From positions 1-64,000 of the forward strand of contig NZ_SMKO01000017.1 in assembly GCF_004348685.1 (NCBI RefSeq): a stretch of DNA of 64,000 nucleotides, in the 5' to 3' direction. The position numbers and the translations under genes are program-made. The notes beneath the pieces were generated by a model. The model did no database searches. It saw only the letters and a program-made list of their open reading frames with translations, and was not told the DNA's origin. Shown piece by piece: positions 1 through 64,000 of this stretch. Source of the stretch: Nonomuraea deserti (GTDB taxonomy: Bacteria > Actinomycetota > Actinomycetes > Streptosporangiales > Streptosporangiaceae). The number at the start of each line of letters is the position of its first letter. Within the stretch, counting starts at the first letter, position 1.

Positions 1-223
1 CTTCGAAGATCTCTTCGAGACCCGACTGGGTCGGGACGTCCCTGCGCCCGGCCTGGCGAGCCGCCTCTACCCGGGCCTTCCACTTCTCGTTGCCGAGCAA
101 CCAATCGAACGACTCGGTCTGCAGAGCGAGAAGGTCAGGAACTTCGAGAGGCTCCTGGATGCGCGAAAATGACACGCGACGGGGACCAGCGGGTACGGCG
201 GAGGCGTTGCGCGAGGCTGCCAA
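1..223 (-). CDS. rpoB: RNA polymerase beta subunit, N-terminal part (runs off the window)
   Basis: Only the first 74 codons are present. Read on the minus strand from a TTG start, the protein begins [13 protein letters not shown] and continues through [20 protein letters not shown], then a GNEKW and a [11 protein letters not shown] segment. These are the highly conserved opening of actinobacterial RpoB, the catalytic core subunit that with RpoC synthesises RNA. The TTG is chosen because GGAAGGA lies 7 nt upstream and streptomycete rpoB also starts with TTG at this place. The conserved frame is not obvious because the longest open frame here is a different one. rpoC should follow beyond the left edge. 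Confidence 0.95.
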
Positions 224-658
224 CAGATGTCCTTCCGAGGGCTCGCGGCGGACTGACTACACGCACGCCAGACAACCTCGCAACGTGAGCAAGCATCGCG
301 GGTCGTCAAAGGGCAGCGCAAAGGGGCAGTGTAGCCGAACGGCACACGCCTGTCCACTTCGCTCTCGCTGCATGCTCCACGTTGGTCGCAGCATCGCCCG
401 TTCAGGCGGATACGTCAAGCCCACAAGCGCGACTTTTAGCCGACTAGGGGCCTGGACGCTGGGTTTTCTCCCCTGTGTGACCGATCGCCTACCGCCAGGC
501 CCAAGACGATACCCGCGAACGGGGGCGGTTAACGCTCTGTCACACCGAGGGCCGAACCCATGCCGGCAACCGGTGTAGCTGTGACTGAAGTACCCCTGGC
601 ATTGACCGCACTAAACCTGTTTTTTGATAACAATTGAAGGAAGCGGCGCGCCGAGGTC
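224..658 (-). promoter_or_regulatory. 435-bp rpoB leader/promoter region without a convincing gene
   Basis: No coding frame here resembles a known protein. The right end is AT-rich, and on the minus strand it offers a plausible promoter: TTCAAT at 633-638 and TTTAGT at 610-615, spaced 17 bp. That would give rpoB an untranslated leader of roughly 380 nt. Long rpoB leaders with a separate promoter, downstream of rplJL, are known in actinobacteria. The promoter assignment is inference from hexamers only. The GC-rich middle contains several small inverted repeats, but none is clearly a terminator. Confidence 0.45.
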
Positions 659-1156
659 TCAGGCGGTCCCGAGCAGGGTCGACAGATCGGCCACCAGCCA
701 TCGGGACTCTTGCCGAACCATCACCAACCTTGCCCGGTTCTGAGTGAACCCTTGCTGCGGCCCGTCCTTGCCGGAAACCTCCTTGACCGTACCCGTGTTC
801 ACGATGAGCAGAACCTCCACCCGGTCGGGTTCTGCCCGCTCGACGCCGGCCCCCGCCACGGACACGGTCTGGATGATTCTCTGGGTCTTCGCCCTGGACG
901 CCAGGCTCGTTGTCAGCTGCCCGTAGTACGTGGTCAGTTCCCCCGTGGTGTGCTCCTTCGCGCGCGCCAGATCCTTCTCCACCGTCCGGTAGTCGTACGA
1001 GAGCAGATCAGGCGCCACCCTCTTGGCGGCGGACAGCGCCTCCGCCGCGGCCCCGTCGGCGGCGCGCAGGTCGCGCAGGTCGAACCACATCACCGGGACC
1101 AGCACCCCCGCCACGGCCACGAGGAGGCCGAGCAGCGCGATCACGAAGATCCTCAC
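659..1156 (-). CDS. Mce-associated-type membrane protein (downstream copy)
   Basis: A 165-residue protein with one N-terminal membrane segment (about residues 2-24, rich in L, V, A) followed by an extracytoplasmic domain. It has the layout of Mce-associated proteins, which have an NTF2-like outer domain. It contains SYDYRTVEKDLARAK, matching SLDHRTVDDDMKRIL in the neighbouring gene, so the two are diverged paralogues. The GTG start at 1156 overlaps the upstream stop (GTGA) and excludes a long unconserved extension of the open frame. It is likely co-transcribed with the next gene and mkl. Its exact role is unknown; Mce-associated proteins are thought to stabilise lipid-import complexes. Confidence 0.75.
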   Translation of the reverse strand: MRIFVIALLGLLVAVAGVLVPVMWFDLRDLRAADGAAAEALSAAKRVAPDLLSYDYRTVEKDLARAKEHTTGELTTYYGQLTTSLASRAKTQRIIQTVSVAGAGVERAEPDRVEVLLIVNTGTVKEVSGKDGPQQGFTQNRARLVMVRQESRWLVADLSTLLGTA

Positions 1157-1692
1157 GTGACCTGCACCACCTTCGACACCAGCCAGGCGCCGCCGGTCCT
1201 GGTCACGTCCATCGACCACCGGTAGTACCGCTCCTGCGGCGGGTTGTCGGAGCCGTCCCAGCGGATCTCCACGTCGGCCACGACCAGGACCTTCGCGGCG
1301 GCCCCCGCCAGCGACACCAGCCCGGCCGCGCGCAGGACGCCGTGCTGGACGACCTTGTTCGCGACGGTGGTCGACCGGAGTTTGCCGGCGTCGGCCTCGT
1401 ATTCGGCCCTGGCCGGCCCGGTGGAGGTGTCGAGGATGCGCTTCATGTCGTCGTCGACGGTGCGGTGGTCGAGCGACACCAGGTTGATCGCATGGGTGCT
1501 CGCCGCCCGCAGCGCGGCCTGCTTGTCGTCTGCCCTGGCCTGCTCGTCGCGCGCTTGCGCGGCGATCCACACGCCCGTGCCCACGAGCGCCACCAGGACC
1601 CCGCTGAGTGCCGCGATGAGGATGCGAGCGGGCCGAACCGCGAGCCCTGCCACGACGCGCTCACCCCTTCCACGGCCGGTCGCCGGGATCAT
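1153..1692 (-). CDS. Mce-associated-type membrane protein (upstream copy)
   Basis: A 179-residue protein: short basic cytoplasmic N-terminus, one membrane segment (about 23-44), then an outer domain with SLDHRTVDDDM and a C-terminal YRWSMDVTRTGGAWLVSKVVQV typical of the NTF2-like fold of Mce-associated proteins. The ATG at 1692 is preferred over an in-frame TTG at 1746. It overlaps the following paralogue by 4 nt, and mkl lies 166 bp upstream on the same strand. No mce substrate-binding genes or yrbE permeases occur in the window, so the partner complex must be encoded elsewhere. The ribosome-binding site is weak. Confidence 0.7.
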   Translation of the reverse strand: MIPATGRGRGERVVAGLAVRPARILIAALSGVLVALVGTGVWIAAQARDEQARADDKQAALRAASTHAINLVSLDHRTVDDDMKRILDTSTGPARAEYEADAGKLRSTTVANKVVQHGVLRAAGLVSLAGAAAKVLVVADVEIRWDGSDNPPQERYYRWSMDVTRTGGAWLVSKVVQVT

Positions 1693-1858
1693 AACCTGGC
1701 ACTCGCGCGTGGAGCCCCTCAACCAACCAAGGCGGCATTTCGCCAACCCAGAACGAATCAGCCAAAACCCCGTAAATGCCCTCAGCCGGGCCTGAGAGCC
1801 CCGCTGAGGCTCCGACGCCGCACCTCGCTTGCCCGAAGTGGGCCCGGCCGCCTGCGCG

Positions 1859-2860
1859 CTATCTGGCGCCGTGGAGGTGGGAGTTGACCAGGCGCGGATA
1901 CTCCTCCAGCCAGTTGCGGCCGCGCTCGTCCACGAACGAACCCTGCGGCGGGATCACGCCGTTGGCCGCCAGCCACGTGCCGGGCGGCCGCTGGCTGTGG
2001 CGGATCGAGTTGTCGCTCGGCATGAGCTGCGGCGGGATCGGCGGCAGCGCGCCGGGATCGTGTCCCAGTTGCGCCTCGGCCTCCAGTTCCGAGACGTCCT
2101 TCTCCTCGGACATGCCGATCGGCCCGTGCTTCCTGGCGTTGAGGAACTGGCGTACCACCGGCTCGTCGCTCGACAACAACATCTCGCGCGGGCCGAACAT
2201 GACCAGCTCGCGCCTGAAGAGCAGCCCGATGTTGTCGGGGACCGTGCGGGCGGTGTTGATGTCGTGGGTCACGATCAGGAACGTCGCCTCGATCTCGGCG
2301 TTGAGGTCGACGATGAGCTGGTTGAGGTACGCGGTGCGCACGGGGTCGAGGCCGGAGTCGGGTTCGTCGAACAGGATGATCTCAGGGTCCAGCACCAGCG
2401 CCCTGGCCAGCCCCGCCCGCTTGCGCATGCCGCCGGAGATCTCCCCCGGCAGCTTCGACTCGGCGCCGAGCAGCCCGACGAGCTCCATCTTCTCCATCAC
2501 GATCGCGCGGACCTGGCTCTCGGACTTCTTGGTGTGCTCCCGCAGCGGGAAGGCGATGTTGTCGTAGAGGCTGAGCGAGCCGAACAGGGCGCCGTCCTGG
2601 AACAGCACGCCGAACAGCCTGCGCAGCTCGTAGAGCCTGCCCTCGTCGCAGTGGGCCAGGTCGTAGCCGTCGATCCAGATGTGGCCGCGATCGGGCCTGA
2701 GCAGGCCGACGAGGGACTTGAGGAAGACCGACTTGCCGGTGCCCGAGGGGCCGAGCAGCACGGAGATCTCGCCGGGCGGGAGGGTGAGCGAGACGTCCTC
2801 CCAGATGACCTGCCGACCGAACGACTTGGTCAACCCGTCGACCACGACTTCGACGCCCAC
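1859..2860 (-). CDS. mkl: Mce-family lipid transporter ATPase (Mkl/MceG)
   Basis: A 333-residue ABC ATPase that energises Mce-type lipid import systems. Visible motifs: Walker A GPSGTGKS (37-44), the Mce/MlaF-type signature ISGGMRKRAG (141-150), Walker B ILFDEPDSGLD (162-172) and the switch histidine VTHD (197-200). The C-terminal extension beyond residue 240 is typical of MceG. A GTG start at 2860 preceded by GAGGTGG matches homologues beginning MGVEV; an ATG 15 nt upstream is the alternative. Its place between rplL/tetR and rpoB mirrors mycobacterial mkl, so this is old synteny, not acquired DNA. One shared ATPase usually serves several mce operons. Confidence 0.9.
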   Translation of the reverse strand: MGVEVVVDGLTKSFGRQVIWEDVSLTLPPGEISVLLGPSGTGKSVFLKSLVGLLRPDRGHIWIDGYDLAHCDEGRLYELRRLFGVLFQDGALFGSLSLYDNIAFPLREHTKKSESQVRAIVMEKMELVGLLGAESKLPGEISGGMRKRAGLARALVLDPEIILFDEPDSGLDPVRTAYLNQLIVDLNAEIEATFLIVTHDINTARTVPDNIGLLFRRELVMFGPREMLLSSDEPVVRQFLNARKHGPIGMSEEKDVSELEAEAQLGHDPGALPPIPPQLMPSDNSIRHSQRPPGTWLAANGVIPPQGSFVDERGRNWLEEYPRLVNSHLHGAR

Positions 2861-2949
2861 TGGCCACCTCGGCATTCCGGGGGATGTGGCCCCACGGTAA
2901 CGGCGATCCGCCCGATGTGAACCCGTTCAGGCAACTTGTTACGGGCCGG

Positions 2950-3543
2950 TTATGAGACGTCGGGTCCAGTAAGCGCGCGCAGGCTGGGACGGAGCAAACG
3001 GGCGATCTCCTCCGGCGGCACCCCGCGCAGTTCGTCGAGCTCGAGCAGCTGGTTGCCCACGGTCACGCCGACCATCACCGTCATGATCAGCGCGGCGCGC
3101 AGCCGCGCGTCCTCGCCGTGGATGGACTCCGTGAGCCGGTCGATCTGCGCGCCCAGCACCTGCCGCGCCGACGTGGCGGCCTCGGGATGCGTGAGCATCG
3201 ACCGCATCATGGCCAGCGAGCCCTGCGGCATCTCGCCCATCTTCGCGCCGAGAGTGCCGAGCAACCGCTCGACCAGATCCTCCGCACCCGTGCCCGTGTC
3301 GGCGTCCGTTTCCGTGCCCGTTGCCGTGTCGACGGCCGTCACGCGCACCGACTGCTGGAAGAGCTCCTGCTTGCTGCCGAAATACTGCATCACGAGGGCG
3401 GGGTCGACCTCGGCCGACCTGGCGATGGCCCTGATCGTGGCGCGCTCGTAGCCGACCTCGGCGAACAACGCCCTGGCCGCGTCGAGGATCCGCCCTTCGG
3501 TCCTGCGCCGCCTCTCGGCCCGGGGTAGCACTCTCTCGCCCAT
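2950..3543 (-). CDS. TetR-family transcriptional regulator
   Basis: A 197-residue regulator. The N-terminal helix-turn-helix domain (about 10-58) includes GRILDAARALFAEVGYERA, then IRAIARSAEVDPALVMQYFGS, the classic TetR DNA-binding segment. The C-terminal ligand domain is not assignable. A low-complexity stretch of T, D, E and G (about 75-92) links them. It is divergent from the SnoaL-like gene, and the 84-bp gap carries repeats that could be its operator. A TetR gene at this place relative to rplL and mkl is conserved in actinobacteria. The ATG at 3543 is chosen over a long upstream extension of the frame. Confidence 0.85.
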   Translation of the reverse strand: MGERVLPRAERRRRTEGRILDAARALFAEVGYERATIRAIARSAEVDPALVMQYFGSKQELFQQSVRVTAVDTATGTETDADTGTGAEDLVERLLGTLGAKMGEMPQGSLAMMRSMLTHPEAATSARQVLGAQIDRLTESIHGEDARLRAALIMTVMVGVTVGNQLLELDELRGVPPEEIARLLRPSLRALTGPDVS

Positions 3544-3587
3544 CGACCCGACTCTACCCGCGTTGACCGACTTCCCTTTTGGCTCTA

Positions 3588-3615
3588 CGCTCGTTGAGTC
3601 AACATACGTTGAGCG
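3588..3615. promoter_or_regulatory. Candidate operator of the TetR regulator
   Basis: The gap between the divergent TetR and SnoaL-like genes contains two direct copies of CGTTGAG (3592-3598 and 3607-3613), framed by an inverted pair CGCTC (3588-3592) and GAGCG (3611-3615). Position and symmetry suit binding by the adjacent regulator and control of both genes. No experimental site is known to me; this is inference from arrangement. Confidence 0.4.
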
Positions 3616-3627
3616 AAAGGTTCGACC

Positions 3628-4092
3628 ATGTCCGTCGAAGAGATCGTCACGGGCTATCACGCGGCGATGCTGCACAAGTCCCCGGACGAGCTGGCCGGCC
3701 TCTACGCGGAGACCGGGCTGCACGAGTTCCCGTTCGGTGGGCTGCCGCCGTTCAGGGGACGCGAGGAGGTCCGTACGGGCTACCGCGGCATGTGGGGCCA
3801 GATGCCCTACCCGGTGCGCGAGGTGCGCCGGCGCGCCCTGCGGCGTACCGACGATCCGGAGGTCGTGGTGGTGGAGCAGGACACCGTCGTCGAGGCGGGC
3901 GAGGAGCTGATCACGGTTCCCGGCCTGCTGGTGCTCCGGATCAGGGAGGGCGAGATCATCCACACCAGGGACTACATGGACACCAGCGCCATCGCGCGGG
4001 TCCGGTCGGCGGGGACGCCCCCGGAAACGCGAAAAGAGGCGGACGCACCCGGCACCAGGGTGCAGCCGCCTCTTTCCGAAGAGCGAGCGTGA
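3628..4092 (+). CDS. SnoaL/NTF2-like small protein
   Basis: A 154-residue protein with the NTF2-like layout of SnoaL-like ketosteroid-isomerase relatives: N-terminal helix VEEIVTGYHAAMLHKSPDEL, then LAGLYAETGLHEFPFGG, and a closing beta strand pair around LVLRIREGEIIHTRDYMD. Such proteins are small polar-ligand enzymes or binding proteins; the substrate cannot be told. It is transcribed away from the TetR gene, which probably represses it. The last 20 codons overlap the hairpin that terminates the opposing rplL transcript and read as unconserved sequence, so the functional domain ends near residue 130. The start has AAAGG 7 nt upstream. Confidence 0.75.
   Translation: MSVEEIVTGYHAAMLHKSPDELAGLYAETGLHEFPFGGLPPFRGREEVRTGYRGMWGQMPYPVREVRRRALRRTDDPEVVVVEQDTVVEAGEELITVPGLLVLRIREGEIIHTRDYMDTSAIARVRSAGTPPETRKEADAPGTRVQPPLSEERA
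4032..4075 (-). terminator. Terminator after rplL, inside the 3' end of the opposing CDS
   Basis: AAAGAGGCGG (4033-4042) pairs perfectly with CCGCCTCTTT (4066-4075), and an inner stem GCACCC/GGGTGC (4045-4050 with 4058-4063) extends it. On the minus strand the stem ends in a short T run, so it terminates the rplJL transcript. It separates ribosomal protein genes from the TetR-mkl-rpoB block. Confidence 0.8.
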
Positions 4093-4101
4093 AGGGGGAA
4101 G

Positions 4102-4497
4102 TTACTTCACGGTGACGGTGGCGCCGGCGCCCTCGAGGGCAGCCTTGGCCTTCTCCGCCTGCTCCTTGTTGACCTTGCCGTCGAACACGGGCTTGGGAGC
4201 GCCGTCGACCAGGTCCTTGGCCTCCTTGAGGCCCAGGGACGTGAGGGCGCGGATCTCCTTGATGACCTGGATCTTCTTGTCGCCGGCAGCCTCGAGGACG
4301 ACGTCGAACTCGTCCTGCTCCTCGGCGGCGGGGGCCTCGGCACCGGCGCCACCGGCGGCGGGGGCGGCGGCGACCGCGACGGGCGCGGCGGCCTTGACGT
4401 CGAAGACCTCTTCGAACTGCTTCACGAACTCGGACAGCTCGAGGAGGGTCATCTCCTTGAACGCGTCGAGCAGCTCGTCGGTGCTGAGCTTCGCCAT
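4102..4497 (-). CDS. rplL: Large ribosomal subunit protein bL12 (L7/L12)
   Basis: A 131-residue stalk protein that recruits translational GTPases. The N-terminal dimerisation and L10-binding helices ([18 protein letters not shown], then [12 protein letters not shown]) are followed by an Ala/Pro/Gly hinge (about 35-58). The conserved C-terminal domain includes [19 protein letters not shown] and [14 protein letters not shown]. Full length. It lies 69 bp after rplJ on the same strand, forming the usual stalk operon, and is followed directly by a strong terminator. Confidence 0.98.
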
Positions 4498-4566
4498 GAT
4501 GGTTTCCTTACGTTAGGACGTGCTGAGAACTAGGAACGGGACCGCGGAGTTGCGGCAACCCCCGTG

Positions 4567-5091
4567 TTACTCGCCGGCCTCTTCGCGCTTCGCGCGCAGG
4601 GCGTCGGCCAGCTGGGCCATGTTGGTCGGCAGCGCGGCGAACATCGCGGCAGCAGCGCTCTGCTTCGCCTTCATGGCACCGGCCAGCTTCGCGAGGATGA
4701 CCTCGCGGGACTCGAGGTCGGCAAGCTTGGTGATCTCGGTGGCGTCAAGCGTCTTGCCGTCGAGGACGCCGCCCTTGATCACCAGAAGGGGATTGGCCTT
4801 GGCGAAGTCACGCAGACCCTTGGCCGCCTCGACAACGTCGCCGTTGACGAAGGCGATCGCGGTCGGACCGGTCAGCAGGCTCCCGAGGCCCGCGAGACCG
4901 GCCTCGTCGGCCGCGATCTTGGTCAGGGTGTTCTTCGCCACGGCGAACTTCGCATTCTCACCGAGAGAGGTGCGCAGCTCCTTGAGCTGGGCGACGGTGA
5001 GACCGCGGTACTCGGTCAGAACGGCGGCAGCGCTGCCCTCGAACTCGTTCTTGAGCTCGGCAACCGCTGTCGCCTTATCCGCCCTCGCCAT
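4567..5091 (-). CDS. rplJ: Large ribosomal subunit protein uL10
   Basis: A 174-residue protein that anchors bL12 dimers to 23S rRNA. The N-terminus [17 protein letters not shown] and the segment [17 protein letters not shown] are diagnostic, as is the glycine-rich [17 protein letters not shown]. The C-terminal helix (from about 140) is the bL12-binding region. The start carries GGAGG upstream. Expression is probably set by the structured RNA leader just upstream: in bacteria L10, or the L10-L12 complex, binds such leaders and represses its own operon. Confidence 0.98.
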
Positions 5092-5140
5092 GGGCCTCCT
5101 TCCAGATGTGCCACCGGCGAAGGCCCCTCGACATGAGAAC

Positions 5141-5320
5141 AGCCCCGGGCGCAGGGCGCACGGGGCTCACACACACGGATCACACCATGTGGGAAACTCG
5201 CATCACACCTGCGCGGGCCGTCCACATGATGTGGATCCTTCGGTCGCCAGGTTTTGAGGCACCTGACGACGACCGGCGGTCTTCGGCAACGACCAGACTA
5301 CGTGCTGGCCGCCGAGTTTC
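5141..5320 (-). ncRNA. L10-type ribosomal protein leader
   Basis: The 239-nt gap upstream of rplJ contains, on the minus strand, the stretch GCCGAAGACCGCCGGTCGTC near its 5' end, like the L10-binding leader of other actinobacteria. It is followed by an AGGTGCCTCAAAACCTGGCG motif and a GC hairpin AGCCCCG/CGGGGCT (5141-5147 with 5161-5167) close to the gene. This fits the autoregulatory L10 leader family. Exact boundaries are estimated by eye. Confidence 0.65.
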
Positions 5321-5330
5321 CAAATCGTTC

Positions 5331-6149
5331 TCAGCTGGTCTGCCCCTTGGGCAGCTCTCCCACCTGGTCGGCGGGCGGCGCCTCGATGGTGACCGGCTCG
5401 TTGAACCCCTTGAAGAACAGGGTGGCGTCGAGCGTGCCGCCCTCCTTCGAGCCGTTCAGGGCCAGCTTGCGCGGCAGGCCGTCGGCGGCCACCCAGATGT
5501 CGAACTTGACGTCCTTCAGCTCCGCCAGGCCCGTCCTGGCGTTCTCCTGCTTGTCGGCGGGCAGCTGCTGGACGGCCACGTCGACCGGGAAGGTGCCGCT
5601 GTAGTGGGTGGTGTCCTCGCCGTTGACGCTCTCGTTGCCGACCGACTTCACGTCCTGCGAGGCCGTGATGAGCTTGGTCATGTTGCCCAGGTCGAACTGC
5701 TGGATCTGGGTGAGCACCTGGTTGACCTGGTTGGAGTCGCCCATCCCGCTGAGCGGGACCTTGATCCACGGCTTGGTGGCGCCCACGAGGTCGTTGAGCG
5801 CCTCGACCTTGATGTAGACGGTGTCGCCCTGGAGCACGGCGTGCGCGCCGCCCGGGAGGCTCCTGCCGCCCATGTCGGCGGTGTCCAGGGTGAGGTCGAC
5901 GGCGAGCTGCGGCTTGCTCTGGTAGAGCATGCGGCCCTGCACCTTGCCGGTCCCCTCCTGGGGGTGCGTCATGTTGACGACGGCGTCGACGGTGTAGCTG
6001 GTCACCTCCGCGGTCTTCTGCGCGGCCTGCGAGAGGACCTCTGAGGCGGCCAGGTTGACCTGGATGGGCTGGGCGTTCGATCCACAACCGGCGACCGCCG
6101 CCACGACGAGCGCGGCGCCGGCCGCGGAGAGACTTATGCGCTTCAGCAT
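5331..6149 (-). CDS. Lipoprotein of the LppX/LprG-like type
   Basis: A 272-residue predicted lipoprotein. The signal peptide (about 1-22) ends in the lipobox VAGC, with Cys22 as the lipidation site. The mature part has alternating strands such as YTVDAVVNMTHPQEGTGKVQ, PWIKVPLSGM and a C-terminal FDIWVAADGLPRKLAL. This half-barrel pattern is seen in LppX/LprF/LprG lipid-carrying lipoproteins. It lies alone between rplA and the rplJ leader on the same strand. Role inferred: binding or shuttling a lipid or hydrophobic ligand at the cell envelope. It interrupts the usual rplKA-rplJL spacing, which is common in actinobacteria. Confidence 0.75.
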   Translation of the reverse strand: MLKRISLSAAGAALVVAAVAGCGSNAQPIQVNLAASEVLSQAAQKTAEVTSYTVDAVVNMTHPQEGTGKVQGRMLYQSKPQLAVDLTLDTADMGGRSLPGGAHAVLQGDTVYIKVEALNDLVGATKPWIKVPLSGMGDSNQVNQVLTQIQQFDLGNMTKLITASQDVKSVGNESVNGEDTTHYSGTFPVDVAVQQLPADKQENARTGLAELKDVKFDIWVAADGLPRKLALNGSKEGGTLDATLFFKGFNEPVTIEAPPADQVGELPKGQTS

Positions 6150-6506
6150 GTTTTGACCTTACGTTTAAGTTCCGCCGCCGTGGCGCCTTCCCCGGACAAA
6201 TAAGGGAAAACCCAGGGTTAACCCTCACAGCCCCCACACATCTCCTCCACAAGTGGTGCCCCGCCGCCCGGCACCCCACGCCTCGACGGCCGCCGGGCAC
6301 GCCGTTCCGCTCCCGGCGGCACGCCACGCCTTGCCGGGCGCCGCTCCGCCACGACGACCGCCATTTCGCTACGCCACGCCTTGCCGGGCGCCGCTCCACC
6401 ACGACGGCCGCCATTTCGCTGCCGACGGCACGATCTCGTGCGGGTCGGCCCGGCACGACGGACGGGCCTCGGAGCGCCGGGGGAAGGCGCCAGCGGCGGC
6501 GGCAGA
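6150..6506. other. Intergenic stretch with a tandem duplication, no gene
   Basis: Between the rplA terminator and the lipoprotein gene no frame resembles a protein. The left 60 bp (6165-6225) are comparatively AT-rich and include GGGTTAACCC, likely the promoter area of the lipoprotein. The rest is GC-rich and repetitive, with the two 50-bp copies described separately and a more diverged third copy at about 6276-6320. Confidence 0.5.
6321..6420. repeat. Two 50-bp tandem direct repeats
   Basis: 6321-6370 and 6371-6420 are the same 50-bp sequence, beginning ACGCCACGCCTTGCCGGGCG and ending GCCATTTCGCT, with only two mismatches. The preceding 45 bp look like a degenerate third copy. The copies abut exactly, as expected for a recent slippage duplication. 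Confidence 0.9.
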
Positions 6507-6510
6507 AACG

Positions 6511-6545
6511 AAAGAGCCCCGCCCGGAAGAGGGCGAGGCTCTTTG
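6511..6545 (-). terminator. Terminator after rplKA
   Basis: AAAGAGCC (6511-6518) and GGCTCTTT (6538-6545), continued inward by GCCC/GGGC, form a long stem. On the minus strand it is followed by TCGTTT. It sits 17 bp beyond the rplA stop and closes the secE-nusG-rplK-rplA transcript. Confidence 0.8.
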
Positions 6546-6561
6546 CGAGGAGGTGCGGAGG

Positions 6562-7281
6562 TCAGGCCTCCAGGTCGGCGGTGAGGCCGCGGGTGACGTT
6601 GGGGTCGACGGGAACGCCGGGGCCCATCGTCGTGGAGAAGGTGACCTTCTTCAGGTAGCGGCCCTTGGCCGCCGACGGCTTGAGACGCAGCACCTCGTCA
6701 AGGGCGGCGGCGTAGTTTTCGACGAGCTGACGCTCGTCGAACGACGTCTTGCCGATGACGAAGTGCAGGTTGGCCTGCCGGTCGGTGCGGAACTCGATCT
6801 TGCCGCCCTTGATCTCCGTGACGGCCTTGGCGACGTCGGGCGTCACCGTGCCGGTCTTGGGGTTGGGCATGAGGCCCCGCGGGCCGAGCACGCGGCCCAG
6901 GCGGCCGACCTTGCCCATCAGATCGGGCGTGGCCACGACGGCGTCGAACTCGTTGAGCCGGTTGCCCTTGGAGATCTCGTCGATCAGCTCGTCGGCGCCG
7001 ACGATGTCGGCGCCCGCCTCGCGGGCTGCCTCGGCACGGTCACCGGTCGCGAAGACCAGGACCCGGGCGGTCTTACCGGTGCCGTGCGGGAGGTTGACCG
7101 TGCCGCGCACGATCTGGTCGGCCTTACGAGGGTCGACGCCCAGCCGCAGCGCGACCTCGACGGTGCCGTCGAACTTGGTGGGCGACGTCTCCTTGGCCAG
7201 CTTCGCGGCGTCGGCGGGCGAGTAGAGCTTGTCGCTGTCGACCTTGGCGGCCGCGTCTTTGTACGCCTTGCTGCGCTTCAT
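6562..7281 (-). CDS. rplA: Large ribosomal subunit protein uL1
   Basis: A 239-residue L1-stalk protein that binds 23S rRNA and helps E-site tRNA release. Recognisable segments: [15 protein letters not shown] at the start, [11 protein letters not shown], and the near-invariant block [20 protein letters not shown], followed by KGGKIEFR. The ATG at 7281 is chosen because the protein then matches the family start; the open frame extends 16 codons further. It follows rplK by 64 bp in the usual pair and is full length. Confidence 0.98.
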
Positions 7282-7345
7282 TCTTGTGACTCCTGAGTGG
7301 TCTCCGGGCCCGCCGGCGGGCCCTCCCACGAACGGGAAAAGGGTG

Positions 7346-7777
7346 TCAGTCGGCGATCGTGATGCCCATCGACCGGGCGGTGCCGGCGATGATCTTCTCG
7401 GCCGCCTCGATGTCGTTGGCGTTGAGGTCGGGCATCTTGGTCTCGGCGATGCTGCGCAGCTGCTCGCGGCTCAGCTTGCCGACCTTGTCACGGTGCGGGA
7501 CCGCGCTGCCCTTGTCGAGACCGAGAGCCTTCTTGATCAGCTCGGGCGCCGGCGGCGTCTTCGTGATGAAGGAGAAGCTGCGGTCTTCGAAAATGGTGAT
7601 CTCAACGGGGATGATGTTGCCCCGCTGGGCCTCGGTGGCAGCGTTGTACTGCTTGACGAAGTCCATGATGTTGACGCCGTGGGGACCGAGGGCGGTGCCC
7701 ACGGGCGGCGCCGGGGTGGCCTGACCGGCCGGCAGCTGCACCTTGACCAGTGCGGCGATTTTCTTCTTCGGAGGCAT
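7346..7777 (-). CDS. rplK: Large ribosomal subunit protein uL11
   Basis: A 143-residue protein of the GTPase-associated centre, the binding site of thiostrepton-type antibiotics. It starts [20 protein letters not shown] and shows the conserved [19 protein letters not shown] and the C-terminal rRNA-binding domain with a SMGITI ending. GGAGAAGGA precedes the ATG at 7777; the frame opens 24 codons earlier without homology. It is downstream of nusG, as in nearly all bacteria. Confidence 0.98.
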
Positions 7778-7897
7778 GTGTCCTTCTCCGGGTCCTGATT
7801 GCGATGCTTGCCGGACTGCGGATGCAGCCCTGACATGTCGGAAGGCCACCCCTCGCGACAGGGCGGCCAGCCGAACGTCTAAGTGTAGGTGATCGTG

Positions 7898-8662
7898 CTA
7901 GATCTTCGAGACCTGGTTGAACGAGAGCTCGACGGGAGTCTCGCGGCCGAAGATCGAGACGAGCACCTTGAGCTTCTGCGACTCGGGGCTGATCTCGCTC
8001 ACCGAGGCGGGCAGCGTGGCGAAGGGGCCGTCCATGACCGTGACCGACTCGCCGATCTCGAACTCGACGGTCGGGCCCGTGGCCGTCTTGGCCGCGGCCT
8101 TCTTGCTCTCCTCGGTCGGCTCCGGCGCCAGCAGCTTGGCGACCTCGTCGAGACTGAGCGGGCTGGGCTTGTTGGACAGGCCCACGAAACCGGTCACACC
8201 GGGCGTGTTACGGACGGCGGCCCAGGACTCGTCGGTCAGCTCCATGCGCACCAGCACGTAGCCGGGCAGCACGCGCTCCTTGACCGGCACCTTCTTGCCG
8301 CTCTTGAACTCCTGGACGGTGTGCGTCGGCACCTCGACCTGGTAGATGTAGTCCTCCATGTTGAGCGAGACGTTGCGGCTCTCGATGTTGGACTTCACGC
8401 GGTTCTCGTAACCGGCGTAGGAGTGGATGACGTACCACTCGCCGGGCAGGCCGCGAAGGGAGCTCTTGAACTCCTCGACCGGATCGACGTCAGGAAGAAG
8501 AGCACCGTCCTCGACGGCGGAAGCCTCGACATCGGCCGCCTCGTCGCTCTCCGCGACCTCGGCCTCGGAGACGGCCGACTCGGCGGCCTCCTCGGCAGCC
8601 TCTTCCAGCTCGTCGCCCCACTCGTCGCGGGGCTCCTCGGCCGGAACTGAAGACTCGGACAC
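7898..8662 (-). CDS. nusG: Transcription termination/antitermination factor NusG
   Basis: A 254-residue NusG that binds RNA polymerase and links transcription with translation or Rho. An acidic, low-complexity N-terminal extension of about 75 residues precedes the NGN domain ([20 protein letters not shown]), with the core [20 protein letters not shown]. The C-terminal KOW domain contains [18 protein letters not shown]. Long acidic extensions are normal in actinobacterial NusG. The GTG at 8662, six bases after GAGGAAGA, is the best start. It is co-oriented with secE (81 bp upstream) and rplK. Confidence 0.97.
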
Positions 8663-8743
8663 GGTGACTCTTCCTCTTTCGTCTTGTCGTTTGCTGTCGT
8701 ATCGAATGGCGACTCCGTCAGACGACACCGGCCGGAATCTCGA

Positions 8744-8989
8744 TCAGGCTCCGCCGAAGATCCGGAGAACCGCCCATCCCAGGCCGCTGTCGAGCCCGTA
8801 AACGATCGCAACCATGATCAGAACGAATATCAGAACGACCGTCGTATAGGTGACGAGATCCTTGCGTGTCGGCCAGATGACCTTGCGGAGCTCGTTGACG
8901 ACCTGCCGGTAGAAAAGGGCAGGCGAAGTGCGTGTCTTCTTTTCGCCACTCGGCTTGCCTGCGGTCTCGCCGCGCGTGTCGATCGCCAC
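8744..8989 (-). CDS. secE: Preprotein translocase subunit SecE
   Basis: A single-membrane-span subunit of the SecYEG channel, 81 residues from GTG 8989. The amphipathic helix and hinge [20 protein letters not shown] is the SecE signature. It is followed by the membrane segment (about 46-68) and a short outer tail. The GTG at 8998 is also possible, but AGGTGAGG lies at the correct distance only for 8989. The gene pair secE-nusG directly after tRNA-Trp is typical. Confidence 0.95.
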
Positions 8990-9067
8990 AGTCCTCACCT
9001 GAATCTGTCGTATCCAACGCAGTTTTGCGGCGCGCTTACACGCCCATTATTGCGCGGACCGCACTCG

Positions 9068-9140
9068 CAGGGCACGAGGGACTCGAACCCCCAACCGCCG
9101 GTTTTGGAGACCGGTGCGCTACCAATTGCGCCAGTGCCCT
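9068..9140 (-). tRNA. trnW: tRNA-Trp (anticodon CCA)
   Basis: On the minus strand a 73-nt cloverleaf is readable. The acceptor stem AGGGCAC pairs with GTGCCCT, with discriminator G. The D-loop is AATTGGTAG. The anticodon stem CCGGT/ACCGG carries loop CTCCAAA with anticodon CCA. The T-arm contains GGTTCGAGTCC. CCA is not encoded. It sits just upstream of secE, a standard position. Confidence 0.97.
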
Positions 9141-9318
9141 ATGTCATCGACCAGACTACCCTGATCGACTCACTGCCTGGACCGAACCGCTCGCCGACAT
9201 GCGGCGGAAGGACCACGCGAAAGCATACGGGGGAATGCCTGCCACGTCGAACCAAATCCTGATGGCCCAGGTCACGCGGGCGTGTGGCCTGCGAAGTGCC
9301 CCGTGGGAGCATGGACGC

Positions 9319-10527
9319 ATGTCCACCCGATCCCGCATCTCAGCGAGAATTTCCGCGATCTCCGAGTCGGCCACGCTGGCCGTCGACGCCAAGGCCAAGG
9401 CCATGAAGGCGGCCGGACGCCCCGTCATCGGCTTCGGTGCGGGCGAGCCCGATTTCCCGACGCCCGGCTACATCGTCGAGGCGGCGATCGAGGCGGCCCG
9501 CGACCCGCGCTTCCACAAGTACACCCCGGCCGGCGGCCTGCCCGAGCTCAAGAAGGCCATCGCCGACAAGACGCGGCGCGACTCCGGCTACCAGGCCGAG
9601 GCGTCGCAGGTGCTGGTCACCAACGGCGGCAAGCAGGCCGTCTATCAAGCGTTCGCGACGCTGCTCGACCCGGGTGACGAGGTCCTCGTCGTGGCCCCCT
9701 ACTGGACGACCTACCCCGAGGCGATCAAGCTGGCCGGGGGCACACAGGTCAGCGTCGTGACCGACGAGTCCACCGGCTACCTCGCGAGCGTCGAGCAGCT
9801 CGAGGCGGCGCGCACCGAGCGGACGAAGGCGCTGCTGTTCGTCTCGCCGTCCAACCCGACGGGCGCCGTCCACCCGCGCGAGGAGACCGTGGCGATCGGC
9901 CGCTGGGCCGCCGAGCACGGGTTGTGGGTCGTCACCGACGAGATCTACGAGCACCTCGTGTACGGCGGCGCCGAGTTCACCAGCATCGCCACAGCCGTCC
10001 CCGAGCTGGGCGACCGGGTCGTGATCCTCAACGGCGTGGCCAAGACGTACGCGATGACCGGCTGGCGCGTGGGCTGGCTGATCGGCCCGTCCGACGTGGT
10101 CAAGGCGGCGACCAACCTGCAGTCGCATGCGACCTCCAACGTCTCCAACGTCGCCCAGATGGCCGCGCTGGCCGCGGTTTCGGGTGATCTGTCTGCGGTG
10201 GCGGAGATGCGCGCGGCGTTCGACCGGCGCCGCCAGACGATGGTTCGGATGCTCAACGAGATCCCGGGCGTGTTGTGCCCGGAACCAAAGGGGGCGTTCT
10301 ACGCGTACCCCTCTGTCAAGGAGCTGCTCGGCAAGGAGTTGCGCGGCCACAGGCCCGCGTCGTCCGGCGAGCTGGCCGAGCTGATCCTGGAGGAGGCCGA
10401 GGTCGCGGTGGTGCCCAGCGAGGCGTTCGGCACCCCGGGATATTTCCGGCTTTCCTACGCGCTGGGCGACGACGACCTCGTCGAGGGCGTCAGCCGGCTG
10501 GGCAAGCTGCTGGCCGAGGCCCGCTGA
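9319..10527 (+). CDS. Pyridoxal-phosphate aspartate-type aminotransferase (class I)
   Basis: A 402-residue fold-type I aminotransferase. Motifs: the [12 protein letters not shown] opening (39-50), SPSNPTG (176-182), [10 protein letters not shown] (206-215), the PLP-binding lysine K242 in [13 protein letters not shown], and the substrate-carboxylate arginine in YFRLSYA near 376. It is probably an aspartate aminotransferase of the 1-beta branch, common next to secE in actinobacteria; related aromatic or glutamate specificities cannot be ruled out. The ATG at 9319 gives the family N-terminus; the frame is open far upstream. It is transcribed away from tRNA-Trp and converges on the next gene. Confidence 0.9.
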
Positions 10528-10536
10528 GGCCGCCGT

Positions 10537-11088
10537 TCACTGGGCCAGGCGCTGCGCGATCTCGGAGGCGAGGGGCCTGATCTCGGCGGTGAGGCCGGGC
10601 GTCGCGCCGATGTAGACGGCGGTGCCCGGCCGCTCCAGCCACATGAAGCTGCGCAGGCCGTTGCGCGTGGTCCAGTGCAGCGCCGGCCTGCCCCAGTACG
10701 CGGTCAGACTCGACCTGGGCACCAGCGTCACGAACTGCTCGGCGGTGTGCACGCCGCACACCACGCCGGCGTACAGGCGCTCGTCGTTCTGCTTCCAGGT
10801 CAGGCCCCTGACCTTGGACCGGCGCCGGAGCGATTCGAGGCGGGAGAACGAGCCCGCCCGTGCCAGGCCGGCGGGCGAGGCGGGAATGTGCACCTTGATC
10901 GAACCGCAGGCCAGCGCGATGGTCCTGCGCTGGGTGTCCGGTTTCGGGGGCGGCGACGCCGAGAGGACCGGCCGGCTGCCCGCGTCGATGCCGGTGTCCG
11001 TCGGCGGCGCCTGGCCGGCGAGGGCGTCGCAGGCGGCCAGCCCCGGCACGAGCCCGCACACGAGGAGCACGGCCGCCGTACGCCGCAT
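10537..11088 (-). CDS. Predicted lipoprotein of unknown function
   Basis: A 183-residue protein. A signal peptide ends in LAAC, a lipobox, so the mature N-terminus is probably lipidated. After a Pro/Ser linker comes a domain with two cysteines (ALACGSI and GVVCGVH) and the C-terminal pattern SFMWLERPGTAVYIGATPGL. That pattern resembles VIAWLERAGTGAWIRVSDSL in the gene at 11133, suggesting a shared domain. No family is recognised. It is convergent with the aminotransferase, 9 bp apart. The ATG at 11088 is preferred to TTG one codon upstream. Confidence 0.6.
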   Translation of the reverse strand: MRRTAAVLLVCGLVPGLAACDALAGQAPPTDTGIDAGSRPVLSASPPPKPDTQRRTIALACGSIKVHIPASPAGLARAGSFSRLESLRRRSKVRGLTWKQNDERLYAGVVCGVHTAEQFVTLVPRSSLTAYWGRPALHWTTRNGLRSFMWLERPGTAVYIGATPGLTAEIRPLASEIAQRLAQ

Positions 11089-11132
11089 CAACTAACCCCC
11101 ATGACGTGAGTGCATATGCCGGGCAAAGGCTC

Positions 11133-11861
11133 TTAGTCTCCTACAGGAGCCCTGACTGAGGTCGCAATAGTGAGCAGTTCGCCGGCAAGAGAGTCGCTGA
11201 CCCTGATCCACGCACCGGTGCCCGCCCGCTCCAGCCAGGCGATCACCCGGCCGCCCTTCGGGTGCTCGCCCACCACGGCGGGTCTCCCCCGAACGGTGAT
11301 GGCGCGGGCGTTCAGCACGGCGACCCGCTCGCGGTAGCCCGCCCAGCCGGCCGCCACGGCGCCCTGCTCCACCCGGGCCTCGACGAAGTCACCCCCCGCG
11401 CTCCACCTGGCCCAGCGGCCCTCGACTCCCGGCTCCGGCGCGATCGTCCCCCCGGCGCCGCGTACCAGCCCCGTGGGCAGGTAGGTGAGCCAGAGGTCGC
11501 CGGAGATCACCGCGAGCGCGGGCGCCGCGGCACGCCTGGCAGGAACGGCCGCCGCCGCCGCGGGCGCCCGGTCCCCCGCCCCGGCCGTCCGATCCGCCGC
11601 CGCCGGCGTCCGGTCCTCCTCCGCCGGCGTCCCGTCGCTCGCCGGGGTCGCGGGCGGGCGGTCGCCCGTCACGGTCGCGGGCGGGCGGTCGTCGGCCGGG
11701 GACGGCGCGGGAACGGGCTGCGGTGTCTCCAAGGCGGCCCGCGGTGGACGGCCGAAGCCTGAGGAGAAGAGACCGTAGATGATCAGGGCCGTCGCCGCGA
11801 ACGCCAGCGCCGCCAGTGCCGCGCGCCATCCCTGCCTGCCGGCCCGCGCCTCGGGGATCAT
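11133..11861 (-). CDS. Membrane-anchored protein with proline/alanine-rich stalk, unknown function
   Basis: A 242-residue protein: a short basic cytoplasmic start, one membrane segment (about 13-33), then a low-complexity stalk of about 80 residues rich in P, A, T and D with repeats such as DRPPATVTGDRPPATP, and a C-terminal globular part from about 115. The C-terminus (AWLERAGTGAWIRVSDSLAG) is similar to that of the lipoprotein at 10537, so the two may act together at the envelope. The start ATG 11861 has GAGGA upstream. No known domain is recognised. Confidence 0.6.
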   Translation of the reverse strand: MIPEARAGRQGWRAALAALAFAATALIIYGLFSSGFGRPPRAALETPQPVPAPSPADDRPPATVTGDRPPATPASDGTPAEEDRTPAAADRTAGAGDRAPAAAAAVPARRAAAPALAVISGDLWLTYLPTGLVRGAGGTIAPEPGVEGRWARWSAGGDFVEARVEQGAVAAGWAGYRERVAVLNARAITVRGRPAVVGEHPKGGRVIAWLERAGTGAWIRVSDSLAGELLTIATSVRAPVGD

Positions 11862-11947
11862 TCCTCGATGATCCCCCGTGCGGTCTCCCCCGTACCGCGT
11901 GTTCCCGCAGACTCCTGCCGCGATCTTTTCGGCCCCGGTGGCAAAAT

Positions 11948-12979
11948 ATGCGGATGCCAAGGCCCCTGCACGCACTTCCCAAGGCCCATCTCCACCTGCA
12001 CTTCACCGGCTCGATGCGCCACTCGACGCTGATCGAGCTGGCCAGGGAGCAGGGCCTGCACCTGCCCGACGCGCTGGAGCAGGACTGGCCGCCGAAGCTG
12101 CGGGCCACCGACGAGCGCGGGTGGTTCAGGTTCCAGCGGCTGTACGACATCGCGCGGTCCGTGCTCAACCGGCCGGAGCACGTCTACCGGCTGCTGGCCG
12201 AGACCGCCGAGGACGAGGTGGCGGCCGGATCGCGGTGGCTGGAGATCCAGGTCGACCCGTCGGGCTACGCGCCGCGCTTCGGCGGGCTGACGGCCACGCT
12301 CGAGCTGATGCTCGACGCGGCGGATCGGGCGGCCGAGCACGCCGGGATCGGGATCGCCGTGATCGTGGCGGCCAACAGGATCCGGCACCCGCTCGACGCG
12401 AACACGCTGGCCAGGCTCGCCATCCGGTACACCGGCAAGGTGGTCGGGTTCGGGCTGTCCAACGACGAGCGGCGGGGGGCGGCGCGCGACTTCGAGCGGG
12501 CGTTCAGGATCGCCAAACGCGGCGGGCTGCTGGCCGTGCCGCACGGCGGCGAGCTGATGGGGCCGCGCAGCGTGGCGCAGTGCGTCGACGACCTGGGGGC
12601 CGACCGCGTCGGCCACGGGGTGCGGGCGGCCGAGGACGAGTGGCTGATGCAGCGGCTGGCCGACCGGCAGATCTGCTGCGAGATCTGCCCCTCGTCCAAC
12701 GTGGGGCTCGGGGTGGCCGAGCGGGACTCGGACGTGCCGTTGCGCCGGCTGTTCGACGCGGGGGTGCCCATCGCCCTGGGAGCCGACGACCCGCTGTTGT
12801 TCGGCACGCGGCTGTTGCGCCAGTACGAACTGGCCAGGGAGGTGCACGGCTTCAGCGACGCCGAGGTGGCCGAGCTGGCGCGGCAGTCCGTACGGTCGTC
12901 GACGGCTCCCGAGGCGGTGCGCAAGGAGCTGCTGCAGGGCGTGGACGACTGGCTGACGAGCTCGCCCTCAACCGAGTGA
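11948..12979 (+). CDS. Adenosine deaminase-family hydrolase
   Basis: A 343-residue TIM-barrel metal hydrolase of the adenosine/adenine deaminase family. The zinc-binding HLHLHFTGS follows the start. A glycine-rich GFGLSNDERRG is followed by VPHGGELMGPRSV, where the usual family motif has HAGE. Then come DRVGHGVRA, CPSSNVGLG and the metal/catalytic ADDPLLFGT. The HAGE-to-HGGE change keeps the catalytic Glu, but substrate preference may not be adenosine. The ATG at 11948 is near GGTGG. Its stop overlaps the 3' end of the opposing anti-sigma gene by 12 nt. Confidence 0.8.
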   Translation: MRMPRPLHALPKAHLHLHFTGSMRHSTLIELAREQGLHLPDALEQDWPPKLRATDERGWFRFQRLYDIARSVLNRPEHVYRLLAETAEDEVAAGSRWLEIQVDPSGYAPRFGGLTATLELMLDAADRAAEHAGIGIAVIVAANRIRHPLDANTLARLAIRYTGKVVGFGLSNDERRGAARDFERAFRIAKRGGLLAVPHGGELMGPRSVAQCVDDLGADRVGHGVRAAEDEWLMQRLADRQICCEICPSSNVGLGVAERDSDVPLRRLFDAGVPIALGADDPLLFGTRLLRQYELAREVHGFSDAEVAELARQSVRSSTAPEAVRKELLQGVDDWLTSSPSTE

Positions 12980-13768
12980 CGTGGCGACGGCGACCGCCTC
13001 GTCCACGTCGCCGGCGCCTTCCAGCCGGTAGTTGAGCGTCCCCTGCTGCCAGATGAGGGTGGAGGCCGCCTGGCGCAGGGGCACGTGAGTGCCGTCCTGG
13101 CGCCTGATGTAGCCGAGCGGGTGCTCGCCGGGCAGCCACCAGGCGTCGTACGCGCCCACCATGACGTGGTCGGGCCACGGCGGGCCGAGCTGCTTGTAGA
13201 AGTACGGCCCCACCGTGCCGCTGAACTGGTCGAGCCGGACACCGCCCGGCCAGTACATCGACACCACCCTGCCCTGGTCGGCGACCGTGACGCGCTGCGG
13301 TTCCCCGAGCCTGGACGGGGTCCTGACCGCGAAGCCGACCAGCTCGGGGAGGTCGGCCGGGGACACCGTCCGCTCGGCGGGCAGGGGCGTCCGGGTGGTG
13401 ACCGGCTCGGGCGGGGTGTCGCCGATCTCCACCTCGATCCCGGCGAGCCGCAGGATCGTCGTCACGGCGGCGCGACCTTGCGGGGTGGCGGCGGTGACGG
13501 CGAGGACGGCCACCACGACGGCGGCCACGACCTTCCACCGCGCCCGCCTTCCCGCGGGACGCCGTGCGCGTCTCGCGGGTCCCCGCCGCTTCTTCGCCTC
13601 CCGGTGCACCTTCCGAGGGAGTTCGGCAGGTGGGTTCGGGGTGGTGGGTTCGAGGCGGGCGCGCACGGCGGCGGCGACGTCGGAGGGAGGCGGGCCGGGG
13701 ACGTCGACGAGGTCGCCGAGCGCCAGCAGTTCGGCCTCGAGGTCGTCGTACGGCTCAGGCGAGTTCAT
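12968..13768 (-). CDS. Membrane protein, probable anti-sigma factor of the adjacent ECF sigma
   Basis: A 266-residue protein. The cytoplasmic part (1-75) is basic at the end, followed by one membrane segment (about 79-96) and an outer domain containing VGFAVRTPSRLGEP and MYWPGGVRLDQFSG. Topology and a 14-nt overlap with the sigma gene upstream point to an anti-sigma factor that holds the sigma at the membrane. I do not see a canonical zinc-binding HxxxCxxC motif, so it would be a non-ZAS type. Function is inferred from context. Confidence 0.65.
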   Translation of the reverse strand: MNSPEPYDDLEAELLALGDLVDVPGPPPSDVAAAVRARLEPTTPNPPAELPRKVHREAKKRRGPARRARRPAGRRARWKVVAAVVVAVLAVTAATPQGRAAVTTILRLAGIEVEIGDTPPEPVTTRTPLPAERTVSPADLPELVGFAVRTPSRLGEPQRVTVADQGRVVSMYWPGGVRLDQFSGTVGPYFYKQLGPPWPDHVMVGAYDAWWLPGEHPLGYIRRQDGTHVPLRQAASTLIWQQGTLNYRLEGAGDVDEAVAVATSLG

Positions 13769-14294
13769 TGCCCACCCCCTTCCTCAGCCTGGCCAGCCCG
13801 CGATGGGTGCTGGACTTGACGGTGCCGACGGGCAAGCCGAGCACCTGCGCGGTCTCCGCCTCGGTCAGCTGTAAGAAATACCGGCAGACGACGGCCTGGC
13901 GTTCCCGTTCTGGAAGGTCGCGTACGGCCGCGAGGAGCCGCGTGCGCCGGTCGGCGCCGACGGCGGCGCCCTCGGGGTCGTCGGGCGCCGCCGTCTCGGC
14001 GGTCGCCCCGAGCCGCAGCGCCAGCTCGGACCTGCGCCCCCGCGACCTGGTCAGGGTGTGCGTCTCGTTGGCGACGATGCGCAGCAGCCACGGGCGGAAC
14101 GGCGCGTCCCTGCGGAAACTCCCCAGGTGCCGGAACGCCTTGACGAACGCCTCCTGCACGACGTCCTGCGCTTCGTCGCCCGCGCCCAGCATGACGGCGG
14201 TACGGTGGGCAAGCGCGCTGTAGCGCGTGACCAGCGCTTCGTAAGCGGCCAGGTCACCGGTGAGCGAGCGCGCGATCGCCTCGTCGTCGTCCAT
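13755..14294 (-). CDS. ECF-type RNA polymerase sigma factor
   Basis: A 179-residue sigma-70 family protein of group 4. Region 2 (about 15-85) includes YEALVTRYSALAHRTAVML, then DEAQDVVQEAFVKAFRHLGSF and RPWLLRIVANE. Region 4 (about 120-175) has LPERERQAVVCRYFLQLTEAE and an HTH with GLPVGTVKSSTHRGLARLR. It is translationally coupled to its putative anti-sigma. The start ATG overlaps no other gene. Target promoters cannot be deduced. Confidence 0.92.
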   Translation of the reverse strand: MDDDEAIARSLTGDLAAYEALVTRYSALAHRTAVMLGAGDEAQDVVQEAFVKAFRHLGSFRRDAPFRPWLLRIVANETHTLTRSRGRRSELALRLGATAETAAPDDPEGAAVGADRRTRLLAAVRDLPERERQAVVCRYFLQLTEAETAQVLGLPVGTVKSSTHRGLARLRKGVGNELA

Positions 14295-14418
14295 GGCGGG
14301 TCAGATTCCATCGCATCCGGGCGGCGCGCGGAAGGGTGTTTCGCTGTTCAGGTGACCGTGGCCGTTGATCGGGGCATTAGACTCGGGCAATCCATCAGCC
14401 CCTAGAAGGAACGGGATT

Positions 14419-15162
14419 ATGTCTTCTGGGTATGACCGTGTAGTACAACCGGCGGCCGGTGACGAGGCCCTGGAGAACCACCTGGGTGGGGACGAGGCCA
14501 AGAACTATCGGCAGTACGAGTTCGACATGGTCGCCCCGCATGTCGGGCGTTCGATGCTGGAGATCGGCTCCGGGCTCGGCCACTTCGCCGAGCAGTTCCT
14601 GCCGCGGCTCGACCGGCTCGTCGTGAGCGACTTCGACCCCTACTGCGTCGAGCAGCTGGAGAAGCGTTTCGCGGGCCGTGACGAGATCGACGTCCTGCGG
14701 TTCGGGCTGCCCACCGACATCCCGCTGGAGAACAAGGTCGACACCGTCGTCATGATGAACGTCCTCGAGCACATCGAGGACGACGCCGAGGCGCTGCGCT
14801 CGCTGGCCCGCGTGACGCTGCCGGGCGGGCGGATCATCATCTGGGTGCCCGGCTACATGCAGCTTTATGGTGACTTCGACCGCAAGGTGGGTCACGTTCA
14901 GCGTTACACGCCCAAGACGCTGGGCACCGCGGTCGCCAAGGCCGGGCTCGACGTCGAGGTGCTCAAGCCGATCAACTTCCTGGGCGGCATCGCCTGGTGG
15001 GCGGCCGTGCGCCGGGGCGGCGTCGGCTATCCCGACCCGCGCCTGGTCAAGGTCTACGACCGCACGGTGGTCCCGCTGACCCGCTTCATCGAGCGTTTCG
15101 TCCGCCCGCCGTTCGGCCAGACGGTGTTCTGCGTCGCGCGGGTGCCCAAGCCCAAGCAGTGA
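14419..15162 (+). CDS. Class I SAM-dependent methyltransferase
   Basis: A 247-residue protein of the methyltransferase type 11/12 group. Motif I MLEIGSGLGHFAEQFL (about 44-59) binds SAM, the acidic motif II is VVSDFDPYC, and motif III-like LPGGRIIIWVPGYMQLY follows the post-I block VVMMNVLEHIEDD. The C-terminal part (IERFVRPPFGQTVFCVAR) is typical of methyltransferases found near glycan or polyprenyl-linked pathways, but the substrate is unknown. AAGGA lies at good distance from the ATG. It stands alone and converges on the sugar transporter. Confidence 0.8.
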   Translation: MSSGYDRVVQPAAGDEALENHLGGDEAKNYRQYEFDMVAPHVGRSMLEIGSGLGHFAEQFLPRLDRLVVSDFDPYCVEQLEKRFAGRDEIDVLRFGLPTDIPLENKVDTVVMMNVLEHIEDDAEALRSLARVTLPGGRIIIWVPGYMQLYGDFDRKVGHVQRYTPKTLGTAVAKAGLDVEVLKPINFLGGIAWWAAVRRGGVGYPDPRLVKVYDRTVVPLTRFIERFVRPPFGQTVFCVARVPKPKQ

Positions 15163-15168
15163 CGGCGA

Positions 15169-15193
15169 GCCCGGCCGCGGGTGGCGGCCGGGC
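15169..15193. terminator. Bidirectional hairpin between converging genes
   Basis: GCCCGGCCGC (15169-15178) pairs perfectly with GCGGCCGGGC (15184-15193) around a 5-nt loop, between the methyltransferase stop and the permease stop. There is no T run, as is common in high-GC genomes. Confidence 0.6.
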
Positions 15194-15199
15194 CGCGCG

Positions 15200-16087
15200 T
15201 CACTTGATGGATCCGGCGGTCAGCCCGCCGACCACCTTCCGTTCGATCAGCGCGAAGAGGATGATCACGGGAATGGTGGCGATCACGGAGCCGGCGAACA
15301 GGTTCTGCCAGTCGACCTGATATTGGCCGATGAACGAGTTGAGCGCCACGGTCAACGGCTGGTTCTCCGGGGTCGTGGTGAGGGTCAGCGCGGCCACGAA
15401 CTCGTTCCACGCGGCGATGAACGTGAAGATCAGCGCCGTGATGACGCCCGGCAGGGCCAGCGGCAGGGTGATCCTGAACAACGCGCCGAAGCGCCCGTTG
15501 CCGTCGATGAACGCCGCCTCCTCCAGCTCGCGCGGGATCGAGGCGAAGTACGCGTTCAGGATCCACACCGCGAACGCCAGGTTGAAGCCGCCGTTGACGA
15601 GGATCAGCGACCAGATCGAGTCGACCAGCCCGAACTGGTAGAACTCGCGGTAGATGCCGACCAGCATGGCGGTGGGCTGGAACATCTGGGTGATCAGCAC
15701 GAGGATCAGGAACGCCGTACGCCCCCTGAACCTGTGCCGGGCCGAATAGTAGGCCGCGGGCAGCGCCACCAGCAGCACGAGCACCGTCGAGCCCGTGGCC
15801 ACCTTCAGCGTCACCCACAGGTTGCCGGCCAGGCCGCTGGTCCAGAAGTTGGTGAGGTTGGACCACACCCATTCCTCGGGCCAGAACGACACCTCGCGCA
15901 GCGAGTCCTGGGAGCGCAGCGAGGTGAGCAGCATCACCACGTACGGGAACAGGAACAGGAACGAGATGACGTACGCGGCGGCCGCGACGATCACGGTCTT
16001 CAGCTTCGGCATGCGACGCGGCGCTCCGCGAGCGGGCCGGACGTGGGAGTGGGGCCTGGTCCGCGGCGGCATGGTGTTGACGGCCAT
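15200..16087 (-). CDS. Carbohydrate ABC transporter permease (MalG type)
   Basis: A 295-residue inner-membrane permease with about six membrane spans (first about 32-52). The cytoplasmic EAA loop, which contacts the ATPase, reads ELEEAAFIDGNGRFGALFRITLPLALPG, the CUT1 family form. The N-terminal 25 residues are basic and proline-rich. It shares one base (TGATG) with the preceding permease, so the two are translationally coupled. With the binding protein it forms a three-gene uptake system whose ATPase is encoded elsewhere. Confidence 0.9.
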   Translation of the reverse strand: MAVNTMPPRTRPHSHVRPARGAPRRMPKLKTVIVAAAAYVISFLFLFPYVVMLLTSLRSQDSLREVSFWPEEWVWSNLTNFWTSGLAGNLWVTLKVATGSTVLVLLVALPAAYYSARHRFRGRTAFLILVLITQMFQPTAMLVGIYREFYQFGLVDSIWSLILVNGGFNLAFAVWILNAYFASIPRELEEAAFIDGNGRFGALFRITLPLALPGVITALIFTFIAAWNEFVAALTLTTTPENQPLTVALNSFIGQYQVDWQNLFAGSVIATIPVIILFALIERKVVGGLTAGSIK

Positions 16088-16971
16088 CACGCGACCTCCT
16101 TGTTCCAGCGGGAGACCTTGAGGAAGATCACGGTCAGGACGATCACCATGCCGAAGTTGACCACGGACATGGCCGCCGATTCCCCGATGTCGGAGCCCTT
16201 GAGGATGAACATGAAGATCGTGGAGGTGGCCGTCGAGTAGCCGGGCTGCCCGTGGGTCATGGCCCAGATGATCGGGAAGCTGTTGAAGACGTTCATGACG
16301 TTGATCAGGGCCGCCACGGTGAGCGCGGGGCGCAGCAGCGGCAGCGTGATCGACCAGTACGTCCGCAGCCGGCCCGCGCCGTCCATCGTGGCCGCCTCGT
16401 AGACGTCGGACGGGATCGTCGCCAGGCCGGCCAGCAGCGCGTACGTGGTGAACGGCACCGACACGAACACCGCGACGAACACCAGCCACGGCATGGCGGA
16501 GGAGGCGTCGCCGAGCTGGTCGGCCGCCGCTCCGCCCATCGCGTCGATCAGCCCGAGCTTCACGCGGATCTGGTTGATCACGCCGACCTCGGGGTCGAGC
16601 ATCCACTTGAAGATGATCGCCGTCATCAGCACCGACGCGGCCCAGGGCGCGATCAGCGCCCATCGGGCGATCTTGCGCAGCGGGAAGTGCTGGTTGAACA
16701 GCTGGGCCAGGGCGAGCGAGATCAGCACGGTGAGCACGACGACCGCGACCACCCAGACGACGCTGCGGACCATGATGTCGGCGAAGTCCTTCTCGCCGAA
16801 CAGCTTCTCGTAGTTCGCGAAGCCGTTGCCGCCCTGGACGATGCCGAACCGGCTGATCTCGAGGAACGACGACCTGATCATCTCGATCACGGGCCAGAGC
16901 ACGACCATCGCGATGAGCAGCACCGCGGGGCCGACCCACACGATGGACTCCAGGGCGCGCAACCTTCTCAT
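16087..16971 (-). CDS. Carbohydrate ABC transporter permease (MalF type)
   Basis: A 294-residue permease with about six membrane segments, the first at 8-30. The EAA motif is VYEAATMDGAGRLRTYWSITLPLLRP. The gene starts 3 bp after the binding-protein stop. It acts with the MalG-type permease as the heterodimeric channel. The absence of an ATPase gene in the operon is typical of streptomycete-type sugar transporters energised by the shared ATPase MsiK. Confidence 0.9.
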   Translation of the reverse strand: MRRLRALESIVWVGPAVLLIAMVVLWPVIEMIRSSFLEISRFGIVQGGNGFANYEKLFGEKDFADIMVRSVVWVVAVVVLTVLISLALAQLFNQHFPLRKIARWALIAPWAASVLMTAIIFKWMLDPEVGVINQIRVKLGLIDAMGGAAADQLGDASSAMPWLVFVAVFVSVPFTTYALLAGLATIPSDVYEAATMDGAGRLRTYWSITLPLLRPALTVAALINVMNVFNSFPIIWAMTHGQPGYSTATSTIFMFILKGSDIGESAAMSVVNFGMVIVLTVIFLKVSRWNKEVA

Positions 16972-16974
16972 GAG

Positions 16975-18234
16975 CTAGCCGGCCGCTTCGGCCGTCTTCT
17001 GGAGCTCACCGAGGACCTTGGCCGGGTCGTCCTTGACGGCCCCGCCGATGGTCTGCTTGATCGCCGGGTTCACCACGGCCCACTTGGGGTCCTGGAACGG
17101 GTAGAAGCTGGCGTTCGGCAGCGCGTCGAGGAACGGCTTGAGCTTCTCGTCTCCCGACAACTTCTCGATGCCGCCGTTGGTGACGGGCAGCAGTTTGTAC
17201 GTCTCGGAGATCTTCTGGGCGGCGTTGCCGGTGTAGAAGAAGTCGAAGAACTTCTTGATCTCGGCGGCGTGGCCGTTCTTGTTGAACGCCATGATCCAGT
17301 CCATGACGCCGAGCGTGGTGTCGAGCGGGCCGGTCTTGCCGGGGATCGGTACGACGCCGTAGCTCTTCAGCCCGGCGGCGTCGAAGATCGGGATGGACAT
17401 GGGGCCGCCGTTGACCATGCCGACCTTGCCGGCCCCGAAGTCCTCCCAGACCGTCTTGCGGTCCTTGGTGCCCGGGTTGGGGGTGGTCAGACCCGCTTCG
17501 ACCATGCCCTTCATGTAGGTGAAGGTCTCGACGTTCTGCGGCGAGTTGATCGCCCACTTGCCGGAGTCGTCCTTGTAGCCGCCGCCGTTGCCGAGCATCC
17601 ACAGGAACGACTCGGCCTGGGCCTCCTCCTGGCCGAGCGGCAGGCCGAACGGCTGCGTGACGCCGGCCTCCTTGAGCTTGCCCGCGGCGGCCTTGAGCTC
17701 GTCCCACGTCTTCGGAGGCTCCTTGATGCCGGCCTTCTCGAAGAGGTCCTTGTTGTAGAAGAGGGCGCGGGCGGAGGAGACGAACGGGATGCCGTACTGC
17801 GTCCCGTCGACCTTGCCGAACTCGGCGAACTTCTGCAGCATGTCGCCGGAGACGTTCGGCGAGAGCACCTCGTCGACCTTGTGGAGCAGGCCGTCCTTGA
17901 CGAAGCCGGAATAGTCGCCGGTCTGCAGGATGTCGGGCACCTGACCGTTCTGGATCATGGTGGCGACCTGGTTGTCGATGTCGTTCCAGTTGATGACCTG
18001 GACGTCGACCTTGATGGTGGGGTTGGCGGCCTGGAACTCGTCCACGACGCCCTTCCAGAACGTCTCGCCCGAGTTCGGCTTGCCGGGGCCGTCGCCGTAG
18101 TCGGCGGCGACCATCTTCAGCGTCACCTGGCCGTCGTCCGACGACTGGGCGTCGCCGCCGCCGGATCCGCAACTGGACAGGACCAGCACCGTGGCGAGGC
18201 CGAGAGCGGCCCCGCCCGCAAGCTTCATCTTCAC
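16975..18234 (-). CDS. Extracellular sugar-binding lipoprotein of ABC transporter
   Basis: A 419-residue solute-binding protein of the CUT1 (family 1) type. A lipoprotein signal ends in LSSC, Cys22 probably being lipidated, followed by a GSGGGDAQSS linker. The mature protein has the usual alternating lobes with NPTIKVDVQVINWNDI, ALFYNKDLFEKAGI (a hallmark of sugar-binding proteins) and GKVGMVNGGP. The true ligand is unknown, but the DasR-like operators upstream suggest N-acetylglucosamine, chitobiose or related amino sugars. Start GTG 18234; ATG two codons later is an alternative. Confidence 0.9.
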   Translation of the reverse strand: MKMKLAGGAALGLATVLVLSSCGSGGGDAQSSDDGQVTLKMVAADYGDGPGKPNSGETFWKGVVDEFQAANPTIKVDVQVINWNDIDNQVATMIQNGQVPDILQTGDYSGFVKDGLLHKVDEVLSPNVSGDMLQKFAEFGKVDGTQYGIPFVSSARALFYNKDLFEKAGIKEPPKTWDELKAAAGKLKEAGVTQPFGLPLGQEEAQAESFLWMLGNGGGYKDDSGKWAINSPQNVETFTYMKGMVEAGLTTPNPGTKDRKTVWEDFGAGKVGMVNGGPMSIPIFDAAGLKSYGVVPIPGKTGPLDTTLGVMDWIMAFNKNGHAAEIKKFFDFFYTGNAAQKISETYKLLPVTNGGIEKLSGDEKLKPFLDALPNASFYPFQDPKWAVVNPAIKQTIGGAVKDDPAKVLGELQKTAEAAG

Positions 18235-18360
18235 TGGAGTACCGCCTTCTCGTCGGACGGGTGACGCTGGTCCGTACCAGCCAACGGACGCCGCCCAGGG
18301 GTGGGGGCGCGCGAGCCACAGCTCTACGCGTTTGCGTCACTGTAAGCCTGAGTTCAGCAA

Positions 18361-18374
18361 CCGGTCTATACCGG
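18361..18374. promoter_or_regulatory. GntR/DasR-like operator, proximal copy
   Basis: CCGGTCTATACCGG is a near-palindrome whose core GGTCTATACC differs in one base from the DasR-responsive element core GGTCTAGACC. It lies about 127 bp upstream of the sugar-binding protein start and 57 bp from the second copy. Confidence 0.6.
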
Positions 18375-18417
18375 CTCGTATCGGTTCGGCAACACTCAGA
18401 CCCGAGAAAGCTCACTT

Positions 18418-18431
18418 CCGGTCTAGACCGG
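18418..18431. promoter_or_regulatory. GntR/DasR-like operator, distal copy
   Basis: CCGGTCTAGACCGG is a perfect 14-bp palindrome containing exactly GGTCTAGACC, the core of the DasR-responsive element (dre) of streptomycetes. It lies 4 bp beyond the stop of the acyl-CoA dehydrogenase gene and upstream of the sugar transporter operon, so the transporter is the likely target. Confidence 0.7.
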
Positions 18432-18434
18432 ATG

Positions 18435-20306
18435 TCAGAGGATTTTTCTCCGTACGTTCTCCCCGCCCTCCGGCGCGCCGATCCACGGCCCCTCGATGGA
18501 CGGGTCGAGCACGCCCTCCTCCAGGAAGTCGTAGCGCCCGTCGAGCACGTATCCGGCCAGCCGCACGTCATGGTGGTCGCTGTTGTCCCAGAGCCGGGCG
18601 AACAGCGAGTCGACGCGGCGTCGCGCCTGGTGGCAGAAGGTGTCGGCGAGCTCGTACGGGCGCTGCCCCAGGTCCTTGGAATCCTCTTCCGCCTTGACGC
18701 AGGCAGCCGTCATGGCGAACAGCTCGGCCCCGATGTCCACGATCCGGCCGAGGAAGGCCTGCTTGTGCTCCAGCCCGCCCTGCCAGCGGGACATGCCGTA
18801 GAAGGTGGACCGTGCCAGCTTCCTGCTGGTCCGCTCCACGAAGCGCAGGTGCGCGGAGAGCGGGCCGAAGGCGGCGTACGAGGTGGGCAGGTTGCCGGTG
18901 CCGGCCACCAGCGTCGGCAGCCACTTGGCGTAGAAACGGCTGGCCCGGCGCAGGGCCTGCGCACGCTCCTGGCGGGACGCGTCAGGGTTGATCAGCTCGC
19001 CGGCGGCCGACAGGTGGGCATCCACCGCCTCCCGCGTGATCATCAGATGCATGATCTCCGACGAGCCCTCGAAGATGCGGTTGATCCGGGAGTCGCGCAA
19101 CATCTGCTCGGCTGGTACGCCGCGCTCGCCGCGGGCGGCCAGCGACTCCGCGGTCTCGTAGCCGCGCCCGCCCCTCATCTGGACCAGCTCGTCGAGCGCC
19201 TGGTACGACAGCTCGGAGGAGAACAGTTTGGCCAGCGCCGCCTCGATCCTGATGTCGTTGCGCTGGTCGTCGGCCATGCGGCTGGTGAGCTCGCAGACGG
19301 CTTCGAGCGCGTACGCGGTGGCCGCGATGAAGGCGATCTTCGTGGCCACCGCCTCGTGCCTGCCGACCTCGCGCCCCCACTGCACGCGCTCGTTGCCCCA
19401 CTCTCGGGCGATCTTGACGGCCCACTTGGTGTTCCCCGCGCACGTCGCGGGCAACGACAGCCGGCCGGTGTTCAGCGTGGTGAGCGCGATCTTGAGACCC
19501 TGGCCCTCCTTGCCGATCAGGTTCTTGGCAGGCACCCTGACCTGGGCGAACTCGGTGACGCCGTTCTCGATGCCGCGTAGGCCCATGAAGCCGTTGCGCC
19601 GCCTGACCGTGATGCCCGGCGAGTCGGCCTCGACCACGAACGCGCTGATCTTCTTGCCGGTCCTCGCCATGACCACGAGAAGGTCGGCGACGACGCCGTT
19701 CGTCGTCCACAGCTTCACGCCGTCGAGCACGTAGTCGTCGCCGTCAAGGACGGCGGTGGTCGACAGGCGGGCCGGGTCGGAGCCGACGTCGGGCTCGGTC
19801 AGCAGGAACGCCGAGATCTCGCCCCTGGCGCACCTCGGCAGGAACTCGCGCTTCTGCTCCTCGGTGCCGAACAGCTTGAGCGGCTGCGGCACCCCGATCG
19901 ACTGGTGCGCCGACAGCAGCGTGGCCAGCGCGGGACAGTACGAGCCGACGAGCATGAGCGCGCGGCAGTAGTAGAGGTACGGCAGCCCCAGCCCGCCGTA
20001 CTCCTTGCCGATCGTCATCCCGAACGCGCCGAGCTCCGCCAGCCCCTTGACCACCTCGTCGGGCACCTGCGCGGTCCGCTCGATGAGAGCGGGGTCGACC
20101 TCCGTGTCCAGGAAGCGGCGCATGGCACGGACGAACTCCTCGCCGCGCCTGGCAGCGTCGCCGGGCAGGGAGGGCACCGGATACACCAGGTCCAGCCGGA
20201 AGTCTCCGAGGAAGAGCTGCTTGGCGAAGCTGGGCCGCGTCCACTCCGTCTCGCGCGCCTGCTCGCCGACCTCTCTGGACTCCGCGTACTTGGCGTGCTC
20301 GGTCAT
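18435..20306 (-). CDS. Acyl-CoA dehydrogenase (long form)
   Basis: A 623-residue FAD enzyme that would oxidise acyl-CoA to enoyl-CoA. Dehydrogenase core from about 60 to 440: GMTIGKEYGGLGLPYLYYC, then LLTEPDVGSDPARLSTTA and VQMRGGRGYETAESLAARGE, then the RINRIFEGSSEIMHL motif. The extra C-terminal helical domain (about 450-600) is typical of long actinobacterial forms related to VLCAD/FadE. It starts at ATG 20306 after GGGAGG; the open frame runs another 336 codons upstream with no homology. Fatty-acid chain length is not predictable. Confidence 0.9.
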   Translation of the reverse strand: MTEHAKYAESREVGEQARETEWTRPSFAKQLFLGDFRLDLVYPVPSLPGDAARRGEEFVRAMRRFLDTEVDPALIERTAQVPDEVVKGLAELGAFGMTIGKEYGGLGLPYLYYCRALMLVGSYCPALATLLSAHQSIGVPQPLKLFGTEEQKREFLPRCARGEISAFLLTEPDVGSDPARLSTTAVLDGDDYVLDGVKLWTTNGVVADLLVVMARTGKKISAFVVEADSPGITVRRRNGFMGLRGIENGVTEFAQVRVPAKNLIGKEGQGLKIALTTLNTGRLSLPATCAGNTKWAVKIAREWGNERVQWGREVGRHEAVATKIAFIAATAYALEAVCELTSRMADDQRNDIRIEAALAKLFSSELSYQALDELVQMRGGRGYETAESLAARGERGVPAEQMLRDSRINRIFEGSSEIMHLMITREAVDAHLSAAGELINPDASRQERAQALRRASRFYAKWLPTLVAGTGNLPTSYAAFGPLSAHLRFVERTSRKLARSTFYGMSRWQGGLEHKQAFLGRIVDIGAELFAMTAACVKAEEDSKDLGQRPYELADTFCHQARRRVDSLFARLWDNSDHHDVRLAGYVLDGRYDFLEEGVLDPSIEGPWIGAPEGGENVRRKIL

Positions 20307-20362
20307 GGAACCTCCCGGCGTTGGGCCGTCCTGTGGTAGGAGTACTGCCCGCTTGGGGGCGT

Positions 20363-20866
20363 CTATCGCTCCTTTTTGTGCGACAAACACGCCCAGGGGC
20401 GGCGGAACACCGCCAGGGAGATCAGCAGCACGATCACGAGAATCGCCGCCCCGCCATCGGTGACCGCCGTCGGCAGGATGCCCGCCGGGCCGTAGAGATC
20501 CAGGCTGGCCCGATAGACCTCCGGCGGGATCATCCCGAACGGCCCCGCGGCCTGACCCAGGTTCACCGCGAGCACGACCCAGAACACCCAGGCCCAGCCG
20601 CGCGGCGCCAGCAGGGCCAGCGCGTTGCCGACGATGAACGCGACTCCCACGCCGCGCAGGAACGCCAGCAGGCCGGGGGCCGCGCCGGCCGCCTCGGCGG
20701 CGCTCAGCCCGGCCAGGCACATGCTGTGCTCGATCATCTCGAGATCGATGATCACGAAGTTCTGCAGCGCGGTGCCCGCGGTGAAGACGGCCGACGCCGC
20801 GGCGGTGAGCACCTGCAGGCGGCGCGTCCAGGGCGTGGGCAAGGGGATGGAAACGTCTCTCGTCAT
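20363..20866 (-). CDS. Four-helix membrane protein of unknown function
   Basis: A 167-residue protein with about four hydrophobic segments (about 20-38, 66-85, 88-107 and 133-152) and short polar ends. No catalytic motif or known family is seen. It starts at ATG 20866, whose bases overlap the ATG used by the truncated histidine kinase on the other strand. It may once have formed a functional unit with that kinase. It is 56 bp upstream of the acyl-CoA dehydrogenase on the same strand. Confidence 0.65.
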   Translation of the reverse strand: MTRDVSIPLPTPWTRRLQVLTAAASAVFTAGTALQNFVIIDLEMIEHSMCLAGLSAAEAAGAAPGLLAFLRGVGVAFIVGNALALLAPRGWAWVFWVVLAVNLGQAAGPFGMIPPEVYRASLDLYGPAGILPTAVTDGGAAILVIVLLISLAVFRRPWACLSHKKER

Positions 20867-21305
20867 GGCTCCCACGCTGGCCTGGCGGCGGGCGCGTCCG
20901 GTCACCGTGGCCGTGGCCCCGGCGGCGGCCTGCGTGGCCTACTACGCGCTGCTCTATCCGGGCATTTTCGCCGCCGCGCCCGTGCTGCTGGCCGTCTACA
21001 CCGTGGTCGCGCTCGGCCGCCTGCCGGCGAGCGTGGTCGTGGCGGTGGCCTTCGACGCGGCGCTCTACCTCGCCGTCGCGGTGCCGCACGGCGCGTACGC
21101 GGTGTTCGACGGCGTGTGGTGGACCGGCGGGTTCCTGGCCGCGGTCGTCGCGATCGGGCAGATGGTGGCGACCCACCGTGCCTACCTGCGCGAGGTCGAG
21201 CTCCGGGCGGCCGAGGCGGAGCGGACCCGCGAGGAGGCGGCGCTGCGCAGGGCCGGCGAGGAACGGTTGTGGATCGCGCAGGAGCTGCACGACACGGGGC
21301 GCTGA
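20865..21305 (+). pseudogene. Truncated sensor histidine kinase (N-terminal stump)
   Basis: The 146-residue frame has four to five membrane segments, then a helix rich in E, R and A (AYLREVELRAAEAERTREEA), then RLWIAQELHDT. The last segment is the phospho-acceptor H-box of NarL-type kinases. In intact kinases it continues into a dimerisation helix and an ATPase domain, but here the protein stops two residues later (GR, TGA). No kinase catalytic domain or response regulator follows, only about 100 bp and then an AsnC gene. This is a 3' deletion remnant. An ATG at 20847 could extend it by 6 residues. Confidence 0.75.
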
Positions 21306-21409
21306 GTCCCCCATCCGTCCCGTCTCGATCGCTTCGGAGCGCGCATACGTTCGGCCGCCTGCCCATTCCGCCGAACGATTGACCGGGACGGCGTGCGACC
21401 ATCGGGGTC

Positions 21410-21871
21410 ATGGACGAACTCGATTCGGCGATCGTACGGCTGCTGCAGGCTGACGCGCGGCAGTCCAACAGGGAATTGGCACGCAAGCTCGGCATCGCGC
21501 CCTCGACGTGCCTGGAGAGGGTCAGGGCGCTCACCCGCCGCGGTGTCATCCGCGGCTACCACGCCGACATCGACCCGGCGGCGCTCAACCGCGGCGTCCA
21601 GGCCATGGTCTCGGTGCAGGTGCGGCCGTTGAGCAGGGCGGTGATCAACGCGTTCAAGGCGTCGGCCGCCGACATGCCGGAGGTGCTCAGCGTGTTCGTG
21701 CTGGCCGGGGGCGATGACTTCCTGCTGCACGTGGCCGTGCAGGACCTCGACCACCTGCACGCGTTCTTGCTGGACAGCCTGAGCAAGCGCAAGGAGATCG
21801 TCGGGTTCCGCACTTCGGTGGTGTACCAGCAGGTGCAGAAGACCATCCCGACCCCGCTGCCTCCGCCGTAA
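21410..21871 (+). CDS. Lrp/AsnC-family transcriptional regulator
   Basis: A 153-residue protein. The N-terminal winged HTH (about 1-60) reads LDSAIVRLLQADARQSNREL, then ARKLGIAPSTCLERVRALTR, RGVIRGYHADID. The C-terminal RAM/ligand domain contains VLSVFVLAGGDDFLLHVAVQDLDHL. Typical length for the family. Such regulators respond to amino acids; no linked amino-acid gene is adjacent, so its targets are unknown. Divergence from or link to the downstream gas vesicle operon is not evident. Confidence 0.9.
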   Translation: MDELDSAIVRLLQADARQSNRELARKLGIAPSTCLERVRALTRRGVIRGYHADIDPAALNRGVQAMVSVQVRPLSRAVINAFKASAADMPEVLSVFVLAGGDDFLLHVAVQDLDHLHAFLLDSLSKRKEIVGFRTSVVYQQVQKTIPTPLPPP

Positions 21872-21914
21872 ACCCACCCTAAGTCAGGGAAATGCCCGTT
21901 TTATATGCATATAC

Positions 21915-21939
21915 GTTTCCTTATCCCTCTCTCGGGCAC
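21915..21939 (+). promoter_or_regulatory. Candidate SigB-type promoter of the gas vesicle operon
   Basis: GTTT (21915-21918) and GGGCAC (21934-21939) are spaced 15 bp, close to the streptomycete general-stress consensus GTTT-N14-16-GGGTAT/C. They lie 57 bp before the first gvp start. A perfect 12-bp palindrome TATATGCATATA (21902-21913) directly precedes, striking in this GC-rich DNA. The assignment is inference from consensus similarity. Confidence 0.35.
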
Positions 21940-21995
21940 GGGGGGACCGTCCGGCCAGGTGTCGGTCACCCCGAGAGGACAAAGGAGCGCATGCC

Positions 21996-22586
21996 ATGAG
22001 TGATAAGGCCAGAGTGGCGTTGGCTCTCGCCGCGGGTTACTACCTCGGCCGGCGTCACAAGCTGCGCATGGCCGCCATGCTCGCCGCGGCGAGCGTTGCC
22101 GGTAAATACCGCAAGGGCGACGGCGGACTGCTGGCGCAGGGAGGCAAGATCCTCGGGTCCTCACCGGAGATCGACGAGCTGACCAGCCGGCTGCGCGGCC
22201 AAGTCATGGACATCGGCAAGGCGGCCGTCATGGCCGCCGCCACCCGGCAGATCAACTCCCTCACCGAGAAGCTCCAGGAGCGGACCGAATCCCTCCAGAG
22301 CGGCGACCAGGCCGAGGACGAGGGCGAGCCCCGGGACGAGGCCCGGGACGAGTACGCCGAAGACGACGAAGACGAGTACGAGGACGACGAAGCGGCCTCC
22401 GAACCCGCGGACGAGGCTTCCGAGCCCGAGGACGCGCAGGAGACCTCCGAACCGGAGGAGGCGCCCGAGCCGCCCCGCGCCCGGAAGGCCCGTCCCCAGC
22501 AGGGCGCGCTGGCCCAGGGCACGCGTGCCCGTAAGCCGGGCGCCGGTCGCAAGCGTCCCGCGCCCGTGACGAGAACGGCGGGGTGA
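21996..22586 (+). CDS. gvpY: GvpY-like gas vesicle cluster protein
   Basis: A 196-residue protein. The first 100 residues begin ARVALALAAGYYLGRRHKLR, then a glycine/alanine helix and IDELTSRLRGQVMDIGKAA, as in the gene called gvpY in streptomycete gas vesicle clusters. The second half is an acidic low-complexity linker (E, D, A; about 105-160) ending in a basic tail (from about 160). No enzymatic motif is visible. It opens the operon, AAAGGAG stands 8 nt before the ATG, and its stop overlaps the next open frame. The role in vesicle assembly is unknown; the charge-segregated tail suggests a scaffold. Assignment is by position and N-terminal similarity. Confidence 0.7.
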   Translation: MSDKARVALALAAGYYLGRRHKLRMAAMLAAASVAGKYRKGDGGLLAQGGKILGSSPEIDELTSRLRGQVMDIGKAAVMAAATRQINSLTEKLQERTESLQSGDQAEDEGEPRDEARDEYAEDDEDEYEDDEAASEPADEASEPEDAQETSEPEEAPEPPRARKARPQQGALAQGTRARKPGAGRKRPAPVTRTAG

Positions 22587-22591
22587 AAGCG

Positions 22592-23857
22592 ATGACGGAG
22601 GCGACGAAGGCCCAGCCGGTCCGCAAAGCCGCGGGCCAGGCAGGCAAGGCCGTACGCGAAGGTCCTGGCAGGACGGCGGACGCGGTCGGACGGAAGGCGA
22701 AGCAGGCAGGCGAGCAGGCGACCGGCGGAGGCAACCCGATCAAGGCCGGGCTACGCAAGCTCGGCCAGGCCGCGACGCATTACGCGCTGTCGTCCGTGAC
22801 GAACAAGGTCGAGGGCGTGACCGGACGGCTCTCCGACTTCGCGGAGGGCAGCGGCGGCAACCTGCTCGGCGCGGTCACCGGCTCCGACAAGTCGATCGGC
22901 GGTTCCGCCGTGGCCGGCGCGGCCAAGGGCGCCCTCAAGGGCGTGGTAGGCAAGCTGGGCAAGGGCGGCAAGGGCCAGGGCGGCAAGAAGCTCAAGGTCA
23001 CCAACATCGTCGAGACCATCGACGTCGGCGCCCCGATCCGGGTGGTCTACAACCAGTGGACGCAGTTCGGGGACTTCCCGAGCTTCATGAAGAAGGTCGA
23101 GGCGGTCAACCAGGAGTCCGACGAGAAGCTCACCTGGAAGGCGCAGATCCTCTGGTCGCACCGCGAGTGGAAGTCCACGATCAGCGAACAGGTGCCGGAC
23201 GAGCGCGTCATCTGGCGCTCGGAGGGCGCGAAGGGGTACGTCGACGGCGCGGTGAGCTTCCACGAGCTCACCCCCGACCTCACCAGGATCATGGTCACCC
23301 TCGAATACCACCCGAAGGGCTTCTTCGAGGGCACCGGCAACCTCTGGCGGGCGCAGGGCCGCCGCGTACGGCTGGAGCTCAAGCACTTCGCCCGGCATGT
23401 CATGACCCAGGTCATGCTGCACCCGGACGAGATCGCCGAGGGCGGCTGGCGCGGCGAGATCCGCGACGGCGAGGTGGTCAAGGACCACGACACGGCCGTC
23501 CAGGAGGAGCAGGAGTCCGCCGGCGAGCAGGAGGAGGAAGAGCCGGAGGAGGGCGAGCCGGAGGAGGGCGAGCCAGAAGACGAGTACGAGGAAGAAGAAG
23601 AGGAGCCCGAAGAGGAGCCCGAGAAGGGCGAGCCAGAAGACGAGTACGAGGAAGAAGAAGAGGAGCCCGAGGAAGAGCCCGAGAAGGGCGAGCCAGAAGA
23701 CGAGTACGAGGAAGAAGAAGAGGAGCCCGAGGAAGAGCCCGAGAAGGGCGAGCCAGAAGACGAGTACGAGGAAGAGGAAGAGGAGCCCGAGGAAGAGGAG
23801 CGCCCCCGCGCCCGGCGGGCTCCGGTACGCCGCAGGGCGGCGAGCCGCAGCGGCTGA
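22592..23857 (+). CDS. gvpZ: GvpZ-like SRPBCC-domain protein with acidic repeat tail
   Basis: A 421-residue protein in three parts. Residues 1-130 are basic, Ala/Gly/Lys-rich. Residues about 135-290 form an SRPBCC (START/Bet v1-like) domain: VTNIVETIDVGAPIRVVYNQ, then FGDFPSFMKKVEAV and HPKGFFEGTG. Residues about 310-400 are almost only E, P, D, Y, G and K in 20-residue repeats, ending in a short basic ARRAPVRRRAA segment. The SRPBCC fold suggests binding of a hydrophobic ligand or surface. It corresponds to gvpZ of streptomycete clusters; the long repeat tail is unusual. ATG 22592 is chosen over GTG 22583, which overlaps the gvpY stop. Confidence 0.75.
   Translation: MTEATKAQPVRKAAGQAGKAVREGPGRTADAVGRKAKQAGEQATGGGNPIKAGLRKLGQAATHYALSSVTNKVEGVTGRLSDFAEGSGGNLLGAVTGSDKSIGGSAVAGAAKGALKGVVGKLGKGGKGQGGKKLKVTNIVETIDVGAPIRVVYNQWTQFGDFPSFMKKVEAVNQESDEKLTWKAQILWSHREWKSTISEQVPDERVIWRSEGAKGYVDGAVSFHELTPDLTRIMVTLEYHPKGFFEGTGNLWRAQGRRVRLELKHFARHVMTQVMLHPDEIAEGGWRGEIRDGEVVKDHDTAVQEEQESAGEQEEEEPEEGEPEEGEPEDEYEEEEEEPEEEPEKGEPEDEYEEEEEEPEEEPEKGEPEDEYEEEEEEPEEEPEKGEPEDEYEEEEEEPEEEERPRARRAPVRRRAASRSG
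23566..23798 (+). repeat. 60-bp in-frame tandem repeats in gvpZ
   Basis: A unit beginning GGGCGAGCCAGAAGACGAGT recurs at exactly 60-bp steps from 23566, 23626, 23686 and (partial) 23746, with only a few A/G differences. Because 60 is a multiple of three, the protein gains 20-residue acidic repeats of the type EPEDEYEEEEEEPEEEPEKG without frameshift. Copy number is likely to vary between strains. Confidence 0.95.
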
Positions 23858-23893
23858 GCCGTCCCCCGTCCGAGAACCACGAGGAGCCGCAAT

Positions 23894-24301
23894 ATGACAG
23901 TGCAGCCGGCCTCAGGTGGGGTGGCCCAACGCCCCACCGCGACGGGCCTGGCCGACGTGATCGACAGCATCCTGGACAAAGGGCTGGTCATCGACGCCTA
24001 CGTCAGGGTCTCGCTCGTCGGCATCGAGTTGCTGACCATTGACGCGCGAATCGTCGTCGCCAGCGTCGACACCTATCTGCGCTACGCCGAGGCGGTGAAC
24101 CGGCTGGACCTGTCGGAGTCCGGCGGCCAGGGACTGCCCGAGCTCATGCAGAACATGAAGCAGGGCATGGTCGCCGACAAGGGCAAGGACGCGGTCCAGG
24201 GAGTGCTCGAATCCGCGGCCGACAAGCTGGGAGGCCTGGTCGGCGAGCCGGAGGAGAAGTCGGAGCGGCAGTCGGCCCGCCGGCGGAAGGAGGATGGCTG
24301 A
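23894..24301 (+). CDS. gvpA: Major gas vesicle structural protein GvpA
   Basis: A 135-residue member of the GvpA/J/M family. The core (about 18-75) contains [20 protein letters not shown], then [20 protein letters not shown] and [15 protein letters not shown], the amphipathic alpha-beta-beta-alpha unit that forms the vesicle wall ribs. Residues 76-135 form a charged extension absent from cyanobacterial GvpA (about 70 residues) but usual in streptomycete GvpA. It is preceded by a good GAGG site. The two other family members in this operon (25796 and 26978) are probably minor or nucleating forms. Confidence 0.9.
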
Positions 24302-24302
24302 G

Positions 24303-25121
24303 ATGGCGACATCCGAGGCGACCGGCCGGCGCGAGGCGTCCGGTGACGAGCAGCGGAGCGAGACGCGCGTCGGCACGTACGTCTACGGCATCGTCCCGGC
24401 GGACGTGGAGGTGTCCGACGACGCCGGCGGTGGCGTCGGCGGCCCGTCGGCGAAGGTGACGGTGGTCCGGCATGGCGACATCGCCGCGCTGGTCAGCGAG
24501 CTGCGGCTGGATCGGCCGCTGGGCACGCCCGACGATCTCATGGCCCACGAGGGGCTGCTGGACGCCACCGCCGCCGAGGTGCCGGTGCTGCCCGTACGTT
24601 TCGGCGCGGTCGTGACGAACCCGGAGGCGGTGGTCGAGGAGCTGCTCGCGCCGCACCACGACGAGTTCCACGCGGCGCTCGACGAGCTGGAGGGCCGGGC
24701 ACAGTACGTCATCAAGGGCCGCTACGTCGAGCGGGCCGTGCTCACCGAGATCATGGAGGAGCGCCCCGACCTGGCCGAGCTGCGCGAGCAGCTCAAGGAC
24801 CAGCCCGAGGAGGCCACCAGGGACGCGCGGATCCAGATCGGCGAGATCGTCGATCAGGCCATCAACGCGAAACGGGAGGCCGACACGCAGGCGGTGCTCG
24901 ACGCGGTCACCCCCGTCTCCACGCTCACCTCGCTGCGCGACCCCAGCCACGAGCTGGACGCCGTGCACCTCGCGGTCCTCGTCGAGACGGCGCGGGAGGA
25001 CGAGCTGGAGCAGGCGCTGGACAAGATCGCGGAACGCTGGGCGGGCCGGGTCGAGCTGCGCCTGCTCGGGCCGCTGGCCGCGTACGACTTCATCGTCGCG
25101 CAGGGCTCCGGTGGCGGCTGA
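24303..25121 (+). CDS. gvpF: Gas vesicle protein GvpF (GvpF/GvpL family)
   Basis: A 272-residue GvpF/L protein. The N-terminal domain carries GTYVYGIVPADVEV and later the family motif VPVLPVRFGAVVTNPEAVVEELL, then GRAQYVIKGRYVERAVL. The C-terminus VELRLLGPLAAYDFIVA is the family signature (GPLAPY in most). GvpF is an assembly factor thought to bind GvpA and prevent its aggregation. The ATG at 24303 is used because GGAAGGAGG is 9 nt upstream; an ATG at 24294 would sit on the Shine-Dalgarno itself. It begins 2 nt after gvpA. Confidence 0.93.
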   Translation: MATSEATGRREASGDEQRSETRVGTYVYGIVPADVEVSDDAGGGVGGPSAKVTVVRHGDIAALVSELRLDRPLGTPDDLMAHEGLLDATAAEVPVLPVRFGAVVTNPEAVVEELLAPHHDEFHAALDELEGRAQYVIKGRYVERAVLTEIMEERPDLAELREQLKDQPEEATRDARIQIGEIVDQAINAKREADTQAVLDAVTPVSTLTSLRDPSHELDAVHLAVLVETAREDELEQALDKIAERWAGRVELRLLGPLAAYDFIVAQGSGGG

Positions 25122-25363
25122 TGGGGCTGATCAGCTCGTTGTTCACCTGGCCGCTCGCCCCGATGCGCGGGGTGATCAGGCTGGGTGAGCTGATCCAGGA
25201 GCAGGTCGACCGGGAGCTGCACGATCCGGCGGTGGTACGGCGGGAGCTGGAGGCGATCGAGGAGGCCAGGAACGAGGGCCGCATGTCGGAGGAGGAGGCT
25301 GCCGAGGCCATGGAGGAGATCCTCGCCAGGCTGACCGGCCCGCCCGGGGAAGGAAGGAGGTGA
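25121..25363 (+). CDS. gvpG: Gas vesicle protein GvpG
   Basis: An 80-residue protein starting MGLISSLFTWPLAPMRGVI, then a charged helix with REELEAIEEARNEGRMSEEE-like composition (about 30-70), characteristic of GvpG. It is required for vesicle assembly in other organisms, probably as a chaperone or nucleation factor together with GvpF/L. Its ATG overlaps the gvpF stop by one base (TGATG). Confidence 0.92.
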   Translation: MGLISSLFTWPLAPMRGVIRLGELIQEQVDRELHDPAVVRRELEAIEEARNEGRMSEEEAAEAMEEILARLTGPPGEGRR

Positions 25364-25367
25364 TCGT

Positions 25368-25799
25368 GTGCCCGCCCAGCGAAGGGTCCGCGCGCGACGC
25401 CCTGCCGAGCGGGACGCCGAGTCCCAGGAGCCCGTCGAGGACCAGCAGGCCGGGGACCGGCCCGTCGAGGACGAACCGGATGAAGAAGCGTCTCGCGACG
25501 ACGCTCCGCCGGCCCGCTCCCGCGCGAGGGCCCTGTCGGCCGGCGGCGCCGGCGCGGCGGGGCTGCGCCACATCGTCGAGCTGACCGGCCGGGAGTCCGA
25601 GGGGATCACGCTGGTGAAGCCGGAAGGTGACGGCTGGGTGGTGGGCGTCGAAGTCGTGGAGGACCGCCGCATCCCGTCCTCGGGCGACGTGCTCGCGCTC
25701 TACCAGGCCGAGCTGGACGCGGACGGCGAGCTCCGCTCGTACCGGAGGCTGCGCCGCTACCGGCGGGGCAGCGGCGACCAGGGCGAGGGCGGATCATGA
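25368..25799 (+). CDS. gvpO: Gas vesicle protein GvpO
   Basis: A 143-residue protein. Residues 1-55 are an acidic/basic low-complexity leader; the GvpO domain (about 60-130) has GLRHIVELTGRESEGITLVK, then GWVVGVEVVEDRRIPSSGDV and LALYQAELDADGELRSYRRL with YRRG. GvpO is essential for vesicle formation in haloarchaea and conserved in actinobacteria. The GTG start is preceded by AAGGAGGTGATC, an exact complement of the 16S rRNA 3' end, so translation may be very strong. In streptomycetes gvpO is the first gene of the cluster, but here it is sixth. Confidence 0.92.
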   Translation: MPAQRRVRARRPAERDAESQEPVEDQQAGDRPVEDEPDEEASRDDAPPARSRARALSAGGAGAAGLRHIVELTGRESEGITLVKPEGDGWVVGVEVVEDRRIPSSGDVLALYQAELDADGELRSYRRLRRYRRGSGDQGEGGS

Positions 25800-26209
25800 T
25801 GGAACCGGCACGCCCGGCGGGACGCGCCTACCCGTCCTCGTCCGGCGGCGGGCGGGAGCCGGCCAACCTGGGCGACATCCTGGAGCGGGTGCTCGACAGA
25901 GGTGTGATCATCGCGGGCGACATCCGGGTCAACCTCCTCGACATCGAACTGCTGACGATCAAGCTGCGGCTGGTCGTCGCCTCGGTCGACACCGCCAAGG
26001 AGATGGGCATCGACTGGTGGGAGCACGACCCCTGGCTGACCGGGAAGGACCGCGGCCTGGAGGAGGAGAACCGCAGGCTGCGCAGGAGGCTCGAGGCCCT
26101 GGAGGAGGGCCGCTCTGCGCCGCCCGCCATCGAGGGGCACGTCGAGGAGGACGAAGACGTCGAGCCCGCGCCGCGGCGGCGCGCCGGAAGGAGGCGAGAT
26201 GACGGCTGA
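25796..26209 (+). CDS. gvpJ: Gas vesicle protein GvpJ (GvpA-like minor wall protein)
   Basis: A 137-residue GvpA/J/M protein. The core LGDILERVLDRGVIIAGDIR, then VNLLDIELLTIKLRLVVASV, DTAKEMGIDWW is the GvpJ type, differing from GvpA by IAGDIRVNL instead of [10 protein letters not shown] charged C-terminal helix (about 85-105) and basic tail follow. GvpJ is thought to cap or nucleate vesicles. ATGA overlap with gvpO shows translational coupling. Confidence 0.9.
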   Translation: MMEPARPAGRAYPSSSGGGREPANLGDILERVLDRGVIIAGDIRVNLLDIELLTIKLRLVVASVDTAKEMGIDWWEHDPWLTGKDRGLEEENRRLRRRLEALEEGRSAPPAIEGHVEEDEDVEPAPRRRAGRRRDDG

Positions 26210-26981
26210 CGCGGGCACGTACCTGTACGTGGTCGCGCGCGACTCCGGCGCCCCCTCCCCCGAAGGGCTGTCGGGGGTGGCGGGCGCGCCGGTGCGGGCG
26301 ATCACCCGTTCCGGGCTGGTCGCGTACGTGAGCACCGTGCCGCTGGCCGAGTTCGGGGAGGAGCCGCTCCAGCGTTCCATGGAGGACCTGGACTGGCTCG
26401 ACGCGACCGCCAGGGCGCACCACCACGTGGTCGAGGCGGTGGCGGTGGCGGTGCCCGCCGTACCCGTGCGGCTGGTCACCGTCTACAGCGGCGACGAGCA
26501 GGTCTCCGGCCTGCTGGAGGAGCGGCACGACGACTTCTGCCAGGCGCTCGACCGCATCACCGGTCGCCAGGAGTGGGGCGTGAAGGTGTACGCCGACCCG
26601 GCGGAGCAGGCCGAACCCGCCGCCGCGCAGGAGAGTGGCGGCGCCGCGACCGGTCCGGGAGCGGCGTACCTGCGCAAACGCCAGGCGGGGTTGCGCAGCA
26701 GGGAGGAGGCGTGGCGGCGGGCGAGCGCCCGGGCCGAGCGGGTCCACGACCGGCTGGCCTCCGTCGCGGTCGCCGGCCGCCGCCACCGGGCCCAGGACCC
26801 GCAGCTGTCCGGGCGCAAGGAATGGATGATCCTCAACGGCGCCTACCTCGTCGACGAGGAACGGCGCGCGGAGTTCGTACGGACGGTGGACGAGTTGCGC
26901 GGCGAGGGCGGGGAGCTGGAGCTGACCGGCCCGTGGGCGCCGTACTCGTTCGCCGCGCTGGACGAAGGGGGTGAACCATGA
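26199..26981 (+). CDS. gvpL: Gas vesicle protein GvpL (second GvpF/L protein)
   Basis: A 260-residue GvpF/L protein with N-terminal GTYLYVVARDSGAPSPEGL, the family segment AVPVRLVTVYSGDEQVSGLL, and a C-terminal KEWMILNGAYLVDEERRAEF followed by LTGPWAPYSFAAL. It is a paralogue of gvpF in the same operon, with a different insert (about 130-165) rich in A, E and G. GvpL is proposed to organise the accessory Gvp proteins. It overlaps gvpJ by 11 nt. Confidence 0.9.
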   Translation: MTADAGTYLYVVARDSGAPSPEGLSGVAGAPVRAITRSGLVAYVSTVPLAEFGEEPLQRSMEDLDWLDATARAHHHVVEAVAVAVPAVPVRLVTVYSGDEQVSGLLEERHDDFCQALDRITGRQEWGVKVYADPAEQAEPAAAQESGGAATGPGAAYLRKRQAGLRSREEAWRRASARAERVHDRLASVAVAGRRHRAQDPQLSGRKEWMILNGAYLVDEERRAEFVRTVDELRGEGGELELTGPWAPYSFAALDEGGEP

Positions 26982-27181
26982 CGTACCCGGAGCCTCGTGG
27001 CGCCATGCTCGCCGAGGAGGGCCGGCTGCCCGCCGAGCGGGTCGCGCTGGTCGACCTGCTCGACCGGCTGCTCGCGGGGGGCGTCGTGGTGAGCGGCGAC
27101 CTCGTCCTGTCGATCGCCGACATCGACCTCGTACGCATCTCCATCCACGCACTGATCACCTCGATCCGCGATGACGAGTGA
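26978..27181 (+). CDS. gvpS: Gas vesicle protein GvpS (short GvpA-like protein)
   Basis: A 67-residue member of the GvpA family. The core VALVDLLDRLLAGGVVVSGDL, then VLSIADIDLVRISIHALITS has the two amphipathic strands of the wall protein but lacks the C-terminal helix. It corresponds in place and size to gvpS of streptomycete clusters. ATGA overlap with gvpL upstream and 11-nt overlap with gvpK downstream. Confidence 0.88.
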   Translation: MTYPEPRGAMLAEEGRLPAERVALVDLLDRLLAGGVVVSGDLVLSIADIDLVRISIHALITSIRDDE

Positions 27182-27488
27182 CCCCGGCGAGCCCGCCCGC
27201 CAGGCCAGGAAGCCGCGGCTGCGGATCGACACCGACGCGGAGGCGGTGGAGCGTGACCTGTCCCGGCTCGTGCTGACGCTGGTCGAGCTGCTGCGCCAGC
27301 TCGTCGAGCGGCAGTCCGTACGGAGGATGGAGCAGGGCGACCTGTCGGACGAGCAGATCGAACAGCTCGGCATGACGCTCATGCGGCTGGAGGAGGCCAT
27401 GGAGGAGCTCTGCGAGCGGTTCGACCTGGCGCCGTCGGACCTGAACCTCGACCTGGGCCCGCTCGGCAGCCTCCTGCCCAAGGATTAA
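27171..27488 (+). CDS. gvpK: Gas vesicle protein GvpK
   Basis: A 105-residue protein with the GvpK domain from about 20: AVERDLSRLVLTLVELLRQL, then VERQSVRRMEQGDLSDEQIE, QLGMTLMRLEEAMEELCERF and DLNLDLGPLGSLL. GvpK is an accessory protein linked to vesicle maturation. It is the last gene of the operon, with the usual order gvpL-gvpS-gvpK. No gvpN or gvpC is present, as in other actinobacterial clusters. Confidence 0.93.
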   Translation: MTSDPGEPARQARKPRLRIDTDAEAVERDLSRLVLTLVELLRQLVERQSVRRMEQGDLSDEQIEQLGMTLMRLEEAMEELCERFDLAPSDLNLDLGPLGSLLPKD

Positions 27489-27668
27489 TTCGGTTGCGCG
27501 GGGCACCGGCGGCCCCGTAGCTTCATGGGCATGCGCCTTTACCTGTAATTCGCCGGGCCTCAGGGCCCGTGCTCAGCCGGCCAAGACCGCCAGTCCGTCC
27601 AGACGCGGCAGCTGAGCTTGCCGACCGGCCTCCGAGCCGCGTCGAGAGTTACGTAAAGGAGCTTTCTC

Positions 27669-27791
27669 ATGCGAGTCCGCGCAAGCAACAAGAAGAAGAA
27701 CCGGCCCCAGCTGCCCACCCCCCGGCAGCTGCCGAAGATGCCGCAGCGCCCGATCGCGCCGCCGAGGCGCGTGCCGTCGAAGGGCCGCTGA
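27669..27791 (+). CDS. Small basic proline-rich protein, unknown function
   Basis: A 40-codon frame with AAAGGAG seven bases before its ATG. The product starts MRVRASNKKKNRPQLPTPRQ and ends in PSKGR: 13 K/R and 9 P, no D or E. The strong ribosome-binding site and the terminator 33 bp downstream suggest real translation. The 180-bp region upstream has a possible promoter (TTGCGC at about 27494, TAGCTT at about 27518). No family is recognised. It could bind nucleic acid or the ribosome, but that is only a guess from charge. Confidence 0.5.
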   Translation: MRVRASNKKKNRPQLPTPRQLPKMPQRPIAPPRRVPSKGR

Positions 27792-27823
27792 CCAAGGACA
27801 ACTACCAGGGATGGTAGTGAAGA

Positions 27824-27864
27824 GCGAGCGCCGCCTCCCCCGTACGCCTGGAGGCGGCGCTCGC
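27824..27864. terminator. Strong bidirectional terminator
   Basis: GCGAGCGCCGCCTCC (27824-27838) and GGAGGCGGCGCTCGC (27850-27864) form a perfect 15-bp stem with an 11-nt loop, followed by CCCTTTCT on the plus strand. It lies between the small basic protein and the converging thiolase gene. Confidence 0.9.
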
Positions 27865-27875
27865 ACCCTTTCTGC

Positions 27876-29021
27876 TCAGAGGCGTTCGATGACGGTGACG
27901 TTGGCCTGGCCGCCGCCCTCGCACATCGTCTGCAGCCCGTAGCGGCCGCCCGTGCGCTCCAGCTCGTGCAGGAGCTTGGTCATGAGGATCGCCCCCGTGC
28001 CGCCCAGCGGGTGGCCCAGCGCGATGGCGCCGCCGTTCGGGTTGACCTTGGCCGGGTCGGCGTCGAGTTCTTTCATCCACGCCATCGGCACCGGCGCGAA
28101 CGCCTCGTTGATCTCGACGACGTCGATGTCGCCCATCGACATGCCGGCCTTCTTCAGCGCCCGCTGGGTGGCGGGGATCGGCGCGGTCAGCATGTAGACC
28201 GGGTCGTCGCCCATGAGCGCGAGCTGGTGGATGCGGGCGCGCGGGGTCAGGCCGTGCTCCCTGATCGCCTGCTCGGAGGCGATCAGCACCGCGCCCGAGC
28301 CGTCGGAGATCTGCGAGGAGGTGGCGGCGGTGATCTGGCCGCCCTCCTTCAGCGTCTTCAGCCCGGCCATCTTCTCCAGCGTGGTGTCGGGCCGCGGCCC
28401 CTCGTCGTCCTCGACGCCGTTGACGGGGGCGATCTGGTCCTTGAAGTAGCCGTTCGCGACGGCCTTGGCGGCCCGCTGGTGCGACTCGAACGCGTACTGC
28501 TCCAGCGCGTCGCGCTTGAGGCCCCACTTCTCGCACATCAGCTCCGCGCCGCGGAACTGCGAGATCTCCTGCTTGCCGTAACGCTCGACCCACATCTCGC
28601 CGAACGGGAAAGGCATGCCCTTCTCGAGCGCGGCCGTGATCGAGGAGCCCATGGGCACGATGCTCATCGATTCGACGCCGGCCGCCACGACCAGGTCCTG
28701 GGTGCCCGACAGGACACCCTGGGCGGCGAAGTGGATGGACTGCTGCGAGGAGCCGCACTGCCGGTCGATCGTGACTCCGGCGGTGGTCTCCGGCAGGCCC
28801 GCCGACAGCCAGGCGTTGCGCGCGATGTCCATGCTCTGGGGGCCGAACTGCATGACACACCCCATGATGACGTCCTCGACCGCCGCGGGGTCGACGCCGG
28901 TGCGCTCGATCAGCGCCTTCAGTGTGTGCGCGGCCAGGTCAGTGGGGTGGACGGTGGACAGGCCGCCCTTCTTCTTGCCGACCGGGGTGCGGACCGCCCC
29001 GACGATGTACGCCTCTGCCAC
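27876..29021 (-). CDS. Acetyl-CoA C-acetyltransferase (thiolase)
   Basis: A 381-residue thiolase that cleaves 3-ketoacyl-CoA or condenses acetyl-CoA. The nucleophilic cysteine lies in DRQCGSSQQSIHFAAQGV (about residue 89), the histidine motif is IALGHPLGGTGAILM, and the second catalytic cysteine is in MCEGGGQANVTV near the end. Full length. GTG start with AGGAGG four bases upstream. It is alone, but other beta-oxidation genes (acyl-CoA dehydrogenases, hydratase) are elsewhere in the window. It could serve fatty-acid degradation or polyester/steroid side-chain metabolism. Confidence 0.92.
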   Translation of the reverse strand: MAEAYIVGAVRTPVGKKKGGLSTVHPTDLAAHTLKALIERTGVDPAAVEDVIMGCVMQFGPQSMDIARNAWLSAGLPETTAGVTIDRQCGSSQQSIHFAAQGVLSGTQDLVVAAGVESMSIVPMGSSITAALEKGMPFPFGEMWVERYGKQEISQFRGAELMCEKWGLKRDALEQYAFESHQRAAKAVANGYFKDQIAPVNGVEDDEGPRPDTTLEKMAGLKTLKEGGQITAATSSQISDGSGAVLIASEQAIREHGLTPRARIHQLALMGDDPVYMLTAPIPATQRALKKAGMSMGDIDVVEINEAFAPVPMAWMKELDADPAKVNPNGGAIALGHPLGGTGAILMTKLLHELERTGGRYGLQTMCEGGGQANVTVIERL

Positions 29022-29089
29022 AGTGCCTCCTGGAAACCGAGCAATATTCGGTTACTAGGTGCACACTACAACAGAGCGACGTTCTAGGG

Positions 29090-29752
29090 TCATTCCGAGG
29101 GGGGTACGAGGTCCTCCGCCGCGTCGATCCTGAACCGCCACCGGTCGACGGCCAGGCCGTTCAGCGCCTCGGACAGCTCAAGGGCGAGCGCGCCCAGCTT
29201 CTCCGGCTCCCCGCCGCGCAGCTCGATCGCCGTCAGCTCGGTGGCGAACGGCAGCAGCTCCGCCGCCGCCGGCGGGCCGCCCTTCTGCGGCACCAGCACG
29301 GCCTTGATGTCACCCGCCGTGAACGTGAACTCCTCGTCCTCCTGCTCCAGGAACGGCGCCAGCTCCTCGGGCGTCGGGCGTACCGGAAGGATGACGGCGG
29401 GACCGCCCTCCGCCTCGTCGGCCGGATCGCTCACCTCGCCCCGGCACACCGCCAGCCCCTTCAGCCGGAAAGCCAGGCCCTCGGCGAGATAGCGGTCGAA
29501 GAAGTCAAGCGGCAACGGGCCCTCGGCGGCCACCCGCACCGCCCACGCCTTCTCCAGCTCGCCGCCCGTCAGCTCGCCCGCCGCCTCGACCGGCGCGCAC
29601 ACCCGCACGTCGGTCGCCACGATGTCGTCGCCTTCCTTACGCGCGCCGGGATCGGCCAGCTGCACGATGCGCAGCAGCTTCGCCGGATCCGGCTTCGCGG
29701 GCAGCACCGCCGTGGGGCCTGTACGCAGTCGTCGCTTCGCCATCCAGCCCAT
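29090..29752 (-). CDS. Conserved-looking protein of unknown function
   Basis: A 220-residue soluble, acidic protein without signal peptide or membrane segment. It has a repeating alpha/beta pattern with PAKLLRIVQLADPGARKEGD, then WAVRVAAEGPLPLDFFDRYL and FTAGDIKAVLVPQKGG. The end contains WRFRIDAAEDLVPP. I recognise no catalytic residues or family. It starts at ATG 29752 after GGAGG (spacing 6) and lies 15 bp after the sortase gene's stop on the same strand, so it may belong to the sortase transcript. Confidence 0.6.
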   Translation of the reverse strand: MGWMAKRRLRTGPTAVLPAKPDPAKLLRIVQLADPGARKEGDDIVATDVRVCAPVEAAGELTGGELEKAWAVRVAAEGPLPLDFFDRYLAEGLAFRLKGLAVCRGEVSDPADEAEGGPAVILPVRPTPEELAPFLEQEDEEFTFTAGDIKAVLVPQKGGPPAAAELLPFATELTAIELRGGEPEKLGALALELSEALNGLAVDRWRFRIDAAEDLVPPSE

Positions 29753-29767
29753 GCCCAGCCTCCGCGC

Positions 29768-30526
29768 TCAGCTTCGATAGGAGCTCGTCATCGTCGCGTA
29801 AACGATGACGTTGTCGGTGTAGTGCCCGGTGCGACGATCATAGGTGCCGCCGCACGTGATCAGGTGCAGTTGGGCGTTCTCCTGGCTGCCGTAGACGCGC
29901 TGGGTCGGGAACGTCTTCTTGCTGGCCTGCTCCACGCCGCCGACCGTGAACACCGCCGTGGTCTTGTCCTGGCGCTTGACCTCGATGGTGTCGCCGTGCT
30001 TGAGCTCCGGCAGCCGGTTGAACACCGCCGGGCTCGTCTTGGTGTCCTTGTGCCCCAGCAGGACGGCCGGTCCCGCCTCACCCGGCGTCGACATGTTCCG
30101 GTACCACCCGACCAGGTTGGCGTTGTTCGACGGCGGAACCTGGATCGTGCCGTTCCTGGCCAGGCCCACCGATTTGATCGGCGCGTTGACCCCCAGCCGC
30201 TTGATCACGAGCCGCATGGGAGTGGACGGCAGCATGGGAGGCGCCGGGTTGATCTGCGGCAGCGGCGGCGGCACGTCGGGCCCGCCCTGGAACAACGCCT
30301 GCTCGGGCTGCCCCGACGGCTTGGGCTGCGCCTCCAGCGCCAGGGTGTCCCGGTTGCTGGCCAGGCCGTACTCGTCGGGCGACCGGAAGACGATCAGCAA
30401 CCCGGCCACCACGGTCACCACACCGGCGATGGCCGCCACGATCAGCACGGTCCTGAGCGCCGCGCCCCCTTTGTCCTCAGGCGGCGGTACGGGAGCGCCG
30501 CCACCGTACGGGTAGTAGCCGGACAT
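29768..30526 (-). CDS. Class F sortase (first pair)
   Basis: A 252-residue membrane-anchored transpeptidase: cytoplasmic proline-rich start, membrane span (about 26-47), proline-rich stalk, then the sortase domain from about 100. Catalytic residues visible: His159 in LLGHKDT, Cys225 in LITCGG, and an arginine pair R231-R232 in DRRTGHYTDN that supplies the expected basic residue. Such enzymes link proteins bearing a C-terminal sorting signal to the cell wall. The gene directly upstream encodes a surface protein with a sorting-like C-terminus, the likely substrate. Confidence 0.88.
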   Translation of the reverse strand: MSGYYPYGGGAPVPPPEDKGGAALRTVLIVAAIAGVVTVVAGLLIVFRSPDEYGLASNRDTLALEAQPKPSGQPEQALFQGGPDVPPPLPQINPAPPMLPSTPMRLVIKRLGVNAPIKSVGLARNGTIQVPPSNNANLVGWYRNMSTPGEAGPAVLLGHKDTKTSPAVFNRLPELKHGDTIEVKRQDKTTAVFTVGGVEQASKKTFPTQRVYGSQENAQLHLITCGGTYDRRTGHYTDNVIVYATMTSSYRS

Positions 30527-30531
30527 CCCCG

Positions 30532-31392
30532 TCAGCCCCGGGCGGCGTTACGGCGACGCATGAGGAGCCCACCCCCGGCTGCGGCGACGATCAGCGCGCC
30601 ACCGGTGAGGATGAACAACCGCCCGTCAGGGCCCATGGTGCCACCGGCCCCGGTGTCGGCCCCGGCCTTGGGAGTCTGGGACTTCCTGGTCGGCTCGGAC
30701 TCCGACGGCGACGGCGTGATGGTCACCGTGTGAGTGCTGGTCCTCGTGGGCCTGGGGCTGCTCGGGGTCGGCGTGGGCGACGTTCTCGTGGGCGTGGGGC
30801 TGGCGGTCGGTGTGCCGGTGGCGACCACCAGGTTCACGGAAGGACCGCCGGAGGTCGGCGGCTGGCAGTGGTAGGTGGCGTTGTTCACCTTGATGTCGAA
30901 GGCGCCGCCTCGGAGAGCGACCGTTCCCGTCGCGGTCGGTCTGACGACCATGGTCATGGTCGGCAGCGGCAAGGCAGCGCTGGGTGTCACGGTCGTCGGC
31001 TGTCTTATGGCGCCGGAGGCGGTGATTGAAGTGGAAGGAAGCGGCGATCCGCTGGGGCTGACAGTACCCACAGCTCCAACCGTGCTGTTCGGTGTGATCG
31101 TCGCGGTGGCCCGCAGTTGGCTTTCCGCCGCCGCCGGCTGCTTGACATCCCAGGTGACCGTGACCGTGGCATTGGGGGTGATGGTGCCGGCCGGGGTCTT
31201 CAGCTCCATCTGGAAGGGGACGGTGGCCGTCGGTGCGCCCGACGGCCCGCAGGTGTAAGCCACGGGAGCCGGAGCCGCCACTGCGGCCATCACAGGTATC
31301 GCTGCGAAGATCCCTGCGCCTAGAACGGCCATGGCGGATGCCTTGAGGGCGACGCGGCGCCGCGCCTTGGACGTCAGCACTTCCAGCTCCAT
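30532..31392 (-). CDS. Surface protein with sorting-like C-terminus (first pair)
   Basis: A 286-residue exported protein. The signal peptide (about 1-40, cleaved after AVAA) leads to a beta-rich domain with one cysteine pair (YTCGPSG and YHCQPPT). A Thr/Ser/Pro-rich stalk (about 195-235) follows, then TPKAGADTG (240-248), a membrane span (about 259-279) and a basic RRRNAARG tail. This is the layout of sortase substrates, but the motif is not LPXTG. It shares TPKxGxDxG with the protein at 32300. It lies 5 bp from its class F sortase gene. Adhesion or envelope function is likely but unproven. Confidence 0.75.
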   Translation of the reverse strand: MELEVLTSKARRRVALKASAMAVLGAGIFAAIPVMAAVAAPAPVAYTCGPSGAPTATVPFQMELKTPAGTITPNATVTVTWDVKQPAAAESQLRATATITPNSTVGAVGTVSPSGSPLPSTSITASGAIRQPTTVTPSAALPLPTMTMVVRPTATGTVALRGGAFDIKVNNATYHCQPPTSGGPSVNLVVATGTPTASPTPTRTSPTPTPSSPRPTRTSTHTVTITPSPSESEPTRKSQTPKAGADTGAGGTMGPDGRLFILTGGALIVAAAGGGLLMRRRNAARG

Positions 31393-31502
31393 TTCAGCGC
31401 AGTATTAACAGTCGTGCCAGAATTCCAGCTGTTGGTCACGGTTAGGTTGAGATCTTACGAACTGTCCCTGTCAACTTTCCCGTAAACCCAGAAATCGGCC
31501 GG

Positions 31503-32303
31503 TCAGCCCTTCTTCTTCGACAACGTCGCGTACACGATGATGTTGTCCGTGTAGTGGTGGGTCGTCTTGTTGTAGACCCCGCCACAGGTGATGAGCCGGA
31601 TCTGGGAGTTGGTGGTGTTCCCGTACACCCGCTTGGTCGGGAACGCGTTCTTGCTGGCCTGCTCGATCCCGCTGACCGTGAAGCGGGTGACCTTGCCGTC
31701 CGAGCGGTACACGTAGATCTGGTCCCCCTTGGCCAGTTCGCGCAGGCGGTCGAAGACGGCGGGGCCCCTGCGGGTGCTCACGTGGCCGTTGATGATCGAG
31801 GGTCCGAGCTCGCCGGGCAGGGGCGAGTGGTGGTACCAGCCGGTCAGGCCCGCCTTGCTCAGCGGCGGGGTGCCGAGTTTGCCCTGCTTGTCCAGGGTGA
31901 CGGACCGGATCGAGGCGTTGACCTTGATCTTGGGGATCTTGATGCGGGTCGGCCGTACCTTGCTCGTGCTCTTCTTCCTGGCCTTCGGGATGGCGGGCAC
32001 CACCGGTGCGGCGGCCAGCGGGGGCGGCGCGTCCAGGCGGGCCGGCGTCAGGGGCACGTCCTTGCCCCCGGGCCCCACGGTGGCCGGCAACACGAACGCG
32101 CCCGCGTTCCCCATCGGCACCTTCGTCGGGGCCTTCGTCGGCGTCTCCTGCGCGGCGACCGGCGCCGCGAGCGGCCCCGATCCGTCGTCCACGGGCGGCG
32201 CCAGCGAGAGCAGCGTCACCATGACGATGCCGACCCCGCCGAGCGAGCCGGCGATCAGCAGGCCGGGCAGCGCGCGCTGCATCGGCGTCGTCCGCTCGGT
32301 CAT
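31503..32303 (-). CDS. Class F sortase (second pair)
   Basis: A 266-residue sortase: membrane span (about 11-33), proline/alanine-rich stalk to about 115, then the catalytic domain. His174 is in INGHVS and Cys240 in LITCGG. The segment after the cysteine is NKTTHHYTDN, where the first sortase has DRRTGHYTDN, so the arginine pair is replaced by K-T. The catalytic basic residue must come from Lys246 or elsewhere, or the enzyme is impaired. It overlaps its upstream surface-protein gene by 4 nt (ATGA). About 43% of the catalytic domain looks identical to the first copy by eye. Confidence 0.85.
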   Translation of the reverse strand: MTERTTPMQRALPGLLIAGSLGGVGIVMVTLLSLAPPVDDGSGPLAAPVAAQETPTKAPTKVPMGNAGAFVLPATVGPGGKDVPLTPARLDAPPPLAAAPVVPAIPKARKKSTSKVRPTRIKIPKIKVNASIRSVTLDKQGKLGTPPLSKAGLTGWYHHSPLPGELGPSIINGHVSTRRGPAVFDRLRELAKGDQIYVYRSDGKVTRFTVSGIEQASKNAFPTKRVYGNTTNSQIRLITCGGVYNKTTHHYTDNIIVYATLSKKKG

Positions 32304-33655
32304 CGTCCCGCTCCTCCGACGTGCGCGGCCCTGCGCCTGCGCAGCAGCAGGCCGCCACCGACGCTTCCCGCCATCAGCACGGCTCCGCTGGTCATGAGCC
32401 CGAGCGGCGGCCCTTCGCCGGTGGCCGGCGCCTCGCCGCTGTCCACACCGCCCTTGGGCGTCTTGGGCACCTGCGCCCGGTAGTACCGGGTCGCGGTCGG
32501 GCTGGAGCTGCTCGTCGGCGTGGACGAACTCGAACTGGAACCCGTGGGAACCACGGCCACGTGATCGCCGCCGATGGAGTCGCCCTCCGGAGGCGTGCTG
32601 TCCTCGTCGGTCGGGTCATCGCTCGGATCGTCGTCCGTCGGAGGGTCGTCAGTCGGCGGGTCGTCCGTGGGCGGGTCGTCCGTCGGGTCGTCCGTCGGGC
32701 CGGGCACGGTGACGTCGATGGCCCCGGGGTCACCTTGGAGCTCGCACGTGGCCTGGTCGTGGGCCGGCGGCTCGGTGACGTCGCTGACCGTCACCCTGAA
32801 CGCGTCGACGTAGGCGACCTTCGCCTCGGTGTTGATGATCTCCAGGATGTGCGGCCCGTATTCGAGCTCCGGCGACTCCCAGAGGACCTCCTTGGACGCG
32901 GTGCCCGTCATCGGGGTCCCGTTGCGGTCCTTGCCCGGCTCGACCAGCGGGTCGGTGACGACGTTGCCGTCGAGGATGACCCTGATCTTGCCGAGATCGC
33001 GCTCGCGCCTGGCGATGTAGGCGACCTTCGTGCCGACGAAGTCCAGCCTGGCGATGGCGTCTTGCGTTCTGGTCCTGTGCAGGTCGTAGAGGTGGTCGCC
33101 GAACTCCTCCGCGGTGGTCCTCCGCGTCCAGCCACCCGTGTACGTGATGTCCGGCGCGTTGTTGTTGACCATCACCTCGCCCTCGGCGGGGGTGAACCTG
33201 ACGGTCAGGGCGCCGGGCTTGAAGCGGACCGTCCCGGAACGCCCGATGGATCCCTGGTCGGACAGCCCTTCGGGCAGTTCGAGGAACTCGCCCGGCACCA
33301 GCTCGCCCTGCTCCTGGCCGCCCCTCGGCCGTAACTGGCCGACCCAGGCGCCGCTGATGTCCACGACGCCTTCGAGGTCGAGGGAGGAGCCCGCGGGGAA
33401 GAACCCGGGCGAGCCGAACCTCGGATTGCCCTTGTACGAGATGCCCCAGCGGACGTTCATCAGCCCGCCGGCCTCGACCTGCGGCGTGATCGTGGCCTCG
33501 ATGTCGACTCCGGCGCCGGCGATCCCGCCGGTGCACTTGTAGGTGGCCACCAGCGAGGTTTCGGCCTGGCCGGGGATGGAGGAGGTCACGACGAACGCGG
33601 TGGAAGCGGCCGCGCCCACCGATGCGGCGATCAACGCCTTGCGCCATCGACTCAC
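32300..33655 (-). CDS. Large surface protein with sorting-like C-terminus (second pair)
   Basis: A 451-residue exported protein. Signal peptide about 1-31 (ending GQAE). A beta-rich domain follows (to about 180), then a second domain (about 180-305) containing LHRTRTQDAIARLDFVGTKV and EYGPHILEIINTEAKVAYVD, similar in style to carbohydrate-binding modules. Then a stalk of PTDD repeats and Ser/Thr, TPKGGVDSG (399-407), a membrane span (about 418-438) and an RRRR tail. Domain order suggests a wall-anchored binding protein displayed by the adjacent sortase. The 178-bp divergent gap to the next gene holds its promoter. Confidence 0.75.
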   Translation of the reverse strand: MSRWRKALIAASVGAAASTAFVVTSSIPGQAETSLVATYKCTGGIAGAGVDIEATITPQVEAGGLMNVRWGISYKGNPRFGSPGFFPAGSSLDLEGVVDISGAWVGQLRPRGGQEQGELVPGEFLELPEGLSDQGSIGRSGTVRFKPGALTVRFTPAEGEVMVNNNAPDITYTGGWTRRTTAEEFGDHLYDLHRTRTQDAIARLDFVGTKVAYIARRERDLGKIRVILDGNVVTDPLVEPGKDRNGTPMTGTASKEVLWESPELEYGPHILEIINTEAKVAYVDAFRVTVSDVTEPPAHDQATCELQGDPGAIDVTVPGPTDDPTDDPPTDDPPTDDPPTDDDPSDDPTDEDSTPPEGDSIGGDHVAVVPTGSSSSSSTPTSSSSPTATRYYRAQVPKTPKGGVDSGEAPATGEGPPLGLMTSGAVLMAGSVGGGLLLRRRRAAHVGGAGR

Positions 33656-33833
33656 GGGAGACTCCGATCAGCCACAAATACGCCGACGGTAGATCTTAGA
33701 GTCGAAAACACCCGCTCTACATACCGAACCCACCATCTCCGACCACTTGTGATGAACCCGTGTCCACGGCTCCCGCCGTACCGGGAAAGGGGGTATACCT
33801 CCCAGTAACAGAACCCTATTCCGGAGGCGACCG

Positions 33834-34979
33834 ATGCAGCGAGACCTCTTCGACGAGGAGCACCTCCTCTTCCGTGAGACCGTGCGCGCGTTCATGGCCC
33901 GCGAGGTCGTGCCGCACCACGCTCAATGGGAGAAGGACGGCGTGGTCCCCCGCGAGGTCTGGAAGAAGGCCGGCGAGCTCGGCATGTTCGGCTTCTCGGT
34001 GCCGGAGGAGCACGGCGGCTCCGGGATCCGGGACTTCCGCTACAACGCGGTGATCGTCGAGGAGCTCATGAGGAACAACGCCACCGGGCTCGGCTTCTCG
34101 CTGCACAACGACGTCGTGGCGCCGTACCTGGTGGATCTGACCGACGACGCGCAGCGGCGGCGGTGGCTGCCCGGCTTCGTGAGCGGCGAGCTGATCACCG
34201 CCATCGCGATGAGCGAGCCCGGTGCGGGCAGCGACCTGCAGGGCATCAGGACCACGGCCATCCGCGAGGGTGACCACTACGTCGTCAACGGGCAGAAGAC
34301 GTTCATCACCAACGGCATCAACGCCGATCTCGTGGTCGTGGTGGCCAAGACCGACCCCGAGGCCGGGGCCAGGGGCACCACTCTGGTCGTCGTGGAGCGG
34401 GGCATGGAGGGGTTCGAGCGCGGACGCAACCTCGACAAGATCGGCATGAAGGCCCAGGACACCGCCGAGCTCTTCTTCGACAACGTCCGCGTGCCCGTCG
34501 CCAACCGCCTCGGGCCGGACGACGGCGAGGGCTTCGTCCAGCTCATGAACAACCTGCCGCAGGAGCGCCTGTCGATCGCCGTGGCGGCGGTGGCCGCGGC
34601 GGAGGGCGTACTGGAGCAGACCATCGAATACTGCAGGACCCGCCAGGCGTTCGGGCGGAGCATCGGGTCGTTCCAGAACACCAGGTTCGTCCTCGCCGAG
34701 CTGGCCACCGAGACGGAGATCGCCCGCCACTACGTCGACCGGTGCATCCGCGCGCTCAACGCCGGGCAGCTCACCGCGGTCGACGCGGCCAAGGCCAAGT
34801 GGTGGACCACCGAGGTGCAGACCAAGGTCATCGACCGGTGCCTCCAGCTTCACGGCGGCTACGGCTACATGACGGAATATCCCGTCGCCAAGGCCTGGAT
34901 GGACAGCCGGGTCCAGACCATCTACGGCGGCACCACCGAGATCATGAAGGAGATCATCGGCAGGTCCTTCGGATTCTGA
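33834..34979 (+). CDS. Acyl-CoA dehydrogenase (short form)
   Basis: A 381-residue FAD-dependent dehydrogenase of the short-/medium-chain type. Motifs: FGFSVPEEHGGSGIRDFRYN, then IAMSEPGAGSDLQGIRTTAI, FITNGINADLVVVVAKTD, RQAFGRSIGSFQNTRFVLAE and CLQLHGGYGYMTEYPVAKAW, where Glu in TEYP is the usual catalytic base position. The ending YGGTTEIMKEIIGR is diagnostic. GGAGG is seven bases before the ATG. The likely substrate is a short or branched acyl-CoA; not determinable. It is transcribed divergently from the surface-protein gene. Confidence 0.92.
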   Translation: MQRDLFDEEHLLFRETVRAFMAREVVPHHAQWEKDGVVPREVWKKAGELGMFGFSVPEEHGGSGIRDFRYNAVIVEELMRNNATGLGFSLHNDVVAPYLVDLTDDAQRRRWLPGFVSGELITAIAMSEPGAGSDLQGIRTTAIREGDHYVVNGQKTFITNGINADLVVVVAKTDPEAGARGTTLVVVERGMEGFERGRNLDKIGMKAQDTAELFFDNVRVPVANRLGPDDGEGFVQLMNNLPQERLSIAVAAVAAAEGVLEQTIEYCRTRQAFGRSIGSFQNTRFVLAELATETEIARHYVDRCIRALNAGQLTAVDAAKAKWWTTEVQTKVIDRCLQLHGGYGYMTEYPVAKAWMDSRVQTIYGGTTEIMKEIIGRSFGF

Positions 34980-35024
34980 CCTGTCACCGCGCGGGAAGCC
35001 CGCCCACGCCGCATACTGGACGAC

Positions 35025-35186
35025 ATGGACGGCGGCCTGATCCTCCTGGTCTTCCTGGCGCTGCTGGTCGCGTGGGGCCTCAACCGCGTGCGCCGGGCGT
35101 TCCGCATGGGCCCGGTCGGCTACGCCGGTGTGATGATCGTGTTCATCATCGCCATGCTGCTCGTCTGGGGTCAGACGACCTTGTAA
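35025..35186 (+). CDS. Small two-helix membrane protein
   Basis: A 53-residue frame: MDGGLILLVFLALLVAWGLN (first membrane helix), a basic turn RVRRAFRMGP, then GYAGVMIVFIIAMLLVWGQ (second helix) and stop. The pattern of hydrophobic segments with an R-rich loop fits a genuine small membrane protein. It lies 45 bp after the acyl-CoA dehydrogenase and may be co-transcribed. The ribosome-binding site is weak. No family known to me. Confidence 0.55.
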   Translation: MDGGLILLVFLALLVAWGLNRVRRAFRMGPVGYAGVMIVFIIAMLLVWGQTTL

Positions 35187-35588
35187 CCCGAACGTCCCAA
35201 CGGCCCCGGTCTCGGCCCGGCCGTCCGTGACGTGTGCCCGCGCCGCCGACTGGGCCGCCACGACGGACACTCGGTGGCCGAGCGGGCGTTCCTTCGCCGA
35301 CCATCCACGCCCCCGTGGGCTTGTGTGTCATTTCGATGCCGCTCGTTCGATGGGTGATTCCACACGGGCAAGGGCCGTCGGCCCGTCGTAGCCGCGCCGG
35401 CGATCCTCTGTTCTCGCCGTATCAGCACTGCCGTGCGCTCGGCTCCAGGTCGGCGGCAAGCCTCCAGGGCGAAGCGTTTCAGAATATAGACGGTCGTCGT
35501 TCGTTCTTGTAATGTTGCGGCAGGCCGCACTCTGACAGCGATGGCTGCGTCGTCAGACGGCTGCCGAACGACGTGAGAGGACAATCGC
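35187..35588. other. Upstream region of the catabolic operon
   Basis: About 400 bp without a recognisable gene. The right half is less GC-rich and holds the shared 22-bp element at 35477-35498 and a TTGTAAT sequence at 35507-35513 that may be a -10 region. Frames in the left half do not resemble a protein by eye. The gap leads into the decayed gene at 35589. Confidence 0.5.
35477..35498 (+). promoter_or_regulatory. Shared operator-like element, copy 1 (catabolic operon)
   Basis: TTTCAGA, five bases, GACGGTCGTC. The second part is an inverted repeat (GACG-GT-CGTC). The same arrangement with the same 5-bp spacer occurs at 43459-43480 upstream of the aromatic-acid transporter, in the same orientation relative to the gene. 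A TTGTA sequence follows within 8-10 bp in both. It is probably the binding site of the PaaX-like regulator. Confidence 0.65.
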
Positions 35589-35744
35589 ATGGCCCCGACC
35601 ACCCGGCTCCCCACGACCCGCACCGCCCGGATCGTGGGTCCGGCACGTTCTGGAGGGCGCCCGGACACCTTCCGCTTCTCCGACGACCCCGTTCTCGAGG
35701 CCCTCGGCCTCGCCCGTGTCTCCCAACAGGAGGTCGCCCGATGA
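35589..35744 (+). pseudogene. Decayed C-terminal fragment of a gentisate 1,2-dioxygenase-like cupin
   Basis: A 51-codon frame. Its end, GRPDTFRFSDDPVLEALGLARV, matches the closing strand and helix of gentisate 1,2-dioxygenase (typically FSFSDRPVxEALGLxRE). The start TTRLPTTRTAR resembles the opening of the second cupin (LRLPAGxRT). Between them, frame +1 reads GSWVRHVLEGART, like the cupin strand STVWHVLEGxGT. So three cupin pieces lie in two frames with deletions. The stop still overlaps the next ATG (ATGA), showing it was part of the operon. It could be read as a 51-residue hypothetical protein. Confidence 0.6.
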
Positions 35745-36553
35745 GACTCGCGACGATCCGGACCGCCGACGGCAACGCCGCGGTCCGCGTCGACGACGAC
35801 GCCGCTGTTGAACTGGGCGCCGCCGACCTCGGCGCGTTCCTGGCCGACCCGGCCTGGCGGGCGGCCGCCGAGAACGCCGACGGCCCGCGGCACGACCTCG
35901 CCGGCCTCGACTACGCGCCGCCGATCCCGCGGCCCGAGAAGGTGATCTGCGTCGGGCTGAACTACCGGACGCACATCCTGGAGATGGGCCGCGAACTCCC
36001 CGCGTATCCCGCGCTGTTCGCCAAGTACGCGCGCGCCCTGGTCGGCGCGTACGACCCCGTCGAACTGCCCGCCGGATCCGCGGAGGTCGACTGGGAGGCC
36101 GAACTCGGCGTCGTCGTCGGCGCCACCGTACGGCACGCGTCGCTGGAGCAGGCCGCAGCCGCGATCGCGGGCTACACGGTGGTCAACGACGTCACCGCCC
36201 GCGACTACCAGTACCGCTCGGTGCAGTGGCTGCAGGGTAAGACTTTCGAGCGCAGCACGCCCGTCGGACCCTGGCTGGTGACCGGCATCCAGCCCGGCGA
36301 GGTCTCATGCCGGGTCGACGGCGACGTGGTCCAGCGGGCCGACACCGCCGACCTCGTGTTCGGCCCCGCCGACCTGATCGCGTACATCTCGAAGATCATC
36401 ACGCTGGTCCCGGGAGACATCATCGCCACCGGCACCCCTGGCGGGGTCGGCCACGCGCGCAAGCCTCCCCGTTATCTCGGCGAAGGCTCGGAGCTGGTGA
36501 CCCGGGTCGAGGGCGTCGGCGAGCTCCGCAACAGGATCGTCAAGGGAGAATGA
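35741..36553 (+). CDS. Fumarylacetoacetate hydrolase-family protein (fumarylpyruvate hydrolase-like)
   Basis: A 270-residue enzyme of the FAH family. An N-terminal small domain (1-60) precedes VICVGLNYRTHILEMG (about 68-83). The metal site shows DWEAELGVVVG, with Glu119 and Glu121, and VVNDVTARDYQYRS with Asp150, then GKTFERSTPVGPWLVT and PGDIIATGTPGGVGHA. In gentisate pathways the family member splits fumarylpyruvate to fumarate and pyruvate; the operon suggests this role. Some members are instead decarboxylases or isomerases. AGGAGG precedes ATG 35741. Its stop overlaps the next start. Confidence 0.85.
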   Translation: MRLATIRTADGNAAVRVDDDAAVELGAADLGAFLADPAWRAAAENADGPRHDLAGLDYAPPIPRPEKVICVGLNYRTHILEMGRELPAYPALFAKYARALVGAYDPVELPAGSAEVDWEAELGVVVGATVRHASLEQAAAAIAGYTVVNDVTARDYQYRSVQWLQGKTFERSTPVGPWLVTGIQPGEVSCRVDGDVVQRADTADLVFGPADLIAYISKIITLVPGDIIATGTPGGVGHARKPPRYLGEGSELVTRVEGVGELRNRIVKGE

Positions 36554-38124
36554 TGCGCGTCGCAGTAGCGGGTGGCGGCCCCGGCGGGCTCTTCTTCGCC
36601 ACCCTCATCCGACGGGCCGACCCGTCGATCGAGGTCACCGTGTTCGAGCGGAACCGCGCGGACGACACCTTCGGCTTCGGCGTGGTGTTCTCCGACCGGA
36701 CGCTGGCCGGCATCCACGAAGCCGACCCGGTGCTGCGCGAGGCACTCGACGCGCACGGCCGTCACTGGCAGGACATCGAGGTACGGCTCAAGGGCGAGCG
36801 GATCCACTGCGGCGGCAACGGGATGGCCGCCATCGTCCGGCGTACGCTGCTCACCCTGTTGCAGGCGCGGGCCCGCGACGTCGGCGCCGAGCTTCGCTTC
36901 TCCACCGAGGTGACCCTGGACGACCTCGGCGGCTACGACCTGGTGGTCGCGGCTGACGGGACCGGTTCCCAGATCCGCGAGCGGCTCGCGGCCGATCTGG
37001 GAGTCGAGGTCGAGACCGCCACCGCCAAGTTCATCTGGTTCGGCACCGACTACATGTTCGACGGGCTGACCTTCGTCTACGAGCGCGGCCCCCACGGCGC
37101 CTTCGCGGTGCACGGCTACCCCATCTCCGAGGACATGTCCACGTTCATCGTGGAAACCGATGAGGCGTCCTGGCGCCGCGCCGGGCTCGACGAGTTCGAC
37201 GTGACGAGCCCACCGGGCGCCAGCGACCTGAAGTCGAAGGCGTACCTGGAGAAGCTGTTCGCCGGCCAGATCGACGGCAGGCGACTGCTCACCAACAACT
37301 CCCGTTGGGGCAACTTCCGCACCCGCCGCACCCGCACGTGGCACACCCTGACGCCGCGTCCGGTCGCGCTGCTCGGTGACGCCGTGCATACCGCGCACTT
37401 CTCGGTCGGGTCGGGTACGAAGATGGCGATGGAGGACGCGGTCGAACTCGCGCGTGCGCTCGTCAACCACCCTGGCGACATCCCCGCGGCGCTCACCGCC
37501 TACCAGGAGGCCGCGCAGCCCTCGGTGCGCAGGATCCAGGAGTCGGCACGGCCGAGCCTGGCCTGGTGGGAGCACTTCGGCCGATATCACGACCACTTCG
37601 AGCCGTGGCAGTTCGCCTACCACTTCCTGTCCCGCAGCATCACCGACGAGCGGCTCGCCCGCCGGGCCCCCGATTTCATCGCCGCCAGCCACGCCGGCTG
37701 GGTCGCCGCGTACGGCGCCGAGCCGCTGCGCACGCCGTTCGAGAACGCCGGCTGGTCGGCACCGGGCCGGCTGGTGGGGGTGGCGACAGCGGCCGATGGC
37801 ACCCCGACGGCGGTCCGGGGCGCCCCCGCCCTGGTGCTCTCGGCGGACCGGATCCCCGGCCCCTGGGGTGCGGTGGTGCGGGCGCCGGATACCGAGGCGG
37901 GACTGCCCCAGGTCTTCGGCCGGCTCGCCGAGTTGCCGGCAAGCAGCGGCCTGGTTCTGGCCGCCGTCCACGGCGGGACGCCGCTGACCCGGACGCTGGT
38001 GTGCGAGCAGGCGCGCATGCGGGAGCGGATCCCCGCCCTGCTGATCGACCCCGAACCCGACACCGACCGCGCGGTGACCACCGTCCTGTCCGGCCGCGCC
38101 GACCTGATGGGAGCCGCAGAGTGA
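36553..38124 (+). CDS. FAD-dependent aryl-CoA hydroxylase (salicylyl-CoA 5-hydroxylase-like)
   Basis: A 523-residue flavoprotein monooxygenase. The FAD dinucleotide fold begins VAVAGGGPGGLFFATLIRR, and the second FAD motif is ALLGDAVHTAHFSVGSGTK (272-290) with GD at 275-276. HGYPISEDMSTFIVETDE lies in the middle domain. It resembles the SdgC group, which hydroxylates salicylyl-CoA to gentisyl-CoA with NADH and oxygen. The last 50 residues (CEQARMRERIPALL, then TTVLSGRADLM) look like the end of an old-yellow-enzyme barrel, known in longer bifunctional relatives. ATG 36553 is preferred to 36550. Coupled to both neighbours. Confidence 0.8.
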   Translation: MRVAVAGGGPGGLFFATLIRRADPSIEVTVFERNRADDTFGFGVVFSDRTLAGIHEADPVLREALDAHGRHWQDIEVRLKGERIHCGGNGMAAIVRRTLLTLLQARARDVGAELRFSTEVTLDDLGGYDLVVAADGTGSQIRERLAADLGVEVETATAKFIWFGTDYMFDGLTFVYERGPHGAFAVHGYPISEDMSTFIVETDEASWRRAGLDEFDVTSPPGASDLKSKAYLEKLFAGQIDGRRLLTNNSRWGNFRTRRTRTWHTLTPRPVALLGDAVHTAHFSVGSGTKMAMEDAVELARALVNHPGDIPAALTAYQEAAQPSVRRIQESARPSLAWWEHFGRYHDHFEPWQFAYHFLSRSITDERLARRAPDFIAASHAGWVAAYGAEPLRTPFENAGWSAPGRLVGVATAADGTPTAVRGAPALVLSADRIPGPWGAVVRAPDTEAGLPQVFGRLAELPASSGLVLAAVHGGTPLTRTLVCEQARMRERIPALLIDPEPDTDRAVTTVLSGRADLMGAAE

Positions 38125-40202
38125 TCCGCACCGCACCGGGGACGACGCGGCGACCGAACAACCTCGCCCCGCTGTTCGCGCCGCGCGGGATCGCCGTCGT
38201 CGGCGCGTCACGAACCCGGAACAAGCTCGGTGCCGCCCTTGCCCGTTCCCTGTCCGGGTTCGCCGGCGAAGGGGGTCACCTCGCGCTGGTCAACCACCGC
38301 GACGACACCATGTACGCTTCGGTGCGCGACGCCGCGGAGAACGGACCGGTTGACTTGGCGATGATCTGCGTACCGGCGCCGGCCTGCCCGGCTGTGCTCG
38401 CCGAGGCCGCGGCGGCCGGCGCGCGGGCCGCGGTGATCTGTGGCGGGGGCTTCGCCGAGGCCGGCGGCCCGGGGATCGGGCTGCAGCGCGAACTCGCCGA
38501 GGTCGTCGCCGAGTCCGGCATCCGGCTGCTGGGCCCGAACACGAGCGGTTTCCTGGCCCCCCATGCCGGTGTCACCGCCAGCTTCGTCCCCGGCATCGCC
38601 CAGGTACGGCCCGGCAGGGTGGCCATCGTCGCGGCGAGCGGCGGGGTCAACCACGCGCTGGCGTTCCTGCTGGGCGAGGCCGGACACGGGATCAGCCTCG
38701 CCGTCGGCCTGGGCAACGGGGTCGACATCACCGCCCCCGACGTCCTGGACTATCTCGCGGACGACCCCGCGACGGGCGCCGTCGCGCTGCACGTCGAATC
38801 GGTCGCGGACGGCGCGCGCCTGGTCGCCGCCGTACGCCGGGTCGCGGCCCGCCTTCCGGTCGTCGCGCTCGTGGTCGGCAAGCACGACGTGGGCGCCTTC
38901 GCCGCGTCGCACACCGGCGCGCTCGCGACGTCCTGGCGGACCGCCCGGGCCGCGCTCGCGCAGGCCGGGGCCGTGCTCGTCGACGATGAGCGGGAACTGG
39001 TGGACGCTGTCGGCGCGCTCGCCGTCACCCGCGCCCGCCCCTGCGCCGAGCCCGGCGTGGGCGTGGTCACCGCGCAGGCGGGACCCGGCCTGCTGTTGCT
39101 GGACGACCTGCGGGGCCGCCGGGTGAACGTGCCTGAGCTGGCCGCCGCCACCCAGGAGACGCTGGCCGGGATCCTGCCGCCGCTCACCTTCCAGCGCAAC
39201 CCCGTCGACACCGGACGCCCCGGCCCCGACCTCGGCCGCGTACTGGCCACTGTCGGCGCCGACCCCGAAGTCGACGTGATCGCGGCGTACGCGCTGCACG
39301 AGCCCGACGCGGTGGACCTCGTTGCCGCCGCCCGGGAGGGCCGCGCGGCGGGGGTGCCCATCGTGCTGGGCCTGGGCGGGGTCGGCGAGCAGGTCGTCCG
39401 GAACCGGCGAGCCCTGCTCGACGCCGGAATCGCCGTGGCCACCGAGCCGCGCGGAGTGGCCGCGGCGACGGCCGCGCTGCTGGCCGACGCCCGCGCCCGC
39501 CGCTCCGTCCCCGCGACGCCCCCGGCCGGCGACGTGCCGACCGGCATCACCGGCGCGTACGACGAGCACCAGGCGAAGGAACTGCTCGGCCGGCTCGGCG
39601 TGGCGACCATGCCGCGGCGGGTGTGTCACGACCGGTCCGCCGCGCACGCGGCGCTCGCCGAGCTGGGCGGGCCGGTCGCGGTCAAGGTGCTCGACGCAGC
39701 GATCCTGCACAAGACCGAGGTCGGCGGGGTGCACCTCGGCGTCTCGGCCCCGGCCGAACTCGATGCGGTGCTCGACAAGCTCGACGCGATCGGCGCAGAC
39801 CGCTACCTCGTGGAGACGATGGCGCCGCCCGGGGTCGATCTGGTCGTCGGCGCGCGCCGCGACCCCGTTTTCGGGCCGCTGGTGCTTCTCGGCCTCGGTG
39901 GGACGACAGCCGAGGCACTGGCCGACGTCGCCCTCCGCCTCGCCCCGCTCACCGCGGCGGAGGCTGCCACCATGCCCGGGGAACTGGCCGGCCGGGCCCT
40001 GCTCGACGGTTGGCGCGGCGGCCCCGTTCTCGATCCCGATGAGCTGGGTGCCGTGGTCACCGCCCTCGGCGAGCTCCTTGCCGCCAATCCCACACTCGAC
40101 GAAATCGAGGTGAACCCGATGCGGGTCACCGTTGACGGTCTGGTCGCGCTCGACGCCGTGATCATCACTGAGGAGGCCGACGATGCCCAGCCTGATCAAT
40201 GA
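38121..40202 (+). CDS. NDP-forming acyl-CoA synthetase, fused subunits (aryl-CoA formation)
   Basis: A 693-residue single-chain enzyme. CoA-binding domain (about 12-140) begins LFAPRGIAVVGASRTRNKLG; succinyl-CoA synthetase-like domains follow, with SHTGALA carrying the conserved histidine 264. The C-terminal ATP-grasp domain (about 480-690) includes VAVKVLDAAILHKTEVGGVH and DEIEVNPMRV. Related acetate-CoA ligases join acid, CoA and ATP to acyl-CoA. In the salicylate (sdg) pathway a synthase forms salicylyl-CoA after AMP activation; the operon position fits such a job. GTG start overlaps the upstream stop (GTGA). Confidence 0.82.
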   Translation: MIRTAPGTTRRPNNLAPLFAPRGIAVVGASRTRNKLGAALARSLSGFAGEGGHLALVNHRDDTMYASVRDAAENGPVDLAMICVPAPACPAVLAEAAAAGARAAVICGGGFAEAGGPGIGLQRELAEVVAESGIRLLGPNTSGFLAPHAGVTASFVPGIAQVRPGRVAIVAASGGVNHALAFLLGEAGHGISLAVGLGNGVDITAPDVLDYLADDPATGAVALHVESVADGARLVAAVRRVAARLPVVALVVGKHDVGAFAASHTGALATSWRTARAALAQAGAVLVDDERELVDAVGALAVTRARPCAEPGVGVVTAQAGPGLLLLDDLRGRRVNVPELAAATQETLAGILPPLTFQRNPVDTGRPGPDLGRVLATVGADPEVDVIAAYALHEPDAVDLVAAAREGRAAGVPIVLGLGGVGEQVVRNRRALLDAGIAVATEPRGVAAATAALLADARARRSVPATPPAGDVPTGITGAYDEHQAKELLGRLGVATMPRRVCHDRSAAHAALAELGGPVAVKVLDAAILHKTEVGGVHLGVSAPAELDAVLDKLDAIGADRYLVETMAPPGVDLVVGARRDPVFGPLVLLGLGGTTAEALADVALRLAPLTAAEAATMPGELAGRALLDGWRGGPVLDPDELGAVVTALGELLAANPTLDEIEVNPMRVTVDGLVALDAVIITEEADDAQPDQ

Positions 40203-41883
40203 GCACATCGTGCCCTGGCCTCGGGCGGAGGCGGAGCGGTTCGTCGCCGCCGGCTACTGGGCGGGCGAGCCGCTCGGGCACCTGCTGCGCGCGGCGGCCG
40301 ACCGCTTCGCCGCCGCGCCCGCGCTGGTCGACGTGACGGCGCGCGACGGCGCGGGACTCCGACTCACCCACGCCGAGCTGGTCGAGCGCGCCGATGCCGC
40401 CGCGGTCCGGCTGCTGGACCTGGGCATCGCCCCCGGCGACCGTATCGTGGTGCAACTGGGCAACGGCTGGGAGTTCGTCGTGCTCACCCTCGCCTGCCTG
40501 CGTGCCGGCGTGGTGCCGGTGATGGCCATGCCCGCGCACCGGCGGAGCGAGCTGAGCCACCTGGCGACCCACTCCGAGGCGGTCGCGATCGCGGTGGCGG
40601 ACCGGATGCGGGACTTCGACCACCAGGCGCTCGCCCACGAGCTGGCCGCCGAGGTCCGGGCCGTGACCGGCGCCGACTGGCATGTCCTGGTCGCCGGCGA
40701 CGACGTCGGCCCGGACAGCGTCGACCTTCGCGCCCTGTGCGCCGCGAGCACGGACCCGGCGGCGGACCGCGCGCGGCTCGACGCGAACGCTCCCTCCAGC
40801 AGGGACGTGGCCGTGTTCTTGCTTTCCGGCGGAACCACCGGACTGCCCAAGCTCATCGCGCGCACCCACGACGACTACGCCTACAACGCGCGGGCCAGTG
40901 CGGAGATCGCCGCCATGGGACCGGACACGGTCTACCTGGTCAGCCTGCCCGCGGGGCACAACTTCCCGCTCGCCTGCCCCGGGATCCTCGGCACGCTGCT
41001 CGTGGGCGGCAGCGTCGTCATGCTGCCGTCACCGGAGCCCTCGCGCGCCTTCGCCACGATCGCGGCCGAGGCAGTCACGCACACCGCGCTGGTCCCTGCC
41101 GTGGCCGGGCGCTGGCTGGAGCACGCGACCGCGCACGGGGCCGCCGAGCTGGCGAGCCTGCGCGTGCTGCAGGTCGGCGGCGCCCGGCTGGCCGACGAAC
41201 TGGCGCGGCAGGTGAAACCCACGCTGGGGACGGCGCTCCAGCAGGTGTTCGGCATGGCCGAGGGGTTGCTGAACTTCACCCGGCTCGACGATCCCGACGA
41301 CGTCGTGTGCACCACCCAGGGCCGGCCGCTGTGCCCGGACGACGAGGTGCGGCTGGTCGACGAGTCCGACCGTGACGTCCCCGAAGGGGAACCTGGCTCG
41401 TTGCTCACCCGAGGCCCGTACACGCCGCGTGGCTACTACCGCGCCGCCGAGCACAACGCCCGCGCCTTCACTGCCGACGGCTGGTACCGCTCGGGCGACA
41501 TCTGCCGGCGTACGCCAGAGGGCAACCTCATCGTCGAGGGCCGGGACAAGGACATGATCAACCGCGGCGGCGAGAAGATCTCCGCCGAGGAGGTGGAGAA
41601 CCTCGTCTACCGGGTGCCCGCGGTCGGACAGGTGGCCGCAGTGGCGATGCCGGACGCCGTGCTCGGCGAGCGGGTGTGCCTTTACGTGGTGCCCCGTCCG
41701 GGGACGACCGTCACGCTTGCGGAGATCCGGGAAACCCTGGAGGGCATCGGGGTGGCCCGTTTCAAGCTGCCCGAGCGTCTGGTGATCGTCGATGAACTGG
41801 TCTCGACCAAGGTGGGGAAGATCGACAAGAAGGCGCTGCGCGCGGACATCGCGAAGCGCCTGGCGACGGGGGCCGGCGCGTGA
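40183..41883 (+). CDS. Aryl-AMP ligase (salicylate/2,3-dihydroxybenzoate type)
   Basis: A 566-residue adenylate-forming enzyme of the EntE/DhbE branch. The P-loop SGGTTGLPKL (215-224) and the aryl-acid pocket motif PAGHNFPLACPG, with His259-Asn260 matching the HN pair of DhbE that contacts the 2-hydroxyl, support a hydroxybenzoate substrate. Also GYYRAAEHNARAFTADGWYRSGD and the final catalytic Lys546 in KVGKIDKKALR. It activates the acid to acyl-AMP; in the sdg pathway this feeds CoA transfer. No aryl carrier protein or NRPS is nearby, so catabolism is likelier than siderophore synthesis. Overlaps the preceding gene by 20 nt; GAGGAGG upstream. Confidence 0.85.
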   Translation: MPSLINEHIVPWPRAEAERFVAAGYWAGEPLGHLLRAAADRFAAAPALVDVTARDGAGLRLTHAELVERADAAAVRLLDLGIAPGDRIVVQLGNGWEFVVLTLACLRAGVVPVMAMPAHRRSELSHLATHSEAVAIAVADRMRDFDHQALAHELAAEVRAVTGADWHVLVAGDDVGPDSVDLRALCAASTDPAADRARLDANAPSSRDVAVFLLSGGTTGLPKLIARTHDDYAYNARASAEIAAMGPDTVYLVSLPAGHNFPLACPGILGTLLVGGSVVMLPSPEPSRAFATIAAEAVTHTALVPAVAGRWLEHATAHGAAELASLRVLQVGGARLADELARQVKPTLGTALQQVFGMAEGLLNFTRLDDPDDVVCTTQGRPLCPDDEVRLVDESDRDVPEGEPGSLLTRGPYTPRGYYRAAEHNARAFTADGWYRSGDICRRTPEGNLIVEGRDKDMINRGGEKISAEEVENLVYRVPAVGQVAAVAMPDAVLGERVCLYVVPRPGTTVTLAEIRETLEGIGVARFKLPERLVIVDELVSTKVGKIDKKALRADIAKRLATGAGA

Positions 41884-41962
41884 CCGCCCGGCGCGACCCG
41901 CCGCTCCCTTTTCCGTGAACTGCTCGCAGCCCTTACCGGGTAACGAACCCGCGGACGCAGGA

Positions 41963-41998
41963 GCACCGCCGGCATGCTCGCTGGCATGCCGGCGGTGC
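41963..41998. terminator. Perfect bidirectional hairpin
   Basis: GCACCGCCGGCATGC (41963-41977) pairs fully with GCATGCCGGCGGTGC (41984-41998) around a 6-nt loop, between the converging aryl-AMP ligase and transporter genes. No T run. Confidence 0.85.
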
Positions 41999-42005
41999 AC
42001 ATCGG

Positions 42006-43382
42006 TCATGGCCGCGCTGACGCGCTGTCCCGGGTCGGGACGCTGATGCCGCGTCGGTGCGCCGCGACCGCGCGCAGGCGCGGGACGGCGGCGATGAACA
42101 CCGTGCCGAGCAGCGCGGGAAGCACGAATCCGTAGAAGTTCCACTGGAAACCGAGGCCGGAGCCGAGCAGCCATCCGCCGAGCAGCGGACCGAGGACCGC
42201 GCCCAGCCTGCCGACGCCCAGTGACCAGCCGAGGGCGGTGGCGCGGCTCGCCGAGGGGTAGTGGGTGGCGACGAACCCGTTGACCAGGATCTGGGTGCCG
42301 ACGCTGCCCAGTCCCGCCACCGCCACACACACCATGAGCACGGCCGTGTCGAGGCGGAGACTCATGACGTACAGGCAGAGGGTCGCGGCGAGGAAGGCGC
42401 CGGCGGTCACGATCTTCGGGCCGAACCGGTCGGCGAGGAAGGACACCGCGATCGTGCCGGCGATCGCGCCGATGTTGAGCACGAGCAGGAACTGCAGCGA
42501 GGAGCCGAGCGGGTAGCCGGCCGTCCGCATGATCTGCGGTAGCCAGGTGTTCAGGCCGTAGACCAGCAGCAGGCCGCAGAAGCTGGCCGCGCCGAACAGG
42601 AGGGTCGCGGCCAGGTTGCCGCGGCGGAACAGCAGGGCGATCGCGCCGGTACGCGTGCGGGTGTGCGCGCCGTCCGAGGCGGGCTCGCCGGCCCGGCCGG
42701 TGTCGCCGGCGACCGCGTCGAGGTCGAGCCCATAGCGGACGGCCAGCGCCTCGGCCTCGGCGCGGTGGCCGTGGGCCAGCAGGAACGCGGCCGATTCTGG
42801 AAGGTACCTGATGGCGAGCGGCAGGATCAGCACGAGCGGCGCGGCGCCGATCCAGAACATCAGCCGCCACCCATGGTCGGCGATGAGTGCCAGGGCCAGA
42901 ATTGCGGCGAGGATGCCGCCCACCGAATAGCCCGAGTACATCAGCGCGTTGTAAAGGTTGCGCCGGTCGCGCGGGGCGTACTCGACGGTGAGCGCGATCG
43001 CGGTCGGCACGACACCCCCAAGCCCGATTCCGGCGACGAAGCGGAACAAGCCGAGGAGTTCGGGGGACGGGGCGAGGGCGCAGAGGATCATGGCGGCCGA
43101 GAACCAGGCCACGCTCACAATGATGATCTTGCGTCGTCCGATGGCGTCGGTGACCGCGCCGGTGACGAGCGCGCCGATGAGCATGCCGATGAGCGCGTAG
43201 CTGCCGATGGCACCCACCTGGGCGGCGGTCAGGTGCCACGATCGGTCGGCGAGCAGGCTCGGCACCACCGATCCGTAGACGATCAGGTCGTAGCCATCGA
43301 AGACGATCGTGGCGAAACAGATGGCGACGACGGGGAGGCCGCTTCCGCGGCGGACGGACGGGGGGCGTGCATTCGCGTCCAT
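42006..43382 (-). CDS. Aromatic-acid:proton symporter (MFS, AAHS family)
   Basis: A 458-residue transporter with 12 membrane segments. The first helix carries FATIVFDGYDLIVYGSVVPS, whose DGYDL is the family hallmark of aromatic acid:H+ symporters such as PcaK, BenK and GenK; the intracellular loop has GAVTDAIGRRKIII, and the second half has ADRFGPK. Expected job: uptake of benzoate-type acids that feed the neighbouring catabolic genes. It is divergent from the PaaX-like regulator with a shared 208-bp control region. ATG 43382 is preferred to GTG 43388. Confidence 0.9.
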   Translation of the reverse strand: MDANARPPSVRRGSGLPVVAICFATIVFDGYDLIVYGSVVPSLLADRSWHLTAAQVGAIGSYALIGMLIGALVTGAVTDAIGRRKIIIVSVAWFSAAMILCALAPSPELLGLFRFVAGIGLGGVVPTAIALTVEYAPRDRRNLYNALMYSGYSVGGILAAILALALIADHGWRLMFWIGAAPLVLILPLAIRYLPESAAFLLAHGHRAEAEALAVRYGLDLDAVAGDTGRAGEPASDGAHTRTRTGAIALLFRRGNLAATLLFGAASFCGLLLVYGLNTWLPQIMRTAGYPLGSSLQFLLVLNIGAIAGTIAVSFLADRFGPKIVTAGAFLAATLCLYVMSLRLDTAVLMVCVAVAGLGSVGTQILVNGFVATHYPSASRATALGWSLGVGRLGAVLGPLLGGWLLGSGLGFQWNFYGFVLPALLGTVFIAAVPRLRAVAAHRRGISVPTRDSASARP

Positions 43383-43458
43383 GGTCACTTCCAGCGAGCG
43401 AGGTCCAGCGACCCGGCCGGGACGCCGGGCAGGTGTCGCCGAAGCTACCCATACAATG

Positions 43459-43480
43459 GACGACCGTCAAGGATCTGAAA
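43459..43480 (-). promoter_or_regulatory. Shared operator-like element, copy 2 (transporter/regulator gap)
   Basis: On the minus strand: TTTCAGA (43480-43474), five bases, GACGGTCGTC (43468-43459), identical in sequence and spacing to the copy at 35477-35498. It lies 77 bp before the transporter start and about 110 bp before the PaaX-type gene, so one protein bound here could control both, including autoregulation. Confidence 0.65.
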
Positions 43481-43590
43481 CAGAATAGGCAAATAACGCG
43501 GTTGTATAGGGAGTTCAGGAGTGTCACTTGATCAACGATCGCATGCTAGCCTGTTCGACGTAATGATCTCTGATGGTTGGAGGCAAGTCG

Positions 43591-44397
43591 GTGAAGCCGC
43601 GGTCGATCGTGTTCGATCTGTTCGGCGACTACGTGCGCTACGACGACGGCGCCGCCCCGCTGCAGACGCTCACTGATGTGCTCGCCGCCTTCGACGTCCC
43701 CGAGGCGACGACCCGGGTGGTCATGTCACGGCTCCGCAAGGAAGGCTGGTTCGACACCGAGAAGCAGGGCCGTTCGACCGTCTATCGCATGACCGACCGG
43801 AGCTGGCGCCTGCTCGACGAGGGACGCAAGCGCATCTTCCAGCGCGAGCGCGAGCCGTGGGACCGACAGTGGCGGGTGGTCATCTATCACGTGCCCGAAA
43901 CCGACCGCGGGGCCCGGGAACGCGTCCGCAAGAAGCTCCGGTGGCTGGGCTTCGGGCCGCTCGCGGCCTCCACGTGGATCTCGCCGCACGAACGGCTCCA
44001 GGAGGTCGTCGCCGGACTGGCCGACGAGCCATCCGTCCGGCTCGACCTGTTGACCAGCCGCTCGCTGGGCGCCGCCTCCGACGTCGACATGGCCGGCAGG
44101 TGCTGGGATCTGAACGAGCTGCACCTGGCCCTGCTCGCCAAGCGCGACGCGTACCAGGCGCTGCTCGCCCGCCTCACCTCGGCCCCGCCACGCGGGCGAC
44201 ACGCCCTGATCGAACGCACCCGCCTCGTCCACGACTACCGCATGCTGCCCTTCGACGACCCCGACCTGCCGCTGGAGCTGGTGCCCGCCGGCTGGGTCGG
44301 CCGCGATGTCCACGACCTCTTCCTCGACCTGCACGAACGCCTCCGCCCCGAAGCGGAGCAGTTCTGTGCCTCCCTGGGCATCGGCCCCCTGCGCTGA
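43591..44397 (+). CDS. PaaX-family transcriptional regulator
   Basis: A 268-residue regulator. The N-terminal HTH domain (about 1-70) begins KPRSIVFDLFGDYVRYDDG, then FDVPEATTRVVMSRLRKEGW and DTEKQGRSTVYRMTD. The central and C-terminal domains include WRVVIYHVPETDRGARERVR, then LRWLGFGPLAASTWISPHER, as in PaaX. PaaX represses phenylacetate genes and is relieved by phenylacetyl-CoA; by analogy this protein may sense an aryl-CoA such as salicylyl-CoA. GTG 43591 with GGAGG seven bases upstream gives the family start; the frame opens six codons earlier. It is divergent from the transporter. Confidence 0.88.
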   Translation: MKPRSIVFDLFGDYVRYDDGAAPLQTLTDVLAAFDVPEATTRVVMSRLRKEGWFDTEKQGRSTVYRMTDRSWRLLDEGRKRIFQREREPWDRQWRVVIYHVPETDRGARERVRKKLRWLGFGPLAASTWISPHERLQEVVAGLADEPSVRLDLLTSRSLGAASDVDMAGRCWDLNELHLALLAKRDAYQALLARLTSAPPRGRHALIERTRLVHDYRMLPFDDPDLPLELVPAGWVGRDVHDLFLDLHERLRPEAEQFCASLGIGPLR

Positions 44398-44448
44398 CGC
44401 CCCCGCGGTCGGCCTGTCGGCCGCACCCAGAACGGGAGCGTGGGGAGG

Positions 44449-45216
44449 TCACGCCTCCAGGATGACGCGGGCCACGAGGTCGGGGTCGTCGCTCATCGGC
44501 ACGTGGCCGCACCCCTTCAGCAGCTTGACCCGCTGCCCCGACCAGCGGGCCGCCCGCACCGCCTGGCGGCGCAGCAGGAGCCGGTCGTGCTCGCCCCACG
44601 CGATCGAGATGGGCGACTTCGGCGGCGCGGGCGGCATCAGCCCGGAGAACGACTCCAGCGTCTCGTCGAAACCGCTCGCCCGGCCCAGCGCCTGCGTGGC
44701 CGCGATCAGCGCCGTCGGCGACAGCCGGGACGGGTGGGCGACCAGCACACCGGCCGACACGGCCCGCAACATCGGGTTCTCCGCCGTCCTGACGACCTGC
44801 CCCTGCGGCATCGCCCTGGCCGAGGCCCGCAGGGCACGCAGCACCGACTGGCAGTAGACCAGCTCGGAACGCGACCAGAAACCCGCCGGCGACAGCGCGG
44901 TGGCCGTGCGTACGACGCCGCGCGAGGCCAGCTCGAGCGCGATGTAGCCGCCGAGCGAATTGCCCGCCACGTGCGGCTCGCGCACGCCGAGCAGCGCGCA
45001 GAACGACTCGACCGCGTCGGCCAGCGACTCGGCGGTGTAGGGGATGCCCTCGGGCAGCCCCGGCGAGGCGCCGAACCCGGGCAGGTCGAGCGCGATCACC
45101 GTGCGGGCGGCGGCCAGCCTGTCGATCACCGGAGTCCACGCCTGCCAGTGGTGACCGATGCCGTGGATGAGGATCAGCGGCGCGCCGGCGCCCCGTCGTT
45201 CGAAGGCCAGCTCCAT
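44449..45216 (-). CDS. Alpha/beta-fold hydrolase
   Basis: A 255-residue hydrolase. Oxyanion segment PLILIHGIGHHWQAW (about 13-27), nucleophile elbow GNSLGGYIALELASRG with the serine in NSLGG (about 98), acid strand SPISIAWGEHDRLLLRRQ, and catalytic His in KGCGHVPMSDDPD. Similar proteins act as esterases, C-C hydrolases or haloperoxidase-like enzymes; the substrate is unknown. It converges on the PaaX gene and is 16 bp downstream of the phosphatase gene on the same strand, so it may belong to that transcript rather than to the aromatic-acid island. Confidence 0.85.
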   Translation of the reverse strand: MELAFERRGAGAPLILIHGIGHHWQAWTPVIDRLAAARTVIALDLPGFGASPGLPEGIPYTAESLADAVESFCALLGVREPHVAGNSLGGYIALELASRGVVRTATALSPAGFWSRSELVYCQSVLRALRASARAMPQGQVVRTAENPMLRAVSAGVLVAHPSRLSPTALIAATQALGRASGFDETLESFSGLMPPAPPKSPISIAWGEHDRLLLRRQAVRAARWSGQRVKLLKGCGHVPMSDDPDLVARVILEA

Positions 45217-45232
45217 CCGCCCAGTGAATCAC

Positions 45233-47455
45233 TCACCTGCTGCGCGTGGGAATCTCGAACCAGACGGCTTTGCCTTCCCTGGTAGGTCGCGACCCCCAGC
45301 GTCTGGCCAGCTGATCGACCAGGTAAAGGCCGCGCCCGCCCTCGTCGTTCTCGCCCGCGCTGCGGATGCGGGGCAGGCGGAGATCCTGGTCGAACACCTC
45401 GACCCAGACCGACTCCTCTCCCCTGCGCAGCCGCAGCGTGAACTCCTTGTCTCCGACCACCTCGTCATCGAGGCCCGGCACGTCCCACGACTCCTCGAAC
45501 GGCAGCGGCGGGCCCTCCACGACCAGCTCCCTGCGCGGCACGCTGGAGGTGGCGGCGTGCAGCACGACGTTGGTCACGACCTCGGAGACGAGCAGGCAGG
45601 CCAGCTCAGCGCGCTCTTCCGGGACGTTCCAGCCCGCGAACGCCTCCGACGCCATGCGCCGCGCCTCACCCACCATGATCGGCTGGGCGGGGAACGTGCG
45701 CTCCTCGACGTCGAGATCGACGTCGCTGGAGCGGACCACGAGGATCGCCATGTCGTCGTCGATCTCGCCGGGCACCGCGACCGTGGCGACGTCGGCGATG
45801 CGCTCGGCCTCGGCCCCGGACATCTTGGTCAGCGCCTCGCAGAGCACCCCGAGCGTCTCCTCCTCGCTCGGCGGACGCCCGTCGCGACCGGGACGGCGGT
45901 CGACGAGGCCGTCGGTGTAGAGCAGCAGCGCCGCGCCCGGCGGGAGGGTGCGGGTCTCCTCCTTGTAGACCAGGTCGGCGTGCAGGCCCTTGGCGCGCAC
46001 CCCGAGCGGCTGGCCGACCTCCTCGATGTCGAGCTCGACACACTGGCCGTCGACGAGCAGCAGCGGCGGCGCGTGGCCGGCGTTGGCGAAGGACAGCTGG
46101 CGCGACCAGGCGTCGTAGACGAGGTACTGGCAGGTCACGATGGGCGGGATGCTGATGTCGGCGCCGTTGTCGTCCTGCTCGGGCGTGGCGATGATGCGGG
46201 TCCACTCGTCGAGCCTGGCCAGGATGTCGGCGGGCGACTTGTCGTCCTGCGCGAACGCCCGCAGGGCGGCCCTGAGCTGCCCCATGACGGCCGCCGCCTT
46301 GGCGCCCCTGCCCTCGACGTCGCCGATCACGATGCCGACGCGGCCGGCCGACAGCGGGATCACGTCGTACCAGTCGCCGCCCACCTGGGTCTGGATGCCC
46401 TGCCCGTGGGAGGCCAGCGGGGCGGCAGGGTAGTAGCGCACCGCGATCTGCAGGCCGTCGAGCTGCGGCAGCGCCCTGGGCAGCAGGTGTTTCTGGAACG
46501 ACTCCGCGGTGTGGCGCTCCTCCTCGAACAGCAGCGCGTTGTCGATCGCGAGCGCGACCCTGGTGGCGATGGCCCCCACGAAGTCACGGTCGAAGGCGTC
46601 GTAGTGAGGGCTGCGCCGGTCGGTCAGGTTGGACAGGCCGAGGTACATCAGCCCCAGCATCTCGCCGCGCACCAGCAGGGGGGCGACGATGGCCGAGGTC
46701 ATGCCGATCTCGCCGCACAGCCGCGCGCTGCTCTCGGTGGGGGCGGGGAAACTGCTGTTGGAGAAGTCTTCGACCAGGATGGTCTCCTGGCGGCGCAGCG
46801 CGGTGTCGGCGTAGTGGCCGGAGGGGTAGCGGATCTCCGCGCCCACCGGCTTCCATGTGCCCAACGGGGGCGCCCACCCCTGCACGTGCTGCGAGACCCG
46901 GCGGACCAGCCGATCGCCCTCTGTCAACTCGATGAAGCAGTGGTCGGCGAACTGCGGGACCAGCATCTCGGCCACGCGCTTGAGCGTCTCTTCGACGTAG
47001 AGGGAGCCGGCCAGCCGCTCGCCGATGCGCTCCAGCAGCCCGAACCGGTCCTTCTCGCGCTCGTTGCTGCGCAGCGCCTCGCGGGCGAGGATGACGATGC
47101 CCGTCACCGAGCCCGACTCGTGGCGCAGCGGCACGGCCTGGGCGCGGACGTAGACGATGGTGCCGTCGCCGCGCCGGACGTCGAACGTGCCCTCCCACAC
47201 GCCGCCCTTGAGCACGTGCTTGGCCAGCTCGATGGCGAGCGGGTGGTCCTTCTCCATGATCCCGAGGGACAGGACGGAGGTGTCACGCGCCGACGTCGCG
47301 ACCGTGTGGCCGAAGAGCTTCTCGGCGAACGGGTTCCAGTAGAGCAGGTTGCTGAAACGGTCGGTGACGACCACCGCCATCTCAGCGTGGTCGAGCACGG
47401 ACCCGGCGCCAAGGTGATCAGCCGTTTCCTGTGACAGATCCCCCCATCGCTTCAT
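45233..47455 (-). CDS. PAS-GAF-PP2C phosphatase with anti-sigma-like ATPase domain
   Basis: A 740-residue signalling protein. PAS domain (about 20-130; MAVVVTDRFSNLLYWNPFAE), GAF domain (about 150-310), SpoIIE-type PP2C phosphatase (about 325-550; GGDWYDVIPLSAGRVGIVIG and GDVEGRGAKAA, later YTDGLVDRRPG and DDDMAILVVR), and a GHKL ATPase domain at the end (about 585-740; ELACLLVSEVVTNVVLHA, then ENDEGGRGLYLVDQLARRWG). The phosphatase would dephosphorylate an anti-anti-sigma protein while the ATPase domain acts like an RsbW kinase. The STAS protein at 58793 is a possible partner. ATG 47455 after GAGGAG. Confidence 0.9.
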   Translation of the reverse strand: MKRWGDLSQETADHLGAGSVLDHAEMAVVVTDRFSNLLYWNPFAEKLFGHTVATSARDTSVLSLGIMEKDHPLAIELAKHVLKGGVWEGTFDVRRGDGTIVYVRAQAVPLRHESGSVTGIVILAREALRSNEREKDRFGLLERIGERLAGSLYVEETLKRVAEMLVPQFADHCFIELTEGDRLVRRVSQHVQGWAPPLGTWKPVGAEIRYPSGHYADTALRRQETILVEDFSNSSFPAPTESSARLCGEIGMTSAIVAPLLVRGEMLGLMYLGLSNLTDRRSPHYDAFDRDFVGAIATRVALAIDNALLFEEERHTAESFQKHLLPRALPQLDGLQIAVRYYPAAPLASHGQGIQTQVGGDWYDVIPLSAGRVGIVIGDVEGRGAKAAAVMGQLRAALRAFAQDDKSPADILARLDEWTRIIATPEQDDNGADISIPPIVTCQYLVYDAWSRQLSFANAGHAPPLLLVDGQCVELDIEEVGQPLGVRAKGLHADLVYKEETRTLPPGAALLLYTDGLVDRRPGRDGRPPSEEETLGVLCEALTKMSGAEAERIADVATVAVPGEIDDDMAILVVRSSDVDLDVEERTFPAQPIMVGEARRMASEAFAGWNVPEERAELACLLVSEVVTNVVLHAATSSVPRRELVVEGPPLPFEESWDVPGLDDEVVGDKEFTLRLRRGEESVWVEVFDQDLRLPRIRSAGENDEGGRGLYLVDQLARRWGSRPTREGKAVWFEIPTRSR

Positions 47456-47578
47456 CCGGCGACCACTCCTCGGGGTGGCGTGTCTGCAAAGCGGACCACG
47501 GGCGCTCCTGCAACAGTCTTGGCCAGGGGAGAGTGGAGGGCCTCCCAGATGGGATTCAACCAAGCAGCCGCGCGCGCG

Positions 47579-48283
47579 TCAGCGCTTGGAGACAAAAACG
47601 TGCGCGGCGACATCACGCGGAAGCTCCGCGGGAGTGTCGTCACTGTCACCGTCACCTGTCACCCGCACACCATCGTCGCTCGCCGCGAGCGTCACCTCGC
47701 GTCCGGGTTGTATCCCAACTTGCTTGAGTTTAAGCATCACAGCGGGATCGCTTTGCACTTGTTCGCTAATTCGGCGGATGACGACGGGCGTCTCCCTGGC
47801 CCCCGCGACGTCGCACATCGTGGTCAGCGCGCTGTCGCCGGACTCGGCCGCCTCTCTGGCGCCCAGCTCGGCGAGCCCGGGGATGGGGTTGCCGTGCGGG
47901 CAGACCGTGGGATTGTCGAGCAGCGTCACCAGGCGCGACTCCACGGACTCCGACATGACGTGCTCCCAGCGGCACGCCTCGATGTGCACCTCTTCCCACG
48001 GAAGCCCGATCACCTGGGTGAGCAGGCACTCCGCGAGGCGGTGCTTGCGCATCACCCGGGTGGCCAGCGTGCGCCCCAGCTCGGTCATGGACAGGTGCCG
48101 GTCGCCCTCGACGCGGACGAGGCCGTCACGCTCCATGCGCGCGACGGTCTGGCTCACGGTGGGGCCGCTCTGCTGGAGACGCTCCGCGATTCGGGCACGG
48201 AGCGGGACGATGCCCTCCTCCTCGAGCTCGTAAATCGTGCGGAGATACATCTCCGTGGTGTCGATCAGGCCGTGTGCGGTCAA
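47579..48283 (-). CDS. ideR: Iron-dependent repressor, DtxR/IdeR family
   Basis: A 234-residue metal-sensing repressor. The winged HTH contains LIDTTEMYLRTIYELEEEGI, then IAERLQQSGPTVSQTVARME and RDGLVRVEGDRHL. Metal ligands of IdeR are visible: Met12, Cys104-Glu107-His108 in EACRWEHVMSESVE, plus His81 and His100. The third SH3-like domain (from about 150) is present. IdeR with Fe2+ represses siderophore and uptake genes and activates storage; manganese specificity is less likely given the cysteine. TTG start with GGGAGGAC four bases upstream. Divergent from udgX. Confidence 0.9.
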   Translation of the reverse strand: MTAHGLIDTTEMYLRTIYELEEEGIVPLRARIAERLQQSGPTVSQTVARMERDGLVRVEGDRHLSMTELGRTLATRVMRKHRLAECLLTQVIGLPWEEVHIEACRWEHVMSESVESRLVTLLDNPTVCPHGNPIPGLAELGAREAAESGDSALTTMCDVAGARETPVVIRRISEQVQSDPAVMLKLKQVGIQPGREVTLAASDDGVRVTGDGDSDDTPAELPRDVAAHVFVSKR

Positions 48284-48385
48284 GGCAGTCCTCCCAACTG
48301 AATGCTACGCCGGTCGTGGCGGGGACTGGGCCCGTCCGCAGCGGGCACAGGAGTCACGAGAAGCCTATGGGGAGAACGACCGACG

Positions 48386-49003
48386 ATGGTTATGGACGGC
48401 AACACTGGAGCGGCCCGGTTCCTTCCCGAGCGGCTCGATCTCGACGCCCTGCGCAAAGCCGCGGCCCGCTGCGAGGGCTGCGACCTCTACCGCGACGCCA
48501 CCCGGACCGTGTTCGGCGAGGGGCCGAGGCAGGCGGCGTTCATGCTCGTCGGCGAGCAGCCGGGCGATCAGGAGGACCGGCAGGGGCACCCGTTCGTGGG
48601 CCCGGCGGGCCGGGTCCTGGACAGAGGGCTGCAGGAGGCGGGAATCGCGCGGGACTCCGTGTACCTCACCAACGCCGTCAAACACTTCTCTTTCACGCCG
48701 AGGGGCAAGCGGCGGATCCACCAGAAGCCGACGGCCGCCGAGATCGACGCGTGCCGGCCGTGGCTCGACGCCGAGCTGGCCGTGGTGCGGCCCAGGGTGG
48801 TCGTGGTGCTCGGCGCGACGGCGGCCAGGGCGCTGCTGGGGCGCGAGTTCCGGGTGACCAGGCACCGGGGCGAGCCGGTGCCGCTCGGCGACGCGCTCGC
48901 GGTGGCCACCGTCCATCCGTCGGCGGTGCTGCGGGCGCCCGACAGGGAGGACGCGTACGAGGGGTTCCTGGCGGACCTGCGGGCCGCCGCCGGCGCCGCC
49001 TGA
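48386..49003 (+). CDS. udgX: UdgX, uracil-DNA cross-linking glycosylase
   Basis: A 205-residue member of the uracil-DNA glycosylase superfamily. Motif A GEQPGDQEDRQGHPFVGPAG (56-75) and motif B VHPSAVLR (176-183) are in place, with cysteines C29, C32 and C123 for the Fe-S cluster. The loop GKRRIHQKP (107-115) carries KRRIH, the signature of UdgX, whose histidine forms a covalent bond with the abasic sugar after uracil removal, instead of releasing it. ATG 48386 with GGGGAGA upstream; ATG 48392 also possible. It protects the site during repair and is a mycobacterial/streptomycete specialty. Confidence 0.92.
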   Translation: MVMDGNTGAARFLPERLDLDALRKAAARCEGCDLYRDATRTVFGEGPRQAAFMLVGEQPGDQEDRQGHPFVGPAGRVLDRGLQEAGIARDSVYLTNAVKHFSFTPRGKRRIHQKPTAAEIDACRPWLDAELAVVRPRVVVVLGATAARALLGREFRVTRHRGEPVPLGDALAVATVHPSAVLRAPDREDAYEGFLADLRAAAGAA

Positions 49004-49004
49004 C

Positions 49005-49176
49005 CGGTGTCCTGCGCCCCTGACCGTTCTCGCTTTCGCCTGCCCGGTCCCGGGCCCGCCTGGCGGTCCGGTCACCTGACCCGTCCCCGGCCCGCCTGAC
49101 CGGTCTCGGGTTCCGCCTGACCGCTCCGGTCCCACCTGACCTGTCCCCGGCCCGCCTGACCGGTATCCGGTTCCGC
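49005..49176. repeat. Degenerate GC-rich direct repeats
   Basis: The gap between udgX and the MFS gene is made almost only of variants of a unit close to CCCGCCTGACCGGTCTCCGG, about 20 bp long, in at least seven imperfect copies (for example at 49006, 49067, 49092, 49111, 49131, 49152), the last running into the 3' end of the MFS gene. No gene is seen. It looks like a decayed minisatellite. Confidence 0.75.
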
Positions 49177-50475
49177 TCAACCCGTCTCCGGCGCCGTCTG
49201 GTCGGTGCCCGGCGCCGCCTTGCCGGTGTCCTGGGCCGTCTGCTGGGCGCGGAAGTTCCTGAAGCCCGCCACCGACAGCCCGACGACCAGCACGGTCACC
49301 ATGCAGGCGATGCCGCCGCCCACCCAGGCGCCGCTCAGCCCGAACGCCGTCGCGGTGGCCCCGGCCCGCAGGTCGCCCAGGCGCGGCCCGCCGGCCACCA
49401 CCACCATGAACGCGCCCTGCAGCCGCCCCCGCATCTCGTCGGGCGCGTACAGCTGCAGGATGGACTGCCGCCACACCGACGAGATCACGTCGGCCACCCC
49501 TCCGATGGCCATGAACGCGACCACGAGCCAGAGCTCGTGCACCAGCCCGGCGGCCGCGACGGCCAGCCCCCACACGGCGATGACGACGACGAGGGCCACT
49601 CCCTGCCGCGAGACCCGGCCCACCCAGCCGGAGAACAGCGCGCCCGCGACGGATCCGATGGCCATGGCCGAGGTCATCCAGCCGAGCGCGATCATGGAGC
49701 CGCCGAACCGGTCGGCGGTCAGCTCGGGGAAGAGAGCCCGCGGCATGGCGAACACCATCGCGATGATGTCGACGACGAACGACATCAGCAGCACCGGGCT
49801 CCTGGCGATGAAGCTGAGGCCCTCCAGGACGGCCCTGGCACCCGGACGGGTCACCTCGCCCAGCGGAGGCAGTGAGGGCAGCCTGAGCGCCGCGTAGAGG
49901 CTCCCCGTGAACAGCAGGGCGTCGACCGCGTACGCCGCGGCGAACCCTCCCGACGCCAGCACCACCGCGCCGAGCATCGGGCCCGCCACCGCGCCGATGC
50001 TGTACACCAGCGAGTTGAGCGCGTTGGCCGCCGGCACCAGCTCGCGGTCGAGGATCCGGGGGATGATCGCTCCCCTGGTCGGCCCGGTGATCGCGAAGCC
50101 GGTGGCGTTGAACGCGACCGCGGCGAAGATGAGCCAGATGTCGCGCAGGCCGAGCAGCGCCTGCACGAGGATGAGCAGGGTCGCCGCCCAGGCGATGACC
50201 GAGCCGACGATGAGCAGCTTGCGCCGGTCGACGGCGTCGGCCACCGCCCCGCCCCACAGGCCGAAGACGATCAGCGGCACGAGGTTGGCCATGCCGAGCA
50301 GCCCCACCCAGAACGACGACTGGGTCAGCTCCCACACCTGCTGGCCGACGGCCACGACGGTCGCGCCGACGCCGACGTGCGAGACGGCCTGGCCGAACCA
50401 GAGGCGCCGGTAGGCCGGCACGCCCAGCGGCCGGGTGTCCACCACATGACGTTTGACCAGCTCCCCGAATGCCAC
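49177..50475 (-). CDS. MFS exporter (EntS-like)
   Basis: A 432-residue transporter of the major facilitator family with 12 predicted membrane segments. Features: PAYRRLWFGQAVSHVGVGAT (first helix), GGAVADAVDRRKLLIVGSVI in the intracellular loop, and AFNATGFAITGPTRGAIIPR, typical of the EntS/multidrug-type branch. The C-terminal 25 residues (TAQDTGKAAPGTDQTAPETG) are low complexity and encoded by the adjoining repeat DNA, so the tail is probably not functional. Substrate unknown; siderophore or drug export is possible. It is 10 bp downstream of pdxH. Confidence 0.85.
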   Translation of the reverse strand: MAFGELVKRHVVDTRPLGVPAYRRLWFGQAVSHVGVGATVVAVGQQVWELTQSSFWVGLLGMANLVPLIVFGLWGGAVADAVDRRKLLIVGSVIAWAATLLILVQALLGLRDIWLIFAAVAFNATGFAITGPTRGAIIPRILDRELVPAANALNSLVYSIGAVAGPMLGAVVLASGGFAAAYAVDALLFTGSLYAALRLPSLPPLGEVTRPGARAVLEGLSFIARSPVLLMSFVVDIIAMVFAMPRALFPELTADRFGGSMIALGWMTSAMAIGSVAGALFSGWVGRVSRQGVALVVVIAVWGLAVAAAGLVHELWLVVAFMAIGGVADVISSVWRQSILQLYAPDEMRGRLQGAFMVVVAGGPRLGDLRAGATATAFGLSGAWVGGGIACMVTVLVVGLSVAGFRNFRAQQTAQDTGKAAPGTDQTAPETG

Positions 50476-50485
50476 TTAGGGAACT

Positions 50486-51139
50486 TTAAGGGGCCAGTCT
50501 CTCCAGAACCCATCCGGGTCGCGTGCGCCGGTAGCGGAGCCGGTCGTGCATCCGGTCGAGTTGTCCCTGCCAGAACTCCACCTCCACCGGGGCCACCCGG
50601 AAACCTCCCCAGAAGTCGGGCACCGGCGGGTCCTCCGGCCAGCGTGCCGCCAGTTCCTCGTAGCGGGCGTCCAGCTCCTCCCTGGTGCGCACGACCGCCG
50701 ACTGCCGTGAGGCCCAGGCGCCGATGCGCGAGCCGTACGGGCGGGACCGGAAGTATTCGGCCGACTCCTCGTGCGGGATCCGGGTCACGGCGCCCTCGAC
50801 CCGCACCTGGCGGCGGATGGGATGCCAGGGGAACAGCAGGGACGCGCGGGCGTTCTCGGCCAGGTCACGGCCCTTGCGGGACTCATAGTTGGTGTAGAAG
50901 ACGAATCCGCGTTCGTCGTAGCCCTTCAGCAGGACCGTCCTGGCGCTCGGCCGGCCGCCCGCGGAGGCGGTGGCCAGGATCATCGCGTTGGGTTCGGGCA
51001 GCCCGGCGTCGAGCGCGTCCTGGAACCAGACGGTGAACTGCGCGATCGGGTCGGGCGCGACGTCGGACTCGAGCAGCGGCTCGCCTTCGTACGTGCGGCG
51101 TAGCCCAGCCAGCACGGGCGGGCGCGGGGTGGCATCCAC
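50486..51139 (-). CDS. pdxH: Pyridoxamine 5'-phosphate oxidase
   Basis: A 217-residue FMN enzyme that makes pyridoxal phosphate from pyridoxamine- or pyridoxine-phosphate. Motifs: FTVWFQDALDAGLPEPNAMI, RTVLLKGYDERGFVFYTNYE, SRKGRDLAENARASLLFPWH, and RPYGSRIGAWASRQSAVV; the closing WQGQLDRMHDRLRYRR is diagnostic. The GTG at 51139 gives the usual length; the frame begins 17 codons further upstream. It is divergent from citrate synthase, an arrangement common in actinobacteria. PLP made here would serve serC and the aminotransferase. Confidence 0.95.
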   Translation of the reverse strand: MDATPRPPVLAGLRRTYEGEPLLESDVAPDPIAQFTVWFQDALDAGLPEPNAMILATASAGGRPSARTVLLKGYDERGFVFYTNYESRKGRDLAENARASLLFPWHPIRRQVRVEGAVTRIPHEESAEYFRSRPYGSRIGAWASRQSAVVRTREELDARYEELAARWPEDPPVPDFWGGFRVAPVEVEFWQGQLDRMHDRLRYRRTRPGWVLERLAP

Positions 51140-51391
51140 AAGACCACATTCTTGCGCGCTCCTGTGGAGGATCCCACGCGACCCTCCCACCAGCGGGTTT
51201 GCCCTTACGGCGGGTCCCGAGACCGACCGTGAGCTGGGAGGGGGTTAAATTGACCCGCCGGTATCTCGACATCAACAGAGCGGACGAGCTAGGGGCGAGA
51301 GAGCGAGGCCACGAAGCCACCAAGCCCCGAAGCGGCCGCGACCGTAAGCAAAGCATTGCCGTGACATGGCAAGAAAGGGAGGCGGCCGAGC

Positions 51392-52498
51392 ATGTCCGAC
51401 TTCAAACCCGGCCTTGAAGGCGTCGTGGCTTTCGAGACCGAGATCGCGGAACCGGACAAAGAAGGGGGCGCCCTTCGTTACAGGGGCGTCGACATCGAAG
51501 ACCTGGTTGGCCGTGTCCCGTTCGGGCACGTCTGGGGCCTGCTGGTCGACAACAAGTTCCAGCCGGGTCTGCCGCCGGCGGAGCCCTATCCCATTCCCGT
51601 CCACTCGGGTGACATCCGCGTGGACGTGCAGAGCGCGCTGGCCATGCTGGCTCCCGCCTACGGCTTCAAGCCTCTGCTCGACGTCAGCGACCAGGAGGCA
51701 CGCGACCAGCTCGCCCGCGCCTCCGTGATGGCGCTCTCCTTCGTCGCGCAGTCCGCGCGCGGCCTGGGCCTGCCGATGGTGCCGCAGAGCCGGGTCGACG
51801 AGGCCAAGACCATCGTCGAGCGTTTCATGATCCGCTGGCGCGGTGAGCCTGATCCCAAGCACGTCAAGGCCATCGACGCTTACTGGACCTCGGCGGCCGA
51901 GCACGGCATGAACGCTTCCACGTTCACCGCCCGCGTCATCGCCTCCACCGGCGCGGACGTGGCCGCCGCGCTCTCCGGCGCGGTCGGCGCCATGTCGGGC
52001 CCGCTGCACGGCGGCGCCCCGGCCCGCGTGCTGCACATGATCGAGGGCGTCGAGCAGCTCGGCGACGCCAAGAAGTACGTCCAGAGCGAGCTCGACAAGG
52101 GCAACCGGCTCATGGGCTTCGGCCACCGCGTCTACCGTGCCGAGGACCCGCGCGCCCGCGTGCTGCGCCGCACCGCCCAGGAGCTGGACGCCCCCCGCTA
52201 CGAGGTCGCCGTGGCACTGGAGCAGGCCGCGCTCGACGAGCTGCACGCACGCAAGCCCGACCGGGTGCTCGCCACCAACGTGGAGTATTGGGCGGCCGTG
52301 GTGCTGGACTTCGCCGAGGTGCCCTCCCACATGTTCACCTCGATGTTCACCTGCGCCCGCACGGCCGGCTGGGCCGCGCACATCCTGGAGCAGAAGAAGA
52401 CGGGCAGGCTGGTCCGCCCGAGCGCCACCTACACGGGGCCCGCGTCGCGCCCACTCAGCGACGTGCCGGGCGCCGACGAGGTGATCGGCAACTACTGA
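51392..52498 (+). CDS. Citrate synthase 2
   Basis: A 368-residue type I citrate synthase-like enzyme (CitA/GltA2 group) condensing oxaloacetate and acetyl-CoA. Catalytic residues: His206 in GPLHGGAPARVL, His245 in MGFGHRVYR and Asp306 in VVLDFAEVP; substrate segment EHGMNASTF (170-178). The N-terminal GLEGVVAFETEIAEPDKEGG is typical of this group. It starts at ATG after GGAGG and ends before a strong hairpin. A 2-methylcitrate synthase activity cannot be excluded. Confidence 0.95.
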   Translation: MSDFKPGLEGVVAFETEIAEPDKEGGALRYRGVDIEDLVGRVPFGHVWGLLVDNKFQPGLPPAEPYPIPVHSGDIRVDVQSALAMLAPAYGFKPLLDVSDQEARDQLARASVMALSFVAQSARGLGLPMVPQSRVDEAKTIVERFMIRWRGEPDPKHVKAIDAYWTSAAEHGMNASTFTARVIASTGADVAAALSGAVGAMSGPLHGGAPARVLHMIEGVEQLGDAKKYVQSELDKGNRLMGFGHRVYRAEDPRARVLRRTAQELDAPRYEVAVALEQAALDELHARKPDRVLATNVEYWAAVVLDFAEVPSHMFTSMFTCARTAGWAAHILEQKKTGRLVRPSATYTGPASRPLSDVPGADEVIGNY

Positions 52499-52507
52499 CC
52501 ACGGTCC

Positions 52508-52540
52508 GTACGGCTGCCGCGCGGACAGCGGCAGCCGTAC
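52508..52540. terminator. Perfect bidirectional hairpin
   Basis: GTACGGCTGCCGC (52508-52520) pairs completely with GCGGCAGCCGTAC (52528-52540), loop 7 nt, between the converging citrate synthase gene and the gene ending at 52548. Confidence 0.9.
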
Positions 52541-52547
52541 GTCGGGG

Positions 52548-55172
52548 TCACTTGTCCGGCAGGCCCGCGCACAAGGGATCCTTCGTGGGCGGTTCGTTCG
52601 TGTCCAGCCGGCCGCAGCGCTTCACGGGGCGGCTGTAGCCCCATTCCGACTTCTCCACCTTCATGATCGCGATGGCCTTGTCGATGGGCGTGTGCCGCTC
52701 CGTGAGGTCGAAGCCCACCACCCCGCCGGATCCGGCCCACGAGGCGTTTCCCGACGTCCTGGCCAGCCGGTAGAGGATGTCGCCCCGGCTCGGCAACTGC
52801 ACGTCCCCCTCCCCTCCCGCCATGCCGGCCGCCTGGTAGGCGGCGTTGGCGGCGCGGTAGACCACGTCGGCCGCGTCGTAGGTGAGGATGAGGTTGTCGT
52901 CGGAGGCCGTCGGGTGCCCCGCGGCCTGCAGCTTGCTGACGAACGTGGTGGCCGACGAGCGGGGCCACAACGCCCTGTGCGCCAGCGCCAGGTAGTAGAC
53001 CTCGGCCTGCTTCGTGTTCGCGATCTCGTCGCCGTGGTCGGACACCACCTTGACGACGTCGTCGCCCGCGATCACCTTCACCTCGCCGCAGGCGTTGCCC
53101 TCGACGGCCGTCAGGAAGGCGCGGAACTCGGACGCCCGACCCGCGTAGACGAGGACGTCGGGATCGAGTGCGCACGCCTTCCCCGCCGCCGAGGAGATGC
53201 CGCCCTGCTGGACCGTGTACGAGATCCGCTCCACGTCGGCGCCCTCGTCCTTCAGCGCCTTGTCGAAGTCGTCCGCCAGGTTCAGGGTGTACGCGTCGCC
53301 CTGCGATCGGTCCTCGACGATGACGGCGCCCGGTTCGTCCACGCCCTTCAGGAGGGTCCGCCGGGCGAACCGGGCGCCGAACGCCGCCTGGCGGGCATTG
53401 GTCGGCCCCACCTGGAAGTAGTAGGGGGAAGGCTCGCCCGGCTGGTCGGGAAGCCCGGGGTTGCTGATGTAGCCGAACCGGTCCGCCGTCGCCGTGCTCG
53501 ACACCATCGGGATCTTCGCCAGGTGCAGCTCCCTGATCGCCTCGCTGATGCCGGCCACGCTGCGCGGCAGGCCCACGACCCCCATCACGTGCTTGTCCTG
53601 CTCGGCCATGTCGATGATGAGCTGGGCCGTCCTGCGCCCGTGGCCGAAGTTGTCGCCCGCGTTCGCGATCAGCACGTGTAACCGGGGGGTGCTGGTGACC
53701 GTACGCTGGTATTCCTCGACCGCGGCGAGCTCGGAGAGCGCGGCGGCGAGCCGGGTGTCGTCCTGTGCCGTTTTCTTGATCGAGAACTCCCCGAACAGGA
53801 CCACGCTGATGTACCGCTGGGAGTCGATCGCGTAGCGGTTGTTCCCGTCGATCTTCTTGATCAGCGCTTTCACGTCGCCCTCGAACAGGTTCTCGGGCGT
53901 GTCCCCCTTCGCGTTGACGATGCCGATGCACTCGCCCTCGATCCGCTCGACCCACGGCAGGCCGCCGCAGTGCCCCTCCCTGTCGTGCTGGATCGCGTAG
54001 ACGAGCGAGAGCGGGACGATCACCAGCAGCGCCATCACCGTCCAGTACGCCATGGCCCGCCTGCGGCGCGGCGGCGACGGGTCGTCCTGCGGCTCCGCGG
54101 GCACGGCCGTCGCCTCGACGGTCAGCCGCAGCTCGGGAACGCCCAGCCTGGCCATGTTGCGCCACTGCGCGACCGCCTCCTCCAGGTCGCGCAGCGGCTT
54201 CGGCGCCGCCTGCGCCGGGGGCACGCCGCCGGGCACGGCCGCCAGCACGAGCATCGGCGCGAACAGGCCGGTCTTCTTGGTGATCTCCTCCATCAGCCGC
54301 AGGAACCGCGCGTTGGCGCCGCCTGGATCGATGATCTGGAGGACCAGGAGGCAGTATTGGCCCCTGCCCCAGCTCGGCCACGGAATGATCCACTTCTTGT
54401 ACGCCTCGTGCAGGTCCTGCATCAGGGCATGGACCAGCAGCTCCTCGACGTCGTCGTCCGGCGCGGCCGCCAGGCGCAGCGCGTACTGGGGCAGCCGCTC
54501 GAACCGCCGCCTCTTCAGGCTCGGCTCGCTGCTGAACCAGCCGGTGAAGAGCGAGCCTCTGATCGACAACATGCCCTGGGCCGCGGTGCCTCCCAGGGCC
54601 ACCAGGAGGCCGAGCAGCCAGGGGATGACCCCGACCAGGTCGGCGGCGCCACCGGCCCACCAGACGGCCAGAGTGCCCACCGGCACCCAGGTCGTGGCGG
54701 CGCGCGCCAGGAAGTCGGCGGACGTCTTGACGTCGTCGCCGCCGCCACCGGCCATGCCGCGCCGCCAGTCCTTCAGCCGCTTCTTGTAGGCCTGGTAGTC
54801 GGTGTGCGACTGCGGGTCGGGGACGCGGCCGCCCGGCCTCTCCCGTGCCCACAACACGAACTGCGCGAGCGGGAAACGCGGCGGCGGCAGCAGCGACCCG
54901 CCCACCGGCTTGCCCAGGCGGCCACGGTCCGTCTGGGGCCTGCCGGTGTGGTCCTCGTCGCCCGCCAGCGAGCTCACCAGGTCGAGGACCGACTCGTGCG
55001 CGCCGTCCGTGACGCGGGCGTAGGGCACGGCGGTCTCGAACGGCTTGGCGAGCCGGTCGACCGCCGCGAGCGCCTGCTCGCCGACCACCAGCACGGTCGG
55101 CAGGGGCGGATCAGCCCGCAGGAGCGCACGCCGGCGGATCAACCTCTCGATGACACTGCGCAGATCGGCCAT
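52548..55172 (-). CDS. Membrane protein fusing a degenerate NTPase-like domain to a type 1 periplasmic-binding domain
   Basis: An 874-residue protein. N-terminus (1-155) begins with a charged helix and PLPTVLVVGEQALAAVDRLA, which looks like a P-loop start without its GxxGxGKS. Two membrane segments (about 162-180 and 182-198), a cytoplasmic domain (about 200-370; RGQYCLLVLQIIDPGGANAR), a third membrane segment (about 375-394), then about 475 external residues of a Leu/Ile/Val-binding-protein fold: VLIANAGDNFGHGRR, then MGVVGLPRSVAGISEAIREL, PMVSSTATADR and PYYFQVGPTNARQAAFGARF. This suggests ligand sensing outside with output inside. No permease or ABC ATPase lies nearby. Downstream partner unknown. 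Confidence 0.7.
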   Translation of the reverse strand: MADLRSVIERLIRRRALLRADPPLPTVLVVGEQALAAVDRLAKPFETAVPYARVTDGAHESVLDLVSSLAGDEDHTGRPQTDRGRLGKPVGGSLLPPPRFPLAQFVLWARERPGGRVPDPQSHTDYQAYKKRLKDWRRGMAGGGGDDVKTSADFLARAATTWVPVGTLAVWWAGGAADLVGVIPWLLGLLVALGGTAAQGMLSIRGSLFTGWFSSEPSLKRRRFERLPQYALRLAAAPDDDVEELLVHALMQDLHEAYKKWIIPWPSWGRGQYCLLVLQIIDPGGANARFLRLMEEITKKTGLFAPMLVLAAVPGGVPPAQAAPKPLRDLEEAVAQWRNMARLGVPELRLTVEATAVPAEPQDDPSPPRRRRAMAYWTVMALLVIVPLSLVYAIQHDREGHCGGLPWVERIEGECIGIVNAKGDTPENLFEGDVKALIKKIDGNNRYAIDSQRYISVVLFGEFSIKKTAQDDTRLAAALSELAAVEEYQRTVTSTPRLHVLIANAGDNFGHGRRTAQLIIDMAEQDKHVMGVVGLPRSVAGISEAIRELHLAKIPMVSSTATADRFGYISNPGLPDQPGEPSPYYFQVGPTNARQAAFGARFARRTLLKGVDEPGAVIVEDRSQGDAYTLNLADDFDKALKDEGADVERISYTVQQGGISSAAGKACALDPDVLVYAGRASEFRAFLTAVEGNACGEVKVIAGDDVVKVVSDHGDEIANTKQAEVYYLALAHRALWPRSSATTFVSKLQAAGHPTASDDNLILTYDAADVVYRAANAAYQAAGMAGGEGDVQLPSRGDILYRLARTSGNASWAGSGGVVGFDLTERHTPIDKAIAIMKVEKSEWGYSRPVKRCGRLDTNEPPTKDPLCAGLPDK

Positions 55173-55228
55173 CTGGGCGCCCCTCCAGCCGGTGCCGTCC
55201 TCGTGCTCAGCTAACGAATGATCAATGA

Positions 55229-56410
<1,182 letters not shown>

Positions 56411-56414
56411 CCCG

Positions 56415-56459
56415 CGCCGCGCCCGCCCTCCTGGTTGGCCCAGGAGGGCGGGTGCGGCG
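56415..56459. terminator. Long bidirectional hairpin
   Basis: CGCCGCGCCCGCCCTCCTGG (56415-56434) pairs almost fully with the segment 56440-56459 (CCAGGAGGGCGGGTGCGGCG), with a short loop. It lies between the converging serC and rhomboid genes and touches the rhomboid stop codon. Confidence 0.88.
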
Positions 56460-57083
56460 TCAGTACGGGTTCGCGGTGATCTCGCGCTTGCGGCGCAGCA
56501 CCCACGCGGCCACCACGCCGCCGACCAGGCCGAACAGGTGGCCCTGCCAGGAGATGCCCGGCTGGTTGGGCAGCAGGCCGGCCAGGATGCCCCAGTACGC
56601 GACGCCCACACCGATCGCGATGGCGAGATCGAGCAGCCTGCGGTCGAACACACCGCGCGCCAGGATCAAGCCGAAATAGCCGAACACCAGGCCGCTGGCC
56701 CCGATCGTGACCACGCCCGGGCTGGTCACCCAGGTGCCCAGGCCGCCGATCAGGATGATCAGCAGGCTGGCCCAGAGAAACTTGCGGACGTCGCGCAGCC
56801 CGGCCAGGAAGCCGAGGATCAGCAGGGGCAGCGAGTTGGCCATGAGGTGGCCGAAGCCGCCGTGCAAAAACGGCGCGAGCAGGATGCCGACCAGGCCGTC
56901 AGGGTCCCAGCCGACGATGCCGTACTGGTCGAGCGAGCCGTTGAGGACGACGTCGACGCCCTCGAGGATCCACATCGCGGCGAGCAGGGCGACCATGATG
57001 ATCAACATGCTCAGCGCCCCGGACAGGAGAGCGCCGGCGCCGCGTCTGGCCGAATCGAATCGTGAACCCGAATAGTCGCTCAT
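56460..57083 (-). CDS. Rhomboid-family intramembrane serine protease
   Basis: A 207-residue protein with six membrane segments. Motifs: FLHGGFGHLMANSLPLLILG (72-91), catalytic Ser130 in TIGASGLVFGYFG and His182 in SWQGHLFGLVGG, the complete Ser-His dyad. Rhomboids cut transmembrane helices of substrate proteins; targets are unknown. ATG 57083 after GGGAGAGG; the frame opens 18 codons earlier. Confidence 0.92.
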   Translation of the reverse strand: MSDYSGSRFDSARRGAGALLSGALSMLIIMVALLAAMWILEGVDVVLNGSLDQYGIVGWDPDGLVGILLAPFLHGGFGHLMANSLPLLILGFLAGLRDVRKFLWASLLIILIGGLGTWVTSPGVVTIGASGLVFGYFGLILARGVFDRRLLDLAIAIGVGVAYWGILAGLLPNQPGISWQGHLFGLVGGVVAAWVLRRKREITANPY

Positions 57084-57152
57084 GCGCCTCTCCCGGAGTC
57101 GTTGCCCTCTTTCTTTACCGTAACCAGGAAGAGCCACGCGCGCGTTGGAGAT

Positions 57153-57184
57153 GCCCCTCCCGTCCCCTGGGGAGCGGGAGGGGC
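57153..57184 (-). terminator. Hairpin after the enoyl-CoA hydratase gene
   Basis: GCCCCTCCCG (57153-57162) pairs with CGGGAGGGGC (57175-57184), followed on the minus strand by an A/T-poor sequence. It stands 4 bp beyond the hydratase stop and separates that operon from the rhomboid gene. Confidence 0.7.
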
Positions 57185-57188
57185 GCGG

Positions 57189-57953
57189 CTATTCGCCCTT
57201 CCACCGGGGCGCGCGCTTCTCCGCGAAGGCGGCGGCGCCCTCCATGGCGTCCTTCGAGCCGAACACCGGGTTGATGATCGGGCCCTGCTTCTTGAACATC
57301 TCCTCGCGCGGCCAGTCCTGCGACTCGATGATCACCTGCTTGGTCGCGGCGAGTGCCAGCGGGGCGTTGCCGGCGATCCTGCCGGCGAGTTCGAGCGCGC
57401 CCTCCAGCGCCGCGCCGGGCTCGGTGACGCGGTTGACCAGGCCGAGCTCGTACAGGCGGGAGGCCGGGTAGTGGTCGCCGGTCAGGGCGATCTCCATGGC
57501 CACGTGGTAGGGGATCCTGCGGGGCAGGCGCATGATGCCGCCCGCTCCGGCGACCAGCCCGCGCTTGGGCTCGGGCAGCCCGAACGTGGCCGCCGACGAC
57601 GCCACGATGACGTCGCACGCCAGCGCCATCTCGAACCCACCCGCGAGCGCGTAGCCCTCGACCGCGGCCACCAGCGGCTTCTTCGGCGGCGACTCGGTCA
57701 GCCCGCCGAACCCCCGCCCCTCCACCACGGGGAAGTCGCCGGACAGGAACCCCTTCAGGTCCATCCCCGCGCAGAAGGTGCCGCCGGCACCGGTCAGCAC
57801 GTACGCCGAAATCTCAGGACGGGCGTCCAGCTCGTCCAGGGCGTCCGCGATCCCCCGCGCCACCGCGCCGTTGACGGCGTTGCGCGCCTTCGGCCGGTTG
57901 ATCGTGAGGATCGCGACGTTCCCGGACTCCTCGACGAGCACTTCGTCAGACAT
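57189..57953 (-). CDS. Enoyl-CoA hydratase/isomerase (crotonase family)
   Basis: A 254-residue crotonase-fold protein. The oxyanion-hole segments are GAGGTFCAGMDLKGFLSGD and VEGYALAGGFEMALACDVIV; FGLPEPKRGLVAGAGGIMRL has Glu at the usual first catalytic position (the second, where hydratases have Glu, reads GAGG, so isomerase or hydrolase-type chemistry is possible). C-terminal basic AFAEKRAPRWKGE as in hydratases. It lies 18 bp downstream of the dehydrogenase gene, suggesting successive beta-oxidation-type steps. Confidence 0.88.
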   Translation of the reverse strand: MSDEVLVEESGNVAILTINRPKARNAVNGAVARGIADALDELDARPEISAYVLTGAGGTFCAGMDLKGFLSGDFPVVEGRGFGGLTESPPKKPLVAAVEGYALAGGFEMALACDVIVASSAATFGLPEPKRGLVAGAGGIMRLPRRIPYHVAMEIALTGDHYPASRLYELGLVNRVTEPGAALEGALELAGRIAGNAPLALAATKQVIIESQDWPREEMFKKQGPIINPVFGSKDAMEGAAAFAEKRAPRWKGE

Positions 57954-57971
57954 GACAACCCTTCCGACGGG

Positions 57972-58745
57972 TTACTTGGGCTGGAAGCGGATGCCGCCGT
58001 CGAAGCGGATGACCTCGGCGTTCATGTAGTCGTTCTCGATCAACGACCGCACGAGGTGCGCGAACTCGCCGGCCTGGCCCATGCGCTTGGGGAACACCAC
58101 CGGCGCCACCAGCTTGGCCTTGAACTCCTCGGCGTTGTCGTTGAAGCCGTAGATGGGCGTGTCGATGATGCCGGGGCAGATCGTGTTGACGCGTACGCCG
58201 ATCGCCGCCAGGTCGCGCGCGGCAGGCACCGTCATGCCCACGATGCCGCCCTTGGAGGCGGAGTACGCCAGCTGCCCGGTCTGCCCCTCGAGCGCCGCCA
58301 CGGAGGCCGTGTTGATCACCACGCCGCGCTGCCCGTCGGCGTCGGCCGGCTCGGTCCTGGCGACGGCGGCGGCGCCGATGCGCATGAGGTTGAACGTGCC
58401 GATCAGGTTGACCTCGATGACCTTGCGGTAGGAGGCCGGGTTGTGCGGGTTGCCGTCGCGGTTGACGGTGCGCTCCGCCCAGCCGATGCCGGCGCTGTTG
58501 ACGATGACGCGCAGCGGCTTGCCGGTCGCCACGGCGGCGTCCACGGCCGCCTGCACCTGGGCGTCGTCCGACACGTCGGTCCTGGCGAAGACGCCGCCGA
58601 TCTCGTCGGCGACCGCCTTGCCGCGCTCCTCGTTGAGGTCGGCGACGACCACGGTCGCGCCGGCCCGGGCCAGCTCGCGGGCGGTGGCCTCGCCGAGGCC
58701 GCTGGCGCCGCCTGAGATGATTGCTGCAGATCCGTTCACGTCCAT
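57972..58745 (-). CDS. Short-chain dehydrogenase, 3-hydroxyacyl-CoA dehydrogenase type 2-like
   Basis: A 257-residue SDR. The cofactor motif is IISGGASGLGEATARELARA, then NSAGIGW, and the active-site YSASKGG with Tyr and Lys; Ser in INTASVAALEGQTGQ completes the triad. Asp after VVVADLNE indicates NAD preference. The Gly-rich and C-terminal features resemble 3-hydroxyacyl-CoA dehydrogenase type II (HSD17B10-like). With the downstream crotonase it forms an acyl-CoA degradation pair. ATG 58745 chosen; the open frame extends 63 codons without homology. Confidence 0.88.
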   Translation of the reverse strand: MDVNGSAAIISGGASGLGEATARELARAGATVVVADLNEERGKAVADEIGGVFARTDVSDDAQVQAAVDAAVATGKPLRVIVNSAGIGWAERTVNRDGNPHNPASYRKVIEVNLIGTFNLMRIGAAAVARTEPADADGQRGVVINTASVAALEGQTGQLAYSASKGGIVGMTVPAARDLAAIGVRVNTICPGIIDTPIYGFNDNAEEFKAKLVAPVVFPKRMGQAGEFAHLVRSLIENDYMNAEVIRFDGGIRFQPK

Positions 58746-58792
58746 ATTCCGGACCCTAACGCGCCGACCGAATGAAGTTCTACTCGGGGCCG

Positions 58793-59131
58793 CTAAATCT
58801 CTCCCACAGCGCTGTCGACGTCGGCGTACACCTTGATCCGCCGGTCGAGGCCGGTCGTGCGGAGGATGCGCGCCACCGGCGCCTGCGGCGCCGCAAGGGA
58901 CACGCCGCCGCCCTCCCCCGTCGCCAGCCGCCATGCCTCGATCAGCACCGACAGGCCGCTCGAATCCATGAACGACAGCTGCTGCAGGTCGAGCACGAGC
59001 CTGGCGCCGTCCTGCTTGATGGCGTCACGCACCTCATCGCGCAGAAACGGCGCGGTGAACAGGTCGAGCTCACCCTCAACGGCCACCACCACGGCATCAC
59101 CCAGGGCGTGTCGTGCAAGCCGCAGCTTCAT
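58793..59131 (-). CDS. STAS-domain anti-sigma factor antagonist
   Basis: A 112-residue SpoIIAA/RsbV-type protein. VVAVEGELDLFTAPFLRDEV is the STAS opening, and LSFMDSSGLSVLIEAWR carries the phospho-acceptor serine (Ser57 or Ser58) in DSSGL. It would be phosphorylated by an RsbW-like kinase and dephosphorylated by a PP2C protein such as the one at 45233, releasing a sigma factor of the SigB family. No sigma or kinase gene is adjacent. GGAGGGG precedes ATG 59131. Confidence 0.92.
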   Translation of the reverse strand: MKLRLARHALGDAVVVAVEGELDLFTAPFLRDEVRDAIKQDGARLVLDLQQLSFMDSSGLSVLIEAWRLATGEGGGVSLAAPQAPVARILRTTGLDRRIKVYADVDSAVGEI

Positions 59132-59235
59132 TTGGCCCCTCCTCGATGAGCCACTGTACTTCGACATCCCCGGAGACCGGGCATGCACAAACTACGAAGA
59201 GCCGGATGCAGGCGGGCTTCGCCCGTCAAAACAGC

Positions 59236-59970
59236 TCACAAGACAGGGACGGCGAAGCCGTACGGGAGCTCCAGGCGGTGCCTGGCCAGCAGTTCGGCGT
59301 CGGAGAGCAGCGTACGCGTGGGTCCATCGGCGGCGATCACCCCGTCGGAGAGAATGAGCGCGCGCTCGCACAACTCCAGCGCGTACGGCAGGTCGTGCGT
59401 GACCATGAGCACCGTCACGTCCAGGGAGCGCAGGATCTCCGCCAGCTCCCTGCGGGCGGCCGGGTCGAGGTTGGACGAGGGCTCGTCGAGCACGAGGATC
59501 TCCGGCTCCATGGCGAGCACCGTCGCGACCGCCACCCGGCGCCGCTGCCCGAACGACAGGTGGTGCGGCGGCCGGTCGACGGCGTCCAGCATGCCGACCC
59601 GCTCCAGCGCGTCCTTGACCACGCGGTCGAGGTCTTCGCCCCGCAGGCCCGCGTTCGCCGGGCCGAACGCCACGTCGTCCCTGACCGTGGGCATGAAGAG
59701 CTGGTCGTCCGGGTCCTGGAAGACCAGGCCGACGCGCTGCCTGACCTCGGAGAGGGTGTCCTTGCGTACGGGGGTGCCCGCCACGGTGACGCTGCCGTGG
59801 CCGGCGGTGAGGATGCCGTTGAGGTGCATGACGAGCGTGGTCTTGCCGGCGCCGTTCGGGCCGAGCAGGGCCACCCGCTCGCCGCGGGCGATCGACAGGT
59901 CGACGCCGAACAACGCCTGCGTGCCGTCGGGGTAGGCATAGGCGAGCTGCCTGACTTCCAGAGAGTTCAC
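59236..59970 (-). CDS. cbiO: Cobalt/nickel ECF transporter ATPase
   Basis: A 244-residue ABC ATPase. Walker A GPNGAGKTT (about 36-44), Q-loop VFQDPDDQLFMPTVRDDVAF (DPDDQ is typical of ECF ATPases), signature LSFGQRRRVAVATVLAMEP, Walker B ILVLDEPSSNLD and VTHDLPY. It powers CbiMNQ uptake of Co2+ or Ni2+. GTG 59970 overlaps the cbiQ stop (GTGA). Confidence 0.93.
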   Translation of the reverse strand: MNSLEVRQLAYAYPDGTQALFGVDLSIARGERVALLGPNGAGKTTLVMHLNGILTAGHGSVTVAGTPVRKDTLSEVRQRVGLVFQDPDDQLFMPTVRDDVAFGPANAGLRGEDLDRVVKDALERVGMLDAVDRPPHHLSFGQRRRVAVATVLAMEPEILVLDEPSSNLDPAARRELAEILRSLDVTVLMVTHDLPYALELCERALILSDGVIAADGPTRTLLSDAELLARHRLELPYGFAVPVL

Positions 59971-60722
59971 AAGGACAGTCCCAACACTGCGAGGGCCGCC
60001 GCGGGCAGGGCGAGCGCCGTGCCCCACTGGCCCACAGATGCCGAAATATCACGAATCATCGGCATCCGCCCTGAGTATCCCCGGCTGAGCATCGCGAGAT
60101 GCACCCGCTCCCCCCGTTCGTACGACCGGATGAACAGCGCCCCGGCAGATCGGGCGACCACCGGGATCTGCCGGAAATTCCGCGCCTCAAACCCGCGGGA
60201 CTCCCGCGCCACCCGCATCCGCCGCATCTCATCCATGATCACGTCCAGGTATCTCAGCATGAACATGGCGATCTGCACCAGCAAGCCGGGCAACCTGAGC
60301 CGCTGCGCCCCGATCAGCACCTCCCGCGGCTCGGTGGTGGCCGCCAGCAGGACCGAGGCGGCCACCCCGAGCGTCGCCTTGGCCAGGATGTTCCAGGCCG
60401 CCCAGAGCCCGGGCACGCTCAGAGAGAGCCCCAGCACCGTGATCCGCTCGCCCAGCCCGATGACCGGGATGAGCAAGGCGAACAGCACGAAGGGCACCTC
60501 GATCACCATGCGCCGCACCATGTGAGCCACCGGCACCCGCGCGGCCAGCGCGACGCCGCCGAGCAGCGCCGCGTAGGCCGCGAAGGCCCAGAACCGCTCG
60601 CGCGGCGTGGCCACCACGACGAGGGCGAAGGCGAGGACCGCCAGCAGCTTGCACTGCGGCGGCAGCCGGTGCACCACCGAAACGCCTGGCAGATAGAGCT
60701 GGTGATGATGCCCGGCACCCAC
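59967..60722 (-). CDS. cbiQ: Cobalt/nickel ECF transporter transmembrane subunit
   Basis: A 251-residue T-component. About five to six membrane segments; the coupling motifs MRVARESRGFEARNFRQ (ARG-type) and MLSRGYSGRMP contact the ATPase. The short N-terminus GAGHHHQLYLPG has a His-rich patch, common in CbiQ. It begins 4 bp after cbiMN and overlaps cbiO. Confidence 0.92.
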   Translation of the reverse strand: MGAGHHHQLYLPGVSVVHRLPPQCKLLAVLAFALVVVATPRERFWAFAAYAALLGGVALAARVPVAHMVRRMVIEVPFVLFALLIPVIGLGERITVLGLSLSVPGLWAAWNILAKATLGVAASVLLAATTEPREVLIGAQRLRLPGLLVQIAMFMLRYLDVIMDEMRRMRVARESRGFEARNFRQIPVVARSAGALFIRSYERGERVHLAMLSRGYSGRMPMIRDISASVGQWGTALALPAAALAVLGLSL

Positions 60723-60725
60723 GTG

Positions 60726-61730
60726 TCACACCTTGATCTGGTTACGGCTCCGCGCGGCGTAGGCCACCGCCCCGGTGAGAACCAGCACCAGGCCGACGCC
60801 GATGACGCCGGCGACGCCGACGGGGATGCCGCCCACCTCACCGTAGTCGGCCAGCGCCCACGAGCCGAACAGGTGGTCGGCCGCCCGGTCGATGAAGCCC
60901 TTGTCCTCGGCGACCGCCTCCAGCCCGTCGGGCGAGGAGGAGGCGAAGAACGACACGAGCCCGGCCAGCACGAGCGTCACGCCGACGCCGCCGAGCAGGA
61001 ACGGCCTGAGCGCGCCGGGAGCCGCGGGGGCCGGCTCGGGCTCGCCCACGGGGGTGCCGCTGCCGTCGGCTCCGCGCAGGACCAGCGGCTTGGCCAGGCC
61101 GGCGGCGCCGTACACGAGGTCGGGCCGGACGGCGAGCACGGCGCCGACGGTCGCGGCGGTGATCAGGCCCTCGCCGATGCCGATCAGCAGGTGCACGCCG
61201 CCCATCGCGGCGGCCACCGTGCCCACGTCGATCGGCGCGGTCCCGCCGATCCAGAACAGCAGCGTGAACGCCAGCGCGGAGACCGGCACGGAGACCAGCG
61301 CGGCCAGGAACGCGGCCACCACCACCTGGCCCCTGACCAACCCCGTGACCAGCCTGAAGACGCCCCAGCCGGCCAGCACGGTGACGAGGCCCATGAGCGT
61401 GATGTTGACGCCGAGCGCGGTCAGCCCTCCGTCGGCGAAGAACACCCCCTGCACGAGCAGGACCACGGCCATGCACAACACGCCCGTATAGGGCCCGACG
61501 AGGATCGCCGCCAGCGCGCCGCCCAGCAGGTGGCCGCTGGTGCCCGCGGCGACGGGGAAGTTGAGCATCTGTACGGCGAAGACGAACGCGGCGACGAGCC
61601 CGGCCATGGGCGCGGTCCTGTCGTCGAGCTCGCGCCGTGCCCCCCTCAGGCAGACCGCGACCCCCGCGGCCGCCACGACTCCAGCCGAGATCGACGTCGC
61701 TGCGTTGAAGAAGCCATCGGGTACGTGCAC
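60726..61730 (-). CDS. cbiM: Fused substrate-capture and small subunit CbiMN
   Basis: A 334-residue membrane protein. CbiM part (about 1-215) starts MHVPDGFFNAATSISAGVVA; the N-terminal His2 is a metal ligand of CbiM/NikM. GTSGHLLGGALAAILVGPY and GEGLITAATVGAVLAVRPDL follow. After a Pro/Ala linker (about 228-245), the last 90 residues resemble CbiN, including SPDGLEAVAEDKGFID (PDGLE motif) and two membrane spans. The GTG at 61730 with GGGAGG upstream leaves the essential N-terminal His in position 2; ATG at 61745 would not. No cobalamin riboswitch is seen upstream. Confidence 0.92.
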   Translation of the reverse strand: MHVPDGFFNAATSISAGVVAAAGVAVCLRGARRELDDRTAPMAGLVAAFVFAVQMLNFPVAAGTSGHLLGGALAAILVGPYTGVLCMAVVLLVQGVFFADGGLTALGVNITLMGLVTVLAGWGVFRLVTGLVRGQVVVAAFLAALVSVPVSALAFTLLFWIGGTAPIDVGTVAAAMGGVHLLIGIGEGLITAATVGAVLAVRPDLVYGAAGLAKPLVLRGADGSGTPVGEPEPAPAAPGALRPFLLGGVGVTLVLAGLVSFFASSSPDGLEAVAEDKGFIDRAADHLFGSWALADYGEVGGIPVGVAGVIGVGLVLVLTGAVAYAARSRNQIKV

Positions 61731-61810
61731 AGCGCTGCCTCCCATAACGGGCGGGACGAGACCAACGTTCCTACTTTAGGACATCGTCTTGCACCTGCAC
61801 ATAGATGGCA

Positions 61811-63619
61811 TTAGCGAATGACTCTTCTGATGACCGCCCGGACCGTCAGCCGCCGCACCGCCGTGCTCAGCCGCCCCCGCGTCGCGTACGGCCGCACGCT
61901 CCTGCGCAGGGCCGCCCACCACCACCTGCGCGGCCTCACGACCGTGCCCGCGCCCGCCTCGATCCTGAACCGCGCGGCCGGCCCGCCCAGGTCGAGCTCC
62001 AGGTACGCGTCCCAGGTGCCCGGCGGGAGCCGGCCCACCGCCAGCCCGGCCGCGAACCCGCCCCCGGGCAGCGCCGTCACCGGCTCGGCCCGCTCGCGCC
62101 CGCTGCGCCGCTCCCGCCAGACGATCCGCCGGATCGCCGCGGGCTCGGGTGCGGTGTCGACGACGCTGATCTCGCCGTCGACGAGCAGCCGCTGCCACAG
62201 GCCCCACCGCGTCCTGATGAGCTTCGCGCCGCCCGGCACGGCGACCACGTGGCCGCCGACGTCGATGCTGAGGTTGCCGTTGTCCCTGGTGAAGTAGGGC
62301 AGGATCACGACGCCGCCGATCATCCGGGGCAGCGGCCGGTTGACGCCGGTCTCGCGGTCGGCGCCCAGCCGGCCGAACCGCAGCGCGCCCTCGACCTCGA
62401 CCGCCACCCGCAGGTCCCAGATCCCGGAGGCGAGCGCGGACACGTCCACCCGCACGGTGAACTCGCCGCCCTTGCGCTCGGCAGGGATGACCACCTCGGC
62501 GGCCGGGTCGTGCCGCGAGCGCAGCACCACGGCCAGACCGTGGTCCCTGGCGATGCCGTGCAACCCGGCGGAGCCCGTCACCACCAGGTGGTCGCCGTCC
62601 CAGCACACCCCGGTCAGCCGGCGTCGCACGGTGGCGCTCTCGATGCGGGCCAAGCGCACGAGGCGGTCGATGTCGTCGAGCGCGGTCGCCCGCTGCCGGT
62701 CGATGCTGTTGAGCCGCTCGTGCACGCCCGGCGTGTACCACTCGTCGCAGAGCGCCGCCACCTCGCGCGCGATGTCCTTGCGCCGCACGTCGTCGCTCTC
62801 CAGGAACACGGCCCCGAGCTGGGTGAACACGTCGAGCCTGAAGTGCCTGCGGAGCAGGTGGTCGCGGAGCGGGCCGGGCTCGACGTGCTCGGTCATGAGC
62901 CGGATCGGCTCCCTGATCATGGCCAGCCAGGCGAGCGGGTCTCTGCTGCCCGCCTGCTGCATGATGCTGGTGCCGTCGGGCCTGGCCATCAGGTGGTAGC
63001 AGTCGTAGTCGGCCACCACGGAGATCACCTCGGCGTGGCAGTAGGCGTGGACGGTGAAGAGGATGTCCTCGCCGACGCGCATGCCCTCCCCGAACCTGAT
63101 CCGGTGGCGATCCAGCATGTCCCTTCTGAAGAGCTTGAAACAGCACAGGCTGTTGTAGACGCAGCTGTCGCCCAGCTCCACCCGGTCGGCGCTCTGCTGG
63201 AACATCGACACGGGCGCCCTCCGGCCGTGCCCCACGATCTTGCCGAGCACGACGTCGGAGTCGTTCCTGTCGGCCATGGCGACCATGCGCTCCAGCGCCT
63301 GGGGGCCGAGGTGGTCGTCGGCGTCGCAGAAGAAGACGTACCGGCCGGTGGCGTGCTCGAGCCCGACGTTGCGCGGCCGGCCCGCGCCGCCGCTGCCATC
63401 GATGTGGATCACCTTGACGCTGGACGGGTGGTAGGCGGCGTAGAGGTCGAGGAGCTCGCCGCTGCCGTCGGTGGAGCCGTCGTCGACGACGATCAGCTCC
63501 TTCTTCACCCGCTGGACGAGTGCCGCGGTGAGGCACCGGTCGAGGTAGGCCCGGCAGTTGTGCACCGGGATGACGACGCTGACGTCAACCGGGTCCTCGC
63601 CGTTCTCCGTATCCGACAT
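61811..63619 (-). CDS. Family 2 glycosyltransferase, TarS/TarP-like
   Basis: A 602-residue protein. The GT-A domain (about 12-240) has VSVVIPVHNCRAYLDRCL, VVDDGSTDGSGELL (46-53), GGAGRPRNVGLEHATGRYVF and the metal site CDADDH (99-102). A helical middle (about 245-350) and two beta-sandwich domains (about 350-470 and 480-570) follow; such tails are seen in wall-teichoic-acid glycosyltransferases. The end is basic (RGRLSTAVRRLTVRAVIRR), suiting membrane association. Likely job: decorating a wall polymer. ATG 63619 after GAGG. Confidence 0.85.
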   Translation of the reverse strand: MSDTENGEDPVDVSVVIPVHNCRAYLDRCLTAALVQRVKKELIVVDDGSTDGSGELLDLYAAYHPSSVKVIHIDGSGGAGRPRNVGLEHATGRYVFFCDADDHLGPQALERMVAMADRNDSDVVLGKIVGHGRRAPVSMFQQSADRVELGDSCVYNSLCCFKLFRRDMLDRHRIRFGEGMRVGEDILFTVHAYCHAEVISVVADYDCYHLMARPDGTSIMQQAGSRDPLAWLAMIREPIRLMTEHVEPGPLRDHLLRRHFRLDVFTQLGAVFLESDDVRRKDIAREVAALCDEWYTPGVHERLNSIDRQRATALDDIDRLVRLARIESATVRRRLTGVCWDGDHLVVTGSAGLHGIARDHGLAVVLRSRHDPAAEVVIPAERKGGEFTVRVDVSALASGIWDLRVAVEVEGALRFGRLGADRETGVNRPLPRMIGGVVILPYFTRDNGNLSIDVGGHVVAVPGGAKLIRTRWGLWQRLLVDGEISVVDTAPEPAAIRRIVWRERRSGRERAEPVTALPGGGFAAGLAVGRLPPGTWDAYLELDLGGPAARFRIEAGAGTVVRPRRWWWAALRRSVRPYATRGRLSTAVRRLTVRAVIRRVIR

Positions 63620-63937
63620 CACCACTACCTCACGTTGCGCCGCCGTTCGGTTTCAGTATGTGACGAACGGCCATGCCCGCGGGGGGCGATCGGAGGTCTT
63701 CAACTCCGTCTTTTGTCTACACCGGAGGTTCGCGACATTTCTCCAATAAGTGCCAGCAAAGGCCGCCAAATACCGCATTCATCCCGCGCCGAACCGCATT
63801 CAGGGACGAGGTTTTCCCTCCGGGGGGAAGAAACCTCTCCGCGGGGAGCATTGAGGCACCCCCCTCCTGCGCCAGTGATCCTCTCGGACGGGTTGCGCGT
63901 CTACAGTTAGGCATCCTTGACCGGGAGGTGGCGGGAC
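63620..63937. other. Divergent control region with a hairpin, no gene
   Basis: 318 bp between the divergent glycosyltransferase and the partial gene at the right edge. It is less GC-rich than the surroundings near 63700-63800. A hairpin GAGGTTT (63808-63814) with AAACCTC (63831-63837), continued by CCCTCC/GGGGGG, is the strongest structure. It could be a leader element or a terminator-like stem; no known riboswitch could be matched by eye. Confidence 0.4.
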
Positions 63938-64000
63938 ATGGCATCAGATCTCCGCAGGCGCACGGGCCACGGTTCGGCCGTGCACGCCGCAGAGTTCATC
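63938..64000 (+). CDS. Start of a gene cut by the window edge
   Basis: An ATG preceded by GGGAGGTGG opens a frame of 21 codons to the window end (MASDLRRRTGHGSAVHAAEF). The ribosome-binding site and divergent position support a real gene, but the protein cannot be identified from this length. Confidence 0.5.
   Translation, partial: MASDLRRRTGHGSAVHAAEFI

Follow-up and report, generated by a model that had tools for sequence, protein, structure and literature searches.

A conserved dyad as predicted operator of a PaaX-family regulator at a salicylyl-CoA/gentisate locus of Nonomuraea deserti

The question raised by this locus is why one short element stands upstream of both a catabolic operon and a transporter gene, and whether the PaaX-like regulator encoded beside them is the protein that recognizes it. 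In the window (the whole stretch of 64,000 nucleotides that was analysed, positions 1 to 64,000 of contig NZ_SMKO01000017.1), TTTCAGA-N5-GACGGTCGTC occurs at 35477-35498 (+) and 43459-43480 (-) with 0 mismatches, both blocks and the spacer being alike. As the sequence-only reading had stated, each copy reads toward the gene that it precedes: the first faces the operon (first start codon at 35589) and the second faces the MFS gene (start at 43382). The genes of the locus are as follows; matches are given with their models.

35589..35743, + strand: gentisate 1,2-dioxygenase remnant of 51 aa with a large internal in-frame deletion, gene 1 of the operon
35741..36553, + strand: fumarylacetoacetate-hydrolase-family protein (FAH), probable fumarylpyruvate hydrolase (PF01557, 3.7e-64)
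36550..38124, + strand: salicylyl-CoA 5-hydroxylase-like FAD monooxygenase, SdgC-like (PRK08255, 8.6e-123)
38121..40202, + strand: acyl-CoA ligase of the acetate--CoA ligase (ADP-forming) type, SdgB-like (ATP-grasp_5, Succ_CoA_lig, CoA_binding_2)
40183..41883, + strand: aryl-AMP ligase, SdgA-like (TIGR02275, 6.6e-178, under the cut-off)
42006..43382, - strand: aromatic acid/H+ symport MFS transporter (TIGR00895, 1.4e-95, under the cut-off; MFS_1)
43591..44397, + strand: PaaX-family transcriptional regulator (PF07848, PF20803 and PF08223, above gathering scores)

The match of the SdgC-like protein to PRK08255, a two-domain model, covers residues 2-387 and is under the cut-off. The closest relative, N. 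guangzhouensis, has a 361-aa gene with which the dioxygenase remnant shares its ribosome-site context and start, the C-terminus being similar; the 361-aa gene itself matches TIGR02272 at 4.1e-75, under the cut-off. A further gentisate dioxygenase copy is present in the N. deserti genome (C422). Streptomyces sp. WA46 reportedly has a salicylyl-CoA pathway, sdgABCD. As in that pathway, a putative AMP ligase, CoA ligase and 5-hydroxylase are joined in one operon; gentisate dioxygenase is present in relatives of the window, whereas the window itself retains only the 51-aa remnant. We know of no regulator or operator described for the sdg pathway of WA46.

The PaaX-like protein shows the family's domain order, with an N-terminal PaaX domain followed by a Cas2-like middle domain and PaaX_C, and matches the solved PaaX repressor 8a39 at 1.5e-29. 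It had been called the only local regulator, which is loose, since an open reading frame at 47579-48283 (-) appears by eye to encode a DtxR-like regulator.

The bare pair is weak evidence, because 190 distinct gapped words of the same shape (7-N5-10) recur at two or more places in the window, against 3-9 in six Markov-1 sequences, overlapping words from longer repeats being scored separately. In the N. deserti genome (10.69 Mb) the only exact copies are the two in the window; the next best match to the 22-bp element has 2 mismatches (C436), and one with 3 mismatches lies on C410. The weight of the pair comes from its position and conservation, not from repetition alone.

De novo motif discovery was applied to 62 non-redundant sequences of 81 paaX upstream regions from relatives, with the window excluded. 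It recovered the element as cGTgtCAnnnnnttGACGnyCGT, with 21.1 bits against 10.2-10.4 bits in four shuffled sets, although the Gibbs runs were uneven (3 restarts of 80 rounds for shuffled and 12 of 120 for real sequences). A matrix was built from 41 of the 62 de novo sites, picked by eye; the 21 weak or doubtful rows left out included L019 and G030, the latter on the wrong side of paaX. Scanning the window (~128,000 positions) with this matrix gave top scores of 30.7, 26.4, 26.4 and 17.8, all in two control regions, while the fifth score was 13.7 and the reversed matrix did not exceed 6.1. Two of the four sites, A and D, are absent from the sequence-only reading. The window sites read GTKTCA-N8-GACGGTCGTC; they are listed below with promoter boxes read from the sequence.

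35321..35346, + strand: site A, operator-like, matrix score 26.4, 151 bp upstream of site B
35472..35497, + strand: site B, predicted operator (first copy extended to 26 bp), matrix score 26.4
35487..35492, + strand: predicted -35 box TAGACG in site B
35510-35515, + strand: predicted -10 box TAATGT for site B, 17-bp spacer
43442-43447, - strand: predicted -10 box TAGCTT for site C, 17-bp spacer
43460..43485, - strand: site C, predicted operator (second copy, extended), matrix score 30.7, the highest in the window
43465..43470, - strand: predicted -35 box TTGACG in site C
43517..43542, + strand: site D, operator-like, matrix score 17.8, fourth in the window, facing paaX

The 22-bp unit is probably a mere part of a longer operator, predicted to be a 36-44 bp dyad, GTGTCA-N8-GACGnnCGTC-N8-TGACAC, lying over the -35 box. 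In relatives, the opposite-strand partner at offset 18 had a mean score of 10.4 and exceeded 8 in 72 of 107 sites; the next best offset reached -10.1, and the median was -33.9. The -35 and -10 positions are conserved in relatives with an 18-bp spacer, whereas the predicted -10 boxes of the window sit at 17 bp, which speaks against the operator reading. In the window, the dyad of site C spans 43442-43485, with a mirror partner at 43442 (+) scoring 13.6. That of site B, including its mirror half, spans 35472-35515, and the partner is weak (1.7). The mirror partner of site A scores -3.0, yet TGATTC occupies its outer mirror place; that of site D, ~50 bp ahead of the GTG start of paaX, scores -11.1. 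Site D is weak, and A, B and D all have poor mirror partners, which likewise speaks against that reading.

The search of related genomes that had been proposed found the element kept beside orthologous operons, transporters and paaX genes. Across 80 loci (1.52 Mb), 100 matches exceeded 20 bits, against 0 with the reversed matrix. There were 156 merged sites above 14, and in 128 of them a target gene started within 300 bp. For this count, matches at most 30 bp apart were merged and genes on either strand were accepted if the protein match started within the first 40 residues; the targets were AcdH, FAH, SdgC, SdgB, SdgA, MFS, PaaX and ABH of the window plus a dioxygenase (GDO) and an esterase. 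Outside the region used for training, a target start lay within 300 bp of 54 of 82 sites (MFS 21, SdgC 15, GDO 14, esterase 3, PaaX 2, FAH 1; two sites had two targets). Ten column-permuted matrices found 1-6 sites in the same loci, 0-3 of them with a target. The class of site B (GTTTCAnAATCTAGACG or near it) also precedes gentisate dioxygenase operons in four loci (L029, L031, L065, L094). In N. guangzhouensis, sites lie upstream of paaX, before the MFS gene and before the dioxygenase operon; the MFS gene is no longer divergent from paaX, and the sites are kept nonetheless.

The element also co-occurs with PaaX. Of the 12 genomes that have a PaaX orthologue, 6 contain a perfect refined pattern, against 1 of the 333 that lack one (Fisher, 2.8e-9), while the pattern read backwards gave 2 matches among the 345 genomes; the perfect match in G221 lies inside an MFS-like reading frame. 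A full-length SdgC orthologue is present in 24 genomes; of the 12 with PaaX, 11 had a site at the operon locus (scores 15.8-37.6), whereas in the 12 without detected PaaX scores did not exceed 14.5 and no site preceded the salicylyl-CoA operon. The presence of the element goes with the PaaX-like gene, not with the operon. This association is partly circular, because the 41 hand-kept sites of the matrix (out of 62) come from paaX upstream regions, and 6 of the 12 genomes with PaaX (G006, G042, G045, G082, G253, G259) supplied training sites. In G042, the exception among the 12, a 39.5-bit site is common to paaX and a divergent esterase gene, and the salicylate operon, 230 kb from paaX, has no site (best 7.1). 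In G163, the PaaX gene (45%, disrupted by one unread base and a shift of frame) is beside the operon, yet no site exceeds 8.4. Three PaaX paralogues of N. deserti itself (L010-L012) show 36, 31 and 26% identity; in the 3.8 kb scanned, two had no site above 12, and L012 had a site of 16.5 near its start. Two matches with one mismatch to the refined pattern elsewhere in this genome (C5, C188) were discarded, as nothing there exceeded 12 bits.

We consider it likely that the element serves as operator for the PaaX-family protein encoded at 43591, a repressor that would shut the operon, the transporter gene and paaX until it is released by a CoA-thioester, probably salicylyl-CoA. What is observed is the sites themselves, the symmetry they show in relatives, the way they overlap promoters, their conservation and their co-occurrence with PaaX; from these we infer binding, repression and ligand. 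The regulon of operon, transporter and regulator proposed earlier is supported by conserved sites at all three, for paaX through the weaker site at 43517-43542. When the inducer is absent, the operator would be occupied by one PaaX dimer or by two that cooperate, and RNA polymerase would be denied access to three transcription units, namely the salicylyl-CoA/gentisate operon through sites A and B, the gene of the aromatic-acid transporter through site C and paaX through site D. The inner palindrome overlaps the -35 box and the outer right arm extends to the -10 box. Salicylate, once imported and activated, would yield an aryl-CoA, most likely salicylyl-CoA, whose binding to PaaX would cause release.

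It is also conceivable, but quite unlikely, that the element represents a conserved promoter recognized by one particular sigma factor. TTGACG/TAGACG and a -10 of the form xAxxxT do belong to the conserved block. However, this block reaches 11 bp further upstream than the -35 box and has dyad symmetry in the majority of sites, site A has no -35 or -10 box of its own recognizable by eye, and no copy was found ahead of the same operons where PaaX was not detected (12 genomes) or ahead of the remote operon of G042. A regulator encoded away from the operon might instead bind the element, with PaaX a mere neighbour. Five of the 80 loci lack a site above 14 (one, L097, is a fragment), and G163 has PaaX without a site, which would fit such a protein. 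We regard it as improbable, since the presence of the element tracks PaaX and not the operon, a site above 14 lies within 260 bp upstream of paaX in 66 of 79 loci (this being the matrix training region), and a similar core stands at promoters of the cluster on plasmid pAL1, where two PaaX-type proteins are encoded. A chance repeat, for which the many recurring gapped words might speak, can practically be dismissed: the element is kept across genera before the same genes, and it is this conservation (de novo motif and target placement), not the pair itself, that decides.

Under the preferred reading, i.e. a PaaX operator, the site can be compared with those of known family members. PaaX of E. 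coli and Pseudomonas is a phenylacetyl-CoA-responsive repressor. The window protein does not appear to be its equivalog: it scored 175.9 bits with TIGR02277 (cut-off 264.55), and the operator TGATTC-N27-GAATCA (PMC9493321) was not matched by the window sites. None of the nine window proteins scanned was a paa enzyme. The E. coli paaZ-paaA and paaX upstream regions in turn contain no GACGnnCGTC; their half-site is TGATTC with N27 spacing. Both systems share the three-domain protein family and widely spaced inverted half-sites, whereas the window-type operator has outer arms 24 bp apart and an inner palindrome. According to PMC9493321, PaaX of E. coli and Pseudomonas also regulates its own gene and hinders RNA polymerase.

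The core palindrome of the window sites equals the operator reported for MeqR2, so the operator is apparently a further case of a known PaaX type; the earlier view of a site unlike the phenylacetate ones holds against E. coli but does not extend to a new kind of operator. MeqR2 of Arthrobacter sp. Rue61a is said to be a PaaX-type repressor of quinaldine/anthranilate catabolism, and its operator, TGACGNNCGTcA (core GACGnnCGTC), reportedly covers the -35 region at two promoters. It reportedly controls catabolism of ortho-substituted benzoyl-CoA and its own gene, with anthraniloyl-CoA as effector. On pAL1, GACGnnCGTC palindromes stand at promoters in five places: before two upper gene groups, between the RidA/FAH genes (lower operon), before ARUE_RS22915 and at locus 11756. 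ARUE_RS22915, a PaaX gene, we take to be MeqR2 by position. Both regulators are actinobacterial and belong to the PaaX family of repressors, and sites B and C carry the same core over the predicted -35 box. In contrast, the window sites keep the outer T..A of TGACGNNCGTcA in part only, the proteins share 29% identity, and the window PaaX group stands apart from MeqR2 in a protein tree with weak deep forks and long branches. The pathway here is salicylyl-CoA/gentisate, and this clade shows strong, regular outer GTGTCA arms.

A wider scheme is more speculative, and we would sooner doubt it than adopt it. PaaX-family operators might share one two-layer dyad, made up of outer half-sites separated by some three turns of the helix, which dominate in E. 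coli, and an inner palindrome, which dominates in MeqR2. Both layers would be complete in the salicylate clade and bound by two cooperating dimers; the regulon might then include a salicylate-ester hydrolase of SABP2-like type, and the ligand would be salicylyl-CoA.

A literature search, in the portions of the sources available, found no description of an operator or regulon for salicylate breakdown via salicylyl-CoA. The present analysis offers a precise predicted operator and regulon for this pathway in Nonomuraea, Streptomyces, Pseudonocardia, Kribbella and others. It would separate the CoA-thioester-sensing PaaX relatives of salicylate clusters from the phenylacetate repressors, and it provides a candidate part for a salicylate sensor.

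Two identical 22-bp elements, TTTCAGA-N5-GACGGTCGTC, had been placed by the sequence-only reading ahead of the catabolic operon and the transporter gene and proposed to be operators of the PaaX-like protein; both are present without mismatch. A pattern search of the 10.69-Mb genome found exact copies at these two places only. The pair of copies by itself is unremarkable, because the window contains 190 words of that shape with two or more occurrences each, versus 3-9 in Markov sequences. After its first reading frame, the operon encodes a fumarylacetoacetate-hydrolase (FAH) family hydrolase, a salicylyl-CoA 5-hydroxylase-like monooxygenase (SdgC), an acetate--CoA-ligase-type acyl-CoA ligase (SdgB) and an aryl-AMP ligase (SdgA), the Sdg names being those of Streptomyces sp. 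WA46. Past the operon lie an aromatic-acid MFS transporter gene on the opposite strand and then the PaaX-family gene. All three PaaX domains are present in its product, which scored 175.9 bits and did not reach the cut-off of the phenylacetate-repressor model (264.55 bits). This protein had been considered the only local regulator; it is not strictly the sole one nearby, since a DtxR-like metal regulator was recognized by eye at 47579-48283 (-).

Related genomes supplied the evidence that the pair could not. A paaX gene (E<=1e-60) was found in 7 of 54 same-genus genomes, including the window's own; in the six others, the best match adjoining paaX differs from the original pattern by 3-4 mismatches and was judged to be the same element despite them, e.g. 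TTTCAACTCATTGACGATCGTC. Conservation next to orthologous operons had been proposed as the check, and among the 80 loci listed from one scan, which had at least that many matches, the element was found across genera; it precedes paaX, MFS or the operon in genera that include Kribbella, Streptomyces and Actinoplanes. De novo Gibbs sampling of 62 non-redundant upstream regions from 81 paaX genes, with the window excluded, gave the motif cGTgtCAnnnnnttGACGnyCGT at 21.1 bits; four shuffled sets, sampled with fewer restarts and rounds than the real set, gave 10.2-10.4. A weight matrix was built from 41 of the 62 Gibbs sites. The four top scores in the window all fall in its two control regions, two of them (A and D) being additional to the elements noticed before. 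The fifth-best score was 13.7, and the reversed matrix peaked at 6.1 in the same scan. The sites and the first reading frame of the operon are as follows:

35321-35346 (+), site A, 26.4 bits, 151 bp upstream of site B
35472-35497 (+), site B, 26.4 bits, the operon site
35589-35743 (+), 51-aa remnant, first in the operon, a gentisate 1,2-dioxygenase gene of which an internal in-frame deletion has left 51 codons
43460-43485 (-), site C, 30.7 bits, transporter promoter
43517-43542 (+), site D, 17.8 bits, oriented toward paaX

Across 80 loci the matrix gave 156 merged sites above 14 bits, 128 of them within 300 bp of a target gene start. Beyond the upstream regions used for training there were 82 sites, and 54 had such a start within 300 bp (MFS 21, SdgC 15, gentisate dioxygenase 14, esterase 3, PaaX 2, FAH 1; two sites have two targets). 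Eight of the 28 untargeted sites lie inside homologous genes. Ten column-permuted matrices gave 1-6 sites, 0-3 with a target, and the reversed matrix gave one. At least one site was present in 75 of the 80 loci and at least two in 47; no site above 14 bits was found in L085, L088, L095, L096 and L097, the last a fragment.

The element also accompanies PaaX. Perfect matches to the refined pattern GTKTCANNNNNTWGACGNYCGT number eight, spread over 7 of 345 genomes from the order (the backward pattern has two), and six of these seven genomes belong to the 12 in which a PaaX orthologue was detected (E<=1e-50). Each of the six has a perfect copy adjoining paaX, the window's genome having a second at the operon; in the seventh, G221, the match falls inside an MFS-like reading frame. 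Full-length SdgC orthologues (52-78% identity) were found in 24 of the 345 genomes, 12 with PaaX and 12 without detected PaaX. Among the former, nine have a matrix match before the operon itself (G000, which is the window's genome; G006, G019, G030, G045, G046, G146, G253 and G259), and two (G082 and G341) have it before paaX with the operon downstream on the same strand, with scores of 15.6 and up in all eleven. The twelfth, G042, has no operon site (best 7.1); its operon (L214 7921-13952) is 230 kb from paaX, which shares a 39.5-bit site with its divergent esterase. This operon would lie outside the regulon or be under other control.

The best scores in the 12 genomes without detected PaaX were 5.7-14.5, and of the two matches slightly over 14, one is some 8 kb away from the operon (L203) and the other falls within the hydroxylase gene (L210). 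G163, counted in this group, does have a 45% PaaX gene (L212 8406-8945), whose coding sequence is interrupted by a change of frame and an unread base, which may explain why the search overlooked it. A complete salicylate/gentisate operon lies beside this gene, yet no operator above 8.4 bits was found there, which counts against the association of PaaX with the site. The contrast is also partly circular, since training sites were taken from six of the 12 genomes with PaaX; the six outside training scored 30.7 (G000), 36.6 (G019), 37.6 (G030), 35.4 (G046), 24.0 (G146) and 15.8 (G341).

In 107 distinct sites above 20 bits, the score of an opposite-strand mirror copy at offset 18 averaged 10.4 (-10.1 for the next offset, median -33.9) and exceeded 8 in 72. 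The predicted operator is thereby a dyad, GTGTCA-N8-GACG-nn-CGTC-N8-TGACAC; of the window sites, only C has a clear mirror half (13.6). The -35 box (TTGACG) is part of the operator, and the -10 box (xAxxxT; A 80%, T 79%), at 18-bp spacing, overlies its right arm; both predicted window promoters have a 17-bp spacer (TAGACG-N17-TAATGT and TTGACG-N17-TAGCTT). By eye there are two site classes: dioxygenase/operon promoters have TAGACG or close to it (window B; L029, L031, L065, L094), and transporter promoters and divergent ones have TTGACG (window C). In N. guangzhouensis, where MFS lies downstream of paaX on the same strand, sites occur upstream of paaX (pointing away from it), before MFS and before both copies of the dioxygenase operon, as expected if every transcription unit requires its own site. 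A repressor sitting on the dyad would cover both promoter boxes. The effector of MeqR2, a PaaX relative, is reportedly anthraniloyl-CoA. By analogy with PaaX and MeqR2, the signal would probably be the first CoA-thioester of the pathway, salicylyl-CoA. The PaaX effector is phenylacetyl-CoA according to PMC9493321.

The remnant shares its start codon and ribosome site with the N. guangzhouensis gentisate 1,2-dioxygenase gene (361 aa), and its end resembles the C-terminus of that enzyme, 310 codons being missing in frame; the rest of the operon is intact by eye. A second dioxygenase/FAH pair in the same genome (L153 6703-8564, contig C422), whose dioxygenase is 64% identical to the L054 query, may supply the lost activity; no operator above 12 bits was found within the 14 kb examined there. 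N. guangzhouensis has two salicylate operon copies (L154 and L155, on C61 and C111), and the C61 copy is missing most of its dioxygenase along with the FAH gene; loss in the dioxygenase gene therefore recurs.

Operator-like sites also precede other genes. One is before an alpha/beta hydrolase related to SABP2 (L156 8099-8927; 1y7h E 1.6e-14, best match 6tj2), which is divergent from paaX in 17 loci (e.g. L029, L034) and is possibly a salicylate-ester hydrolase of the regulon. Strong operators (L024 10843, L026 10841, L077 10807) precede a large protein (~765-805 aa), secreted by appearance; the L026 protein matched no Pfam family above cut-off. Site-like sequences were also seen ahead of a molybdopterin-enzyme gene near a 45% PaaX relative (L090 5863, 19.6 bits) and, in the window's genome, directly ahead of a 26%-identical PaaX paralogue (L012 1460, contig C288, 16.5 bits).

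The E. coli PaaX sites are different: the paaZ-paaA region has TGATTC-N27-GAATCG and TGTTTC-N28-GAATCA, and GACGnnCGTC is absent from it. The nearest known system is MeqR2 of Arthrobacter Rue61a, which is said to bind TGACGNNCGTcA. On the Rue61a plasmid, TGACGnnCGTnA or TnACGnnCGTCA occurs at five places, of which three precede the two upper gene groups and the PaaX gene ARUE_RS22915, and two are at the lower operon and locus 11756. Two PaaX relatives take part in the control of quinaldine degradation in this strain, as stated in PMC3534580. The window protein and the Rue61a PaaX (ARUE_RS22915, taken by its position to be MeqR2) share only 29% identity and fall separately in a tree whose deep forks are weak. 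Thus, an operator of this kind is already known; what is added is the regulon, the pathway and the regularity of the outer arms.
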